DNA from: Morchella semilibera
Taxonomy: Eukaryota; Ascomycota; Pezizomycetes; Pezizales; Morchellaceae
Direction: 5' to 3'
Assembly: GCA_009192285.1 (NCBI GenBank)
Contig: WBVU01000005.1
Coordinates: 2,064,731 to 2,128,730 of the forward strand
DNA: 64,000 nucleotides
Part shown: piece after piece, positions 1 to 64,000 of the stretch
Numbering within the stretch: the stretch's first letter is position 1
Layout of the letters: each line of letters begins with the position of its first letter
The notes under the pieces: model-generated
Databases searched by the model: none
What the model was told of the DNA's origin: nothing
What the model saw: only the letters and a program-made list of their open reading frames with translations
Translations under genes and position numbers: made by a program

Positions 1-1346
1 AGGTTTTGTGGGGGGGAGGGGGGGAGTGTGAATTGAGCCTGATTTGAAATCGCATTTCCCACATCCAGTCTTTGCTTTTCCCTGGAAGCAAAGCAAAACA
101 AGAGTTGTTTGGTTTGGTTTGATAATGATACCAGGATGCGACGAACGATAATGGACACCGTGGCCCAAAACTTCTTCCTTCGCTGTTAAGTTCTTTTTTT
201 GGTCCTTACCCCCAGTAGCAGGCCCCATGGGAGGAGAGTGCCCGTTGTTCAACTGAACTGCTGGCCAGCCAGCAAGCCAGCAGTGAATGATGGGCATTTC
301 GCTTGACATGTCATTGAGACAGAGGTGCGGGTTAGCGGGTCTCTGATACTCTACATCGACCCAGACAGACCTAACCGATAACTGTGCATCGATTGAATGA
401 TAGGAATCGGCGTGTAGCTTCCTTGGAATTGAAACTCCCTCACTCATGAATAGGTGCATAAGGAGGAGGGTTCAATGGCCAGCAAGGTCTCGTGAGGTCT
501 TTTAATGGGTCGGCTTACTAGTACTACGTCACAGCCCTAACCCTTGTGGTGGCTGGTAACTTACGCATCACTTGGAAAAGGTGTGTACCTATCATCTAGA
601 CTGTATGGGCAGGAGGGAATGATTTCACTTGGACAGCCCCAAAATCGGGACCAGGTAATAATAGCAAGCTGCACCATGTAATGATTGGGTGGGCGTGGGA
701 CCTTCTTCGTGATAGCCCTGTGGTGGAGATTGGGGGAAAGAAAAGAAAAGGAGAAAAACACCCCAATCAACCAATATCTATGCACGCCGAAAAAAATAAC
801 TGGCGAGTAAGGGGTGTTGGGATAATCTACGTACCGAGAGAAAGATACCGACGGAATCGCAACCAGACCATTGTAACCGGCATGCATCACTGAAGTGTGG
901 GTGATGTGGTATGTTTTGTATCCTATGTAAATCCCCGCAGCAGAGAAGCGACGTCTCGGACCGAGAAGGAAATTATGGTAATAGCTACCTGGATATTTTT
1001 TTTATTCCTTTTTTCATGACCAGGCCGCCCAGTGTCGGCGTACTGGTGTCTTTCTTCACGATACCATTACTTCTGTACTGTAATTCATATCATCACTCGT
1101 CGTCATCTAATGTTCCCTGTAGGAAGAACGTCGATAAACGAGAAGGATATATATACCGCGTTTTGAATTGTTAACCCGCTATACCCACAAAGGAAATACA
1201 AACCCAGAATTACTCCATACTAGTAATATTACCAACTCTTCGTAAAGCTTCACCGTGAACTCAGTTGTGTTATTTTTTCTCTTCCTTCTACTCCATGGAC
1301 CTCAGGACCTGAAGGCAATAGATGGATATCGTATTTTAGATTATCT
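1..1346. other. Intergenic, no gene recognised
   Basis: Short open frames occur here but none resembles a protein, and their composition looks random. The part next to position 1347 is probably the 3' flank of the zinc-cluster gene on the minus strand. Confidence 0.5.
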
Positions 1347-2639
1347 TTAAGGCCGTGACGGAGGTGATCCTGATATTGCCGGTGGGTTCGGGGTGGATAA
1401 CTCGAGTAGCTGTTGTATGTGGGATTCTATCACGAGATTGTCCAAGCCGGTAATGTCAAGATTTGACAGGTCCACGTCATCCATAACTAGGTCGTCGTCG
1501 GTCAATAAATCGGCCGCGTCCAACCAAGAGATCCCACCACCACAACTAGTCTCTGGCGCTATCCCAGACATAGCAGAGCCCGCAGCAACAATGGGCGGTC
1601 CCTGAGTAAAGGCATTCCAGACCCTCCCTTCATCATCACCGCGCTCCTCCTCGTGCTCCCCCTCCCCCCAGTGCTCCTTTGCCCCCTGTACCCCCACACC
1701 GCCCCCCACATCTGTGTATAAATCAGCCAGATCTACTGGCCCGCCAAACCCCGTAAATGGGTTATTTCCTGTAAGTTCAGAGTCGAATATCGATTTCTCC
1801 AAGCCGAAAACAGGTGCGCCGTTGAATAACGAATTTTTCACGACATTGTATGGCACTTCTTCTGCAGGAGCGGGTAGAGCGGGTAGAGACCAGCGGGACA
1901 TATCTGGCAATAGTAGCAATGGTTTAGGTGCTTCGCTGTTGAGGGAAACTGAGTAAGGGCTCATACACGAGTTGAGCTCGGTTACGTCTCCATATTTGCC
2001 AGTTGCTAGATCATTATAAGAACTTGCTGAAGTATTAAAGTCTCGGGGCGTACCCACCGTTGAAACCGAGGGCGATGGGGATGGCGGTAGATTCTGAGGC
2101 AAAAAACTCTTCTGTTGGTGGTTTATTTCGGCTGCCTGTCTTAGGGCCAGCATGAGGGCATTGTGGTCATCGGGCGACACCGGGGGCGATAGTGGTCCAT
2201 CGGCAATCTTTTGTTTTTTGGTATTATAGACAAAACCTTCAGGCTTGACAGGTTGCCGGCATGGAATATTGAGATGGACGCATCGAGGGCAAGGGCGAAT
2301 AGACCCACAGGTCTTTTTCTGTTTGTTACAAGAGACTAAATAACAAAGTTAATTCTATTACTTAGTTGTCATAAAAAAAATTAAAAAAAACTCACTGCAA
2401 GCAATATTGCGTGGCCTTTGTCTTTTTTTTCCTTTAGCGGTGAGAACATCTGGCTCTGTGGTGGTATGAGGGGTTGCTGTTGGTGTAGTAGGCTTCGGGG
2501 CGGAGGGAGTTTGAAGCCTTTTCGAGGGAAGATGGAGACCCCTCGAAGGTCCTTGGTGAGAAGTCATAGGGCCGTTTGAGTAGGTGGCGGGCGCTGATGA
2601 ACCCGCCATCGCCAACGTCGCGGGTGATGTATAAATCAA
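1347..2639 (-). CDS. Zn(II)2Cys6 (Gal4-type) transcription factor
   Basis: Two exons: 2396-2639 and 1347-2335, with a 60-bp intron (2336-2395) that splits the zinc cluster. The joined protein is about 410 residues. A complete binuclear cluster with spacing C-x2-C-x6-C-x5-C-x2-C-x6-C follows a basic patch (KGKKRQRPRN) at about residues 70-105, so this should be a nuclear DNA-binding regulator. The N-terminal 65 residues are Ser/Thr/Pro-rich. The C-terminal half lacks an obvious fungal-specific (Fungal_trans) domain. It ends in an acidic leucine-rich segment (LLTDDDLVMDDVDLSNLDI, then IESHIQQLLEL) that looks like an activation domain. I see no indication of the target genes. Internal methionines near residues 11 and 25 are alternative starts. 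The cluster is certain; the regulator's identity is unknown. Confidence 0.85.
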
Positions 2640-4197
2640 CAGGATATTGGGGCGTTGATGGTCGACATCGTCACGGTTATGTGGGGAGGTTGACGGTTAG
2701 TGGGCGAAAAAAAGCGGAGGATGAAATAATTGGAGTGTAGGTATTTTTCCCGCAACAACCTACCACGAGAAGCATTACCTAGCCTAGTCGGGAAACTTCA
2801 ACCACGCCCTTAAGTTTTGCGTTCTATTCAGATGTACCAACCATACTTTGAAGTCAAAATTATACTTACTCTGTGTTAGGTTCGAGTTTGTTATCATAGC
2901 TGAACACTCCTGCGTGTATAAATTTGTACTGAACCACTCTCTAGGACGTACCATGGATCGTAATATTATCTATCCAGTTTAAATTCCCAAATTATGATCT
3001 AACTTCTCTATTGTTCGTGGAAAAAAAGAACAAAAAATTAGTTTTTTTTTTTTTCACCACTAGGTATCGATGGTGGGAAAATCGGGGCGATGCTTGGACG
3101 TTGTTTCACTCTCTTTCTGCTGTCTTCGGAGATGCTGAGACAGCGGTGCAACAGTACGGAAATAGATTACAAACATACATTTATGTTTGCATGTATGTAG
3201 TTCTGAAAACATACTCTATGTACTTTATGTAACTGTAATGTATATACGTATACATACACAAGTATATTATACATGTATCAACCAGACAGCAGTTAATCCA
3301 ACACCAAACAAAACAACTGGCATCAGCTAGTACATGTATTCACATTTTCGACAGCCATAGAAATTCCAGGCAGAAGCAGGTTGCCACTCCCACAGTTCCA
3401 CAGGCCCACAGCCCTGTCCAAATAACAAGCAGACACTGGCCAATAAGCGCGAGTATCAACCCTCCAAAATTATCCACCAAACAGTCCTCTTCCGGCGGGG
3501 AGCATGGACACGCCCCCCTTCTGGGTTTCGAGAGCTCTGTGGCAATATTATCTGTATTGTCCTTGGCAAGCAGAGGAGGAAAAGAGTGACTTGCGTCCAC
3601 TTAGGATTCGCGCCATCTTGGGGACCACCACGTTGCTCCCGGTATGTGCCTGCTGCCAGCCATTTTTTCACACCCTCTTATCCCCCCCCTTCCCACTTTC
3701 TCCTCGTTCTAAAAAGCCTTTGCCTCAAAACTCGCTTGTCCCCCGGTTCCCCTTCTATCCACTCTTCTTCTTTCTCACCCCCCCCTTCTCACACACGATA
3801 TCAACCTGCCTTCTCCCTCAACTTTGACCACTTCCCCTCATTTTCTCCTATCTTGAGAATGACCTTTATCCCCACTACATTTCTTCTGCCAATACATTAT
3901 CGCCTTTATCCTTCGATTTCATAACTAATCGGCATCGACCTCGAATTCAAACCTCCTTACTATTCCAATATTTCTTGCCAGCACTATACCACTGTAACTT
4001 ATTGCACACCCGATACCCGTGCCTCTGTTGTCTTTTGAAGAAATCGATATTTTCCTTTAGTAGTACAGCGCCCCAGTTTATTCAGCGCTTGCTGTATTTT
4101 ATTCTTTTCTTTTCTCATTCGGGATCTGGTTTTATTTTACTTCTCCTTTCGGTTGTATACCATTTATCGGCGTCATATTTTTCGCCTACAATACAAA
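2640..4197. promoter_or_regulatory. Divergent intergenic region between two genes
   Basis: This stretch separates the starts of the zinc-cluster gene (-) and the decapping-factor gene (+), so it should hold both promoters. Positions about 3660-3830 are strongly pyrimidine-rich on the + strand, a composition common in fungal promoters and 5' leaders. No specific operator was recognised. Confidence 0.4.
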
Positions 4198-5758
4198 ATG
4201 ACTAGCATCGCTGGATCTTCACCTTCTCCTAAGCCTAGATCAGGGCGAAATCACCACCGACAAACAAAAAGCAGTTCCTTTATAGCCACACCTAATTCAA
4301 AGCACCACGCCCAACCAATCTACAATAACCAGACTACCACTCATATTGCTTCCGCAACAAATTACCGAGGTTCAAACCGGCCCACTGTTATGACACCTCC
4401 AACTACACCCAAGGCTCAACACTTCCATAACGCGGGCACTGACGCATCTGGAAAGAAAAGGAAAAATAAGAAGCAGGATAAACCAAAACAGGAGAAACCA
4501 AAGCCCAAGAATGTTGCAACGAAAATTCAAACAGGGTTTCCGCCAGAGGCTATTCCAGCTGACCTTGAGTCACCTCCAATGTCGTCCGACGAGCTCCCAA
4601 GCGGTCAGACTACACCAAACAAGCTCGCTTCTTCCTCTACCCCACCATCGGCAAAAGCATATGCGGGTCCTACTTTCCACCATTCGCCGGCGCCATCTGC
4701 TCTTCCTATGCCGAAGTTCTTTTCGAAATCTGTACCTGGTACGCCCGCTGGTACTAGCCTACAGACAATGATGGAAAGTGATGCTAGTGACACAAATAGC
4801 AACACAGCAGAATCAACCTCAACGGATCAAGAGCAGTCACATCTTGAGCTACTTTTCAACGCAGCCAGGGCAGAAAACATGGGTATGAAGCGTCAAAATT
4901 CAGGTTCTCCCCCATCTAGCAATGCAGCGATTGATTCATTTTCTGGAGTTTTTGGGTATGTTTCAACTGCCATGTTGTTATGCGAGAAGTATTTGGGACT
5001 TACATGTACATTCAACCATCAGTGCCAATGTGGACCCTGAGTCCCCTACCCGTAGTAATCGAAAGGTCACTCGTAACATTCCACAAGAATCGTTGTTTTT
5101 CTCCATGGATGAGCTTGACAAGCCCACATCGCCTATGGCCCCTAGTTTCAAAGAACGTATGAATCAGTCTCGTTCCACTACTGCTCCATCCAACCTCCCA
5201 ACACAGTCTACCTTGGAGGAAGAGAAGCGTAGAGAGACTGCCAATGCTCTGAGGCAATATCTACTTTCACCGCAGCCCCCAGCAAGCAAAGCACAAGCGT
5301 CTCCCATGTCACCTGTGTCGACTCAGAGCCGAAATCAGCGAGCCCAGAATCAGAACCGGGCTACCTCTCCCCCTTCCAAGACTGGTTCACCCATGGCGTT
5401 CAACCCAAGCGTATACCAACCACAATCTCCTCGCTCACCGACTGGCGTTGGATATTTCCCTATGGCAATGTTTCCACTTTCAGGGCCTTCGCGCCCTGAG
5501 CAGAATGCTTCATACATGCCGGGATATTTCGCTGCATCCCCTAGAACGTCACCCGCCAATCAGGCCCCTTCCAGGCCCCGCTTCAGCCCCGTTGATAGCG
5601 TTCCCACGTACATGACAAGGCCTTCCACCATGGTGCCTTTTTTCCATAATAATCCTAATTCGATTCTCGCGAGTAAGCTTGAAGCTGTTACTTCGCCAGT
5701 CATTCAGCAGAGCGCGATTGATCTGGAAAATGATTTGAGGAAAGTTTTGATGATCTAA
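4198..5758 (+). CDS. Edc1/PNRC-like mRNA decapping enhancer
   Basis: Exons 4198-4955 and 5023-5758 join across a 67-bp intron (donor gtatgt, acceptor cag) into about 497 residues. The protein is almost wholly disordered and rich in Ser, Pro, Gln and Asn. Two conserved islands stand out. A proline motif near residues 157-180 (YAGPTFHHSPAPSALPMPKF) matches the PNRC/Edc1 short linear motif, known to bind the Dcp1 EVH1 domain and stimulate Dcp2 decapping. The last residues (AIDLENDLRKVLMI) match the terminal leucine-rich motif I remember for fungal members. A lysine-rich run (KKRKNKKQDKPKQEKPKPK) near residues 80-100 could bind RNA. The expected role is cytoplasmic 5'-3' mRNA turnover. An in-frame ATG 45 nt upstream (4153) is less likely than 4198, where the MTS... 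start is typical. Confidence 0.75.
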
Positions 5759-6480
5759 TTTTCCGGAACTAAAGGGTGTTTTTCCTTTCGTGATTTCTAG
5801 GTGTTTTTGTTTTTGGAGAATGGGTTGGTTTCTTGGTTTTCCTTGGTTCCTATCTCTTTCTACTCGGGACACTGGTGAGGTATGGGCGAGCATTGTATAG
5901 CTTCGGGTTTTGTGGATCTATTTTTTTTAGGTGTTTATCTCTTTCTTTTCATTTTACTCTGGCGGATTTTAGGACGTTTTGGTTTGGGCAAAGTCCTCTT
6001 TGTATCTGGGTTTCTTTTTGCACCATACCTTTATATCCCCCCCTGTTTGGCGATCTGTTTGTGTTTCGGCAGGTGCACTTTGCATTTGGGTTCCGGCATC
6101 GATTTTTGCGTTGATATTTTTTGGGGGTCCTTTCTCTCGGGGTCTGTTCCGGTCTTGTTTGGGAAATGTCTTCATGTTCTATGTTCTTTCTTTTTCTTGT
6201 CTCTTTTTCGGGGATGGTGGGCCTCATTGGATTTCATGTTTTTCTCTTGCGCATCTCTGCGGATATGTTTGGGAAATGGTGCTTGGATTGGGTTGGTTTT
6301 TGTTTTCCGTTTTGTCTTGTGTCTGACACAAGGATGGTATTTTATTTCTTGCGAATACCTTTCTTTATTGATGGCAGACCTTTCCTTTTTCTCATTCCCT
6401 TTCCCATTTCCTTTCTCTCTACAATTTTGGCTTCAAAACCCCGAAAACCTCTATATACCAATACTCTTTTCTTCTGATAA
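5759..6480 (+). other. T-rich 3' flank of the decapping-factor gene
   Basis: Very T-rich on the + strand. Overlapping open frames in all three + frames translate to Phe/Leu/Ser-rich hydrophobic strings, which is what T-rich non-coding DNA gives. I read it as 3' untranslated or flanking sequence and not as membrane-protein genes. Confidence 0.45.
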
Positions 6481-9400
6481 ATAGCTTCTTACATTCCCCT
6501 CTTTATCATGTTGTTCTATACCTTCATGTAACCTATATTTTAGGTGTTTTTTCGGCCCGGGTTCATTTTTTACTATCTTTTATTTTTCCTATTTCTCTAT
6601 TCTTGCGAGATGGCCTGCGGTGGTGATGGCATCTGACGCACTGGCACGTTGACTGATATCATTTTTCTTATGTTTGTGGCCGGCGGGGGGCCCTTTTCAA
6701 CCAAGGGTTGGTAGGGTGGTAGGTGATGAGGAGTGGTGGGGGGCGGTGAATGAGTCTGTGGGTGGATGGATTGGCGGTGGTTTGGAGCATGGAGTGATGG
6801 CTTGGTGTTTGGGTTTGGATGTTTGGGGAGGTGATCTAGGAGTGGGGGATTCGTGACAATACACTGCCTATAGAATTACCTGCCAGGGATATTGGAGAGG
6901 ATGTTTATACTTTCTGGTATATACACTTTTTAGTTTCTCTGTCTATAAATCTATTTGTCAAAATAAAAGCAATGTTTTTCACTTATACATACGTAATTAG
7001 CATTAATTGCGCCGTCATCGTTAACACCCATCATTCATCGCGTTTTACGTGGCTGGATGACGCTTTGCATACTAATTGTAGTTCTCATTCCCCAAAACAC
7101 AATTTCTCTAAAATGTGGTTTCTCCAGGTTATATTACACATCGCCAACCCCATGGGGAAGTGTCATTTCACACGAATGCGTAACCTCAGTACTGCATGTA
7201 GGTTTCTTGTTCCAAACAGTGCCATGCTTCGTTTCAGACCATTGCGTGGATGATCCCTGGCCACGACAGGACATGGACTTGCAAGTCGAATTCCACCCCC
7301 GGCAAGCAGCATTCATTTAAGTTGTCGGAGCTTCACGGGATTATTTCTTTGCACGATACCTGATTACCATCCCAGGTAGAGTACATACGTACATACATGT
7401 AGGTACTTACCTCTCTCTCTACATGTCCAGGTTTACGATAAAGGGGATAAAGGTAAGCCTCAATTGCGGGGGGGCTGGCTTGTTAGTTACATCACGCATT
7501 TTATCCTCGCAATAAATAAACGGGTGATAAGGGGAGGGATATTGTCTCGGTGATTTCATTCTTGCCGGCTGTCCAGGTAACCGACGCCTGTGTAATTTGT
7601 ATGTAGCCTTTTAAGGCCGCCCACACACACCACCATCATCACCACCACCACCAGTACCACCACCCACACACAACTCACACAACAAAGAAAGGAAAGAAAC
7701 ATACCTAATCACTACATGTATGTATGTAAGTGGGGGTCCCGGCAAGCTTCGAGATGGTTGCAATTGTGCTGCCTACATACAGTAGCACCTACCTGCGCTT
7801 ACCAAGCCTGTGGGTTGGGGTCACAGGTGCGATTAGAAACATCAGTCGCAGCAGACCATTTATCAATGATCGCTGGCCCCCTTCCTTCCTTCCTTACTTC
7901 CTTCCTCTCCTTGTGATACGGCTTGTTCCGATATCCCGAACCATCCGCGGCGAGTGATTTGCCCTCATTTAAAGTTTTTAACGCCTGCCGCGAAAAATTC
8001 CACTGGGAGAGGCCGCTCGCCTCACGGCACGGTAAGCCACGGCAAATAGTGTAGATTTGAGTGGCCAGTCTGCGAGACCAGTCGGCCCCTTCTAACGGTA
8101 TCTGAAAGTCTAACTCCTCCCCCCCCCCACTTAAATTCAAATTGCCTATCTCGCTAGTTGGCGCGCCTTTTTGTTGAGTGCTGTGTCAGGTCAGGGCCTA
8201 TGGTGGTGGTGGTGGTGGAGGCGGGCTTGCGGCATTGTTGTGAGGCTGACGCTAGCTGAATATGGTAATTGGAGGGGGTATCGGTCATAGATAATCACTC
8301 GGCGAAAAGGGACTGTTCGGAAAAATTATTTCGTTTGGGACCTGAGTGCACCACAATTGGTGCTAGGTCTTGTATCGCGATTCCCACCACCTTAAATCAA
8401 TGCTGCTACATACATGTACTTCCCATAGTCGCCTTACAAACCAAGTAGAAAAACAGCGGAATCCGAACTGATCCAAGCCCGTGAAGCAATTAGGAAGCAC
8501 CTATCCGAGATGCGCCATATCTGTAAACATAGAGGGTACCGAGTAAAACTAAAAACGTACTAGCTGTGTGTGTGTGTGCATGCGTCATGAGCAATCACTC
8601 GTTGTTAGGCCAAATTAGAGTTGGTTGATTGATTAATTGATCCATTAAGCTCTCTCCTACTGGGTGAGTTAAGTAACGAGACTACTAATTATCCAATTCG
8701 GGCACGTTTCTATTCCCCCCCTTAACTTAGGTAATATCATATAGGGCTAAACCCAACAACAACAACAGCTATATAAACATCTCAACTATCATCTACATCA
8801 AAGGACCAAGCCTCCCCTGCCTCTTGAGCGCGCTCGCTCAAAACTACAATCCACGGCAAATCTATAGGGGGCTCTGGGCACGGGACGGCGTGACGCCGCT
8901 CGATCCTCTATGTCTCGAGCTAACTAGTGACTCCCCATATAAATTACCGTGACTCTAGCTGGGGCGTCGAGAGCGCGCGCGTGCACATCGTAGGTGAATA
9001 GTGAGGGTTTGTTTGCGTCTGTGTAGTAGTTGGACTCCCAAATCCGCTACCTCGCGCTACATCCGTTTTCAGGTAGGTAAAATCATTACTAGCTACTATG
9101 TAGCTAAATCTACTGCTACTACGCGGTTAGGTGCCAACGAGTGGCATCATATGAAATATCACAGCTCCGAATGCCTACTTGTACCGCCACCACCACCGCA
9201 ACTATACACTAACAGGGCCATTCTTTTTTGACCCCTTGCTCAACTCCGCATTTCATTCAAAGGTTCTCGGTGCTACTTAGTTACGTGATGTGGTCTAGGT
9301 AGATGTGTATCTCACGTCACGCGCGCATGACTTCAAGAGTGGTGTGTGGGTGGAGGAGGAAGGGGAGAAGGGGGGTTGCTTTGGAAGGGATCACCACATC

Positions 9401-10526
9401 TAACCATTAGGAGGTGCCAATGAGCGGGATTACATGAAATACCGCCCATCTCGATATCCACTTATAAGACCGACGTAACTACAGTACAGCCATACTAGCA
9501 GTAGGTATATACTCGCGACCGTGAGTTTTTACTCCATGCTTTCCATCCAGTCCTCACCACCAGGAGGCTACGTCCTCACCTCCTCCTCATGCAAACACTC
9601 TCCAGTGGATCGGAGTCTCCCACCCCTTCCATCTTCACATCGTTAGTTCTTGGGGCCTTCTGAACCCCCAGTTTGGGGGCTGCCAAGCATTTTAATAATC
9701 TGGTGCAAATGACCCTACGTGTTAGCCATGGCTACCGCCGCCGCCGGCATCAACGATCTACCCTACCCCGCGGCGGGGATCTATATAGCTATGTATAGCA
9801 CAACACATCACCTACTCCGCACGCTCATCACCGATATCACGCTCTCCCTCGACTAATATAAAAAAAAACATATCTACAAACATACCCCTCCCCACAGTGT
9901 TTTGTGTTGAGGAGTATTGCGTTACTTTGCTAGGATGACGGATTGGGACCGGGAGGGCCAAGCACCCCCCCCCCCCCCTCGCGCGCTCACACTAAACGAT
10001 ATGATCCTCATTTCCTAGGATGCGCTCATTTCGGGTATAGCATTTTATATTGTCGATGCATGAACGTACTTTATGGGCTGCGCTAATAAGGCGATTAAGT
10101 ATGTATGTAGGCGTGTGCGAGTGTGCACGTGCACGCTCAGGTGCACGGTATATACATATGGAGTAGATGAGACCCGGGTTGGAATCAGAATTGCAAGGCC
10201 TGGGATCTGGACGGGGTTTTGAGTAGGTAGTCTAGATTCCCAGATTTGGTACTTTGTGAGATTGTGTGTGTTGGTGTTTATGGGCCTCAATTACCGCTAT
10301 TCTAGTATGGAGCTCACCGGGGCCTAACTAAACTACACCTACTGGTTTGGTTTTACTGGCACCTGAGCACTTTGGTTTCATTATACTCATTACTGACTGG
10401 CTCGATAGAAAAAAGCGTGGGTGCCATTGTTATTGTTGATTGGAAGAGCTTCAGGTATAGTAGTTGTGATATGTGCCATATTGGCCAATATCCGGGAGTG
10501 GAGTCTCTGTGCGGAGCTTCTCACGC
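6481..10526. other. Long gene-poor spacer
   Basis: About 4 kb with no protein-like frame. It contains several TACATGTA palindromes (near 7397, 7714, 8412), a CACCAC microsatellite (7621-7672), two ATCACTCG octamers (8294, 8594) and homopolymer runs (for example the C-run near 9965). No RNA gene was recognised. Confidence 0.5.
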
Positions 10527-11704
10527 TCAAGAGGTATCCTCCTCCAGGGTTGCCATGGCCTTGACACTGTAGCCACCCTGCGGCGTCTCGGCCCACAGCT
10601 CATACGACTTATCGCTGATCTTGCGGCCACAGATTTTGTACGGCTATCGACAACCGCAGCCAGCCGGCGGCGGTCATGCCTGTCAACGACATCCTCAGGC
10701 AAACCAATGGACACCGCTGCGGCGCCGGATCAAAGGGATCAAAGGGAAAACGAAAATGAAACGCACCTGGTCAACATACATGGGGGCCAAGCAGCGGTAG
10801 TCAAACTGCCTGACACGCCACCTCCTGTCCCGCCCCGTGTCGAGCACATTGACGCGCAGCAGCTCCAGCAGCAGCACTAGCGACATCGGCCCGTGGCACA
10901 AAAGACTCGGGTACTTCTCCTTGTGCTTTGTGAATAGCGGGTCAAAGTGGATCTTGTGCGCGTTGAATGTCAGCGCCGAGAAGCGGAAGAGGAGGTGTTG
11001 TGTCGGCGTGAAGCTCAATGAGAAGCTCGGCTCGTTGGGTGCTGCAGCCAGTCTGTCAGCATAGTAGCTAAGATATATGGGTGCGAGTATGCAGGTTACG
11101 GCGGTAGAGCAGTCGTACGTTTCACAACCCGCGCAACAGCGCCCCCCTCCTTCTCGCCTCGGAAGAAGACGAGACATCGGGTCTCAACGACGGAGGCTTC
11201 GCCCTCAATTAGATCTGACGGCTTGAGCGGCTCCTTGCCTGTCCACATGCTGCGCTCAAAGTAGACGAACATGCGCTCGTCCTTGCTGCCGGGTGTGCCG
11301 CGAGTCTGCACGTCAAAGACCCTTTCTTGCAGCACACCGTGATCCATGAGTTTCATTTTGTTGGTGGGGTGGAATTGGACAGATCCACCAGCCCACATAC
11401 GGCGTACCCATTCGGAGCCTGGGGACTGTGAGGCATCGGAGCCATCGGCGAGTAATTCGGGCTCGGGGAGCTGTGGGGGGAAGTACACCATGTGGTGACC
11501 TGGGGGAAGCTCCCCTGAGAGGGGGAGTTGCGCGGGGGGTGGGGGGGTCTGTAGGTGGGGAGAGAGCGTGAGGTTGAGGAGGTATGAGGGTTGGGGGGAT
11601 ATGAATTCGTGGACGAGCGGGTAGGTACGTGAGTATAAGTGGTGACTGCGAATAATTATTCGAACTGGGGATTTGATGAGGGGACGGATGAATGATTTGA
11701 ACAT
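10527..11704 (-). CDS. HTD2: Mitochondrial 3-hydroxyacyl-thioester dehydratase type 2 (HTD2-like)
   Basis: Three exons (11119-11704, 10767-11041, 10527-10643) give about 325 residues. The first intron has a clear GCTGAC branch point and splices in phase only with the cag at 11042; the second intron is 123 bp. The N-terminus is basic with little acidity, as in a mitochondrial presequence. The N-terminal half holds the family segment around HHMVYFPPQLPEPEL and RRMWAGG. The C-terminal hot-dog fold contains a hydratase-2-like motif (FRFSALTFNAHKIHFD) followed by LLCHGPMSLVLLLELL. Known family members dehydrate 3-hydroxyacyl-ACP in mitochondrial fatty acid synthesis, which feeds lipoate production; annotation pipelines also call relatives mesaconyl-C4-CoA hydratase. 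The length suits the family. Confidence 0.83.
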
Positions 11705-12821
11705 CTTGGGTAGTATAACTGCTAATAGTGAGGGTTTCAGAGGGAATGAGTCTGGTGGAGGAGAGCTTGATAACGGATCAGTATGTGGTTGTGGTCGCGG
11801 GCGAGGGCAGTTGTGGTTGTGGTTTTATACTTGGCAGGAGAAAGCTTATATTGGAGCCGCACACACGATCGGACGAGGCCCACCACCACAAAGTCGGAAT
11901 AACGTAGTGGGGAGAAGACTGACTTCTGAGTGTAAAGTCATTCATACAGAATCACTCGTTCCGAAATTGCCGACATCGGGCCGACATATAACCGCATATT
12001 ATTATACACACGCAAACAACAACTTAAACTCAAGTGAGTCCCATCGGTCCCCCGGCCATGCAAAATTCGAACCCATTCAAATAATAATAATAATAAACAA
12101 TAATAATAAAAAACCACATGCAAACAATTAAGACATTATAATCATGAGTAATCAATCATTCACTAATCATTCATACAATAAATTACGATCAGAGAAACTC
12201 CACTACATAAGAATCGATTGACTTCCACGCTATGCTGTAAAGTCTTCCTTCTTTTCTTTTCTTACCAAATATCCCCCCCCTCAACCCCAAGAAAAAAAAA
12301 GAACCTTTTTGAAGTTTTTTGAAGAAACACCTACCACACCACCTGAGAAAGGGCTCACCGACCAGCACGAGTAAAAAGAAAGGAAACAGTTAAAACAAAA
12401 GAAGAGAAACAGATGTATACAGAAGTGTTTATGAAGAGAGGGGGGATAAAGGGGTGCTAAGCTTTCTCATATCAAACAGTAGCCAGCTCCACAGCCTTCA
12501 AGTTAGAGAAAAGTTGTCACCACCAAAGGGGTAATGGTACTAAGATATAAAAGTAGAAAAGGGTTAAACTAATGATGCAACCTTGTGATTTGTACTATAC
12601 CACCCGACAAAAGAAAGAGACATGATGGAGAAATTAAAAGACCATAAGTCTTAACCAGATTATCGAATAATTCCGCCTTAATCACTCGCCCATATGCAAT
12701 TCCCACTTGGTATCTGATCAACATAGAAGAGTCAAGGAGTAAAAGGGGGGAAAAAAGAAAAGGAAAAGTTCGTAAACTCTATAAGGAAAATTCCACGACT
12801 CCTGCTCCATGCTCATTCAAA
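11705..12821. other. Intergenic between HTD2 and SMI1 genes
   Basis: Contains the HTD2 promoter and the 3' flank of the minus-strand SMI1 gene. AT-rich, with an AAT trinucleotide repeat near 12081-12105. No gene recognised. Confidence 0.5.
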
Positions 12822-14431
12822 TCAGGCCTCAACCTTCTTTACTGCAATTGGAGGCTGTGAAATCTCATTGCCTGCAGAAGCTTTCTCGTCGCTCAGAGCA
12901 ATCTCTTCGAGAGCCTTGACTGTGGCGGATGTCTTCTCCTCAACCAAATCACCGAGTAGGTTGCTGCTAGAGTTATTTCTAAGCAGCTCGCCTTCGAGCC
13001 TTGTGTGTACAGCTACCGGTGCGGGAATCTCCTCGGCAACGCTTCGTAGAGGTTTGGAAGTCTTTTTGGATGGCGGCTTGAGGTGATTATCTGATAATGA
13101 GTTCTCCTCCTTTGGTGGTCGCGTCAAACCACCCCGGGCTCCGTTTGTTGGGCTGAAAGAGGCTGGTGACATTGTGCCCCTGGGCGATCCGGGGAGAGAG
13201 TTGGGCTTCGGAGGCGGTCCTCGCGAGAAGCGACGTCTTCCGTACTTGCGCTCATTACGTACTCGGAGAATATCCATGTAGCCTGGTTCTGACCTCGGAG
13301 CTCGGGGGTCCTTAAGTTTCAGTTCTTGGGTCTCCTCATCAACATACCAATGGGGGCTCTGCATGTCATCTGCTACCATGGCCATAAAATGTGCCCATGA
13401 TTTTGCGACAACATACTTGCAGTCGTAGTCTCGCCCGAACAGGATCACCTGACCCCATGTGCCATTAGGTCCTGGAGCCACATCAACCGCAATGTTGTTA
13501 CCACCCCAATCTCTCGCGACAGGGATCCAGCCTGGGTGAGCATAAGCTTTCTGAATGGAGCCCTCTGGTTGGCAGGTCTGACGACCAAGGAGCTCCTGGC
13601 GGCCTAGGGCAGCACTTTCGGCCTTTGATGAACCAGCCTCTCCAACCGGAGTTTTTTGTCCCGATGGTGGCTGAGTCAGATATTCACTTTCGACTATTCT
13701 CCAGTTCTTCCACTCATCCAACATTTCCTCGCAATCAAGCAACATTGCTCCGAAAATAAGACCTGTAGGTGTCCCACCACGCTCTTGCCCATCATGAATC
13801 AACAATGATTCTCGTAAGTCCTGTGGGAGCGAGCAGTCCAAGCTGTATTCAAGTTCGTTGATATCATTCACAGTAGCGGGTGTGCAAATTTGGTCAAAAA
13901 GCTCGGGGTAGTTGTCTTCACACCATCTGTCGATCCGGCTCCAGGTGTGGCTTATTGGAGGGGGAGGGGGCATTCCGTCGGCACCAAAATCTTGCATTGC
14001 AATCCCACCACCGGGGGGTGCGTCACTTGAGATCGCAGAGGATCTCATTCCAGGGGTATAGGGGGAAGTTGGGCCATTGGCCGATCCTCCAGGAGAACGA
14101 GGCGTGTAAGCTCCTGGTGTTCCGGAGAGAGAAACTGTAGAACGATTCTCTTCGTGATAGTTCATGTTGAGACCCGTTTCCATTCCTGGTGATGAGACTC
14201 CTTGTAGCGGGGGGTTACGGCCAACTCCTCCACCGCCATTCAGGGGCTGATGAGTATTGGTCGACAGCACGCGATAAGGGGAATCATGATTTGCGTGCCT
14301 ATCGTTTGAAGTCATGGCATGCCAAAAGCTCTTTAGCCCAGAGCCAAGCCTATAGATTTCATGATGTTAGGTAAAGCTCTCAAACAGCAAATGCGAAGTG
14401 TAGATAGAACGTACCCTGAGTTTGAAGCCAT
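12822..14431 (-). CDS. SMI1: Knr4/Smi1 cell-wall synthesis regulator
   Basis: A 17-nt first exon (14415-14431, coding MASNSG) joins the long exon 12822-14349 across a 65-bp intron, giving about 514 residues. The spliced start reads GLGSGLKSFWHAMTSNDRH, the conserved N-terminal signature of fungal Knr4/Smi1 homologs, which supports the tiny exon over a start at 14315. Residues about 20-140 are Gly/Pro/Ser-rich and disordered. A globular SMI1/KNR4 domain follows (WSRIDRWCEDNYPELFDQI; LLIHDGQERGG; GWIPVARDWGGNNIAVDVAPG; GRDYDCKYVVAKSW). The last 170 residues are again disordered. In yeast the protein links cell-wall integrity signalling (Slt2 pathway) to glucan synthesis and polarity. Position 14431 is followed upstream by an AG-rich leader with no further coding sequence. 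Confidence 0.93.
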
Positions 14432-17400
14432 TATGGTGAATGAAGATGAATGATGTGAAAACTTTCTGAATTTGTCTCTGTAGAAAAAAGGGGGTTCTTT
14501 GATGCTGGTGGAAAGGGAGGGAACGTCAAAAACACGTGGGAAGCAGCGTTGCAAACAAGGTTTCCAAATTTGAAAGATCCAAATAGGAGACAGGCACAGC
14601 GGCGCGTAAAGTTACACTCGACGTGCAAGCCAAGCACTGAAGCAGAGCAACGGGAATCGATTATCGTGTTGGCAGTGAGTGCGGAACCACAGATGAGAAA
14701 GATGTTAAAGACACGAGGGGCCTTTGAAAAGCAAGTAAGGAGGAGGGAGGAAGGACGGGCGAGGTTGAGGATAAAAGTAGGAGGCGCGGATGGAGAACGG
14801 ACTAAGGACTGGCTGGCAGAGACAGCAAGTACATAGAAAAAAAAGACAGGAGACGGGAAGCACCTGCAGCAACTAAAGGAAAAAAATGAAGAGGTCAGAA
14901 CCTCTTCCCTTTTGCTTATTTATTATTATTACTGTCAGGCCCTTGTGAATTCAATCAATCCCTTTTGGAAATTGAGATGTGTTAAGGCACTCTAACAGAC
15001 TTCAATATGAATAAAGTAATTCCCACGGAGTTTTCGAGAATGGAAGGGCCCAGGGAAGGAATGGAAAAAACGAACAAGCCGACAGGGGTAAATAAAAGCT
15101 ACTCTATCTCTTCCTAACCAACGAATGTGTACCCACCTCCACAGGCCCGCCGCAGCCACACCTCAACCACCAAACCCGCCTCCTCCTCCAGTTTTCCCTG
15201 CAATCTCAAGAGCTACATCCCACCTTGACATCATAAAAAACTCCGTTTTAGGAATCTCCCCCTGACAACCTCAGTAATATAGACTCATCACCACCATAAA
15301 CTCTATGTTACAGTTATCTTGGGGCTGGGGCTTCCGCTGTAATAAATTGAACTTAAATCTGACGAAGATATGGTATGCAGACTGATTTACACCCGAGTTT
15401 ACACTGGGCTTACAAGGAAGTCAAAGTGTCATGATTGCCAGCTAGGGAAAATCGGGTGTACCAGCGCATCGGTGGCAGATATTCCATCGATTGGGCTCTG
15501 TTTCTCCTGCAAAGCCATATCAATAGAAGATACGTACCTACAAATACTGACATGATTTGGAGATCCTAAGGCGTCGCCGAACCCTATCTGTATTGTCAAT
15601 ACCGACCCGCTGAATCACTTGGCTTCTTGACACTCTCACCACCTGTCTTCTTTCCGGGAGACATCCGACAAGTAGGCGATAACTACGCTGTGTTGCCAAG
15701 AGCTGCACAATTGGTGTAATTTCACCTCTAGAGAAAGTGGATCTCGCTTCCAAAAGATGTGCATACACCTACACGATAATTAAATCTAGAGGTTAGATAA
15801 AGGGTGCGGATTAATATCTTCCCTCCATCTACACGCTGGTAAAGCACGGGAAATGACCGTACTGTGAACAGCTGCAGTGATGTAGTGTATATGCACTTTG
15901 TATACCTACAGGCACTCTCCTAATCTATAGTTTGCGCGCAGCTGTTGATAGAAGATAGTGGGGGAGCCTTGATATCGTCTGGTACTCCTTTCAAGATGCA
16001 CATTCCAGTCTATTTCCGTATATCTGTACGGATGAGGCCGTGGATACTGAGGTATGGGACTAAAGTTGGCTGTTTTATTGAGGAGTTCATCATTCTGTGG
16101 TGTTACGTAAGTACATGCGCACGATGTTCTTACTCCATCATACAGACCCCAAGAACAAGCGCTGACAATTTCTTGGGCTTATTCGTTGAGCAGTGAGAGT
16201 GATAATGAGAATTCTGGATTAGTGATGTTCTATTACTACTCAGACGCCTTTTTTTTCAGCCTCACCTTGATTTACTTCGAGTACTCGAGAAACACAGAAG
16301 AGTGTTGTCGACCCCACCTAACATAATACATACACATGATCTACCCCACAGTATTATCGCATTGTTTGAATGCAGAGCTATTACAAAGGAGCCCTAATAC
16401 AGTCATGTAGTCTGTATCTGAACGGCTTAGATGCACACCCTCTCAAACTACTCAGAATCTTCTATCAATATAAATGTTTGCCGGGTTGAGTGTCGCACGG
16501 ACATAATTACAGCTTGGCAATCCTTGATAATCTTAAACCCTTGGGGGGTAGTTTGTTATCTAGGCTAAAGCTACTTTTCTTGGAGGTGTTACCGATACAA
16601 AAGCTTCTGCTCCTGGGGTTGCGGCGTCTTTACTCACTCGGGAAATCATCAACGGATTTTCGATGGTAATCTACAGAACTGCGAACAATTACTAGGCCGG
16701 AAAAGTCACCGGTTAGTGTGTTCATAGCTTAGTTAGTCAGCTTCAGGGGCTGCCTGGGCATATTCGAGAAGGTACACCCGCACACACAAACAACTCTTGG
16801 TAGAGTATTAAATTACTGAATGCACGTGTCGCCTTCGCTTTTGGATGACGGGTAGCTCCAATGAGCAGGCGCATATATACTAGGTGTACATGTAGTTACA
16901 TATCACTCCTGAGTTTATCCATAGCCGTGGGTCTATCAACTGTACCACCTTAGTTGACGGAAGAGCCGTGGGTTAATCTGTTTCAGGGGTATAGAAGTGA
17001 TCTATTACATGTAGTTGCATCGACGACTGCCTTGTATGCATAGAAGATCACTCGGCTTGGTGTCTACATACTTTACCAAAGCTTCAACACATACCAAGAA
17101 TACAATGGAGTTGAACATGTGAGGTGCATTCAGTGGGGACCATATGCTAGATTCTTATAATAGACTTCTTTGGAGGAAGTGTATGCCGGCCACAATGCAA
17201 CGCTGCTTGAAGCCTTTGACCAAGATCGACACCTTAAGCAAGGGGGTCGATCACGGAGCTCGCCTCAGGCAGTCTCGTGAGGCCTTGCTTTAACACCGGT
17301 CCATAAATTTACTAGAAGAACCTTGTGGGCGCGGGGGGGTGGGCGGAGAGAGCCCCGTTATGTTAAACAAAAAGGGCGAGAGCGAGTTTATACAATACTA

Positions 17401-18968
17401 ACCCCCCTAGAACCCAAAACCTGGAACCGGTGTTTTCCATTTTTCTTTTCTTCTGCCCATCACCTTTAGCTATCGCCACCATAAATTACTAGTTATAGCA
17501 GTATTAAATCCTGCTAAGAGGCAGGTTGGGGGGGGGGGGTGGTAGTTTATCGTGATGGGTGCAACCTCCAAATTTTGTGGTCGAGTTTTGTATCAAATCA
17601 GACAACCCACGTCCATACGCATCTGCACCTCTCCCCTGCACTGCCCGTGCTTGTCCTTAAGTACATATAAAGCAGGGATTTCTGCAGCACCTGGAAGATG
17701 ACATGCCGGGGTACATGTAAAGTATATATGTCCTAAAACGGGTAGTATATACCATGATCAATTGCTACTGCGTACCTTCGCTAGGCGTAGCGTGCGCGAG
17801 GGCACTCAAACTAATCGGTCTATAACCAATGCAGACATCAGTTATTACCGCTGAGTTTGCAACTAGACGTTTTGGCCCAGCTTCTAGAGACCGGTATCGA
17901 TCTACATGTAGGTAGCGAACATATATAATATGGAGCGCAGATTTACATGTACTCTCGAGCCGTTCCCTCGGCCCTAGATGGATGCGTCCCTTTGGGTCTA
18001 GTAATTTTGTAGGAAGCTTCTCCGTTGGTGTGCATTGTGCGCTGCAGTTGATTTCCGTGAATTGTAGCTATCGGGGTTAGAACATATGCTGAACGCACCC
18101 ACAATATCCTAAATGTATGGCAGAGTTGGTTATGTAGTATACTATCATGGTTTTCACATGTTAGTAGGTACACGCTCATATAGGCTCGTACCCAGCCCTC
18201 CTAACGGCTGTCACTGCTCGTAGGGGATGGGTACGAGACTAACGCTCATAGCATTTACTACACCGTGAACAGAAACGCCAAGCCTAAGAAGATATCTGCA
18301 GGCAGGTGGATAGAGAGATAAGAGGGGCCCTCCATTATGAGCATCAAGACCTAGTGACCCCGAACCCTCATCTACTCCCCATCCCCCACCCACCTCCATC
18401 CTGACATGATCCTGGAACCGCCACAACAGCAGAGAGGTGTGTAGCTCTGACAAAAAAGAAAAACAGCACAGAGCATGCGCAACAGCAACTACATAGCGCC
18501 AGATCCGGGGAGAAACAGCGCTACGTACAGAGGCAGATTCCTCACACACAAATTACCAGCAGAAGGTGCCCGCCGCGTTTGTCCGCCGCCATCCGGACTG
18601 ACTGCTTCACAGGAAATCACTCGGTTGTTACAGGCGTTGTTGGCCCATTAGTTGTGGCGGGGCAATTGGTGGGTGTTGGATAGATTGCATAGCTGGTTGG
18701 TTAAGTATGCAGTCGAGTACATGCACCGGTGTTGGAATACAGGCACACATGACAAAGTGGACGGGTTCGTTATGGGACAGTGTGGGGTTGATATATTGGA
18801 GAACAATATATACCGCATGTCCTGAAGCCACTCGGTATCATCTGTCTCGACAAGATATAGTTATTTAGACGCAAAGGTATCCTCTCTAACCATGCACTAT
18901 ATTACATATCTCTAATGTGGGCCTGGTACACTTTTATTACGCCAGGAGCCGAAACGATCAAACGCCCC
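14432..18968. other. Long gene-poor spacer
   Basis: About 4.5 kb. The proximal 450 bp is the purine-rich 5' leader/promoter of SMI1. Beyond it no protein-like frame is visible. Several TACATGTA palindromes occur (16889, 17007, 17712, 17903, 17944), as does a 20-bp word at 18243-18262 that recurs exactly at 37271-37290. Confidence 0.5.
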
Positions 18969-21721
18969 TCATATCTCTAATCTAAGTCCGTATATCCTGA
19001 CACTCCCGTCCTCGCTCGTCACTGCCATCTGCATCTTCCCACTCTCGCCCTCGCTGCTGGGACACCATGTGATTTGTGTCACTGCCTTATCCGGTGTAAC
19101 CCTAACCCACCCGTCAGTCCTGTTCACGTCTCAAAGGGCCCCTATAAACAAAAAACAAACCTTTGGTCAAACAACACTTTGTCTGCCTCCGCACACTCCC
19201 CTCCGGTGCCAACTTTATAGACCCCTAGCCCGCCGTCCTCGAGGCCTACAGCAAGAATACACCTACCGCCCACCACAGCGCCGTAAAAGTCGACCGCCGT
19301 AACCGGAACCTCAAACTTCAGGGAGCTAGCGCACTCCCAACCCTCCCCGCGGCGGCCCCAAACACGCACAACCTTGTCGCGCCCCCCAGTGGCAAACAAG
19401 TCCTCGACAGGCGCCCACTTGCCGTCCAGTATCATCCTCGCGTGCCCCTTCTCCTTCCTCTCGACCAGCTTCCAGTCGCCGTCGATCCCACTGCCGCCGC
19501 TGTTTTCGAACACGGCCCATGTGCGGTCTCGCCCTACGCTCAGCAGCCTGCGTCCGCCCGGGGCGAAGGCAAGTGATGTAACGGTCAGGACGTGGGCAGA
19601 CAGCGGCGGCTTCACTTCCCGCCATTGCGCAGTTTCATAGAGGCGGATTACGGCGTGCTCGCCGGTGCTAGCTTTGCAGGCTGTTGCGACGATAGTGCCG
19701 TCGTCAGAGGCGGCGACGGCGGAGATCTCGTAGCCATGGCCGTAGAGCTTCTCGTGCTCGGGCCAGAGGGTATGGCGGCAGAGGTGGTCCTCGAGGGGGG
19801 GGTGTACGAGACGGTCAAGTAGGCTAGAGGATGGGGCTGCTCCGGACTCTTCCGGAATGGAGGAGGGGAGGGCGTCAGGGTCGGTGGTGGAGAGGTCAGT
19901 GGGAGGGGCATCGGCGTCTATGGCTTTGTTGGAGAGGCCGAGGACGGGAATGTTGGCAGCGTCGGGCATGGAGGCCTGTGGGTGTTAGTGGGCGGGGAAA
20001 ATGTAGCCGATCATGAGGTATCACTCGAGTCATGTGCTATCACTCGGGGACTTGGAGGACGGAACATACCAATGACTCCTCTGTCAATCCGCACATCCTC
20101 TCTAGCATACTGGCAACCCCCTTTGGCTCGTCAAAGACCCGTAATAGCTTCTCTTCGGCTCCACTTATGAATCTCCCCTTACCCAAATCTACAACTGCAT
20201 TGATATCGTATCCATGGATCTGGGGCCTTGCGAACTCATGCCAACTTTCCTGGTTATCACGAACCCATTTGGAGAACAATCTTGTGGTCTGGTCTAGACT
20301 AGTGCTTAGTAGGTACCCACCACCTTTACCCCACGACACGCCCATTGCTTCCTTGACATGCCCGCTGATCCCGACACCCTGGATCCACCTATCGGAACTC
20401 CCATCATAATGCCACAATCGCCAACTGCCAGTCTTCCCGGGCGCGGCGACTGTATCCCCCGAAGGCGACCATAAGCCTGCCCACAAGCCTCCGGCACTTC
20501 CCGTCGCCGTGCTAGCACCCTTCGTGTCACTGATCTCCCCGAGCCTGCTCGTCGTCAACCAGATCCCACTCTCCGGCTCAGGCGTCCATATTGACAGCGA
20601 CGAGTCCGCAGAAGCGCTCAGTAGCTGCAGGCCATTACCAGCTGGCCTCCACGAAGCGGTGTAGATCCAGTCCTCGTGCCCCATGAGTAGCGCCTCAAAC
20701 GTTACACTCCACACGCCGCCGCTGTCGGTGCGCAACTTGTGCGCTTTGTTGGAGAGCCGGTTGGAGAGCCCATATGTTTTTGTCTCATCGTTTGCCGTGG
20801 CCGGCGGGAGCGCCTCGCCAGCGTGGACACGCCAGAGGCGGATGTATTTATCCTGCGAGGCAGAGGCAAGAATGACATCTGCGCCATCATCAGGCGATTC
20901 TAGCGTGAACGTAAGGGAGCGGATCCAGTTCTCGTGGCCAGAGAGGGTCGCTTGCGGCGTGAACCTTTCGGCAGGGGACGGCGTGACGTAAAGCGCTATT
21001 GTCGACGAGGACCCCGAGACCGCGAGGAGGAGGGCGGTGGGCGACGAGGGGAGAATCGACAATGCCAGCGCCAACGGGTAGAATTTTGGCGCTGTGCTGA
21101 AGGACTGTAGGTGCGTTACCTGTACATCAGCGCCCGAGATGTTGATGGAGAAGATGGCAACAGTGCCCGCGGCGTCAGCAGAAGCGAAGATGTGCGGGTT
21201 TGCAGCGCAGGTCGCGATGGCATTTATGGAGGATTTGTGGACGTCAGCGCTGGTCCATGCACACTTGAAACCAGCCGGGGTGGACGTCCACACACGGACG
21301 GACTTGTCGGATGAAGCGGTGAGAAGGATCTCGGCATCGAGTGGCTGAGAGGGGAGGAAACGAACGACGTTTACGCGGTCTGCATGGCCCTTGAGAGTGG
21401 CATGGACACCGCGGTGGGAGGGATCCTGAGGTGAGGTTTCTTATTAGGGGCTTGGTATGCATTAGGGGATGTTTTAGAGAGTATGGGGGGGGGGGTAAAA
21501 GCTTCAATGAGCATGAAGGAGGGAGTGTCGAGTATCAGAACAAGACAGGACGCGCGGTGCTTGCTTGCTTGGTTTTGGTTTGGTTTGCTTACCAGCGGAT
21601 TCCAGAGAGCGATACAACGTCCAGCGCCGAATGCGAGGAGACCTGATGGGGACCAGTCTGCAGCTGTGGGGACTCTGTTGGCCCCGATTGATATGAAGGC
21701 GGTGTCGATGTGGGCCGTCAT
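18969..21721 (-). CDS. ELP2: Elongator complex protein 2 (Elp2), WD40 protein
   Basis: Four exons (21593-21721, 20070-21425, 19161-19975, 18969-19119) join in phase to about 816 residues, the usual Elp2 size. The N-terminus (FISIGANRVPTAADWSPSGLLAFG... CIALWNP) is the Elp2 signature. Many WD40 units follow in two propellers, for example GHADRVNVVRFLP, GHENWIRSLTF, GHEDWIYTASW, GHVKEAMGVSWG, AHVLTVTSLAF and GHARMILDGKW. The linker after residue about 495 is acidic and disordered. The protein ends DGSVRIYGLRLEI. Elp2 is a scaffold of the six-subunit Elongator, which modifies wobble uridine in tRNA. The last intron is only 41 bp (19120-19160), short but with GT/AG ends and correct phase. It is divergent from the VRG4 gene across 1.07 kb. 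Confidence 0.93.
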
Positions 21722-22792
21722 TATATTTTGTATTTGTGGGAGGGAGGAGAGTGGGAGAGAGGGGGAGGAGAGGGGGAGGAGAGAGAGAGAGATACTTCTC
21801 AGCAGGTGCTGATTTGCTTGATTTCTTGCTTTCTTTCTCTGCTTGATGGATGGATGTTTCTTCTTTTCTTCTGTGGGAAATTGTTACATTTGGCGGGGTG
21901 AGGCTCTGTTGCAGCGTGGGGCACACACACGAACAAATCATCATCACCACCAAGCCAGCGCTGTCAGCCACAGTTCACAAGCAGTTCATACATGTATCTT
22001 ATCAGTAGGGGTGGGTGGGGGTGCCTGTCAAGCCACACAATGCATGTGTTTGAAGGTTTTGGGTTTTTTTTACACCCCTGCCGATTGGTTATGCACGCCA
22101 CAACGCCCCCCCTTTATCTAGGATCTCTCTCTATCCATCCATTTCCCGTCTCGGATCGGAGTTGTAACTTGTGAGCAGCCTTGCCTGCCAGCAACGAAAT
22201 TTCCGCGTCAGCTTTCCTCCCCCCCCCTCCTCCCCTGTATTTTTGTAACAGTAACAAATCTCCGTCCGAGTTTGAGAGGCGAATACATTCACCCTGATCT
22301 TCACTCTTGTGCTATTTCCATCTATCCTTCTAGAGTATCTACCATACGAGTCTACGCATACAGATACCGTATACCTAGCGTAGATAATCCTACATATAAT
22401 AAAAGTAAATACATGTAATAATAGTCTAAAACTAACATACACTACACACAATATCCTAGTTGTTTTCTCCTATCTTGGCTGGCTTGTTCTGACCTCCTAT
22501 TTCAACCACCTACCACCGCCGTTCTTCTCTCCCCCCCCCCCCCAGTGAATTAAGCCCTACCCTAAAAAAACTGTCAACACCCCCCTACATCCAGCTAGCA
22601 GCTATCCTATATCCTACCTACCAGTGCCAACATCCCCATCCACCCATCCACCCATCCATTCATACCCTTCTCCCTTCCTTCTCTCTTAATACAGTCCTTC
22701 GTTCACCTGTACCATCACCACCACCACCACCACCACCACCATCATCATCACCATCACCATCAGCTTCACGATACACAACTGCAACCGCAGCA
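21722..22792. promoter_or_regulatory. Divergent promoter region ELP2 / VRG4
   Basis: Separates two divergent housekeeping genes. It has a GGGGAGGAGAG-rich patch beside ELP2 (21740-21795) and a pyrimidine-rich leader with a CAC/CAT microsatellite (22705-22760) just before the VRG4 start. Two TACATGTA palindromes lie near 21988 and 22412. Confidence 0.45.
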
Positions 22793-24173
22793 ATGGCTGA
22801 AAAGGAGAAGCAGGACTCGTTCCGCGTCGATATTGGAGATGATTCAGATAAACCGTTTATCCCAACACGGCCGAACGCGGCAAACCACGCGGCCCCAGCG
22901 GCTCCTTCGAACCCGCTCATACCCATATTGGCGTATTGCGCGGCGAGTATCCTCATGACGGTCACGAACAAGTATGTCCTGGGTGGTGTCGACTTCAACT
23001 TGAATTTCTTCCTGCTATGCATCCAGGTCAGTAGTTAGCCGTCTTAGTCCTTAGCTTTTTGCCTCCTTCCCGCGTAGCATCCAACACTGCAATATCAAGA
23101 TATTAGGAAGCTGACGGGTACTAAATATAGAATGTTGTCTGCGTTGTCGCAATCCAATTCTGCAAGTCGGCAAAGATTATCACATACCGCGACTTCAACG
23201 CCGACGAAGCCCGCAAATGGTTCCCCATCTCGCTGCTGCTCATCACTATGATCTACACGTCCTCAAAGGCGCTGCAGTTCCTCAGCATCCCCGTATATAC
23301 AATCTTCAAGAACTTGACCATCATTCTCATCGCCTACGGTGAGGTTCTCTGGTTCGGCGGCTCTGTCAGCGGCATGGCTCTCTTCTCCTTTGGGCTCATG
23401 GTCGTCTCGAGCATTGTCGCCGCATGGGCTGACATCAGCGCCGCACTGGGCTCGTATGGAGGAACTGCTCAGGCTGCTGAGCAGCTCAGCACCCTCAATG
23501 CTGGGTACATCTGGGTGCTAGTCAACTGCCTATCATCCGCGAGCTATGTCTTGGGCATGCGCAAGCGCATTAAGCTTACCAACTTCAAGGACTTTGACAG
23601 TATGTCTCTTCCCCCCCTCTTCCGGGGGAACCTATATCCAAAACCAGGAACGGGACAAGGCTAACCATCCAATCACAGCTATGTTCTACAACAACCTTCT
23701 ATCCATCCCCGTACTTCTCGTCTGCTCCCTCTTCCTCGAGGACTGGTCCTACACAAACATCAACGCCAACTTCCCCGAAGACCGCCGCAACAGCCTGATT
23801 CTCGCTATGATCTTCTCCGGCCTGTCGTCGGTGTTCATCTCGTACACGTCCGCGTGGTGCGTGCGTGTGACTTCATCGACGACATACTCGATGGTTGGCG
23901 CGCTGAATAAGTTGCCAATTGCGCTCTCGGGGTTGGTATTCTTTGACGCGCCCGTTACGTTTGCTGGTGTTACGGTATGTGTTCTCCCCGCTTTCTCTGT
24001 GATGAGCAGGGCTGATAGATGTGGTATAGGCGATCGCCATCGGATTCTTGAGCGGTATCGTGTACGCGCTAGCAAAGGTTAAGCAGACGCAGGCGAAGGC
24101 CAGCGTGCTACCCGTCAGTAACCCAATCACGAGCGCGAGCTCACAAAGCATGAGGGATGCGTCGAGATCATAG
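22793..24173 (+). CDS. VRG4: Golgi GDP-mannose transporter Vrg4
   Basis: Four exons (22793-23026, 23131-23599, 23679-23974, 24030-24173) yield about 380 residues, the normal size. It is a multispanning membrane protein of the drug/metabolite transporter fold (nucleotide-sugar transporter family). Both signature motifs of GDP-mannose transporters are present: MFYNN at the start of exon 3 (about residue 236) and GALNK near the end of exon 3. The N-terminal 40 residues are cytosolic and polar; the C-terminal tail is Ser-rich. The protein imports GDP-mannose into the Golgi lumen in exchange for GMP and so supports N- and O-mannosylation and cell-wall mannan. The introns (104, 79 and 55 bp) all have GT/AG ends and consistent phase. 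Confidence 0.95.
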
Positions 24174-24700
24174 ATTTTTTCTGTCATGACTGGACCGGAG
24201 CAGATGGAATAAAGGGCACAAATATTCAATAATAGAAGGGTATATGGGTTTGTTATTTGGTAGGGAAATTGGGGGTTGGGGTTGGGGGAGTGGTGGTAAA
24301 AAAAAAAGATGAGTTGTCGGTGTGTTTTTGTTTACAGTTCGTGTGTGGCAGGCGTCATCATAAACCAAATTATAACCCCTTTTTTGTATCATTTTTTATT
24401 CTTTTTTTAAAGCCTTTTTTATGCCTTTTTTATTATTATATAGCTTTGGTTGTGGGGTGGGGGTTGCTTCATGTGCATGAAGGTGAATGGAATGAAATAA
24501 TATATGCTAACTATACGAACGGCTGTCCAACTTGATGTGTACCTGTATGAGGATGGGGATGAGGATTTGGGGTGGGGTTCGAGAGTCTTTGAGAAAGTGA
24601 GGTTGGGGTTACGGTTTTTCTTGGCGGCGGTGGGGGCCGCGAGTGATGGGTGGTGAGTGGCTGTACGACTGTGAGTGAACCTGAGATATATGTGTAGCTA
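24174..24700. other. 3' flank of VRG4
   Basis: GT- and T-rich sequence between the VRG4 stop codon and the inferred left end of the transposon. No gene seen. Confidence 0.5.
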
Positions 24701-24770
24701 CAGTACCAAAAAAGGGGATGTTCTCGGTACGGTAGCCAGATTTTATTTTGTAGAATACGGTAGGACTATG
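24701..24770 (+). repeat. Left terminal inverted repeat of the transposon
   Basis: Over the 17-nt core after GGGG(A), 13 of 17 positions match the right end, and all four differences are transitions (C/T or G/A). A further patch (GGTAGGACTATGG near 24761) pairs with AGTAGGGCGACTAT of the right end. The exact length is uncertain. Confidence 0.55.
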
Positions 24771-25632
24771 GGTTTCCACAGAAGGCGGTTGTTTGAATAA
24801 TATGTATTATTAAGACTGCCGTCTTGTATTTAGTAGTGTAGCACGACACTCTTATCGGTTAGCGGCATTTGTGGCTGAATGCCGCGTTTAGCCAAGACCA
24901 TACCAATCCCAAACCGTTACCGCATTAGCCCCCGCACTTTAGCGCGACTGTAGGGATGCTGAATGCTCAAGAATGCTATAGCGCTGCGGTCTGCTAACTA
25001 ATACGGTATGTGAGACACGACCGAACTCCCAACAATCTAGCAGGACTGCCGCATTCTATTGAACACCGCCTGCTGATTGGTGTCATAGTGCTACCGGATT
25101 TCACTGAATACTGTATCACTGCCGCATTTCCTCTAAACCCGGTATGGCATTTTTAATATTTTTTTTTCGTTAATAAACCTCGCGTTATTATATGTAATCT
25201 CGTGTATACATGTAATTGTAATGTACATATAGCACCGGGTATTCTTGTATAAAAAATAAGTACATGCAATCTACATACATGTAATTCTAAATGATATGTT
25301 CTCCTAACCCCCGCCCCATATACATGTGGACCTCCAAACTCCTAATACAATGCACCGTTCGCACCCGAATAAAACATGTATGTGAAAGAACAAAAATGTA
25401 TGTAACGCAATGAGATATACATGTAAACGTGCAGTATATACACTGGCACTATCAAAAGGATATAGATAAGAGAATCTCAAAAAAAAATATATAAAAAAAA
25501 ATATAACACAGAATTGATTGAAAAAAAAAAAGAATTGGTTGATAAATGAGGGAAACAAAACGGGGAAGAAAATATAATACAGAATAGATAAAATAAAGCA
25601 GCGCAGAAAGAGGTGGGGGGGGGGTTAAAAAA

Positions 25633-27152
25633 TTATACACACCCGGCAGCGTTGAGCTCACTATCGCCATCAGTGTCATCTGACATCGGGATAGCGGAGC
25701 TTGGGCTTGCACCTCGTTGTGTCAGACCGGCATTTGGAGTGGTGACGACGGGGCGAGCAGATGAGGGTGCGCTGCTAGATGGAGCGGCTTCTTCCACATC
25801 TGCGCTGATGAACGGCACGAAGAGGTCGTCCTTTTCTAGGTTCCTCTTCCTTGACTTACGATAGCGTACCTTACTCGGCGGCTTTGGCGGCAGTAAAACC
25901 AAAAGCTCAACCCCGTATGCCTTAAACTCCTCTTTAAGCCCGATAGCCCTCACACGGTCCATGGCTTCACTCCTGGGGAATGCTCCCGGATCGTTGCGAG
26001 CCTTGTGTGAGTAAATTAAGCTATATATGAACAGAGTCTTATACAGAGCCAGCATATTTGGGTTGCGAAGAGTCTCTCCCCAATCTATCACTGCGCGTGT
26101 AGTGCCGAGGAGGCTGTAGAAGTCCGCAAAATTCCATTTCGTCTCGTATGCCTGTCGGAGATCTCTCTCCGCCAGGGTTGCATAACCCATATTCTCGCTT
26201 TGGATCCGTCGTTGCAGGGCGTCGATATCTATAAAATAGTCGCTAAACCAATTCTTCCTCCAAGAAAGTATCCGATTGTACGCCTTCAGATACCCGTTTG
26301 AGGCAATATCCACTCGTCTGCCAGCTGCGTCGTTAATCATTCGTGGAATCCATTCATCAAGAATGCAGAAGTAGCGAGCAAAAATAAGGCGAGCTTTGCT
26401 GATCAGGTTGTTGAAAAGTTGGCCACCGTCCTTAAATTCGTCGTCGAGTCGACGGTTATCGTAGCGCCGCTTGGAATTCGATTTCTCATATATCGCTTTA
26501 TCTATGGCACTCTGAACCTCTTGGAGTTCCAATCCCTCCGGGGCCTTTGATTCATGTGTATTAGTATACGAGTATGTCGAGTGTCCAAACGCACGCATGT
26601 ACATGTAGTTTTCCTTACCCGGATCACATAATCCGCTTCCACGTTCTCTTCGGCTTCATATGTGAGGCCCAGGTATAGCCATCAGCGGGATCCTCTTCCG
26701 TGATATCTTCATCGATTACTATCTGGGACTCTTGGGACTCTTCGATATCGGAGCGTTGACGCCGTGGAGTGGGCGTGGGTGGGTGTCTTTGTGTCCCGAA
26801 TTGTTGGGCAAGAGCGCCAAATTGCATCTGCATTTGGCCATTGGGCAATTGCTGCTGCTGCTGCGGCTGCTGCTGCTGCGGCTGCTGTTGCTGCGGGTGC
26901 CAAAAGTCATAGTGGCATATTGCGACTGTTGCGACAGCACAGGCACCTGCGACTGTTGCGGCTGTTGTGATTGTGAATGGAAATCATGACCAAGCGTACT
27001 GATGGAGGTCTGCGAGTCATCGTTAGGGGGGGGAAGAGTAAACGTCGTGGAGTAGGCGTTGGAGGACTAACGGGAGTGTTTCTTAGTCCACTGGAGTTAC
27101 TTCTGGCGACACGCCCAATGTTCCGTGCAGGTGTTCTAATTGGCCCTACCAT
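25633..27152 (-). pseudogene. Transposon companion gene A (unknown, Gln/Pro-rich N-terminus), probably degraded
   Basis: The downstream part is a clean open frame: an exon 25633-26544 (303 residues) preceded by a 74-bp intron (26545-26618) with a perfect TACTAAT branch site. It has a helical, Arg/Lys- and aromatic-rich body (for example RLIFARYFCILDEWIPRMI, ILSWRKNWFSDYFIDIDAL) and a Ser/Asp-rich tail. The frame entering the intron reads YEAEENVEADYVIR. Upstream coding-like pieces lie in different frames: an acidic piece (IVIDEDITEEDPADGY), a Pro/Gln repeat (near 26845-26900), a Ser/Gln stretch (26890-26990) and a Pro/Arg-rich start at 27152. I could not join them with ordinary introns, so about three frame changes are implied. 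I do not recognise a domain. Its place inside the element suggests a second (TnpA-like) protein, but that is inference. Confidence 0.5.
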
Positions 27153-27636
27153 TTTTAGAGCTGTATAAAAGCTGTATAAAGTGAGTACGTCAGTGTGGTG
27201 TTAGAGATGCGTGTGAATTAGCACGGCGCTGTATAGAGTCTGTCTGGGTATGGTGTTGATGTTGAGGTAGATGGTGTGCAAAGCGGAGAAAAAAAAGAGG
27301 AGGCTGGTGGGTTAGGGTTTTTGATTCGTTTACTTACGTTGTGTATCCACAGCAACGCCCACGTTAGCAAGGGTTCTCGCTTAGCAGGGCTCTTATTAGA
27401 CCCTTTAACCCGAATAGGACTCGCTAACCTAAATAAGCCAGTATATTGGATTGATAATACAGTTGCTGTAATAATAGATGCAACACTCAAACGGATGTAG
27501 AAACTTTGTGGACTTCAACAACGCGACATGTATTTTGAAACTTTAGTAACTCCAACAACGCTTTACATGTATTTTGATGAATTTCTAGATTGATACATGA
27601 GACGTTGCTGTATTGTTTTCATATTGTCTATCCATC

Positions 27637-28101
27637 CTAAACCATGTATGATGGCAAAACCTCCCAGTAGACAAGTGCCCTGTAGCAATGTTCCCCGTTC
27701 CAAACGAATAGCTTAGGTTTTCCACGAACAGTGGCCTCGATTTCGTGGCCAAGTTCGATGAGCTTGATGAAGAGTTCGCATTCGTGACGCCTGACCCATC
27801 CTCCGTGAGACTGTTTGCCCTCTTTATGACAACGCAATTCGGCCCCGTAGACAGGATTTTCCGCAGTTGAATGAGTCGCTAGAGATTTGTAGACTCTGTA
27901 CTTCATGTTGCGCTTAGGACGAGAAGGATTGATTGTCTTGACGTCGCCCGCGATATCTGTAGTACTGTTAGATGATATCAGCAGAGGGGGGAGAGTCAAG
28001 GTGTTATTACAAACGATATGGGCCATCCCGAAGAGATCGCATTTCTCGTCTTTTATCTCGTCTTTTATATTGGTAATGGGGTCAGAGGAATCTGAAGACA
28101 T
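27637..28101 (-). CDS. Transposon companion frame B, 154 residues, unknown function
   Basis: An uninterrupted frame of 154 residues between companion gene A and the transposase start. It has an acidic N-terminus (TNIKDEIKDEKCD), a basic middle (SRPKRNMKYRVYKSLA) and a C-terminal segment with evenly spaced Cys, His and Trp (AELRCHKEGKQSHGGWVRR; HECELFIKLIELGHEIEA; LFVWNGEHCYRALVYWEVLP). No family recognised. Unlike most frames here, its amino-acid make-up is balanced and looks protein-like. It may be a separate gene, or an exon of a longer minus-strand gene running toward 27152. No transcript evidence is available. Confidence 0.45.
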   Translation of the reverse strand: MSSDSSDPITNIKDEIKDEKCDLFGMAHIVCNNTLTLPPLLISSNSTTDIAGDVKTINPSRPKRNMKYRVYKSLATHSTAENPVYGAELRCHKEGKQSHGGWVRRHECELFIKLIELGHEIEATVRGKPKLFVWNGEHCYRALVYWEVLPSYMV

Positions 28102-28420
28102 GATGAGTATTGTGAGGATGAGGATGGATGGTAGTGGTAATGGTAGTGGTAATAGTGGTAATGGCTAGGGGACGGCATGAATTAATGATTTAAGCAAAAA
28201 TAAAATAAAAGAATGACTGGGGGGCTTAAAAACTGCGATATCGAGTGCGCGGTGGTGATGGAAGCTAGAGTACATGTAACTTCGCTACATGTTTGCACGG
28301 CCGCGAATCCCTGTAATTCCTTAGCCCTACCGCGCGATACCCTTTCGCGTGTGGTATCCTTGCATCTACATCATACATGTACCCTTCCATCATTTGCACG
28401 CACCACGATATCCTGAAAAG

Positions 28421-31400
28421 ATGAGACGCCGAGGATTCAATGAAGATCTCCCGAGTGCACGTATTGAGCGTCCATGTAAGTTATAATCCTATTTTCACGT
28501 TAGCTTATCGGTTAATAATAGTACCGCCATCAGTACCCCCTCGACTTGGTGGACCTTCCACTACTCGCCGCATAATAAGGCACTCGGGTACTCCGGCAGC
28601 CAGGGCCACGAGGCACTTAGCACCGGCCCAGCCGATAGAGATATTCGAGGATGATGATCAAGTACAGGAGGCTGTGTCAATTGCAAATGAGGACGATATT
28701 GAGCCACCAGAGTCGATACTCCAGCCATCTTCATCAGTCAATATTTTAGGTGTCAATTATGGAGAGGATTTAGACATACCGGAGGAGATCGGCGACGAAG
28801 AAAATCACGCTACTATTGGTAATCCGGAACTGGGAAAGAAGCAAGAGGCTCAAGGGGTGGGGGGGGCGGGGTTGGAAGATGCGTCGGTCGATGTTGATAT
28901 AGTAGATGGAGCTATGGGGCCAATCCTTAACATCTCATCTGCGGCGGCAGCGGTGGATCTGTCGACACCACAGTGCCTATCACCAGATCTGGGGCTATCA
29001 ACGCAGAAGGTTCCACCAGAGGACCCAGCAGCGCTGGATCAACCACAAGAGGTGAAAGAGGCAACTGTAATTGAGCGAATAGCAGATGGCCCATGTCCAT
29101 CAAATAGAACGGTTGATGATTTCCATCTCGCTATGATGTTATTCGTCACGGCCTCAGATTTATCGACGTCTCAGTATCAAGCGTTAACGGAAGTCTTGGC
29201 GTTAGCAACCCCGGGGGGAATTTCTTCATTGCCGCGTAGTATCAAGACCCTCAAAGAAAACTGCAGAAAATCTTTCCCGTTGTCCCAGATTAAGGCCCGT
29301 CCAGTTCATATATCTTCTAACGCGACCCCCCCGAAAACAGAGACACCAAAATCTGCATACTACTTCGAACTGCAGAATATTCTCGCTTATGGCTCAACAA
29401 CCCAAAATTAGATTTGCATCTAGGCATGGGTATCATCGTCGACAATCCTACAGAGTTGTGGCATGGAGATGCTTGGCTAGAGAGCGTACGAACAACCTCC
29501 GGAGAGTTTGCGCGGGTTGGGAACGAAATATTATTACCTTCCGACTGTATAACGTTTAAGGATTATGCTGGAAATATCGCGTTTGGGAGAGTCAAGGGAG
29601 TTGGCATCGATAGGAGAGGCTCAGTGACGGCGTCCGGATCGAATACATCCATGTATGCTGCCATCGTTAACCGCTTGCTTCCCGTGGCTCAGCTACCACA
29701 GTACGTCAGCCACCTGGGCCGGGATGTACCAGGTAGTCACAGTTACCCTCTTAACCCTTCTGAGCTCCCAGAGCTCATTCTTTTCGACACTCGAGATATC
29801 ATTCGTTGTTCGGATATAATTTCGAAAGAATGGGTATACTTCACTGATTATGATTCAGTTGAAATGCTGTCGCGAGTCTGCTGCCGCAACCGCCTCGATT
29901 TTGTGTGCGCCGAGTTATATATCAAAGCAGCACCGGCGTTTTATGTACAAGGTCCATACACCAGCGGCACCGGGTGGTTGCCGAGTCTGAACTGACTACA
30001 TTAACCCGCGACTACGTCTTATCCAATCTTGTGAATGGTGGGCAACCTACATTTGTATCAGAGTCGACAACAAGCGGAACTCGACGCGTATCACTCCCAT
30101 ATTCCGTCTTTTTGGATGGTTTTGGCCTCTACCGCAATGCTTATCACAGTCTGAAAGGCATGTACATAACCCCTGCGGGGTTGGACGTGAATAGCCGTAC
30201 CCAACTCAGTAATATGTTTGTTCTTATGATAGGTCCATTCGGGAGTAGTGAAAAAGGGATGGCGGATTGTCTGTCAGAAGATAGTAATAGGGTCGGTAAA
30301 GGGTTTCTGTTGCAATTGGAGTCTGGAGAAGAGGTTATTGCTACTACATTCCCGATCATGTTCGTCGGGGATATGCCACAGCAGAACCAGAACTCTGGTA
30401 ACAAGACCCACAACGCGCAGTTTGGCTGCCGATACTGTTTCATTCCCGACCTTCAACGCGGCAACCTCCAGTTTGATTTCGTCGCTGGGGGTAGGTACAG
30501 GGCGCCGGTCAAGAGACTATACGAAGGTGCAATGAGGCTGGCATCCAAGGCCGCGAGGATGGGTACTTTGCAGGAGTGAGTACTATATTGAGTGCTATGG
30601 AAAACACGGCGGCTAACGATGTGCATGGAATTGCAGGTACGGACTTACCGCTGATGGGCCATACTTTGCGAAATGCTACCCTATGTTAGATCCACAACGG
30701 TCAAATCCAAATGACCCAATGCATGCAGAATTACGCCTCAGTAAATATTTCGCTGAAACGCTTGTTGATGGGATATTGTCACCGTCAGGTATGAGATTAT
30801 ACTCCTATCATACGTTGATGTACTCGAGGAACAGTTTTTGACGATACATGTAGGTATACTTGCGTATCGCGCGGCGTGGGAGGACGTCGAAGTACCATAT
30901 GGTTGGGGTCAACCACAGAACCCCGTGAATCACAAAGGGTCCATGGTGTTCAGCGAGCATGGCGAGATGGCGATAATGAATCCCTTCATTTTGCTACACC
31001 TTTTTACGAACGACGAATCAAAGCATATAGAGGACAACCCGCGGCGAGCAGAGAATAAATCATACCTAAAACTGGGTGTTGAAGCCAAGATGGTTCAGAT
31101 GTTTGGTTCAGTCAGTGCCGCAAGGATGCATATCATTAGGACAGCATTCTTAATGGCCAAAACAGTGGATTTGACAATGAAAAGAACACTGAGCCCAACA
31201 GAACGGAAGGAATTTCATTCGACCGTTATAGAAGATCGGATTCTACTACGAAAATTCTTTCTATCTATGGGCGGTAGTAAAGGGAGCTATCAAAAATACG
31301 CTGATGTTCCGAACGTTCACCTGGGTCTACACTATGCGCAAGATGTAGAGAATTATGCGACGACTTATAATGCTGGAACCATGTTAGGCGAGCAGAAACA

Positions 31401-32163
31401 CAAAGTATTCAAACAACACGCAGCACATACCAATTCTAAAGACAGTGATTTCCAGCTCCTGAAAGCGATCAACACGACCCAGACCATTAGGTTTCTTCTT
31501 GATGGCACATACACTCAATCCGCCCCCGATATCAGCAGACAAATCCGAATTGTTGTGGATCGGTGCCCGATCTTGAAGGCTAGGTTTCTTGGTAGAGCAT
31601 CGGCCGAAGCAGAGCAAGGCGACACGACTGGAGGTGTTGATACATCCGGAAGCCTTCTAAAATTTGCCAAGACCGGCCGCCCACTAACCCTGAAGGCTAT
31701 TGGAGGGGGGAATTGCGATTCAGACCTTCAATTGTTGACAGCCCACTACAAAAATGTTTTACGTATCACGCTCGTGAGGAACATGAAATACAAGATTCAT
31801 TATTGGGGCTATATGAGTGGCAAGACCCGTGTAAGGTCAGTTTATGAGGGCCACCACATGTACAGATTATCCGCCCCTGGTGGTTTCGTGAGATTGCGAG
31901 GAGATCCCCCTTTGACTTTCTACTGGGTTCACCGCATACTGACTCTGACTATGGGGACAAACGTTTCGGTGTTTCTTATCCTAGAGGTATTGCAAAGGGA
32001 TACAGCAGGGGCGGAAGTGGCCGCCGCGCCTTACCCGGTCTACAAGAAAACATCGTGTGTGGTCGTTGCAAATCTTGCCAGGGTTGATCCTACAATACTT
32101 CACTTTGTAAAAAAAGGGGCTGATTCTTGGTGGTGGAATCCCTTTGTTCCTCAGTTCATGTAA
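28421..32163 (+). pseudogene. CMC (CACTA/Tnp2-like) transposase gene, largely open but with two frame breaks
   Basis: The start MRRRGFNEDLPSARIE at 28421 splices over a 46-bp intron (28476-28521) into a long exon. Later introns at 30576-30636 and 30789-30853 fit in phase. The first 300 residues are acidic and disordered. Then come LHLGMGIIVDNPTELWHGDAW, a region reading FVGDMPQQNQNSGNK...CRYCFIP (a likely first catalytic Asp and a CxxC metal site), NPNDPMHAELRLSKYF (like the DPMHN motif of Tnp2-type transposases), NHKGSMVFSEHG, and VHLGLHYAQDVENY...MLGEQKHKVFKQH near the C-terminus. Two reading-frame shifts, near 29400 and near 29975, are not explained by introns, so the copy is probably inactive. 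More than 90% of the frame stays open, which suggests a fairly recent loss. The superfamily assignment rests on remembered motifs. Confidence 0.62.
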
Positions 32164-32488
32164 TGGTCATTTCGCCACTATTTTTTCTTTCTTTCACTTT
32201 TTTTTTTTTGTGTGTGATAAGGGCTTGGGGGCGCCAGCCCTAACCGCACTATGGGAGACTCGTACTGTCTTTATCTTTCCCTTTCTCGCACCCTCTCCCC
32301 TTTCTTTCTCATCAACCAATCATCATCTCTTCTACCAATACAGTTTTTTTCACGCGATAATACGTGCACCACCATCACGGATACATGTACATGATTTATT
32401 TTCGTGATATAAGGTAAAGACTACCGTACATGCTTCATGCTAATCCATTTACCGTTTATCAACAGATCATCTCCGAAAACACTATCAG

Positions 32489-32845
32489 GGCTTCTTTTAT
32501 GCATCAACCAATCACGGTAATCAAACATCCCCTCTCGCGTCTGTTACTGATCATCTGAAAATACTGCCAGCGTTTCTTTTTACGCGTCGCTAGATCATCA
32601 CGGTAATGAACACATTTCCTTCTCGTTTGTTGCTGATGACTGATAATAACTTATAGTAGTGTTTCTTTCACGCGTCGCCATATCAGAGTGTATGTTATCA
32701 TTGCGGTAATGAACTCATTTCCTTCTGCTTTGTTGCTGATGACCGTGATAATAACTTACATGTAGTGTTTCTTTTTACGCGGCGCTAAATCAATCATAAC
32801 GGTAATGAAAACATTCCCTTCTCGCGTCCGTTGCTGATGATTATA
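32489..32845 (+). repeat. Imperfect tandem repeat, about 80-105 bp unit, four copies
   Basis: Units begin near 32489, 32572, 32661 and 32767. Each has the order (G)TTTCTTTT..ACGCG, then CGGTAATGAA, then TTCCCTTCTCG/TTCCTTCT, then TTGCTGATGA. They lie between the transposase stop and the right end of the element, so they may be subterminal binding repeats. Confidence 0.65.
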
Positions 32846-33072
32846 ATGCACAGATATCACAGATACATGTATACAGATTCGCAGCTGTGGTAAGTAACAG
32901 GTGAGCCTAAATGTCGTGTTTCCCTTTGTTTTTGTCATTGACTCATCGCAGTGAGCGAAGATTTGTATATATTGGATTTCGGTATAGATACATGTACATG
33001 TACGTGTAGATAATGTATGATCAAATAAAATATGACTTGAGATTCGTAACATGACAGAATAGTATCTTGACT

Positions 33073-33136
33073 TGAAATACGAATGCCGTGAAATACGAAT
33101 GCCGTGAAATACGAATGCCGTGAAATACGAATGCCA
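33073..33136 (+). repeat. Four tandem copies of a 16-bp unit
   Basis: TGAAATACGAATGCCG is repeated at 33073, 33089, 33105 and 33121, the last copy differing at its final base. The ATGCCG word also recurs at both subterminal regions of the element. Confidence 0.9.
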
Positions 33137-33749
33137 TAAAATATAGTAACACTACAGCATTTCTATGCCATACGGTAGGGATATTCGATTGTGGTGCAGA
33201 TAATCTCGAGAGAAATGCGGTAGTAGCATGGCATTCAAACCATAGTCTAGAGAATGGGCATCATACACCATACCGTTCCAATGTCATAGTGATTCGGCAC
33301 TTTATGGCAAATAGTCTCCGAAAGATTACAGTAATACTATAGTGGGTGGAGGGTCTTTGTTAGGAAGGGGCACGAAAGAGAATTCCGTAATAGTACAGTC
33401 GTAGAACCATATTTATCAGAAGATAGTCTCCAAAAAGTTACCGCACTGCTATAGGAGCCGGAGAGCCTCGGTTGGCAATGCGCATGGGCCAGAAGCGAGT
33501 AGGACTACGGTCGGACAACCGCATTCTTCGCCATATTTCCTGATTGAGAATGCGGCACTAACGCTACAGTACTACTAGCGTGGAAGTAATGCCGCTCCAC
33601 CCTAAGACTTGCTCACTACGGTCGCACTTCCCTATTGTCAACAAGCGAGCATTGCTAATAAGCGGAATTGTTTTAGAAATACGTATTGTCTCCAACACAT
33701 TAATCTCAACAATATCGACCTATATCGGCATTGTTCAGAATGACACATT

Positions 33750-33813
33750 CTTCAGAAGATAGTCGCCCTACTATAGTACTACTATACCAGGAACACCCCT
33801 ATTTTTGTTGCTG
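33750..33813 (-). repeat. Right terminal inverted repeat of the transposon
   Basis: Read on the minus strand from 33813 inward it starts CAGCAACAAAAATAGGGGTG and mirrors the left end with small gaps. The inner limit is uncertain. Confidence 0.55.
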
Positions 33814-35330
33814 TAAGTATATGTATATAAGTATTCTATTGAGAGCGGTCAAGATTACATGTACTTAGGCCGGTAGATACATGTATTTGTAGATACAGAT
33901 ACCGCAGGATACCCCCCGGGGGGCCGCCGCTAGATAGATTCGTGGCTGGCTGGCAGATCTTAGTAAATACACACGGTCTGTCAGCATGGGCTATTGTGAT
34001 TCACATGCCAGGAGATGATGTATGTGTATGGGTCCCGACCCTCGGGGATCGACGGCCCGCGCGGGTGGCGTCCGCGGGGATGGAGGGAGTGGGCTGTGGG
34101 CTGTGGGATGTGATGTGGACCTGCAGATGGTCGCGGCCACTGAGATGCATGCTTGAGCACATGTGCAGAGTCTAGAAAGGTGGGTCTTGAAAGAAAAAAA
34201 AAAGTTAGTCCACCAGGGGTGGGGATCGAACCCACCCCCATGCGCGGCTGGGGGCATGTCGACACCCACCTTCTCTGCCGCTTTAAACCTCACCTGCCAA
34301 AAAGCGGGTTCAACCCCCGCGCGAGAATCCATAGGCGGTTAAGTAATTCTACTTGTCCAAGGCGGCAGTACGTTAGGGGAAGAAAATAAAAAAAAACAAT
34401 TGAGGGAAATAAAATTACATACATATACACATATATTTACCAGGAAGGAGGAGAAGGGGGGGAGGAAGAAGGAGAAGCCAGTCCCCTCACCGAATCCGCA
34501 TGCCAGTATACGCGTCGTTACCGCCGCCCGGCGGCCCCGGCCCCTCCTCCTCCTCGTGCTGCCGCATGGATAGTAAACTATTACAAGGCGGAGCGTGGGC
34601 AGTAAAAGCAATTTGTGTTGGGGAGGGGGCCGCGGGTTGTTATACGTAGCCAGGTTCTTGGCAGGGCGCTGGACCTCCGGCGCCGACGGTGTTGTGTTGT
34701 GACGACGGCTTGCAGGATCTCCTAGGTTACGCACGGAGAAACTGTCCTAGGGAAAAGGGGGGGCAGCTGTATAAATACCACTTCGCCCCCCCCCACGGTT
34801 CTACTTAGCGGCGGCGGTGGCTTACGAGTGATGGTCTATGATGCAGGTGCTAGGCCATCTTACCCCCCCCCCTTTCTTTGGGGAGTGTAACTTTGTTATC
34901 AGTGCAGAGAATGCTCTAAGGGCACTGCATTACTGTTGGGTCTCTAGAGATGCAGGTATGTTCAAACGGGTAAGGATGAGGCTGGGATTTCGGCCTTGTT
35001 TTGGGTGCTGCGTTTCAATGCGCAAGTATAGTATCCTTCCTAGCTCTAGGAGCTTTTTTTTATATCATTGATTATATGTATAGCTCACACATAGAAATTT
35101 AGTTACTCATCACCTTGTATACCAAACATCAGTGTGATGGTATGAGGCTCGCCAATAGAAGCTTACAGCCCTTTCACAGATTATCACTCGGCCCACCACA
35201 TACACAGCAAGAAGCTGGTTTACATTCCGACATGAGCAACGTACTATTTGATTATCATTCATAAAGACAAAAGGAAGAACCCCCACAATCTAAATACATA
35301 AGTAACCGTAACAAAAGGAGGGAGTCACTC
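33814..35330. other. Intergenic right of the transposon
   Basis: No protein-coding gene recognised. Contains the tRNA-like relic described separately, TACATGTA palindromes (33856, 33882) and a C-rich homopolymer near 34785. Confidence 0.45.
34194..34320 (-). other. tRNA-like relic (two T-arm-like hairpins, Pol III-type terminator)
   Basis: On the minus strand GTGGG-TTCGATC-CCCAC (34219-34235) is a canonical T-arm/B-box. It is followed about 15 nt later by a run of ten T (34194-34203), as at Pol III terminators. A second canonical T-arm, GCGGG-TTCAACC-CCCGC, lies on the + strand at 34304-34320, facing the other way. I could not fold a full cloverleaf with a matching acceptor stem from either, so I call it a relic or tRNA-derived repeat and not a tRNA gene. 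Confidence 0.3.
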
Positions 35331-36534
35331 TCAGGTCACTAAAAGCACACCAACCGCAACCGCAACCATAGCTACCCATTCTCTCTCCACGCCCCTTCCA
35401 ACTGCCGAGCTTGCTGATCCTGAGCCCGTGGACACTGCCACAGTCCCTGTACTCGTACTAACTACAGTCTCTCCCCTGCTATTTGTTGTCGTCACCACCG
35501 CTGTCGTTGGAACAGACACCGTTGTCGCCGCCGCCGCCGCGCCGTTCGCGCTCGCGGCCGTGACTGTCCACTCTACCCCTAGAATTGACCATGTAAATGT
35601 GGGCCCACCCGGCGGCGCTGTAACTGTTCCGCTCAAGGTTGAGAGAGCCTCGCTGCCAAACGACTTTGACAGCGTATCCGGGTCCAAGAACTTTCCGCCC
35701 GCTGGAGGGTCGACGCCCCATTTCGATGGGCAGTTGTCGCCGGTGATGGCCTCGGCACATGTACCGAGGCCGAGACTGTTAACTTGGCTCTCGTAGTCCG
35801 TCATGGCTTGGTAGTATGTTTCGTAGCCGAGGTAGTCTGGGTTATTGTTGGGGCAGATTGCGTATAGGCTTCATATGACGATTGTTAGTATATAGTGGGT
35901 AGACGGGGGCAGGTAATGCGTACGCTGAAAGAGCACCGTCGTATGAGCAGCAAGTGCAGCCAAAGAGGTCGGAAACTCCACTAAAGGTTTTCATGCAGTT
36001 GATACTCTCCAAGAAAAGCTGTGAGGAGTTGATGAAAGCCTGGCCGATGTTACATGAGCAGGCACCGGGGGCACCAGCAGGGGCAGGCCAGAATGGGATT
36101 GGCTCTGGGGTTACAAGGCCGCGGTCGGCGGTGTATTGGGCTGCTAGGCCGGAGTATTCGCAGGAGTATATCTATATGGGGGGGGGAGCGGGTTATATTA
36201 ATTACAATTCTACTAATAGGGGGGGGGGGAGTGTTGTAGAGATGGGAGGTAGGTATTTACTAACTTTGTTCCAGCAATTTGACATGTAGCAGTTCATCTG
36301 ATTGATTTGGTATCCATACCCGCAACTCAAGACGAGATCGCTGCTAGAGACGGCATTGACACAGGTTGTTTCTGCAGCAGTAGCATCATCAAGACATTTC
36401 TCGAAGCCAGTCTTGTCGACGCAGCCGGTTGAGGAGATTGTTGTTGCATTGGCGGCATGACAAACGTCAGTGAAGACTAGAACAGCAACACCACTGAGAA
36501 GTAGTGACTCTCTAGAAACTGCGAGGAATTTCAT
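35331..36534 (-). CDS. Secreted cysteine-rich protein, predicted GPI-anchored
   Basis: Exons 36265-36534, 35924-36171 and 35331-35868 join in phase to about 351 residues. The chosen start (MKFLAVSRESLLLSG) gives a compact signal peptide ending near VCHA; an in-frame ATG 13 codons upstream (36573) would weaken it. The mature N-terminal part holds many cysteines in an ordered pattern (GCVDKTGFEKC, LSCGYGYQINQMNCYMSNC, CSCN, CTCC, AICPNNN, GTCAEAITGDNC) and so is probably disulfide-bonded. A Ser/Thr/Ala-rich stalk follows, then a hydrophobic tail (EWVAMVAVAVGVLLVT) at the very end, the usual layout of a GPI-anchored surface protein. It resembles uncharacterised Pezizomycotina secreted proteins; I know no function. 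Confidence 0.78.
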
Positions 36535-38263
36535 CTTGAAAACCAAGCAACGTCGTACAGAGATATATTGCAAGATTGTTTAACAAGACTGATTGTCGAG
36601 AAAAATTAGTTTTCAACGGCCAGCAGCAGAATCAGCAGCAGAGATGCCTCTTAAAGCTGTGGGGGAATCACATAGTCGTGTAACAGTGATGGATATTCGG
36701 CTTTGATATGACTCTCGAGGGGGGGGGGACTGTCCCACGTGTGTAAAACAATAGTAGATGCAGCGGTACCGCAGCCAGCATGGAAGAGAAGCCATCCGGT
36801 TACACAAGGTACTATCAGTGATTGAAGTCTAGGCGAGAGTAGGAATTGTGGCGGTACCGGGTATCTATTTGTGGCCTCACTTTCCTTACTCGCGCTCTGT
36901 CTTGGTTACATGAAGTATGTGCCTGCGATGCAGTTTCTTTCTTCTTCTTCTGGCGCCTAGGATTATGTCCATGCATGAAGAAAAAAAACATAAATACATG
37001 TAGTCCAAATATTGAAAGACGCAGCCGAAGCCAAGAGAAAGCTTGTTTGGACAGCATTCTGATGTTACATGTATTCCTCGCCAGATAGATTAAGCATCTT
37101 GCAGGAGATAAAAGCTTGGCCACTGGATCTCTGTATTGCCGAGGACAAACACGTGCACATGTAAAAAAGTACATGTAGTAATTCACTTGAATATAAAGCT
37201 TTATCCATCATCCATGGTTGTGACGTGGCCCCTGAATCTGCAAGGGTCCCGGAAGCCTTTTGCCGCGGAGCGCTCATAGCATTTACTACAGCCCCATAGC
37301 CTAATCTTGAGGATGGGTACTTTTTATTGGTAGATAGGAGGCTTATGTAGTTTTTACCCAAGATTAGGCGCATCTGGTTCAAGCGAAAGCTTCAGTTGTG
37401 GCGATATGAGCATCCGAGTGACCAATCAATCGTGCGTGAATTATGGATACTCTTCGGGCCAGCTACTTCACACTTATCTTCACTCGAAAGATATCTGATC
37501 AAAACAATGCACGCAGTAAAATGGTACCAGTGATATATCCTTCAGGAAATGGGACTCGTAATGAGACAAAACCAATGCGTCCCAAGCAATTTTTTCCGAT
37601 TGCTCTTTTCACAATGACTGGATTTAAATGGTAATCATTAGTTGACCTTAATAGCGGGGGTCTTAATAAAAATATATACATGCCTGGTCCCCGGTGCTAA
37701 TCTTTCCAGCTAAGGGAACACTGTATAGAGCCGGCGTACTAAATAAAGACCGTAAGACACGATCGATCTGCTTTTAGGCCCACAAATATACTGGGTGTCT
37801 TCTGTGCCGCGAAGATCCTGCTACAAGCAATCGGAATGGCGAAGGTGATAAGAGAATAATGGTGAGGGGGAGACTTGGAGAAGAAGGACCACCTTGAGGT
37901 TGGATACCAACGATGTTACCGAAGGCCAATAAACATGTTTCCCTGTATTGCACTGCATTCAAGGATGAAGTCGCCTTGCATGATAGGGTTATCAGATTTA
38001 CGGCTACTATACCAACCGAGTCTATACTGCTCATACCTCACAACACTTCATATCGTCGCAGACCCAAGCCCCGAGTGAGAACCTATGAGCCAAGAAGGGT
38101 TAGGGATTCTTAACAATACCATTATGCCCCCGTCGCACACAACGCGGTGCCATCACCAACCATCCAGCCGCAGCCAGCCCAACATCACCGATTACGAAAC
38201 GACCTCATACAAACAGCCCGCCCTACCACCGCACTCCCACTACGAACAACGACCACCTACAAC
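36535..38263. promoter_or_regulatory. Divergent intergenic region
   Basis: Between the starts of the GPI-protein gene (-) and VPS68 (+). It contains TACATGTA palindromes (36995, 37066, 37172) and the second copy of the exact 20-bp word (37271-37290). Short open frames look random. Confidence 0.4.
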
Positions 38264-39028
38264 ATGTCGCACCCCTTCCGTATCCCCTTCCCAAAGCTTC
38301 CCTCCTCTGCCGCCTGCCGCACCGCCGGTGTCTACACCTCTGGAGCTCTCGTCAGCCACCCCACCCCCCTCTCCTCAGAGCTAGAGAGCTAAGCTAACGA
38401 CCGCAGTTCTCGCTTGGATTCTGGTTCTTTGTCGACGCGAGCGTGTACAGCAAGGTCGCCAACACTGGCGATGTACATATCAGGTTCCCCGAATGGATCC
38501 CACTGATTTGTAGCGTGCTGGGAATGCTGGTGTATGTGTATCCTCGGTCCTCTGGGTTGGTTGGGTTGGATGAGAGAGGCTAATGGAGATGGGGCGAATA
38601 GCATCAACTCGATTGAGAAGTCGCGCCTCATGGCAGATAACTTTTCGTACAGCGGCGGCGACGTGGCATGGAAAGCGAAGCTGGTGCTGTTCATGGGGTT
38701 TGCACTGCTGGCGGGGGGTCTGGCGGGGTCGGTGGTATGTTCCTTCTTTTTTTTTGGAAGAGGGGGAGGGGGGTTCCTGGGAGTCCTGATTATGGCTAAT
38801 GAGGGTGATCTAGTGCTTTTTGATACTAAGCTATATCGTCCCGCAATACCCGTGGCCAACGCTCTACTTTGGCGTCGCGAACGTCATCTCTAACTCTCTC
38901 ATCATGCTGAGGTATGTGTTCTGTCTGCCCTGTGCGCTGGTTGTACTGTGCTGACCGAGAGTAGCTGTATCTCCATGTGGCTGTCGCAGAACATCGAAGA
39001 GGATTACACCTACAACCTATCCTTGTAG
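38264..39028 (+). CDS. VPS68: Vps68-like endosomal membrane protein (UPF0220/TMEM50 family)
   Basis: Five exons (38264-38350, 38407-38531, 38602-38734, 38814-38911, 38965-39028) give 168 residues, the family length. The spliced product reads SGALFSLGFWFFVDASVYSK, then GMLVINSIEKSRLMADNFSYSG, FMGFALLAGGLAGSV, PQYPWPTLYFGVANVISNSLIMLS and ends NIEEDYTYNLSL. Four transmembrane helices are expected. In yeast Vps68 works with Vps55 and the ESCRT machinery in late-endosome-to-vacuole traffic. The fourth exon must start at 38814 (after gatctag) for the frame to stay open. The acceptor near 38836 would break it. Confidence 0.93.
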
Positions 39029-40027
39029 AGGGGAGTGGGTTAGGGGTTCCAATCGCCGTGTAGTGTCACCATCGTCGTCATCGTTGTAACAACATCAACA
39101 ATTGCCATCCATTGAGCTGCTTCTTCTTTTCTCTCTTACTTTGTCGTTCGTGTTTGGGTTTATTAACTTTTCCTGTTTTGTGCGTGTGTATGGGAAAATG
39201 AAATTAGGTTAGCAATGAATTCATGTGTGGGTTTTTTTTTCTCTTCCCCTTTTCTCCTTTGCTTTGCGTGTGTTTTGTGCGCATGTAGCCTTTGAGGGCT
39301 GTGTGGGGTTTGCTGTGGGGTTTACTAGTGGCATCGTGTGAGCTTTGGTGTGGTTGGGGTAGTCTCGTTCCTAGACTGTTGTTTTGTAGTGCAGAGGATC
39401 ACCACAGGCTGGCTGGGCACGAGACTAGGGTTGGGGTAGAAATAAAATTGTCTGGAGTATTGCGGACGTGTGGGCATAGGTGAGCGCTGTCTTGGCGACG
39501 TTGGATACATGTATCCAGTCAGTGGGTGTTGATGGCCAACCTTTGATCACTAGACTGAGTTGTAAGTGCTGTGTTCCTATCATTACCACAACACTCGTAA
39601 CAGGTAGACAATCCCCGTAGATCGCCAAAAGTACATGCATTTGGGTTTCTGGGAGCGAATGAGCTTTTAAGTTGGATACATGTAGATTTAATGTACGAAT
39701 GTATGTTACATGTAGGTTTGAGGAAGCTGTAAGTACATGATGTACAAACGTACATCTACACGGTTGTGAATCCAAGCAAAAGCAACCATTCACAGACCGT
39801 ATTCTATCTATCAAAGAATTGAACCAAAAAGCTACATGTAGGCCCAGCTACCCCCCCCCCCCCACCCGGGGCATATCCTAATCTCAAGTTCATGCACGCC
39901 AACCCACCAATTCCTTGGCATTTTTCCCCCACCGACGTCATCCCACCACAAGTAACTTACATACATCATAGCCGGTGTCCCTGGAGCGTTCCCCACGGGC
40001 CCAACAACCCTCACAACATCACGAGCC
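39029..40027. other. Intergenic
   Basis: 3' flank of VPS68 and promoter of YME2. Four TACATGTA palindromes (39509, 39681, 39708, 39833) lie within 330 bp. No gene recognised. Confidence 0.5.
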
Positions 40028-42670
40028 ATGTACCGGCGACTCTCGCCCTGCGTCCGGCAGCAGTATCTCCGTCGATCCGCCACTAAAAAATGCAGTCCGA
40101 TATCATTACGGACCATCCACATCGAGGGTCCACCTCGGGGAACTGGTAAACAACATGATATTCTAAAGGGCTTGGGCACAAGGCCAGGGTCCAGTGGGTT
40201 CTTAGGCACGAAGACGTGGGTGAGGGCGACGAGTACGGAAGGGTACAGTAAGACGGGGTATATTGACTTGCAACCAGGTGAAGGGCTGTTATTCTTCGAT
40301 AGTAAGCAGTCAATTACCCCATTATATATACTCTCAGTTACTATATTGACAAGCGTACAGATATATTCCCTCTCAAGACCGCGGTCTTCGATATTCGCTA
40401 CCTGATAACTCGCCTAGACAAGGTCTCGTTTGAATCGCGCATCCGCAATAACTACATTCCGCCGTCTTTGACCTCCGCAAACTCCCCGGATACATTTACG
40501 ATCACAGCCATCATCCCGCGCGTCAAGGACGGCGGTGCCCTCGCCAAATACACCACAAACTCTCCTGCCGCCGTTATTGAAGAGGCTGTCTCCCAGTACC
40601 TTGAAGACCAGTCCATAAAGCCCTGGTACTCACCCTTCGCGCGGGTCAAGGCCTACTCCGTGCAAGGCAAGCCCTGGCTCGAGGACCTCCGTATTTTCCC
40701 CACTACAAAGATCAAGGTCGAGTTCACGGGTGGTGACGGCATCCTCTCACAGGAGCAGCTTTATGCTCTGTTTAGACGCTATGGGAAGATCGTGGATATT
40801 CACCCGCAGTCCCCGGGATCGAAGGATCTGCCTCACTATGCTACGATACAGTTCTCGATGCTTCGCTCTGCAACGGCAGCTAGGAACTGTCTACATGGGT
40901 TTGTGACTACGGGGACACAGACGGGAACAGGGAAGGAGCTGCCGATCACAATGCGCATCCTATATGAGCGCACGTTGAAGGCCCACTGGATCCGCGACTG
41001 GTTATTCTCACACCCACGTATCGTGATACCGATCGTTGGTGCCATCTTGGCTGCGATTACAGTCGCTGTATTTGATCCTGTGAGGACTTGGTTTATTGAG
41101 GCCAAAATTACCCGTGCACTGAATTTCACGGAATCTTCGTACTGGGTCGCGATGAAGAAGTATACTGTCGGACAGCTCCCCATTGGACGTAAACAACACA
41201 GTATGAATGATCTTTGGGCTGTCTGGGACGAGCGCATAGAGTCTGTAGAACAGCTACAAGCCTGGCTGCGAGAGACTGTTGAGACTTTTATCGTAGTTCA
41301 AGGCCCCCGCGGGTCAGGAAAGAAAGACCTCGTGGTTGACACAGTCCTCAAAGGCCGTAAGAACGTTCTTGTAATTGATTGTGAGCCCATTGATGAGGCA
41401 CATGGGGATAGCGCTACCATTGCTGCTGCGGCAGCGCAAGTAGGATATCGGCCAGTGTTCTCATGGTTGAACACTATCAGTAGTCTTCTTGATCTTGCAG
41501 CACAGGGAACGCTGGGAAGCTCAGCTGGGTTCAGTCAGACGCTAGAAACACAGTTTGACAAAATTCTGAAGAATACAGGAATTGCACTAAAGAGAATTGC
41601 GCTGAAGGACAAGGGTGAGTCGGAGAAGGACCTGGGATTGAGTGATGACGAGTATCTTAGCACACACCCGAGAAGCGGCCAGTAGTTGTCATTGACAACT
41701 TTCTGCACATGGAAGGTAATAACATTATCTACGAGAGGCTAGCTGGTTGGTAGGGCCCCCACCCTCCTGTTAACCGTAAATTAGTAAATAGTAAACGGTC
41801 ATATACTTACTCTCCGCCACTTCTAGGGCCGCCCTCCTTGTCTCTGCCAACATAGCTCATGTAATATTCCTCACCAATGATACAACCTTTTCCAAGTCTC
41901 TCTCCAAGTCCCTCCCCGACCGCGTCTTCAGATCCATCCTCCTCGGCGACGCCGCCCCCGAATCCGCTAAACGCTTCGTGCTCAAACACATCGACGACGA
42001 GCTGTCCGGAGACTCCAGCGAAAAGGCCCTCTCCGAGCTCGAGGAATCTATTCAAGCTCTTGGCGGCCGTCTCACCGACCTCGAATCCCTCGCGCGTCGC
42101 ATCAAGACCGGCGAGTCCCCCAAGAAGGCCGTCCAGGAAATCATCGAGACCTCTGCCGCCGAAATCCTCAAGCTCTACTTCCTCGAGGAGGCCGGCTACC
42201 GCAAGAAGCGCACTTGGTCCGCTGAGCAGGCATGGTACCTTGTTAAGGCGCTTGCAGAGAAGGGAGAGATTCCATTCAACCAGGTTGTCATCCACGATCT
42301 GTTCCGCTCTGATGAGGAGCCGATCCAGAATCTGGAACAGGCGGAAATGATACAAATTGTGATCAACAATGGTCGGCCTTACTCGATCCGCCCTGGCAGG
42401 CCGGTGTATCAAGCTGCATTCCAGAGGCTCCTGGAAGATAAGGTTCTGAAGGCGAAGATGGACTTGATGAGCTTGAAGGCGATCATAAAGGGTGAGGAGG
42501 CAGTGATCGAGAAAGCGGAGAAGGAGATGGAGACGTTGGCAACGCTGCCGAAGCAGCCCAAGGGCAGGATGGAGTACCTGTTGGAGAAGGTGGCAGTGGC
42601 ACAGGTAAAGGTCGCTGAGGCGGAGAAGACGATTGTGGGGTTGAAAAAGACGCTGAAGACGGATTATTAA
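40028..42670 (+). CDS. YME2: Mitochondrial escape protein Yme2 (RRM + P-loop, inner membrane), one apparent frameshift
   Basis: Exons 40028-40301, 40361-41749 and 41827-42670. The start has a basic, Ser/Arg-rich presequence (MYRRLSPCVRQQYLRR). The FFDNIFPLKTAVFDIRYL region and a degenerate RRM (IFPTTKIKVEFTGGDGI..EQLYALFRRYGKIVDI) match Yme2. A single membrane helix follows (IVIPIVGAILAAITVAVF), then a Walker A (GPRGSGKK, about residue 405). In the second exon the frame reading DDEYLSTHP must switch at about 41661-41670 to read EKRPVVVIDNFLHMEG, the expected continuation and the likely Walker B (VVVIDN). One base appears to be missing there. No intron fits. After the switch the frame is intact to TDY-stop. 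With the shift ignored the protein is about 835 residues, normal for the family; taken literally it stops at 41685. Yme2 maintains mitochondrial nucleoid structure and mtDNA stability. Confidence 0.9.
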
Positions 42671-44585
42671 AGTGAAGGGTGTGATTTGGTTTTAGTTAGT
42701 ATTGTGCAGATATCCAAAGTTGCCATTTAGCCATGTAAAGTAATAATATGCGGTTCATATCCTATCTCCGCTTTTCATTAGCTGAAGCTCTTGCAGTGCT
42801 GAAAGGTGATGTTGCTATTAGGGGCCGCGAGAAAACAAGAGGCAGTGCCAAGAGAACTTGATGTAGAAGGGTTAGGGCAAGTGATCATCTGTGTAGAATA
42901 GTATTCGGGGGGTGTAGCCAAGGCTGAATAATTCTCACCTGTTTAGGACTAGGGTTGTATCTGAAGTAGGGGGGGGGTATTACCTTCAAGTAGTGAAAGG
43001 CTGGATTTTCTCGGGTTATCTTCCACTGGAAGCTTTCTTGTATACTCCCGGCGCTCGAGGTATAGGCTACTGTAAAGCGTATTTTACTCCTATGATCGAG
43101 GCGAGGCCGGACTGCTGGCGGCGGGAGGGGCAACCGGTGTGTCAAGCAGATCATAAACTATCACTCGACGTGTGGTGGGGCTTATTTTTTTTTTATTTGT
43201 TTAATTCATTAATTGTTGGGCTTCCTTTTTTCCGGTAATCTGACTGTAGAGAGGACTGAACAGTATAAGACTTAGAAATATAGACAGGTCTTATATACTG
43301 ATAAATGAAACATACTGTGTCCTCATGGTAGTGACATGTGTACTGGAGAAGAGGCCTAGGCAAAATGGTTGTCTCCTAGGCACAGGGCAGCACGCATTAC
43401 CCTTTTTTAATTCAAGCCGGGGTTTTTTGGCTCTGAGTAATAAACCCTAAATCTGTGCTTAGGGTTCCGTTGTGTACATAAACGCGTGTATCTTCTGCGA
43501 AGTTTTGGTAGTCGTAAAATTTGTATGGGGACACGTACACCATACAAAATCCGGAACCTTTGGAAGACCTTGAGAAAAAAATCATACACACCTACCTGGA
43601 AAGTGGGCTCAAAATTCTAGGGTCCTCTAAGCTCCACCTTGAGATAATCTCTAGCGTCTTGTTGGGAAACCTTTTGTCCAACACTGAGCGGTTGGTTTAA
43701 GTCGCTAAAGATGAGTACTTTAGGTCATGTAATCTACTAAAATTTATGTCCCAGTACAGTACTTTATACCCAACGGGCTAATAAAAGCCTTAGTCATACA
43801 ACAGCATCAAGAGCGCTGCGCCATACAGTACCAACCACAATCCATGTCCGTCGATTCTCAACGTGTAATGCATATAGTTTTAGGCTATCTTACACTGTTC
43901 CCGTTGTCAGGCTCTCGGCGGGGAAGTGTCTGCACCAGTCATGAAAGAGGTTATCCTGAAAGAGGTGACAATTTGGCGTACCAATCAGGGCTGCGCACAC
44001 TGCAAAGCCCCACGTTTGCAGATATTATAGGGCTGATGGTAGACTATAGTGGTTATAAGGGTAGTCTATGGGTTTGAGCTGAGTTGGGAGGAAGAAATTC
44101 TTGCTAGATTCTCTACTTCCTCGGCAAGCTGTATTTTACCTTCTTCCCGCTCTAGGCCCGTCTCTTGCTCTCACATGCGCTTGTGTTGCCATTAGGTGCT
44201 CTCATACTTGTTCTTCGCTCCACCGCACAATAAGTCTGCCGGTTTTTGACACCTGTAACAGTACATGTAGCCAGCACTACTTAATATGTTAGGAGTTTCA
44301 GCATATCCTTCAATTCTTCATTTTAAGCCGCAGCCACTGCCTAGGGTATCACTTTCATGACGGATACAGAAAATTAAAATCTGAGATAACAATTTATAAT
44401 CATCCAACGACGCCTATAGCTATAAATTCTAACAATTTCCCAAGATCCCCAAAAATCTAAACCCGTCGGATGCCTGCCTACCTGGGACCCACAAATAGAA
44501 AAAGAAGAAACACAGAAAGTTAAAACATATGTGGAGAAAGAAAGATCAAGACCAGCTTGTCGAAACTAAAACACCGATTTCTCCT
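42671..44585. other. Convergent intergenic region, no gene seen
   Basis: Lies between the 3' ends of YME2 (+) and the C2H2 factor (-). Short frames only. One ATCACTCG (43160) and one TACATGTA (44264) word are present. Confidence 0.5.
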
Positions 44586-47500
44586 CTATTCATCCTCACA
44601 AATATCCGATTCATCATCCTGGTCCTCAAAAAGCCCATCTAGGGCATTAACAACCGCCTGACCAACACCCCAATGCTCCATATCCATGAAAAGACTCCTC
44701 ATCCACCTAAGAAACCTCCACTCCAAGCTTTCCAATCCCTCCGACTCCTCATTTCTTAACTCCCAGCGCATAAGAAGCCTCAGTAGCTCGTGTCGGAAGT
44801 TCTCCACGGGTGGTAATGATCTTGGGGGTTCATGATGGCCACCCCCGAGAACGTCATCCCAGTTGACTTCGTCAACCATTAACATCCAAGTCTCGTTCGT
44901 TTGGGGCGGGTCGTATGTCCAGTTGTTATACATAGCGACATTATCCACCATGTTGTACCCGACTGACCCGCTGCTCCCTTCCCCGATGCGTACGAGGACC
45001 TCCCATACTACCATTAGAGCTTTAAAAATCATTACGGTAACTACCGGAAACTCTGTGCTTCTAGCACTATCTTGGTACGCGCCTAAAAATCTTATAAGCC
45101 CGAGTAAATGCGATAGTAAATCAGTCTCTTCCAAAACACGAGTGAAGGACGCGTGTGTTGAAGCGTTGGCCGTGACTGAATAACATCGCTCCTTCGCCGC
45201 ATCTACTATGTTCGATAAAGCTGTGTCCAGGTCCATTGGGACATCTTTCTGATAGATCATTACACGATCTGGGAGGATAATCTGGATCAAAGCCAATTGC
45301 ATCGATATGTAAAATGCTCTCTCGCAACCCTTGAGCCTTCTAGACGATTGCAATTCCTTATTAGCATCTGGACTTAACGTAAATGCACTAGGTGTTTCAT
45401 GTGCTGTAATCCCATGCCCGGAATCGAAAACGAACATATTTGCAATTCCAGAAACCTGTCCTACTGTATTTAAGGCGTGTCGCAACTTGTGTAGCTCAAC
45501 ATGACTTTCCTCAGGAAAGATTTCAGGTAGTCTTCCATTGTCATAATCAGCTTGACTTAGGTTGGTTGGCTCCTCAGTGCCGGTATCAAAATCTTCTTCT
45601 GGTAGTCTGCTCGTAATATCAAGGATCTCCATTTGAATGGCTGCAGCTAGTATCAGTGCCGAGAAGTTGCTCCCGAGACCTCCGGTTTGTAGGAGTTCGC
45701 TATGGCCGCGACCTTTAAGCAGGATACGGAGGGTCTTCCCGAATAGTGGTGGCGAAACATTTACGGATCCATGAAGTTGGCTTGTTTGCCACAAGGGGTT
45801 CCACGCCTGGCAAGTTGGCGCCTCAAAGAGTTCAGCATCACACGGCAATGGAAGGTTCCGAAGCTCCATTGAACGGAGTAGACGCGGTGCGTCGAAAATG
45901 AGGGCCATGTAGCAATCGACTAGATACAATGTGAACGCAACCCTGATACGGGTCTCTTAGTAAACATTAGTTACAAGGATGAAGATATAATAGAATATTT
46001 ACCTTTTGCGGGATTCTCTGTAAACAAAAAGTTCCCATTGATGCTGTACAGAAGACCCCGTGGGGATAGGTTTTTCGACCTCATGAAAATATCTATACTC
46101 CCTCGCGATCTGAAAACCAAAGTGTTAATCAACATCCAGAAAAATCGGTCATGTGATGCGAGTGATAAATCATGCATCAGTTTCTAGAAATCTTACCTCA
46201 ACACACCGGGCAAGCAGGTTCCTCCCTTTCTTATGTTTCTCCTTTTCGCCTGAAAATAAAGCATAGATTGAAAATAACAGCAGTCCTTGCAAAACACAAA
46301 GTCTCTCTTCGCGTTCTCTACGCTCCGCATGTTTCTTCAGAATCTGTTTGGCTGGGTCCGTTGGCTCATCATCGCTGATTGTTTCACTAGGCTTGACCAT
46401 TCCCTCAGAGATTGCATAACTGCTATCTCTTCGTACTTTCATTCTGTAGATTCCTTCTTCACCAATAGAACCTCGTTTTGGCCTTTCAAGGTCCACTTCG
46501 TCAGTGTCCCCGGGCCCTCTTTCGATCCATCTTTCCATAACTCTAGATGCCTAGTTAGTATAACTATTTGAATCAAGATTTAAAGCTTCAGTGAGTTTAC
46601 TTAACCCCACTCTCCCAGAGCTGTGGGCTTAATGTTTTGTTGGTAGGATCATATCGGCCTCCTAGTGCACAAACAGCTCTGAGGAAGCTTGCTAAAACTG
46701 CACTAGGATTGAAAGTTGCCTTATGAAGAAGAGGAAAATATGGATGAAAGGCTTTTGAAGAAAAGTAATAATCTGAGTAATGAGAGAGTAGCTGCGGGGG
46801 TAAACTAAGATATCCAAGAGAACGTCCTATTAGCATGAAATAATTTAAGTATGGCATGGGTAAGTTACAATGGCAATTTGTCTGGTGTATAATAAGGCCT
46901 AAGTTCAGGTACTGATTTTGCAGGGAGCTACATGTATTTAGCCAGAATTTGTCAGCCTCATGATGGTTGGTAGCTATTTCTCGAACCCGAACCAATCAGG
47001 GAGTGGACAAGTAGACAAACGTCAGGAGCAACTGGAAGGACAAGCTGAAAGCGAGCAATCATTTCTTCCATTTCTGTACTTGGTGAACTGTTACGATCTT
47101 CATCTGGTTGCTCCATCTCCGGATGATGCTTTTTTTGGTGCTTAACCAAGTTATCGCTGAAAAGATAGGGAAAGGAAACAATTAGCCTTTTGGAAGAGCA
47201 AAACGAAAAGGGGAGGGCAGCGCCTAAGGAAAGAATTTACCCTCGGGAAAAGGCCAGTTTACATCCCGGGAATGGACACCGTGTGATTTTCTTGATAGAA
47301 TGTTCTATGGTGGGACGTTTCAGTATGTACTATGCTATTTATATGATACATCCTATTCGAGACGTACTATTCAACTTATGCCGATTGTTGTTGTACTACA
47401 ATATGATACAAAATTTAGTACCAGCCCACCAATAGATATCAAGAAAGAATTGGTTAACTTACTCTTGTGCTAGATCGCTCTTTGCACTCATCGCATTGAT

Positions 47501-47705
47501 ATGGCTTTGTGGCCTGCCACAATCTTTCATCTTCTTCTGTCCAATTTCCCCGAGCGGACTCCTCAAGGACATCTTTAAGCTGTATGTCAATATAGCGCCT
47601 CAACTTTAGAGCTTGCGAGATGGCTTTGGTGTTTGGCTTAGCCACCGATGAAGCTGGAAAGCTAAGTCCAGAAATGGAGTTTTTACGGTTGCTCTTGCGC
47701 GCCAT
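44586..47705 (-). CDS. C2H2 zinc-finger transcription factor with fungal-specific regulatory domain
   Basis: Seven exons: 47463-47705, 47241-47329, 47021-47156, 46606-46956, 46197-46550, 46003-46109 and 44586-45942, all in phase, about 878 residues. The N-terminal zinc-finger region is cut by two introns: YQCDECKERSSTR at the end of exon 1, CPFPGCKLAFSR in exon 2 and GDNLVKHQKKHH in exon 3. The last two form a classic C-x4-C-x12-H-x3-H finger. The middle carries the fungal-specific factor region (DYYFSSKAFHPYFPLLHKATFNPSAVL; AVCALGGRY; ARCVEIAREYRYFHE; ESRKRVAFTLYLVDCYMALIF). The long C-terminal exon is helical and mostly uncharacterised. The architecture resembles Adr1-type C2H2 plus Fungal_trans regulators. 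The junction between exons 3 and 4 is the least certain. Target genes are unknown. It is divergent from the His/Gln-repeat gene across 0.8 kb. Confidence 0.8.
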
Positions 47706-48486
47706 GAGATTCTCGCCCGGAGAAACCTCACGGTATTTTGAATTGCTGATTCAACTTTGGATATTCGGTTTACTCTGAGTTGGGAACTATTCTTTCCGTG
47801 CAAACAACTCCTTCTTTATACCCAGCAGATTCGGCATATTTATATATAGGTTCGATCATCCGGTGCTCTAGTACATAACTCCTCTAGATATGCCCAAAGA
47901 TTATAGTTGGTGTTTGCAGAAGCTGTGATAAGAGTTTTCGATCAATTCTGAAATTGTGGCTCTTTGATGCATAAGCTTAAGGAAGTTGTCACGCACGTCC
48001 GCGAGTGAACAGAGATGTTGAACTTGGGGCTCAACTGCGGGGGCGCCGCCAGCCGGGATGTGTCCTCCACTCAACGCCTGGCCGGTTCAGCACATTCTCC
48101 TGCGAGCTGATAAGCATTTTCCAACCAACCTACGAGTAGTCGACGTCAGAGAGAGATCCCTTCAAAATTTGACCTCGCTTTGCTGGCATTTAATCGATCG
48201 AAAGATAAGAGACGGTTTCACCGCGCCGCGGCGTGTTCGGGGGCTTCTAATAAAGTCTTGGGGATTACGGGTTCTGTAAATCGAGAGGAGGAAACAAGCA
48301 GGGGTGAGAATTTGAAGAGATCCCAGTTTAAGGTTGGCACGCGACCATTTATAGAAAGACAGAAAAGAAAGGGACCATAAAAGTACTGAGTGTCTCTAGA
48401 TATTGATCGCATACATAGCAAGCAGTACTAGTATATCCCCGTCTTTCACTTAAGTAAGAAATTCGAATCTAAGTTTCCAAAAAAAT
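47706..48486. promoter_or_regulatory. Divergent promoter region
   Basis: 781 bp between the starts of the C2H2 factor (-) and the His/Gln-repeat gene (+). No recognisable operator; a shared control region is possible. Confidence 0.35.
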
Positions 48487-50017
48487 ATGAATAGCGACTT
48501 CAATCAGCTGGGCTCCTCCACTTCGGGTGAAATGCCGTCCGGCCCTGCTCTCCCAAAGCCTAAGAAGGCAGCAGGAAGAGAGCGCGGCAACTCGCTGCTG
48601 CAGCAGCATTTCGTTAAGGCGGATATCTCGATTGAAGACCAACTGAAATATCGCCGGCACTTGTAAGCAAAACTCTCCTGGTGATGTCTCATGCCTATGC
48701 TTGAACCTATGCACATCTTGATATCTTCCATTCCCTTTCTTTTCTTTTTCCTTTCTGTCTCAATCTCAGTAGTCCCAATTCCCCCACCCCCCCATATTCG
48801 ATGTCGAGATAACTCCATCATCGGAGAATACACTTTGTGGGTTTCCTAAGCCTTGATCTCCTGATCTCATATCAACATCCTACCCTGAGTCAATAAAGCT
48901 GATACTATATCCCTCAAAAGACACACAGCCAGTCAAAACTTCGTTGGTTTCAACAAGGACAATCTAGATATCATCGCGATATCTTTCGAACACTTGTGCT
49001 TGACCGAGTCAGAAAACAAGGTATTGATTGATATTCTCAATTCGAGGGTCTCTTCCTAATCGTGATCTGTCCTCAAGAAGGAATACAAGGCAAAGATCCG
49101 CGCAAAGCTGCGTGAATGGGATTACAAGGATTTCTCTGAAGACGAAGAAGCCGATGCTATAGCTTATCAGTCACAGACAGCTCTACAGAGGTGATAACTC
49201 CCACTCGATCGCATATATGTCTAGCTACCAAGATAGAAATCTGCTTACACTAAACCCATGTAGCTCTGAAGCTATGTCAACAACTACTCTTGTTACGGGT
49301 GAGAACCTCAGCTCCCTCCCAAGCTCTTTGGCATCTGGGAGCCACGTTCATCGCACACCGTCTGAGCGAAACCCAACCCCTCATAGTACTAGCTCCACTG
49401 TTTCCAAAAACTCTTCAAAGTTAGGGAGATCATCTTCTTCGCGCCCGCGATTATCTTCACCCCAGCAACCATTCTCATATGGATCCCCAGCCTCAACGCT
49501 CTTTGATCCGGTCGTTCTCGATAAGACAAATCTTAATGATCCAGCTATACGAGCAAACTGGGTTGAGGCTGTTTGGCACTATTTCAGTAGTGGCGGTTGT
49601 CCTCCATCTACATCAATGAATACTGGGAGAGTAAGGAGTTCTAGTTTTGCTTCTATGCCATCTCCATCAAGCCCCACTACTCCGACGAATGACCGTTTCA
49701 GGTCCTTAGCGTCGGACCAGCACCACCAGCACCAGCACCAGCACCAGCACCAGCACCAGCACCAGCACCACCAGCACCACCAGCACCACCAGCACCACCA
49801 GCACCACCAGCACCAACCACCACCACAACACATAGAAGGCGATTACGAGGCTATGGAAGGACTGGAGACATATTATCAGCCAGGAGTGGATCAACAACAC
49901 AATATCAGCAATCTGGGACAAATGGTCGACCTTGGCGCGCTAGTCCCGGATCCGGCTTTATCATACCAACACGAAGAGTGGCCTAAAATTCAAGATCAAA
50001 ATATCGATAACGCTTGA
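48487..50017 (+). CDS. Hypothetical protein with long His-Gln repeat
   Basis: Four exons (48487-48662, 48921-49020, 49078-49190, 49264-50017) join in consistent phase to about 380 residues. The N-terminal 130 residues look folded: RGNSLLQQHFVKADISIEDQ, ASQNFVGFNKDNLDIIAISF and KEYKAKIRAKLREWDYKDFS. A Ser/Pro-rich disordered stretch follows, then TNLNDPAIRANWVEAVWHYF. A repeat of His and Gln (HQ, then HHQ units; DNA 49719-49816) makes up residues about 281-313. The tail is acidic. I recognise no family. Histidine-rich low-complexity tracts in fungi occur in nuclear or metal-handling proteins, but nothing here decides. The first intron (48663-48920, 258 bp) is long for this window and could hide a small exon. 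Confidence 0.65.
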
Positions 50018-50830
50018 ATTGTGTTACGACGAATGAGACCTTTAATTTCCACCCCCCTTCATTTCAGATGCTTGATTTGGATCAGACTATAATTTGGTGC
50101 CTGTTCCTCATATTTTATTTTACCCAGTGAAGATTTTTTTTCTCTTCCTTTTTCCTTTCGAATGGCGTCTGTTAGAATTTTGCGTATTTCTCAAAAAAAA
50201 AAAAAAAACACATCCTAGCTAGTTTATGGGCCCGATTGAGTTATAATCATAGGTTGTTACCCACTTTCTTTTGCTCAATCAAAGTGTGAAAATCAGAAGG
50301 ATAGCTAGGGAGGAGTTGTCAGATACTTTCATAGCCGATGGGCTATACACACAATTAGTAAATCAAAAAAAAAATAGGTTGCTACTCTGGTCACCTATTA
50401 TCACTCGCGGACTTATCAGGCAAGCCTGAGATCACAAAAATCAATGAGGTTGCAAAGCCTTATCGCCCCGACAAGTGGCTTTCCAGGGAAACTCGGAGCA
50501 AAGCTCATGGGTATTGGAGGGGGTCGTTGCGATATATATATCCCGGGAAAATGTTTCTGCTCAATACCAAAAACTACTGGAGTAAATCTTCGCTAAACTG
50601 GGCCAATCCCATCCCCACCAGTATTGATAAGTAGACAAAAATACCTACAAAGACCAAGAAAACATGCCCAAGTCTTGCCGGTTGTAACTAAACTAACATC
50701 AGGACCGCAATTGTTACAAAACGCCCAAACGCACCTAGAACTAGAACATGAAAAGAAATGACAGGAATAAACTAGATAGATCCCCTTGAAGCTCAATTTT
50801 GACTCTCTCCACATATAATCCTTACTGCAA
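50018..50830. other. Convergent intergenic region
   Basis: Between the 3' ends of the His/Gln-repeat gene and the ASXH gene. Contains a 16-A run (50193-50208) and an ATCACTCG word (50400). No gene seen. Confidence 0.5.
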
Positions 50831-52449
50831 TTAGGCTTCCGGAGAGAGATATTTGGAATGAAATTCCATCCGGACATCGAACAAGGAGCCGATATCCTGC
50901 TCGTTGCGCTTGATACGGAATGTCTTAAAGGCGTTTCCGTTGGGAAGCTTGGCTGGAGCACGGCCATCCTCCCTGCATAGACGAGTTTCGAGCGCGGTAA
51001 TGGAGAGAACGCCAGATATAACCTTATCAGGCCTTCCATCAACGGATACCTGTAGTTTCCCAGGCGGATAAGAGAATGTGAGGGAGAAATCCTCGGGATC
51101 GATTGCGATAAGCTATAGTAATATTAGAAAGGATAGGACGTAATATGGATAAGGAACATACCTTTGCGTCCTTCTCAATAGTAACTGAAACCGTTTTCTT
51201 CCCCTTTTTCGATACTTGAGATGCAAACGACCGACGTAAACTAAAAACATCGCCAACTCGCAGGGCAGAGTGTTTAGCGAGGGTTTCTAGCTTTACATTT
51301 GATGTATCCCCAGCAACAGCATTGTGATCAACACGTTGCTTCTGCCCCCAAAAGGCTTCAAACTTGTTTTCCTTAAAGTTGTCAAATTCCACGGTCTGTG
51401 CCAGCTTACGCGCTGCCTCGACAGTCTTTTGCACTACGGGGGTATATTTCCCCTCAGAAATGTCGTACTCGACTTGATTGATTCGGGCAATAAGTTGACT
51501 ATTCTCCCAGAAGCCATCGACAAGTTTGGGCTTTGGGGGGGTGGGGTCGGTGACATCTTCAGAAGCCTCATATACTTTATCACACTCAGGTAGATGTTTC
51601 ATGAGGTATTCTTTATCTTCATCAGGTATTCTATCCCAGGCGGCGGGGTTGAAAAGTTGCTATCACAAAAATTAGTAATAAAGCTAATTGTACACGAAAA
51701 AGAGATACATACTCGTAAGTTGGCGCCGTATATACTATTGGGGTCTGTCATGAGAAATTCCTCATCCCAGTCGCTGTCGTCATCGATAATATCATCTGGG
51801 ATAAGGGTTTGGACCGTAGCTCTCTTAGGAGTTTTCTTTTCGGGAATAGGTTGTTCTACCGCGGTCCCTTCTGAAACCTCTCGGGAGAAATCCCGCTCGA
51901 TTAGTTTGGGGAACAAGTGTCGCCGGTTTTCATGGCGGACTTCATAGGTATTTTTGCGGCCAGGCCTCCGCTCACGTGGCTGAGGGGATTCTTCTCGAGA
52001 GATTGACCCACCTCCGTTGTTAACGTCTTGCATAGAGCTGTCAACATCCTCATGGAGCATCCCCGCCTCCACGTGATCGTCGGCACCAACGGTTGCTTTA
52101 CCGTCTCCTTCGGCTTTGATGGCCATTCTGCTACCTTCACCCATTTCAACCTTAACATCTCCTGAATCTAGAACTTATGCGTCAGTTTAACTTTAGAGGT
52201 AAGGGCACAGTTATGGCACCCACGAGTTTCCATTACAGGAATACTAGCGATCTGCAGATTCTCCAACTCCTGTTCGTTTACATCGGGATTCTCTTGTTTG
52301 AGCGAGGGAGCCTCATCATCCGACATGAGATCAATCACACGGCGCTTTTGCCTGACACGGGGCTTAGACTTCTTTTTGGGTGGTGGAAGCATGGCGAGCG
52401 GCTCGTCTTCAGCAGGAGGCCTACCACGAGTTCTTCGTGTGCTAGCCAT
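50831..52449 (-). CDS. Asx-homology (ASXH/DEUBAD) domain protein
   Basis: Four exons (52224-52449, 51713-52167, 51162-51659, 50831-51112) give about 486 residues. The first intron uses gtgggt at 52223 with an AACTGAC branch site. The N-terminus is basic with a nuclear-localisation-like run (PPPKKKSKPRVRQKRR) followed by DLMSDDEAP. Around residues 215-260 lies an ASXH/DEUBAD-like motif: DPNSIYGANLRQLFNPAAWD, then RIPDEDKEYLMKHLPECD, carrying the NPAAW and LPECD parts typical of Asx homology domains. The C-terminal region is globular with a beta-rich look (DPEDFSLTFSYPPGKLQVSV). In animals the domain binds and activates the H2A deubiquitinase BAP1/Calypso. The fungal role is unknown, presumably chromatin-linked. 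Confidence 0.75.
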
Positions 52450-53931
52450 TGTAACAGTACGTAGTTGACGTGGGCTAGAGATACCCTAAGGTTCGTGGGA
52501 GAATCACTGAAACCAGGGTTGACAAGAGGTTGCTCTCTGGGGAAACGCGCCCAGACGCGTGGGTATTATTAATCGCGGTAAGTCCCGTCTCGCTTGTTTT
52601 CATGAGCCACATATTACTACTTATTGTGGCGGTGCTTTGGTCCTTTAGCGAGGCTCGTATCAGAGATCACGTGGACGGTAACTCACGGAATACAGATAAG
52701 CTCTACTTCCGTGAAATGAAAAGTTCAGCGGCTACAGCGGGACTTACTGATATATCTCGACTCGCTATTGGTCTTCGAAAAGAAAATAGAGTACCTTTAA
52801 GGTACATGTATGTACCTACTGTTACATGACGGGTTTTAATGCTGCTGCGCATGCGACTGCTCTAAACAACCCTCATAAGGAAAGATGTTCGATGCTTTGT
52901 TTTGGGAGTTCTCAGAAAGATCGGAGCGGCAAATATGTATCTCGTCTCGATAGATTTTTTAGCCCCGGGGTGATATGCCTTGCATATATCACTTTTAGTT
53001 TCGTTTCGTTTCGACACAATCTTCTCCCGTTTGGTGAGCTCTGCAAGGGGAATACCCGGCGACGATACATGTATATAGAGATGTGTGGAGTCTTCTGGCT
53101 CGGGCTTATACATGTAATGTAAATCTCGACCCCGCGTTTATCAATTTACCGGTACAAGATCATGACGCTCTTGGGCATGAAACAATTAACTTCTTGTTGG
53201 TTCTGGGGACATTCTACCGGGGCATCATACGTGTAGACATGGGGTGGCAACTGGTATGCTTCTAAATGGGTATCCATTTCGTGTACCATACGGACCCCAA
53301 TCAAAAAAAAAAAATACCATCGATTTTCCGTCGGTTTTTTCGATTGCGAGATGAATTTCATCTTCCCTTGGGTGCAAGTTGGAACTTGCACTTGCGACTG
53401 CTTAATGTATCGAGACACCAACATCGGATTATTTGGTAAGATTTTCGTCGCAGGAACCAGGTTAATACCTCTCCCGGCGCCAGTTTTTCGGATTATTTCG
53501 TAAGATTTTCACAACACACCAGGTTAACGAAGCTCATCCTAGTATGTACAACACAGCTGAGACCTCTTCTCATGGCAATATAAGACGACAGTTATATTAC
53601 CTATTATTTAGCCTATGGTCTGAAATAAAAGTCTCCATCGGAACCGCATATTGTTGGTTTTTGTTAATTTGTGCGAGTACCACCGGTAAACATTCTCTAA
53701 ACGGCCGATACCACGATCGCTAAGTTGCTGATGTGCATAAACACTGCATTCAAGACATCCGCACCTCTGAAAAGGAGATTGGGGGGAAAAAAAAAGTGAT
53801 AATTGTTAGATACATATGCAGCAATGATCTCCAGAGCCTTAAGTCCAACTTGACCGCGCCAAATTAAAAACAACCTTAGCGGTTTACGTCGTACCTGGCT
53901 ACATTTACATTGGAATGCTTAGGGCTCCTCC
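52450..53931. other. Intergenic, no gene seen
   Basis: Holds the ASXH promoter and the 3' flank of the MMTAG gene. TACATGTA words at 52801, 53067 and 53108. Other frames look random. Confidence 0.5.
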
Positions 53932-54871
53932 TTAAGGAACAGGGCTTCTACTTCTTCTCCTCCTTTTCTCACCCCCCTCCCTGTCATCCCGAGCCCTATC
54001 ACGTTCCCCGCGCTCCCTGTCATTACCCCTGTCACCCCGCCTTTCTCTGTCCCTTCTGCCGTCCTTCTCGTTTCCCCTACCGTCATGATCTCGCCGGTCT
54101 CTGCGTCGACTTACCGAGCGCCTTCGCTCGCGGTCCTGTCTGTGCCTGCGCCTTTCTCTTTCCCTATTCCTGCCCGGGCTCCGGGACCTGCTCCTGTGTC
54201 GTAGTCGATGACCATCGCGGTCTCGATCTTTCCTCTCCCCTCTCTCCCCTCTCTCCCCTCTACCACTCCTCTCACGCCTCTCGCCTGCCGCTCTATACGA
54301 GCCCTCTAATCTTCCCTCATCTTCCTGTTTTTCTGGGGCAGCTTTTGGTTTCCCGCCTCTTCCAAAGCCTACGCCCTGTGCTTCTCCCTTGGCCTCCTCG
54401 CTCTCTGGTTGGCCAGCTGCAGCGGCTTCTTTGATTGCACGCTTGATATCATCTTGGTTGACGGGATCTGTGTGCCGCCGTACATTGACCTTGAACCCAA
54501 GAGCTTCGGAGAGGGCATCGTTCTCGGCTTCTTTGATGCGACGTATCTCTTCGAGACGTTGCTGCTCTGCGGTAAGGGTGTTATCGGAATCGCCTTTAGC
54601 GTACCAAGTTAAATCTCTGCCTTTCTGCCAACGACCGACGGCTGTGGGGGTCAGTTAATAATCGGATTCGCGGTATTCTAATAATGGAGGGTCTGGGGGG
54701 ATCTGCCGGAGAATTTAAGAGTGGGGGTTTGGAAGTTCTGGACGTACGAGCCATTAAAGAGTGCCCAAGATAGTTCTCGCGGTCCTTGTCCTCTTTTACA
54801 TCTTCCCATTTGAACTCGGCGCGCCCACCACGGGAGCTATCGCCTTTACGGAGGCCTGACAAAAGATCCAT
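53932..54871 (-). CDS. MMTAG (multiple myeloma tumour-associated 2-like) domain protein, RE/RD-rich tail
   Basis: Exons 54748-54871 and 53932-54641, with a 106-bp intron, give about 277 residues. The N-terminal 65 residues are the conserved MMTAG domain: [24 protein letters not shown] and, across the splice, [19 protein letters not shown] helical region follows ([20 protein letters not shown]... [17 protein letters not shown]). The second half is a long Arg/Glu/Asp/Ser-rich low-complexity tail ([19 protein letters not shown]), as in splicing-associated nuclear proteins. The human relative is nuclear and phosphorylated, with no settled function. I start at 54871 ([10 protein letters not shown]), matching fungal relatives; an ATG six codons upstream is possible. 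The frames on the opposite strand here are shadows. Confidence 0.88.
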
Positions 54872-57440
54872 TGTATCGGGTTCCTTCACAACTACCTAGC
54901 GTTTGCAGGATTTCGTGGAATTGGAGATAGTGTGTAAATGTCGTGTCGATGATAGCTGATTCGTGTCAGTCAATCTGCCGCGTACTAGTAGTATACGCAG
55001 GGCTGGGCTGTCCGTGTCAAGCGTGATGTATGATGTATCAAAGTAGAAAAACAACGAAAAAAAAAAATCACGAAGAATTGATACAACAGATCTGTCGTGT
55101 ATCAAGAGCAAAACAGAGTCAAGAACGTAAAAGGCAAAAAAAGGCACCAATGCAATCAATAACAAGCTAGGTAGGGCGCGCCGACGGCCAAAGTGCTAGA
55201 CGACGTGAAGTCGATTCAATACCCTGCAAACCTAACCTTTAGCTCCTTGGTATCAACAGAGCCGCACAAAAAAGGTTGGTTCCGATTGCAAACTCAAGTC
55301 CATGCCGGCTGAAGGACGTCTCTTACTCGCTTGGTGTTCATTAGGCCAACCTCTATTCAATTATTCCCTGTAAGCCATACTTGCCTCCCCGGGCTTTTCT
55401 TCCCCTCCAGCCAGAGCAAGAAGAGTAAGCTAAAGTACGTGCATGACTCGACGTTAACCTCCCAGGACTTATGATATGTTCTTCCCTGTGGGCATGGGGA
55501 AGAGTAACGTATTTCGTCTGATCTCGCTCCTCCTTTTGTGATCTAGGATAGGAATGAATAATGAGGACAAAAAGAATTTTTAACGGGGTAACTGCTTTCT
55601 TTTTCGCCACCCAACGTCCATCTGACAGCCTGTTCTGCCTGGCTGGTAGTAAGTACTCGGCCAGGTACTCAAAAGATTTTTAAATTTTTATTTACCATGT
55701 GCGAAAATAGCAATTGTGAATATCAGAAATCTGAAAATTTTTCCTTCCGCCCCTCACTCTATGGCCACCAGCCCCCTCCTTGATTAATATAAGCGACGAA
55801 AAAAATCAGAACATGGTATCCACATGCGATCCATCGGGGGGATGAAATTATCGAGAGCTACAAAGAAAACAAATAAACTTTTCAGCTGGTGGATCACGAA
55901 GCAAGTGGAGCTCTGTGAAAAAAAAAAAAATCAATGTATGAGCTCACCGCTCAATGGATGAGGCCACCTTGTGACCACACCAACCATGTTACCCATGTGT
56001 TTACCGGCGGCGACGCATCTTATGCAGGACGCGGGACTTGCTTGACTTGGGGCGACGAGTGCCGGGTGCATTTGGACAGGGTGAGCTTTTTCAGGTTTTT
56101 TTTTTTATTCCTTTTTTTCCTCTTCACCTCCTTTCCCATCGCTTTTTCTGAATTGACCTACATGGATTGAGCAACCCTGCGTTCTACGGTTGTGCACTCT
56201 GCGGCCTACCGTACCCCAGCTTTTGCGAGTGCGACTATCGTCACATTCTGGGATGGTTGATACACCCAGACGAGTTTATGTTGCTGGAAAGAGCCAGCAA
56301 TGTAATACCCTACAACCGTAGGTGCATATTCGTCATTTCGTGGCCAACCCTTTAAAAAGAAAATAATAGGGAAAAACGAATACTCAAATCGAAACAAACA
56401 AAAACAAAAATATAATATCACAACCTTAGCTCCAATACGAGAGCCGCTTTGATACACTAGGGAGGCGGGGGGTTGAACTGCAATGCCCGATTCCAGACAA
56501 CTAACAATGGAGGAGCAGCAGGAGTTGGAGGAGCAGGAGGAGGAGGAGGAGGAGGAGGAGGAGGGGGGGGGGGTACCTACGTACGTTAGACGAAGAAGGT
56601 TTGTTGATGTCATTATTTTACGAGCATCGTCAAATGGCTGTGCTAGAATAGCGGAGAATCATCTGTTCTTGAGACCCTCCTCCCACCGCATCTGGACCCA
56701 AAGCTCCGGACCTTCTCTCTATTCTCCTCCCTTGGCGGACCATAGACACAAGATCAGCATACAGCTACGATTCCTGGATGCCTCCCCGCAAAAGATTGGT
56801 AGAACAGGCAGGGCTGGGAAACAGGCAATGTTAATACAGCAGTGTACCGGTACTCGAGGTGGACTGTGGTTGAGCTTTGTTGCTCAAGCTAGTGTTATTC
56901 CAACTGCTCCCCTGTAGACAACGGCCTGACTACTAGTGATACTCCCCCACCTGCAGCATGTGTGCAAACCTAGAGCAGAAAGCAAAGCGAGGAATGGGGG
57001 AACCCCTCACTAGTCTCAGATGGTACGAGATCCCGTGCTAATGCCGGAAAGCGTCGGCCTTCCGCAGCGAGCTTTTTTTCTTTTACCTACTTGCTAGCAT
57101 ACGTGCGCGCTTGCTTGGTGGAGTACACGGAGAGGAAGAATGAGTAAAGTGGATGTACCTATCTACTCGCCTCCAATATTGTCGTGGCTGTCCCTCCTAG
57201 GGGACATATATTTCAAGCCTGGGGTCCTTCTTCCTCTGGCCTTTTTTCCCCCCTCGTGTTGATTTGCTCTTCGACAGCTACCCTTTGCTATATTATTTTT
57301 TCTTGTTTGCTTTGTCTTCTTCACTGCTTGTTTATTCGTTTCCTTTGGTCTTTTCGGCAAATCGATTGAGGGTCGTAAGATTCTTATTGCCAGCTGTTGT
57401 TTCTACTTCGTGGTAGAAACAATTCGAGACGCGATATATT
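54872..57440. promoter_or_regulatory. Divergent spacer between MMTAG and AVT1 genes
   Basis: 2.6 kb between two divergent starts. It contains a GGA microsatellite (56517-56570), which makes poly-Glu and poly-Ser frames without meaning, and T-rich leader sequence before 57441. No gene recognised. Confidence 0.45.
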
Positions 57441-59897
57441 ATGGCTTCTCCTGCTGGTGGTAGAAGAGACCTTGAAGGCTATGGCTCAGACAGTCCAGGG
57501 CCTACTCCAAGCCCTACGTACAGAGCTTCCTATTTCCAGGACGTAAGGAAGCAATCTGACGACCCGAGCATTTCCCCCTCTTCAAGTTCTCCGAATGTCA
57601 CTATTCCCGCTTTACGCCCACGACGGTAAGGAATCCCGAATTTTCCCTATCAATTTCAATTTCCTTATTACCTTGTTTCTTTCCCCATTCGTTACCCCCC
57701 CCCCCCTCCCCACTTTTAATTCCTCTTTAAAGTGGAGTTCCGGAGTTTGAGGAGTTCATTTCTTTCTTTTCTTCCCCCCGGAATCAAAACAAAGTCTCCG
57801 GTTGAGTTGCGGATGTGTTCGTTATCATCCTATCATAGCTTGTTCTGGGCGAATCTACATCGTGACCATTTTGGTGATGTCAACCAACCAAGGATCTACC
57901 AACCAGAGCAAAATTAAAGGAAGCTAACGATGCACCACCGGGCCATAACAGATCCTCCCTTTCACTAGGCCTGGACGCAATCCGCTATGCCGGCGGTGTA
58001 AACTCGCTAGATAATTTCGCCCGCTCTTGGACCCGTGCCGCCGGTTACTTTGAGATCGCACCGTCTCGACAACCCGTTGTCGCAGTACCCGGCTCAAGCC
58101 GCGACGAGGAATCCCCAGAAGATAGCTCTGCCATTGACGATGATTACGACGAGTATCATTCTGATGCGACAGTTACACGCGGGCGCATTGATGGCGCAGC
58201 AAGTAGCTTTGGCTCGTACGGGAGCTTTACAAGCCCGCTGAGCCGGTACGGGACAATGGACTCTTTACCGCAAACGGGACTACCGATAGGGCGCCTAGGC
58301 GGTGCAGTCAGGAATTTGCCAGAAGTGCAGGATTTGCCGGCGAGTAATATTGGGGTTGTTCCGGCGGATAAAGAGAGGGAGCCCTTGTTGGTGAAGGCAG
58401 TGGTGACGGAAGAAGGGAAGGTAGAGCATGTTATCGTGGGACAGAGCACACTCCCGCAAACAGTATTTAACAGTGTTAATGTGCTTATTGGAATCGGGCT
58501 ATTGAGTTTGCCGTTGGGACTGCGGTACAGTGGATGGTACGTGACATAGGTGTCCTAAGCCCGTAATTGGCCTACAGCTAACAGTTACGCACAAAGGTTG
58601 ATTGGAATAATCTTCATCCTCTTCTCTGCCGGCGTAACAAAATACACCGCTAAACTCCTCGCGCGTTGTCTCGACAAATCAACCAACCCTCATCTTGTAA
58701 CTTATTCCGACATCGCCTACATCGCGTTCGGCCACAAGTCGCGGGTATGCGTATCAGTCCTGTTCTCGCTTGAGCTGATGGCGGCTTGCGTTGCGCTTGT
58801 CGTCTTGTTCGCAGATTCACTCCATGGATTGTTCCCACAGATTGACAAGTTGCAATGGAAGATCATTGCAGGGGTTGTTTTGACACCTCTGAGCTTCCTT
58901 CCACTCCGGGTGTTGAGCTTTAGCTCCATCCTGGGAATTGTCAGCACTTTTAGTAGTAAGTCCCTCTTTGCCGAGGCATGTCTTGGCACTAAATTGTGTG
59001 CTAATGCGATCATTACCAGTTGCGATGATTGTCTTTATCGATGGCTGGATCAAGCCCGAAGCGCCGGGGTCCCTACGTGATCCTATGCCGACATATCTCT
59101 TCCCTCAATCATGGTGGACTGTGCCTCTGTCATTTGGGCTTCTTATGTCGCCATGGGGTGGTCACTCTGTGTTCCCAAACATCTACAAGGACATGCGACA
59201 CCCCAAGAAATACAACAAGGCAGTTGATATCACGTATGGATTTACTGTAAGTCTGTTCTCTTCGGCTTCTCTTCTTCCCTTTTCTAATACAGTCTAGTTC
59301 TTCCTCGATATGGCACTTGCGATTACCGGAATCCTCATGTTCGGAGATGGCGCAGCGGATGAAATCACCTACAACATCCTCGCCCTTGAAGGATACCCCA
59401 AGGGGCTAAGTGTAGCCATGGTAGTCTTCATCGCGATGATTCCACTCACAAAAACACCGCTGAACTCTCGCCCCATCATCACGACGATTGAGATCATGCT
59501 CGGTGTTGATCCGCGCGCTCTTCCCGAAGGCCAGAGGATGACTCCGTTCAATGAGGGACTTATGAAGATTATTATTAGAAGTATTGCTCCCCTCCTATCC
59601 ACACACCCACGGGCTTTTGTGTTAACTAGGTAAATAGTTATGGTCAATATTGTGTTTGTCATCGTTGCGATCCAGTTCCCTTCATTCGACAGGATCATGG
59701 CGTTTTTGGGGAGCTTCCTTTGCTTCACTATCTGCGTGATTCTGCCACTCCTCTTTTACCTTAAGATCTGTTCTGCTGAGATCTCGAGGAAGGAGAGAAT
59801 CTCATGCTGGGCCTTAACAATTGTGAGCACTATCTTTGCCGCAATCGGAACTATCGCTGCATTTGTACCGAAGGAAAGTCTTGGCCTAGAAGCATGA
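57441..59897 (+). CDS. AVT1: Vacuolar amino-acid transporter, Avt1-like
   Basis: Seven exons: 57441-57625, 57733-57793, 57893-58536, 58597-58955, 59020-59246, 59298-59580 and 59638-59897, about 672 residues. The second exon and the start of the third are the least certain; a second splice choice there also keeps the frame. The N-terminal 270 residues are cytosolic and disordered, with a conserved block (LGLDAIRYAGGVNSLDNFARSWTRAAGYFEI). The transporter core begins STLPQTVFNSVNVLIGIGLLSLPLGLRYSGW, the typical start of the amino acid/auxin permease family (AAAP). About eleven membrane helices follow, with WGGHSVFPNIYKDMRHPKKY and MIPLTKTPLNSRPI. In yeast Avt1 imports neutral amino acids and histidine into the vacuole using the proton gradient. 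The C-terminus ends VPKESLGLEA. Confidence 0.9.
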
Positions 59898-60847
59898 GTA
59901 CGAGTACGGGAACAAGCCCAGATATATGGATTGTTAAGTATTTGTACGAAGTCACTACGGGTCTATGAAGAAGAAAAAATCGGCATAAAAAGGTTAAAAC
60001 GGGGTTTTAGAAAGAGAGAAAAACAGGGACAGTTTTCTGGAAAATGGCGAATGGGCTGCATATTGATTTTTATTTCCACTTTTCCCTATACTCCATCGTT
60101 TCCCTTTCCCTTCTGGTTTTTATTTTTTATTTTTCTTTCTTTTTGTTTTTCTTTTCAAAAGTTTTTGGTTTTTCCGTTTCTCTCCTTTGTTTGGGTAACA
60201 GTGGGTCGCTGATTTTTACTTTTCCATTTCACACTTCCTTTCCTCATGGTTGAAAACTGGATATGATATTGGCGGTGGGCAGCGGGCGAGCGACGCCACG
60301 GGTTACAAAATAATTAAGAAATATTGTGGGATTCTTCTCATGAAGCTAGCTTTAGGGGCGGTATTGATATTGAAGAAAACTACACTGTAAAAGTAATGCG
60401 GGCGAGGCGCTATGATATGTAGAAAAAAGCTTTTCGTCTTGTTGTATAATACAATAAAAGGGGTTCTTCATCATAAACTTACTAGACTTCGTGTTCATGC
60501 AGCTGCAGCAAACCTTCTGTTTATTAATCTCACGCGCAGCCTCGGCTATTGCTCTATGATGTAGACAGATGCTGGCACGTTGCATTGCACTTCATGGAAC
60601 TTACCGAAGTCCGGGGTAAGTTGTAACCGTTCTCCAGCCGAGGGAAGCCCAGAACCAGCACATGAGACATCGGTGCTTATTAACGGACCGCTGTGTATAA
60701 ATGTAGAGACCTTCCCCACAATTGGACGCCATGAATTATTATTTGAGCCAATCCGCATACCTCTTCCCAACCACCCTCTCCCCCTGAGAAAAAAATACAA
60801 AGAACTTGAAGCTTAGACAGATACATACCTATCATTCACAATTCGCA
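59898..60847. other. Intergenic
   Basis: T-rich 3' flank of AVT1 and promoter of the thiolase gene. No further gene recognised. Confidence 0.5.
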
Positions 60848-62288
60848 ATGGCTCAGGAAAGACTTAGCAATATCCTCAATCACATCCGAACCCCAACGGG
60901 GCTGGCAGCCATGTAAGTTTTGCGATATGTATTGCAAACGAGGGAAAAGATCGTGACACTAATTGTAGCGGGCGGTAGTACATCGAAGAATCCAGATGAT
61001 ATTGTGATCACATACTGTGCTAGAACGCCGCTCACCAAGGCGTTCAAGGGCGGTCTCAAGGACACGCAGATTGACTATCTGCTTTTGCAGCTCTTCAAGG
61101 TAGATTCCCCTTTTACTAAGGTAGTTTTCGAACCTATAGCTCACGCAGTCTGCATTTAGCATACAATCTCCGGCTCCAACATCGATCCTACTCTAGTCGA
61201 AGACATCTGCTGCGGTAACGTTAATGACGGCTTTGCACCCTATAAGGTCCGCGCCGCTGCCCTCGCCGCTGGCTTCCCTAACACTGCTGCTGTCTCCACG
61301 GCAAACCGCTTCTGCTCGTCCGGCCTCCTCGCCGTCCAGAACATCGCCAACCAGATCACATGTGGCTCCATCGAGATCGGTCTCGCAGTTGGCGCTGAGC
61401 AGATGTCACTGTCACCTAAGACGTTGCCCGAGTTCAGTGAGACTGTCATTGCTGCGTCGCAAGAGGCGAGTGACTGCCGACAGCCCATGGGGCAGACCTC
61501 CGAGAATGTGGGAAAGGATTTCAATATCACTCGTGAAGCGCAGGACCGTTATGCTGCGGAGTCCTATAGGCGTGCAGAACACGCACAGAAGGCGGGATGG
61601 TTCGACGAGGAGATTGTACCGGTGGTTACGAAGGCTGTGGATCCAAAGACGGGTACGGCCACCGAGGTTACAGTAAACAAAGATGACGGCATCCGCTACG
61701 GGACGACGTTTGAGTCGCTGTCAAAGATTCGGCCGGCGTTCACTCAGTGGGGTGACAGGTCAACGGGGGGTAACTCATCGCAGGTGACGGACGGTGCGGC
61801 CGCGGTCCTGTTGATGAAACGATCTACTGCGGAGAGGCTGGGACAGACGATCATGGCCAAGTTCTGCGGAGCGACCGTAGCAGGAGTGGCACCCAGGATC
61901 ATGGGAATTGGCCCAACTGTGGCAATCCCAAAGCTTCTGTCGAAGTTCCGGTTGACCAAAGAGGAGATTGATATCATTGAGATCAATGAGGCATTTGCAA
62001 GCATGGCGGTGTACTGCGTCAAGGAGTTAGGCCTCGACCATCAGAAGGTTAACCCGAGAGGTGGTGCTATTGCTCTAGGACATCCGCTGGGTGCTACGGG
62101 TGCTAGGCAGATTGTGACGGGCCTGGCTGAGGCGCGAAGACAAAAGAAGAAGATCTTGTTGACGAGCAGTATGAACCCTCTTTCCCCCTCTCTTTAGTTA
62201 TGGGTGATATCGTGAACTAACTGTGAGAGTAGTGTGCATCGGAACTGGCGCCGGAATGGCTGGTCTGTTTGTGAACGAGCAGGTTTAA
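60848..62288 (+). CDS. POT1: Peroxisomal 3-ketoacyl-CoA thiolase
   Basis: Exons 60848-60912, 60979-61099, 61160-62168 and 62233-62288 give 416 residues, the family length. The last small exon supplies the catalytic C-terminus (MCIGTGAGMAGLFVNEQV). The active-site Cys is near residue 114 (NRFCSSGLLA), the conserved NEAF is at INEAFASMAVYC, and the His lies in GGAIALGHPLGATGAR; the second catalytic Cys is in CIGTG. The N-terminus (MAQERLSNILNHI) fits a PTS2 peroxisomal signal: R-L-x5-H, with Ile in place of the usual Leu/Ala at the last position. The enzyme performs the final thiolytic step of beta-oxidation, releasing acetyl-CoA. It lies downstream of AVT1 in the same direction, without evidence of a shared function. 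Confidence 0.93.
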
Positions 62289-64000
62289 ACGAGTTTCTTT
62301 TTTTGTTGTTGTTGGTTGTTGTTGTTTTTGTTTGGGCGGGGTGTAGATCAATTCTTTTTTTTTCTTTTTTTTCTTGCACGGGAATCTCTTAAAGGGGCAT
62401 ACATAGCTTTGGGGGACTTTTAAAATGAAACACTCGTTATAGATCTACTAACTATTACATACATGTCCCAGATTAGGCATCTCGTAGCTAAACTTAACAT
62501 AGTGAGACCCGCAACATGTGTGTGTGGGTGTGTGGGAATCACATCATGTACCGCGATAATCTTCATCTCACAACAGACATGCGCGATGGCGCCATTAGAC
62601 ATCTAGAGTAAGTTGAGCTTGACTATGGACCCTGTCGCTAAGGCCACTTTATTGTGCGGGTGCGGGTGCCCCCCACATGCCCAGATACGTGCTACGGACG
62701 TTCCACTGCAGCAGCTGCCTGCGTGGGGGTGTAACGACTGTTATTATCATCGAAATTCCACAACAGACTGCGCGTCAGTGAACAGGAATCAGGTTCCCTA
62801 CATATAGATATTAGAGTTGCTTTTCTAGGTTAAGATAACTCTGGATCGGTTTAACAAGGCTCAACCTATGTATGTAACCGGCGCTTCGACTCTAATATAG
62901 TTGATGGTCACACTTGATGCAATAAGTTTGACTGACAAAAAGCGACCGCATATTCTGGTGCGAGAATAAAATGCGGGAAGGAACGAGTGATGATACATGA
63001 TCTATATGACCCCCTTACCTCTTTAACAGTTTCTCTGCCCATGGAAACAGGTGAGGGGTAATCTAATACTGCAATAAGATTTCTAGGTAGAGTCAAAGTT
63101 TGGAACACTCAAATAACAGTCATAACTTTGTTTCGTTACTGTACCCCGCACCGCGATGGAAACGGGTGGGTAACAAATTTTTTTTTTGTTTCCGCGGCAA
63201 AATAATTGCTTATATATATACATACACCGCGCAAATACTAGGCCCTTTGCGCAAAAGACTTTAGAGGCTTTCCCGGTAACCATTAGTACCTATCCTCCAT
63301 CAATCAATGACACAAGTAGGGAGGAGCTCTGGAATCTTTTGTGCACAGGGCCTATTATTTCAGAACCTTGAGTATATGACCAACGCTTTACACTCGGCCG
63401 CTGGTTAAATACCATATGCTTAGATTGTGGCGATTAATGGGCCTTGGGTTTAACCTGAAGCCGTCCCGGTGGGGTAAGCCCCTGTGTGATCCGAGACGAG
63501 GCAGTTACTTTCGTTTAAGTACCGAATTGATGGGTAGCCGATCTTTTTATGTCTTTTATATGTGGGAGGGTGTAGCAATGTTCGGAGGTAGCAATCAAGG
63601 TTAAGTGTAGTGGTGGACTCGGCACATTCGGGGATAAATGGGGATTTGCTCCTCCTAAAGCTGTTAACCGCGCCGGGGGGTGAGTTTGTTTATCGACCTC
63701 TAGGATATAGTACTGTATTAAAGCCCCGCGGTTACGAACGGTGTATGCATAATTATAAGGCAGCACTCTTACCCTGAAGCACGTTATAGAAAAGGTTATA
63801 TATTAACTTAGTAAGGGACAGGACACCGTTGACTCATACGCTGGGTCAAAGCTGTTGATCTCGAGCCATCTAGAGCACGAATCTGAGCACACCGAGGCCT
63901 AAAGACGTGTAGCAAGCCAATGGTATGGTACGTACAGCAGCCTGGTGTTGAGCAATACTAGAGAACATTTTGCTTATAGCATATATAGCTCTAACGCTTA
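62289..64000. other. 3' flank and intergenic, no gene seen
   Basis: Only short, random-looking frames after the thiolase stop. An ACGAGTGAT word lies near 62983. If a gene begins near the window's end it is not recognisable. Confidence 0.45.

Follow-up and report, generated by a model that had tools for sequence, protein, structure and literature searches.

A 9.1-kb multi-gene DNA transposon with CAG ends and a divergent companion gene in Morchella semilibera

Positions 24701 to 33813 of the window, the whole 64-kb stretch of Morchella semilibera DNA analysed here, are a DNA transposon, with the borders first proposed for it. It is very probably a complete 9.1-kb cut-and-paste element of the broad CACTA group, which targets TA and carries putative helper genes. 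The first-pass annotation had described a DNA transposon that has several genes, among them a divergent companion, between CAG-type ends, and this description is now backed by a second copy, by relatives in the genome, by short derivatives (MITEs) and by the empty site of one such MITE.

The annotation had called for a genome search for further copies with the same ends and a short target duplication, and this search found a copy at G000:C1:5999115-6008234 with TA on both sides. That copy lies on another contig and measures 9120 bp, compared with 9113 bp in the window; the two sequences show 15 differences, namely 11 one-base indels and four substitutions. As the C1 copy begins and ends at the same bases as the window copy but in different flanks, 24701 and 33813 are true borders. 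The ends read 5'-CAG...CTG-3', with TA outside at both ends of both long copies. In the window, the two TA of the target-site duplication are at 24699-24700 and 33814-33815, as assigned from the copy comparison and the MITE empty site. The left terminal inverted repeat (24701-24740, plus strand) begins with CAGTACCAAAAAAGGGGATG, an end that recurs genome-wide, and the right one (33774-33813, minus strand), delimited by copy comparison and end pairing, reads CAGCAACAAAAATAGGGGTG on the minus strand. The outer 40 bases of both ends pair as imperfect inverted repeats, as had been claimed, with 30 identities in 43 alignment columns. The 100-base border stretches have a local score of 23, which none of 2000 random window pairs reached (maximum 16).

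Subterminal repeats had also been reported on both sides, and they are present as AATGCGG/CCGCATT motifs, six of whose nine occurrences in the window fall in the element ends. CCGCATT is found at 24920, 25049 and 25122 in the left subterminal region (24701-25160), and the right region (33141-33813) contains AATGCGG at 33214 and 33549 and CCGCATT at 33519. Any 7-mer with three copies on each side was seen in none of 500 dinucleotide shuffles and in four of 500 random segment pairs.

Ends of this kind also occur in a second family of the genome, represented by C1:4242097-4252784 and a copy on contig C23, 99.7% identical over 5.25 kb. Their homology stops at CTG followed by TA, and TA is found at the other end of both. 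The stretch fetched for a relative on contig C5 did not reveal its right end, and no downstream end came to light in the 875 bp fetched for the relative at 1.71 Mb of contig C9. A 13-kb DNA query against the genome gave 45 matches, which fell on dispersed repeats and relatives, and did not even recover itself.

According to our own gene models, the element has three genes, with the two companion frames divergent from the transposase gene as first noted. The transposase gene (28421-32163, plus strand) has four modelled exons, the companion gene (25633-27152, minus strand) has two exons read by eye, and the small gene (27637-28101, minus strand) codes for 154 residues including a domain without a Pfam match above cut-off. 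Relative to the C1 copy, the window copy has single-base frameshifts in the transposase and companion frames; the C1 transposase frame is open through the modelled exons and gives a protein of 1190 residues. The N-terminal part of the companion protein is rich in Q and P; its conserved domain, of approximately 230 residues with a basic tail, keeps the motifs KRxYD, WRKNW and GTT in all six rows aligned. The protein has no significant match in Pfam, and AlphaFold models of two companion proteins as single sequences were too poor for use (mean pLDDT 30.3 and 39.1).

The companion is found beside the transposase gene, divergent and 5' of it, at 13 of 16 related loci (a grouping made in this analysis), and it is kept in this arrangement in nine lineages of one genome. 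Such retention argues against reading the companion and the small gene as passengers (captured host genes or silencing antagonists) that stand outside the transposition machinery. So does the divergence of the companion in step with the transposase, as judged from the 10 pairs of five families compared (Pearson r=0.98, mainly from one close pair; Spearman 0.57, p=0.09). We therefore regard passenger genes as unlikely, although fungal transposons with captured TET/JBP genes are known (PMC12730594) and our companion search gave no match at the four most diverged transposase loci or at two short fragments. As for the small gene, the counter-evidence is much weaker: it is present at 7 of the 16 loci, and 8 of its 15 matches are away from the element layout, several of them with E-values resembling those of the matches on C5 and at 0.92 Mb of C9.

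The transposase has the motif order D, D, C(2)C, H(3)H, E, which is the CMC-clade signature. In an alignment of 14 rows (20 minus six duplicates), D551, D636, C655/C658 and H910/H914 are invariant where aligned, and E934 is kept where aligned with the exception of one degenerate fragment. The label 'Tnp2-like' given initially fits the arrangement of catalytic motifs, but Pfam does not bear it out, as Transposase_21 (PF02992) was listed neither for the window pieces (E up to 1) nor for the C1-copy pieces and the three relatives scanned (E up to 10). More generally, no Pfam family scored above cut-off for any of the three element proteins or the relatives scanned. The subthreshold names MAGE_N, TFIIA (E 0.00086), DUF4678, Ndc1_Nup, THBD, SARAF, DUF533, DUF908 and DUF1177 were dismissed as chance or composition. 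A tblastn search of plasmids with a transposase exon frame gave no match, an IMG/VR scan with a relative's transposase gave four pattern matches of which none was confirmed, and PDB profile searches gave one meaningless match or none, with nothing credible.

PMC12730594 defines the CMC/CMCT group by a D, D, E triad together with the motifs C(2)C and H(3-4)H. The element has both motifs between the second D and the E, and its CAG...CTG ends and TA duplication agree with the CA..TG termini of most members and with duplications of 2-5 bp. Canonical EnSpm/CACTA elements have CACTA (CAC..GTG) termini, a 3-bp target duplication and Transposase_21; here, the ends begin CAGTACC, the duplication is TA only, and Transposase_21 is absent from the pieces and relatives scanned. 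By the features tested, the element is neither a canonical CACTA transposon nor a Plavaka. The latter (PF18759), a fungal group of CMC-like transposons that make short duplications (PMC12730594), are abundant in this genome, with 128 matching stretches, and the best Pfam score for a transposase of the family is to Plavaka (one relative, profile positions 188-311). Nevertheless, it is very improbable that we are looking at Plavaka through a divergent copy: that score, 16.7 bits, falls short of the curated cut-off (26.3), whereas the Plavaka loci of the genome reach 265.5 bits, none of the 128 listed places coincides with a transposase locus of this family, a profile comparison with one Plavaka stretch gave nothing, and the CAG...CTG ends differ from the TGT..ACA or CATCA..TGATG termini described for Plavaka (PMC12730594).

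The ends of the 9.1-kb element recur on short non-autonomous derivatives. The end pattern has 532 matches genome-wide, 100 of whose places were listed, against 22 for a reversed control, and spaced inverted end pairs occur at 12 places, against none in the control, which form MITEs of approximately 170 bp. The list also includes matches with TG in place of TA. With a TA-free version of the pattern, six ends were found in the stretches searched, all six preceded by TA. Nine MITEs were taken from the end-pattern list for a test of their joints; as the selecting pattern itself contains TA, their own TA is no independent evidence. Only one of the nine, on contig C14, had unoccupied paralogues. It sits inside a dispersed repeat, unoccupied copies of which represent the empty site. 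Of the unoccupied rows that extend across the joint, 28 were listed and nine fetched; all nine have a single TA there, so the target duplication is TA. It is thus from a MITE, which shares its ends with the 9.1-kb element, and not from an empty site of that element itself, that TA is known to be both the insertion site and the duplicated sequence for ends of this class. A C1:193647 row on the C23 joint, which ran on for seven bases beyond the TA, was set aside because it belongs to an inverted repeat. A genome search with 700 bp of left flank, aimed at an allele without the window element, found the window locus only, and the joint search for the C1 copy found its own two flanks only. We give almost no credence to termini of the form TACAG...CTGTA inserted without target duplication, even though TA precedes CAG at every long-copy end read and no longer duplication was seen, since without duplication the nine empty paralogues would not keep the TA found at the joint, which refutes this reading for the MITE.

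The closest systems in print are the ESTA of rusts and Sly1-1 of Neurospora crassa. ESTA share with our element an EnSpm/RAG1-like transposase that contains C(2)C and H(3-4)H motifs, a TA duplication and CA..TG-type termini as in most of the clade (PMC12730594); the motif pattern and the MITE empty site provide the first two here. The three described ones carry a TET/JBP gene and are listed for rusts (same source). The companion here is different, with no TET/JBP match in Pfam for the gene pieces scanned. Sly1-1 is an 11.5-kb low-copy element whose CMC transposase has both C(2)C and H(3)H; next to the transposase gene lies another of unknown function, and in Chaetomium the two are transcribed divergently (PMC4592977). 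A divergent companion beside a CMC transposase is what we find as well. However, the duplication of Sly1-1 is at least three bases, the text mentioning a third nucleotide (PMC4592977), as opposed to TA here. For both ESTA and Sly1-1, the likeness to the element is one of described features. In plant En/Spm, TNPA and TNPD derive from one alternatively spliced unit, whereas the proteins here come from separate divergent genes. Plant En/Spm (CACTA) elements also combine a transposase with a second element-coded protein, repeated subterminal motifs and non-autonomous derivatives, but the soybean element has CACTA ends and a 3-bp duplication (PMC2613891).

The proposal that the element represents an undescribed system therefore stands in part. 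TA-duplicating EnSpm-like ESTA (PMC12730594) and Sly1-1 with its divergent unknown gene (PMC4592977) are published; searches of an open-licence library turned up no lineage that unites a TA target, CAG ends, a MITE load and a companion with a conserved domain. The mechanism is ordinary and the lineage poorly described. It is possible, and we put it forward tentatively, that this is a separate CMC lineage with a fixed pair of a TA-directed transposase and a Pfam-unmatched companion, divergent in nine lineages and feeding MITEs with the same ends.

As for how such an element might move, the transposase would cut at the CAG ends and join them to a staggered TA target. By analogy with TNPA of plant En/Spm, the companion might bind the subterminal AATGCGG-type repeats, and transposases of this family probably mobilise the MITEs in trans. 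It is tempting to speculate that the small protein has an accessory or regulatory role.

PMC12730594 places Transib, from which RAG1 derives, in the CMCT clade, whose target duplications range from 2 to 5 bp. The copies described here are near-identical and hence probably recent. Near-identical copies, many relatives of graded divergence, a companion domain without a Pfam match and short substrates in one genome allow two questions to be put to the test: what makes TA the target, and whether non-homologous helper proteins take the part of TNPA outside plants.

The first-pass annotation had proposed a DNA transposon between window positions 24701 and 33813, and a genome search with its ends (56.8 Mb in 23 contigs, the window being positions 2064731-2128730 of contig C21) bears this out. 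The genome's size, its introns and its load of transposons point to a filamentous fungus. The left-end query found a single additional place, C1:5999110, and the right-end query its partner at C1:6007571-6008234. This further copy has the same ends and TA flanks, and in the alignment of the two copies homology ends at the proposed borders. The window copy (9113 bp) and the C1 copy (9120 bp) differ at 15 positions; relative to the former, the latter has nine one-base insertions, two one-base deletions and four substitutions. Transitions make up two of the four substitutions, and the copies thus show no RIP-like mass C-to-T change between them. TA is the sole sequence common to their right flanks, while the left flanks have AGCTA in common, 3 bases beyond TA, which we take as chance. 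The matching terminal inverted repeats, also predicted beforehand, pair far above chance, with a local score of 23 that none of 2000 random window pairs equalled.

Both copies read TA-CAG...CTG-TA. A second full-length family is represented by C1:4242097-4252784 and by a C23 copy that is 99.7% identical across 5.25 kb; at one end their homology halts at CTG plus TA, and the other end starts TA-CAGTACCAGAAAATGGGG in both. TA therefore lies outside CAG at 8/8 ends of the four long copies from two families. A TA-free pattern matched six ends in the stretches examined, three of them additional to the eight long-copy ends, and TA precedes all six. The nine short elements examined all read TA-CAG...CTG-TA; since the pattern used to pick them contains TA, theirs is not independent evidence, and among the matches listed for that pattern a few carry TG in place of TA. 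One MITE, a short non-autonomous derivative with the same ends (C14:854918-855077), inserted within a dispersed repeat and duplicated TA. Searched against the genome, its two flanks joined together aligned through the joint at 28 places; nine of these, all unoccupied, were examined and each holds a single TA, which sets the ends as 5'-CAG...CTG-3' and the duplication as TA. The 9.1-kb element would likewise duplicate TA, judging by the end sequence that it has in common with this MITE. The palindrome TACATGTA, found 40 times in the 64-kb window against about one expected from base composition, makes up the empty joint at two of the 11 insertion sites examined (those of the window element, the C1 element and nine MITEs); nothing on its presence in fungal genomes was found in the literature searched.

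Genome-wide, the end pattern TACAGTACCAAAAAAGGGG with up to three mismatches has 278+254 occurrences, and the reversed pattern 14+8; 100 places from this full count were listed. The exact 12-base end recurs as inverted pairs, 130-160 bases apart, at 12 places (two being C9/C10 counterparts of each other) against none in the control. The best ends of seven of the nine MITEs equal the left end of the window element without mismatch across 22-23 bases including TA, and MITE interiors are unlike that element.

Other insertions were seen in this genome. At about base 2084-2220 of C2:3130408-3136273 (L035/L036) lies a 137-bp insert, CATCAGCAAACTC...GCTGATG, with TA on both flanks and ends resembling those reported for PlavakaB; it is missing from a 99% identical copy, C1:2778371-2784097, where a single TA marks a clean empty site. 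A ~580-bp insertion at about base 2122-2699 of C4:2626102-2629479 (L031), relative to the C1 copy, has an 86% match within the C19 relative. The contig pairs C9/C10, C12/C13 and C21/C22 give matching hits at nearly equal coordinates. For C9/C10, two ~6.5-kb stretches show 100% identity, and the pattern looks like an assembly of two nuclei or of duplicated contigs.

The transposase gene predicted by our analysis in the C1 copy runs from an ATG matching window position 28421 through three GT..AG introns to a stop, and encodes 1190 aa; in the window copy the gene carries single-base frameshifts. We grouped the matches in the genome into a closer clade of 16 loci (about 32-61% identity per matched piece, the window and C1 copies left out), together with four loci farther off (30-38%) and a pair of short fragments. 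In building the alignment, 20 stretches were matched and six duplicates dropped; of the 14 rows retained, one pair is still near-identical and another pair comes from a single locus. D551, D636, C655, C658, H910 and H914 are invariant in the 9 to 12 rows that cover each of them, and E934 is retained where aligned, save in one degenerate fragment.

As for known systems, two similar elements have been described. ESTA (PMC12730594), compared by its described features, resembles the window element in its TA duplication and clade signature. Sly1-1 (PMC4592977) is alike in size, CMC transposase and adjoining unknown gene; it differs in duplicating a target of at least 3 bases, as opposed to TA for this class. 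The sole Pfam match, a subthreshold one on one relative, was to Plavaka, which does not fit by its ends or by the Pfam score. None of the 128 Plavaka-matching stretches of the genome falls at these transposase loci among the matches listed, and a profile comparison of the transposase with one such stretch gave no match. Canonical CACTA does not fit by ends, duplication or Pfam domain.

The companion gene, queried with a 323-residue stretch, has 26 matches in the genome. At 13 of the 16 closer loci it lies 5' of the transposase on the opposite strand (C21, C1:6.00M, C9:1.71M, C10:1.71M, C5, C1:4.66M, C23, C1:4.25M, C1:3.83M, C20, C9:0.92M, C10:0.92M and C2:5.70M, positions in Mb); these represent nine lineages, copies and contig pairs not being independent. 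It is near the transposase on the same strand at C19 and C1:4.07M, was not found at the C14 locus, and has no match at the four distant loci and two fragments. Aligned with five other lineages (38-57% identity per aligned piece), the query yields a six-row alignment in which 49 positions are invariant, including K45, R46, Y48 and D49, W115-W119 (WRKNW), and G167, T168 and T169, with a basic tail C-terminal to the conserved motifs. A Q- and P-rich exon likely lies upstream of this domain, for which Pfam gave no match above cut-off. Across five families (10 pairs), companion and transposase identities correlate with a Pearson r of 0.98 that leans on one close pair (71%/72%), and with a rank correlation of 0.57 (p=0.09). 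Several broken relatives (C1:3824261, C1:3830873, C14, C19 and C1:4072546) contain a ~640-bp repeat, 79-97% identical pairwise.

The small gene encodes a 154-aa protein with 15 matches in the genome and no family match above cut-off; a three-row alignment has 17 positions in common. It lies between companion and transposase at seven of 16 loci (C21, C1:6.00M, C5 and both C9/C10 pairs, at 1.71M and 0.92M). The E-value is 5e-14 at the 1.71M pair; matches at C5 and the 0.92M pair are not stronger than the best elsewhere (about 1e-6). Eight of the 15 matches fall outside this layout, among them C19:2.116M, which adjoins the C19 companion, and C2:5.706M, ~4 kb away from the C2 companion.

Subterminal repeats had been noted on both sides of the element, and AATGCGG/CCGCATT indeed has six of its nine window occurrences within the two ends; any 7-mer with three copies per end appeared in 0/500 shuffles and 4/500 random segment pairs. 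The right part of the element also holds head-to-tail copies of the 16-bp unit TGCCGTGAAATACGAA (window 33084-33131) and four spaced repeats of ~47 bp (32508-32839). In En/Spm, according to PMC2613891, such subterminal repeats are recognised by TNPA, and TNPA and TNPD are both required. By analogy with TNPA, we give the companion an even chance of being the binder of the subterminal repeats; its structure models are too poor to bear on this role.

Our study establishes two copies with common borders, a TA duplication for this class of ends, a catalytic signature and short derivatives. From these we infer that the transposon is cut at both strands at its CAG/CTG ends and joined with a two-base stagger at a TA target, that the companion may bind its DNA in the manner of TNPA, and that MITEs would be moved in trans.
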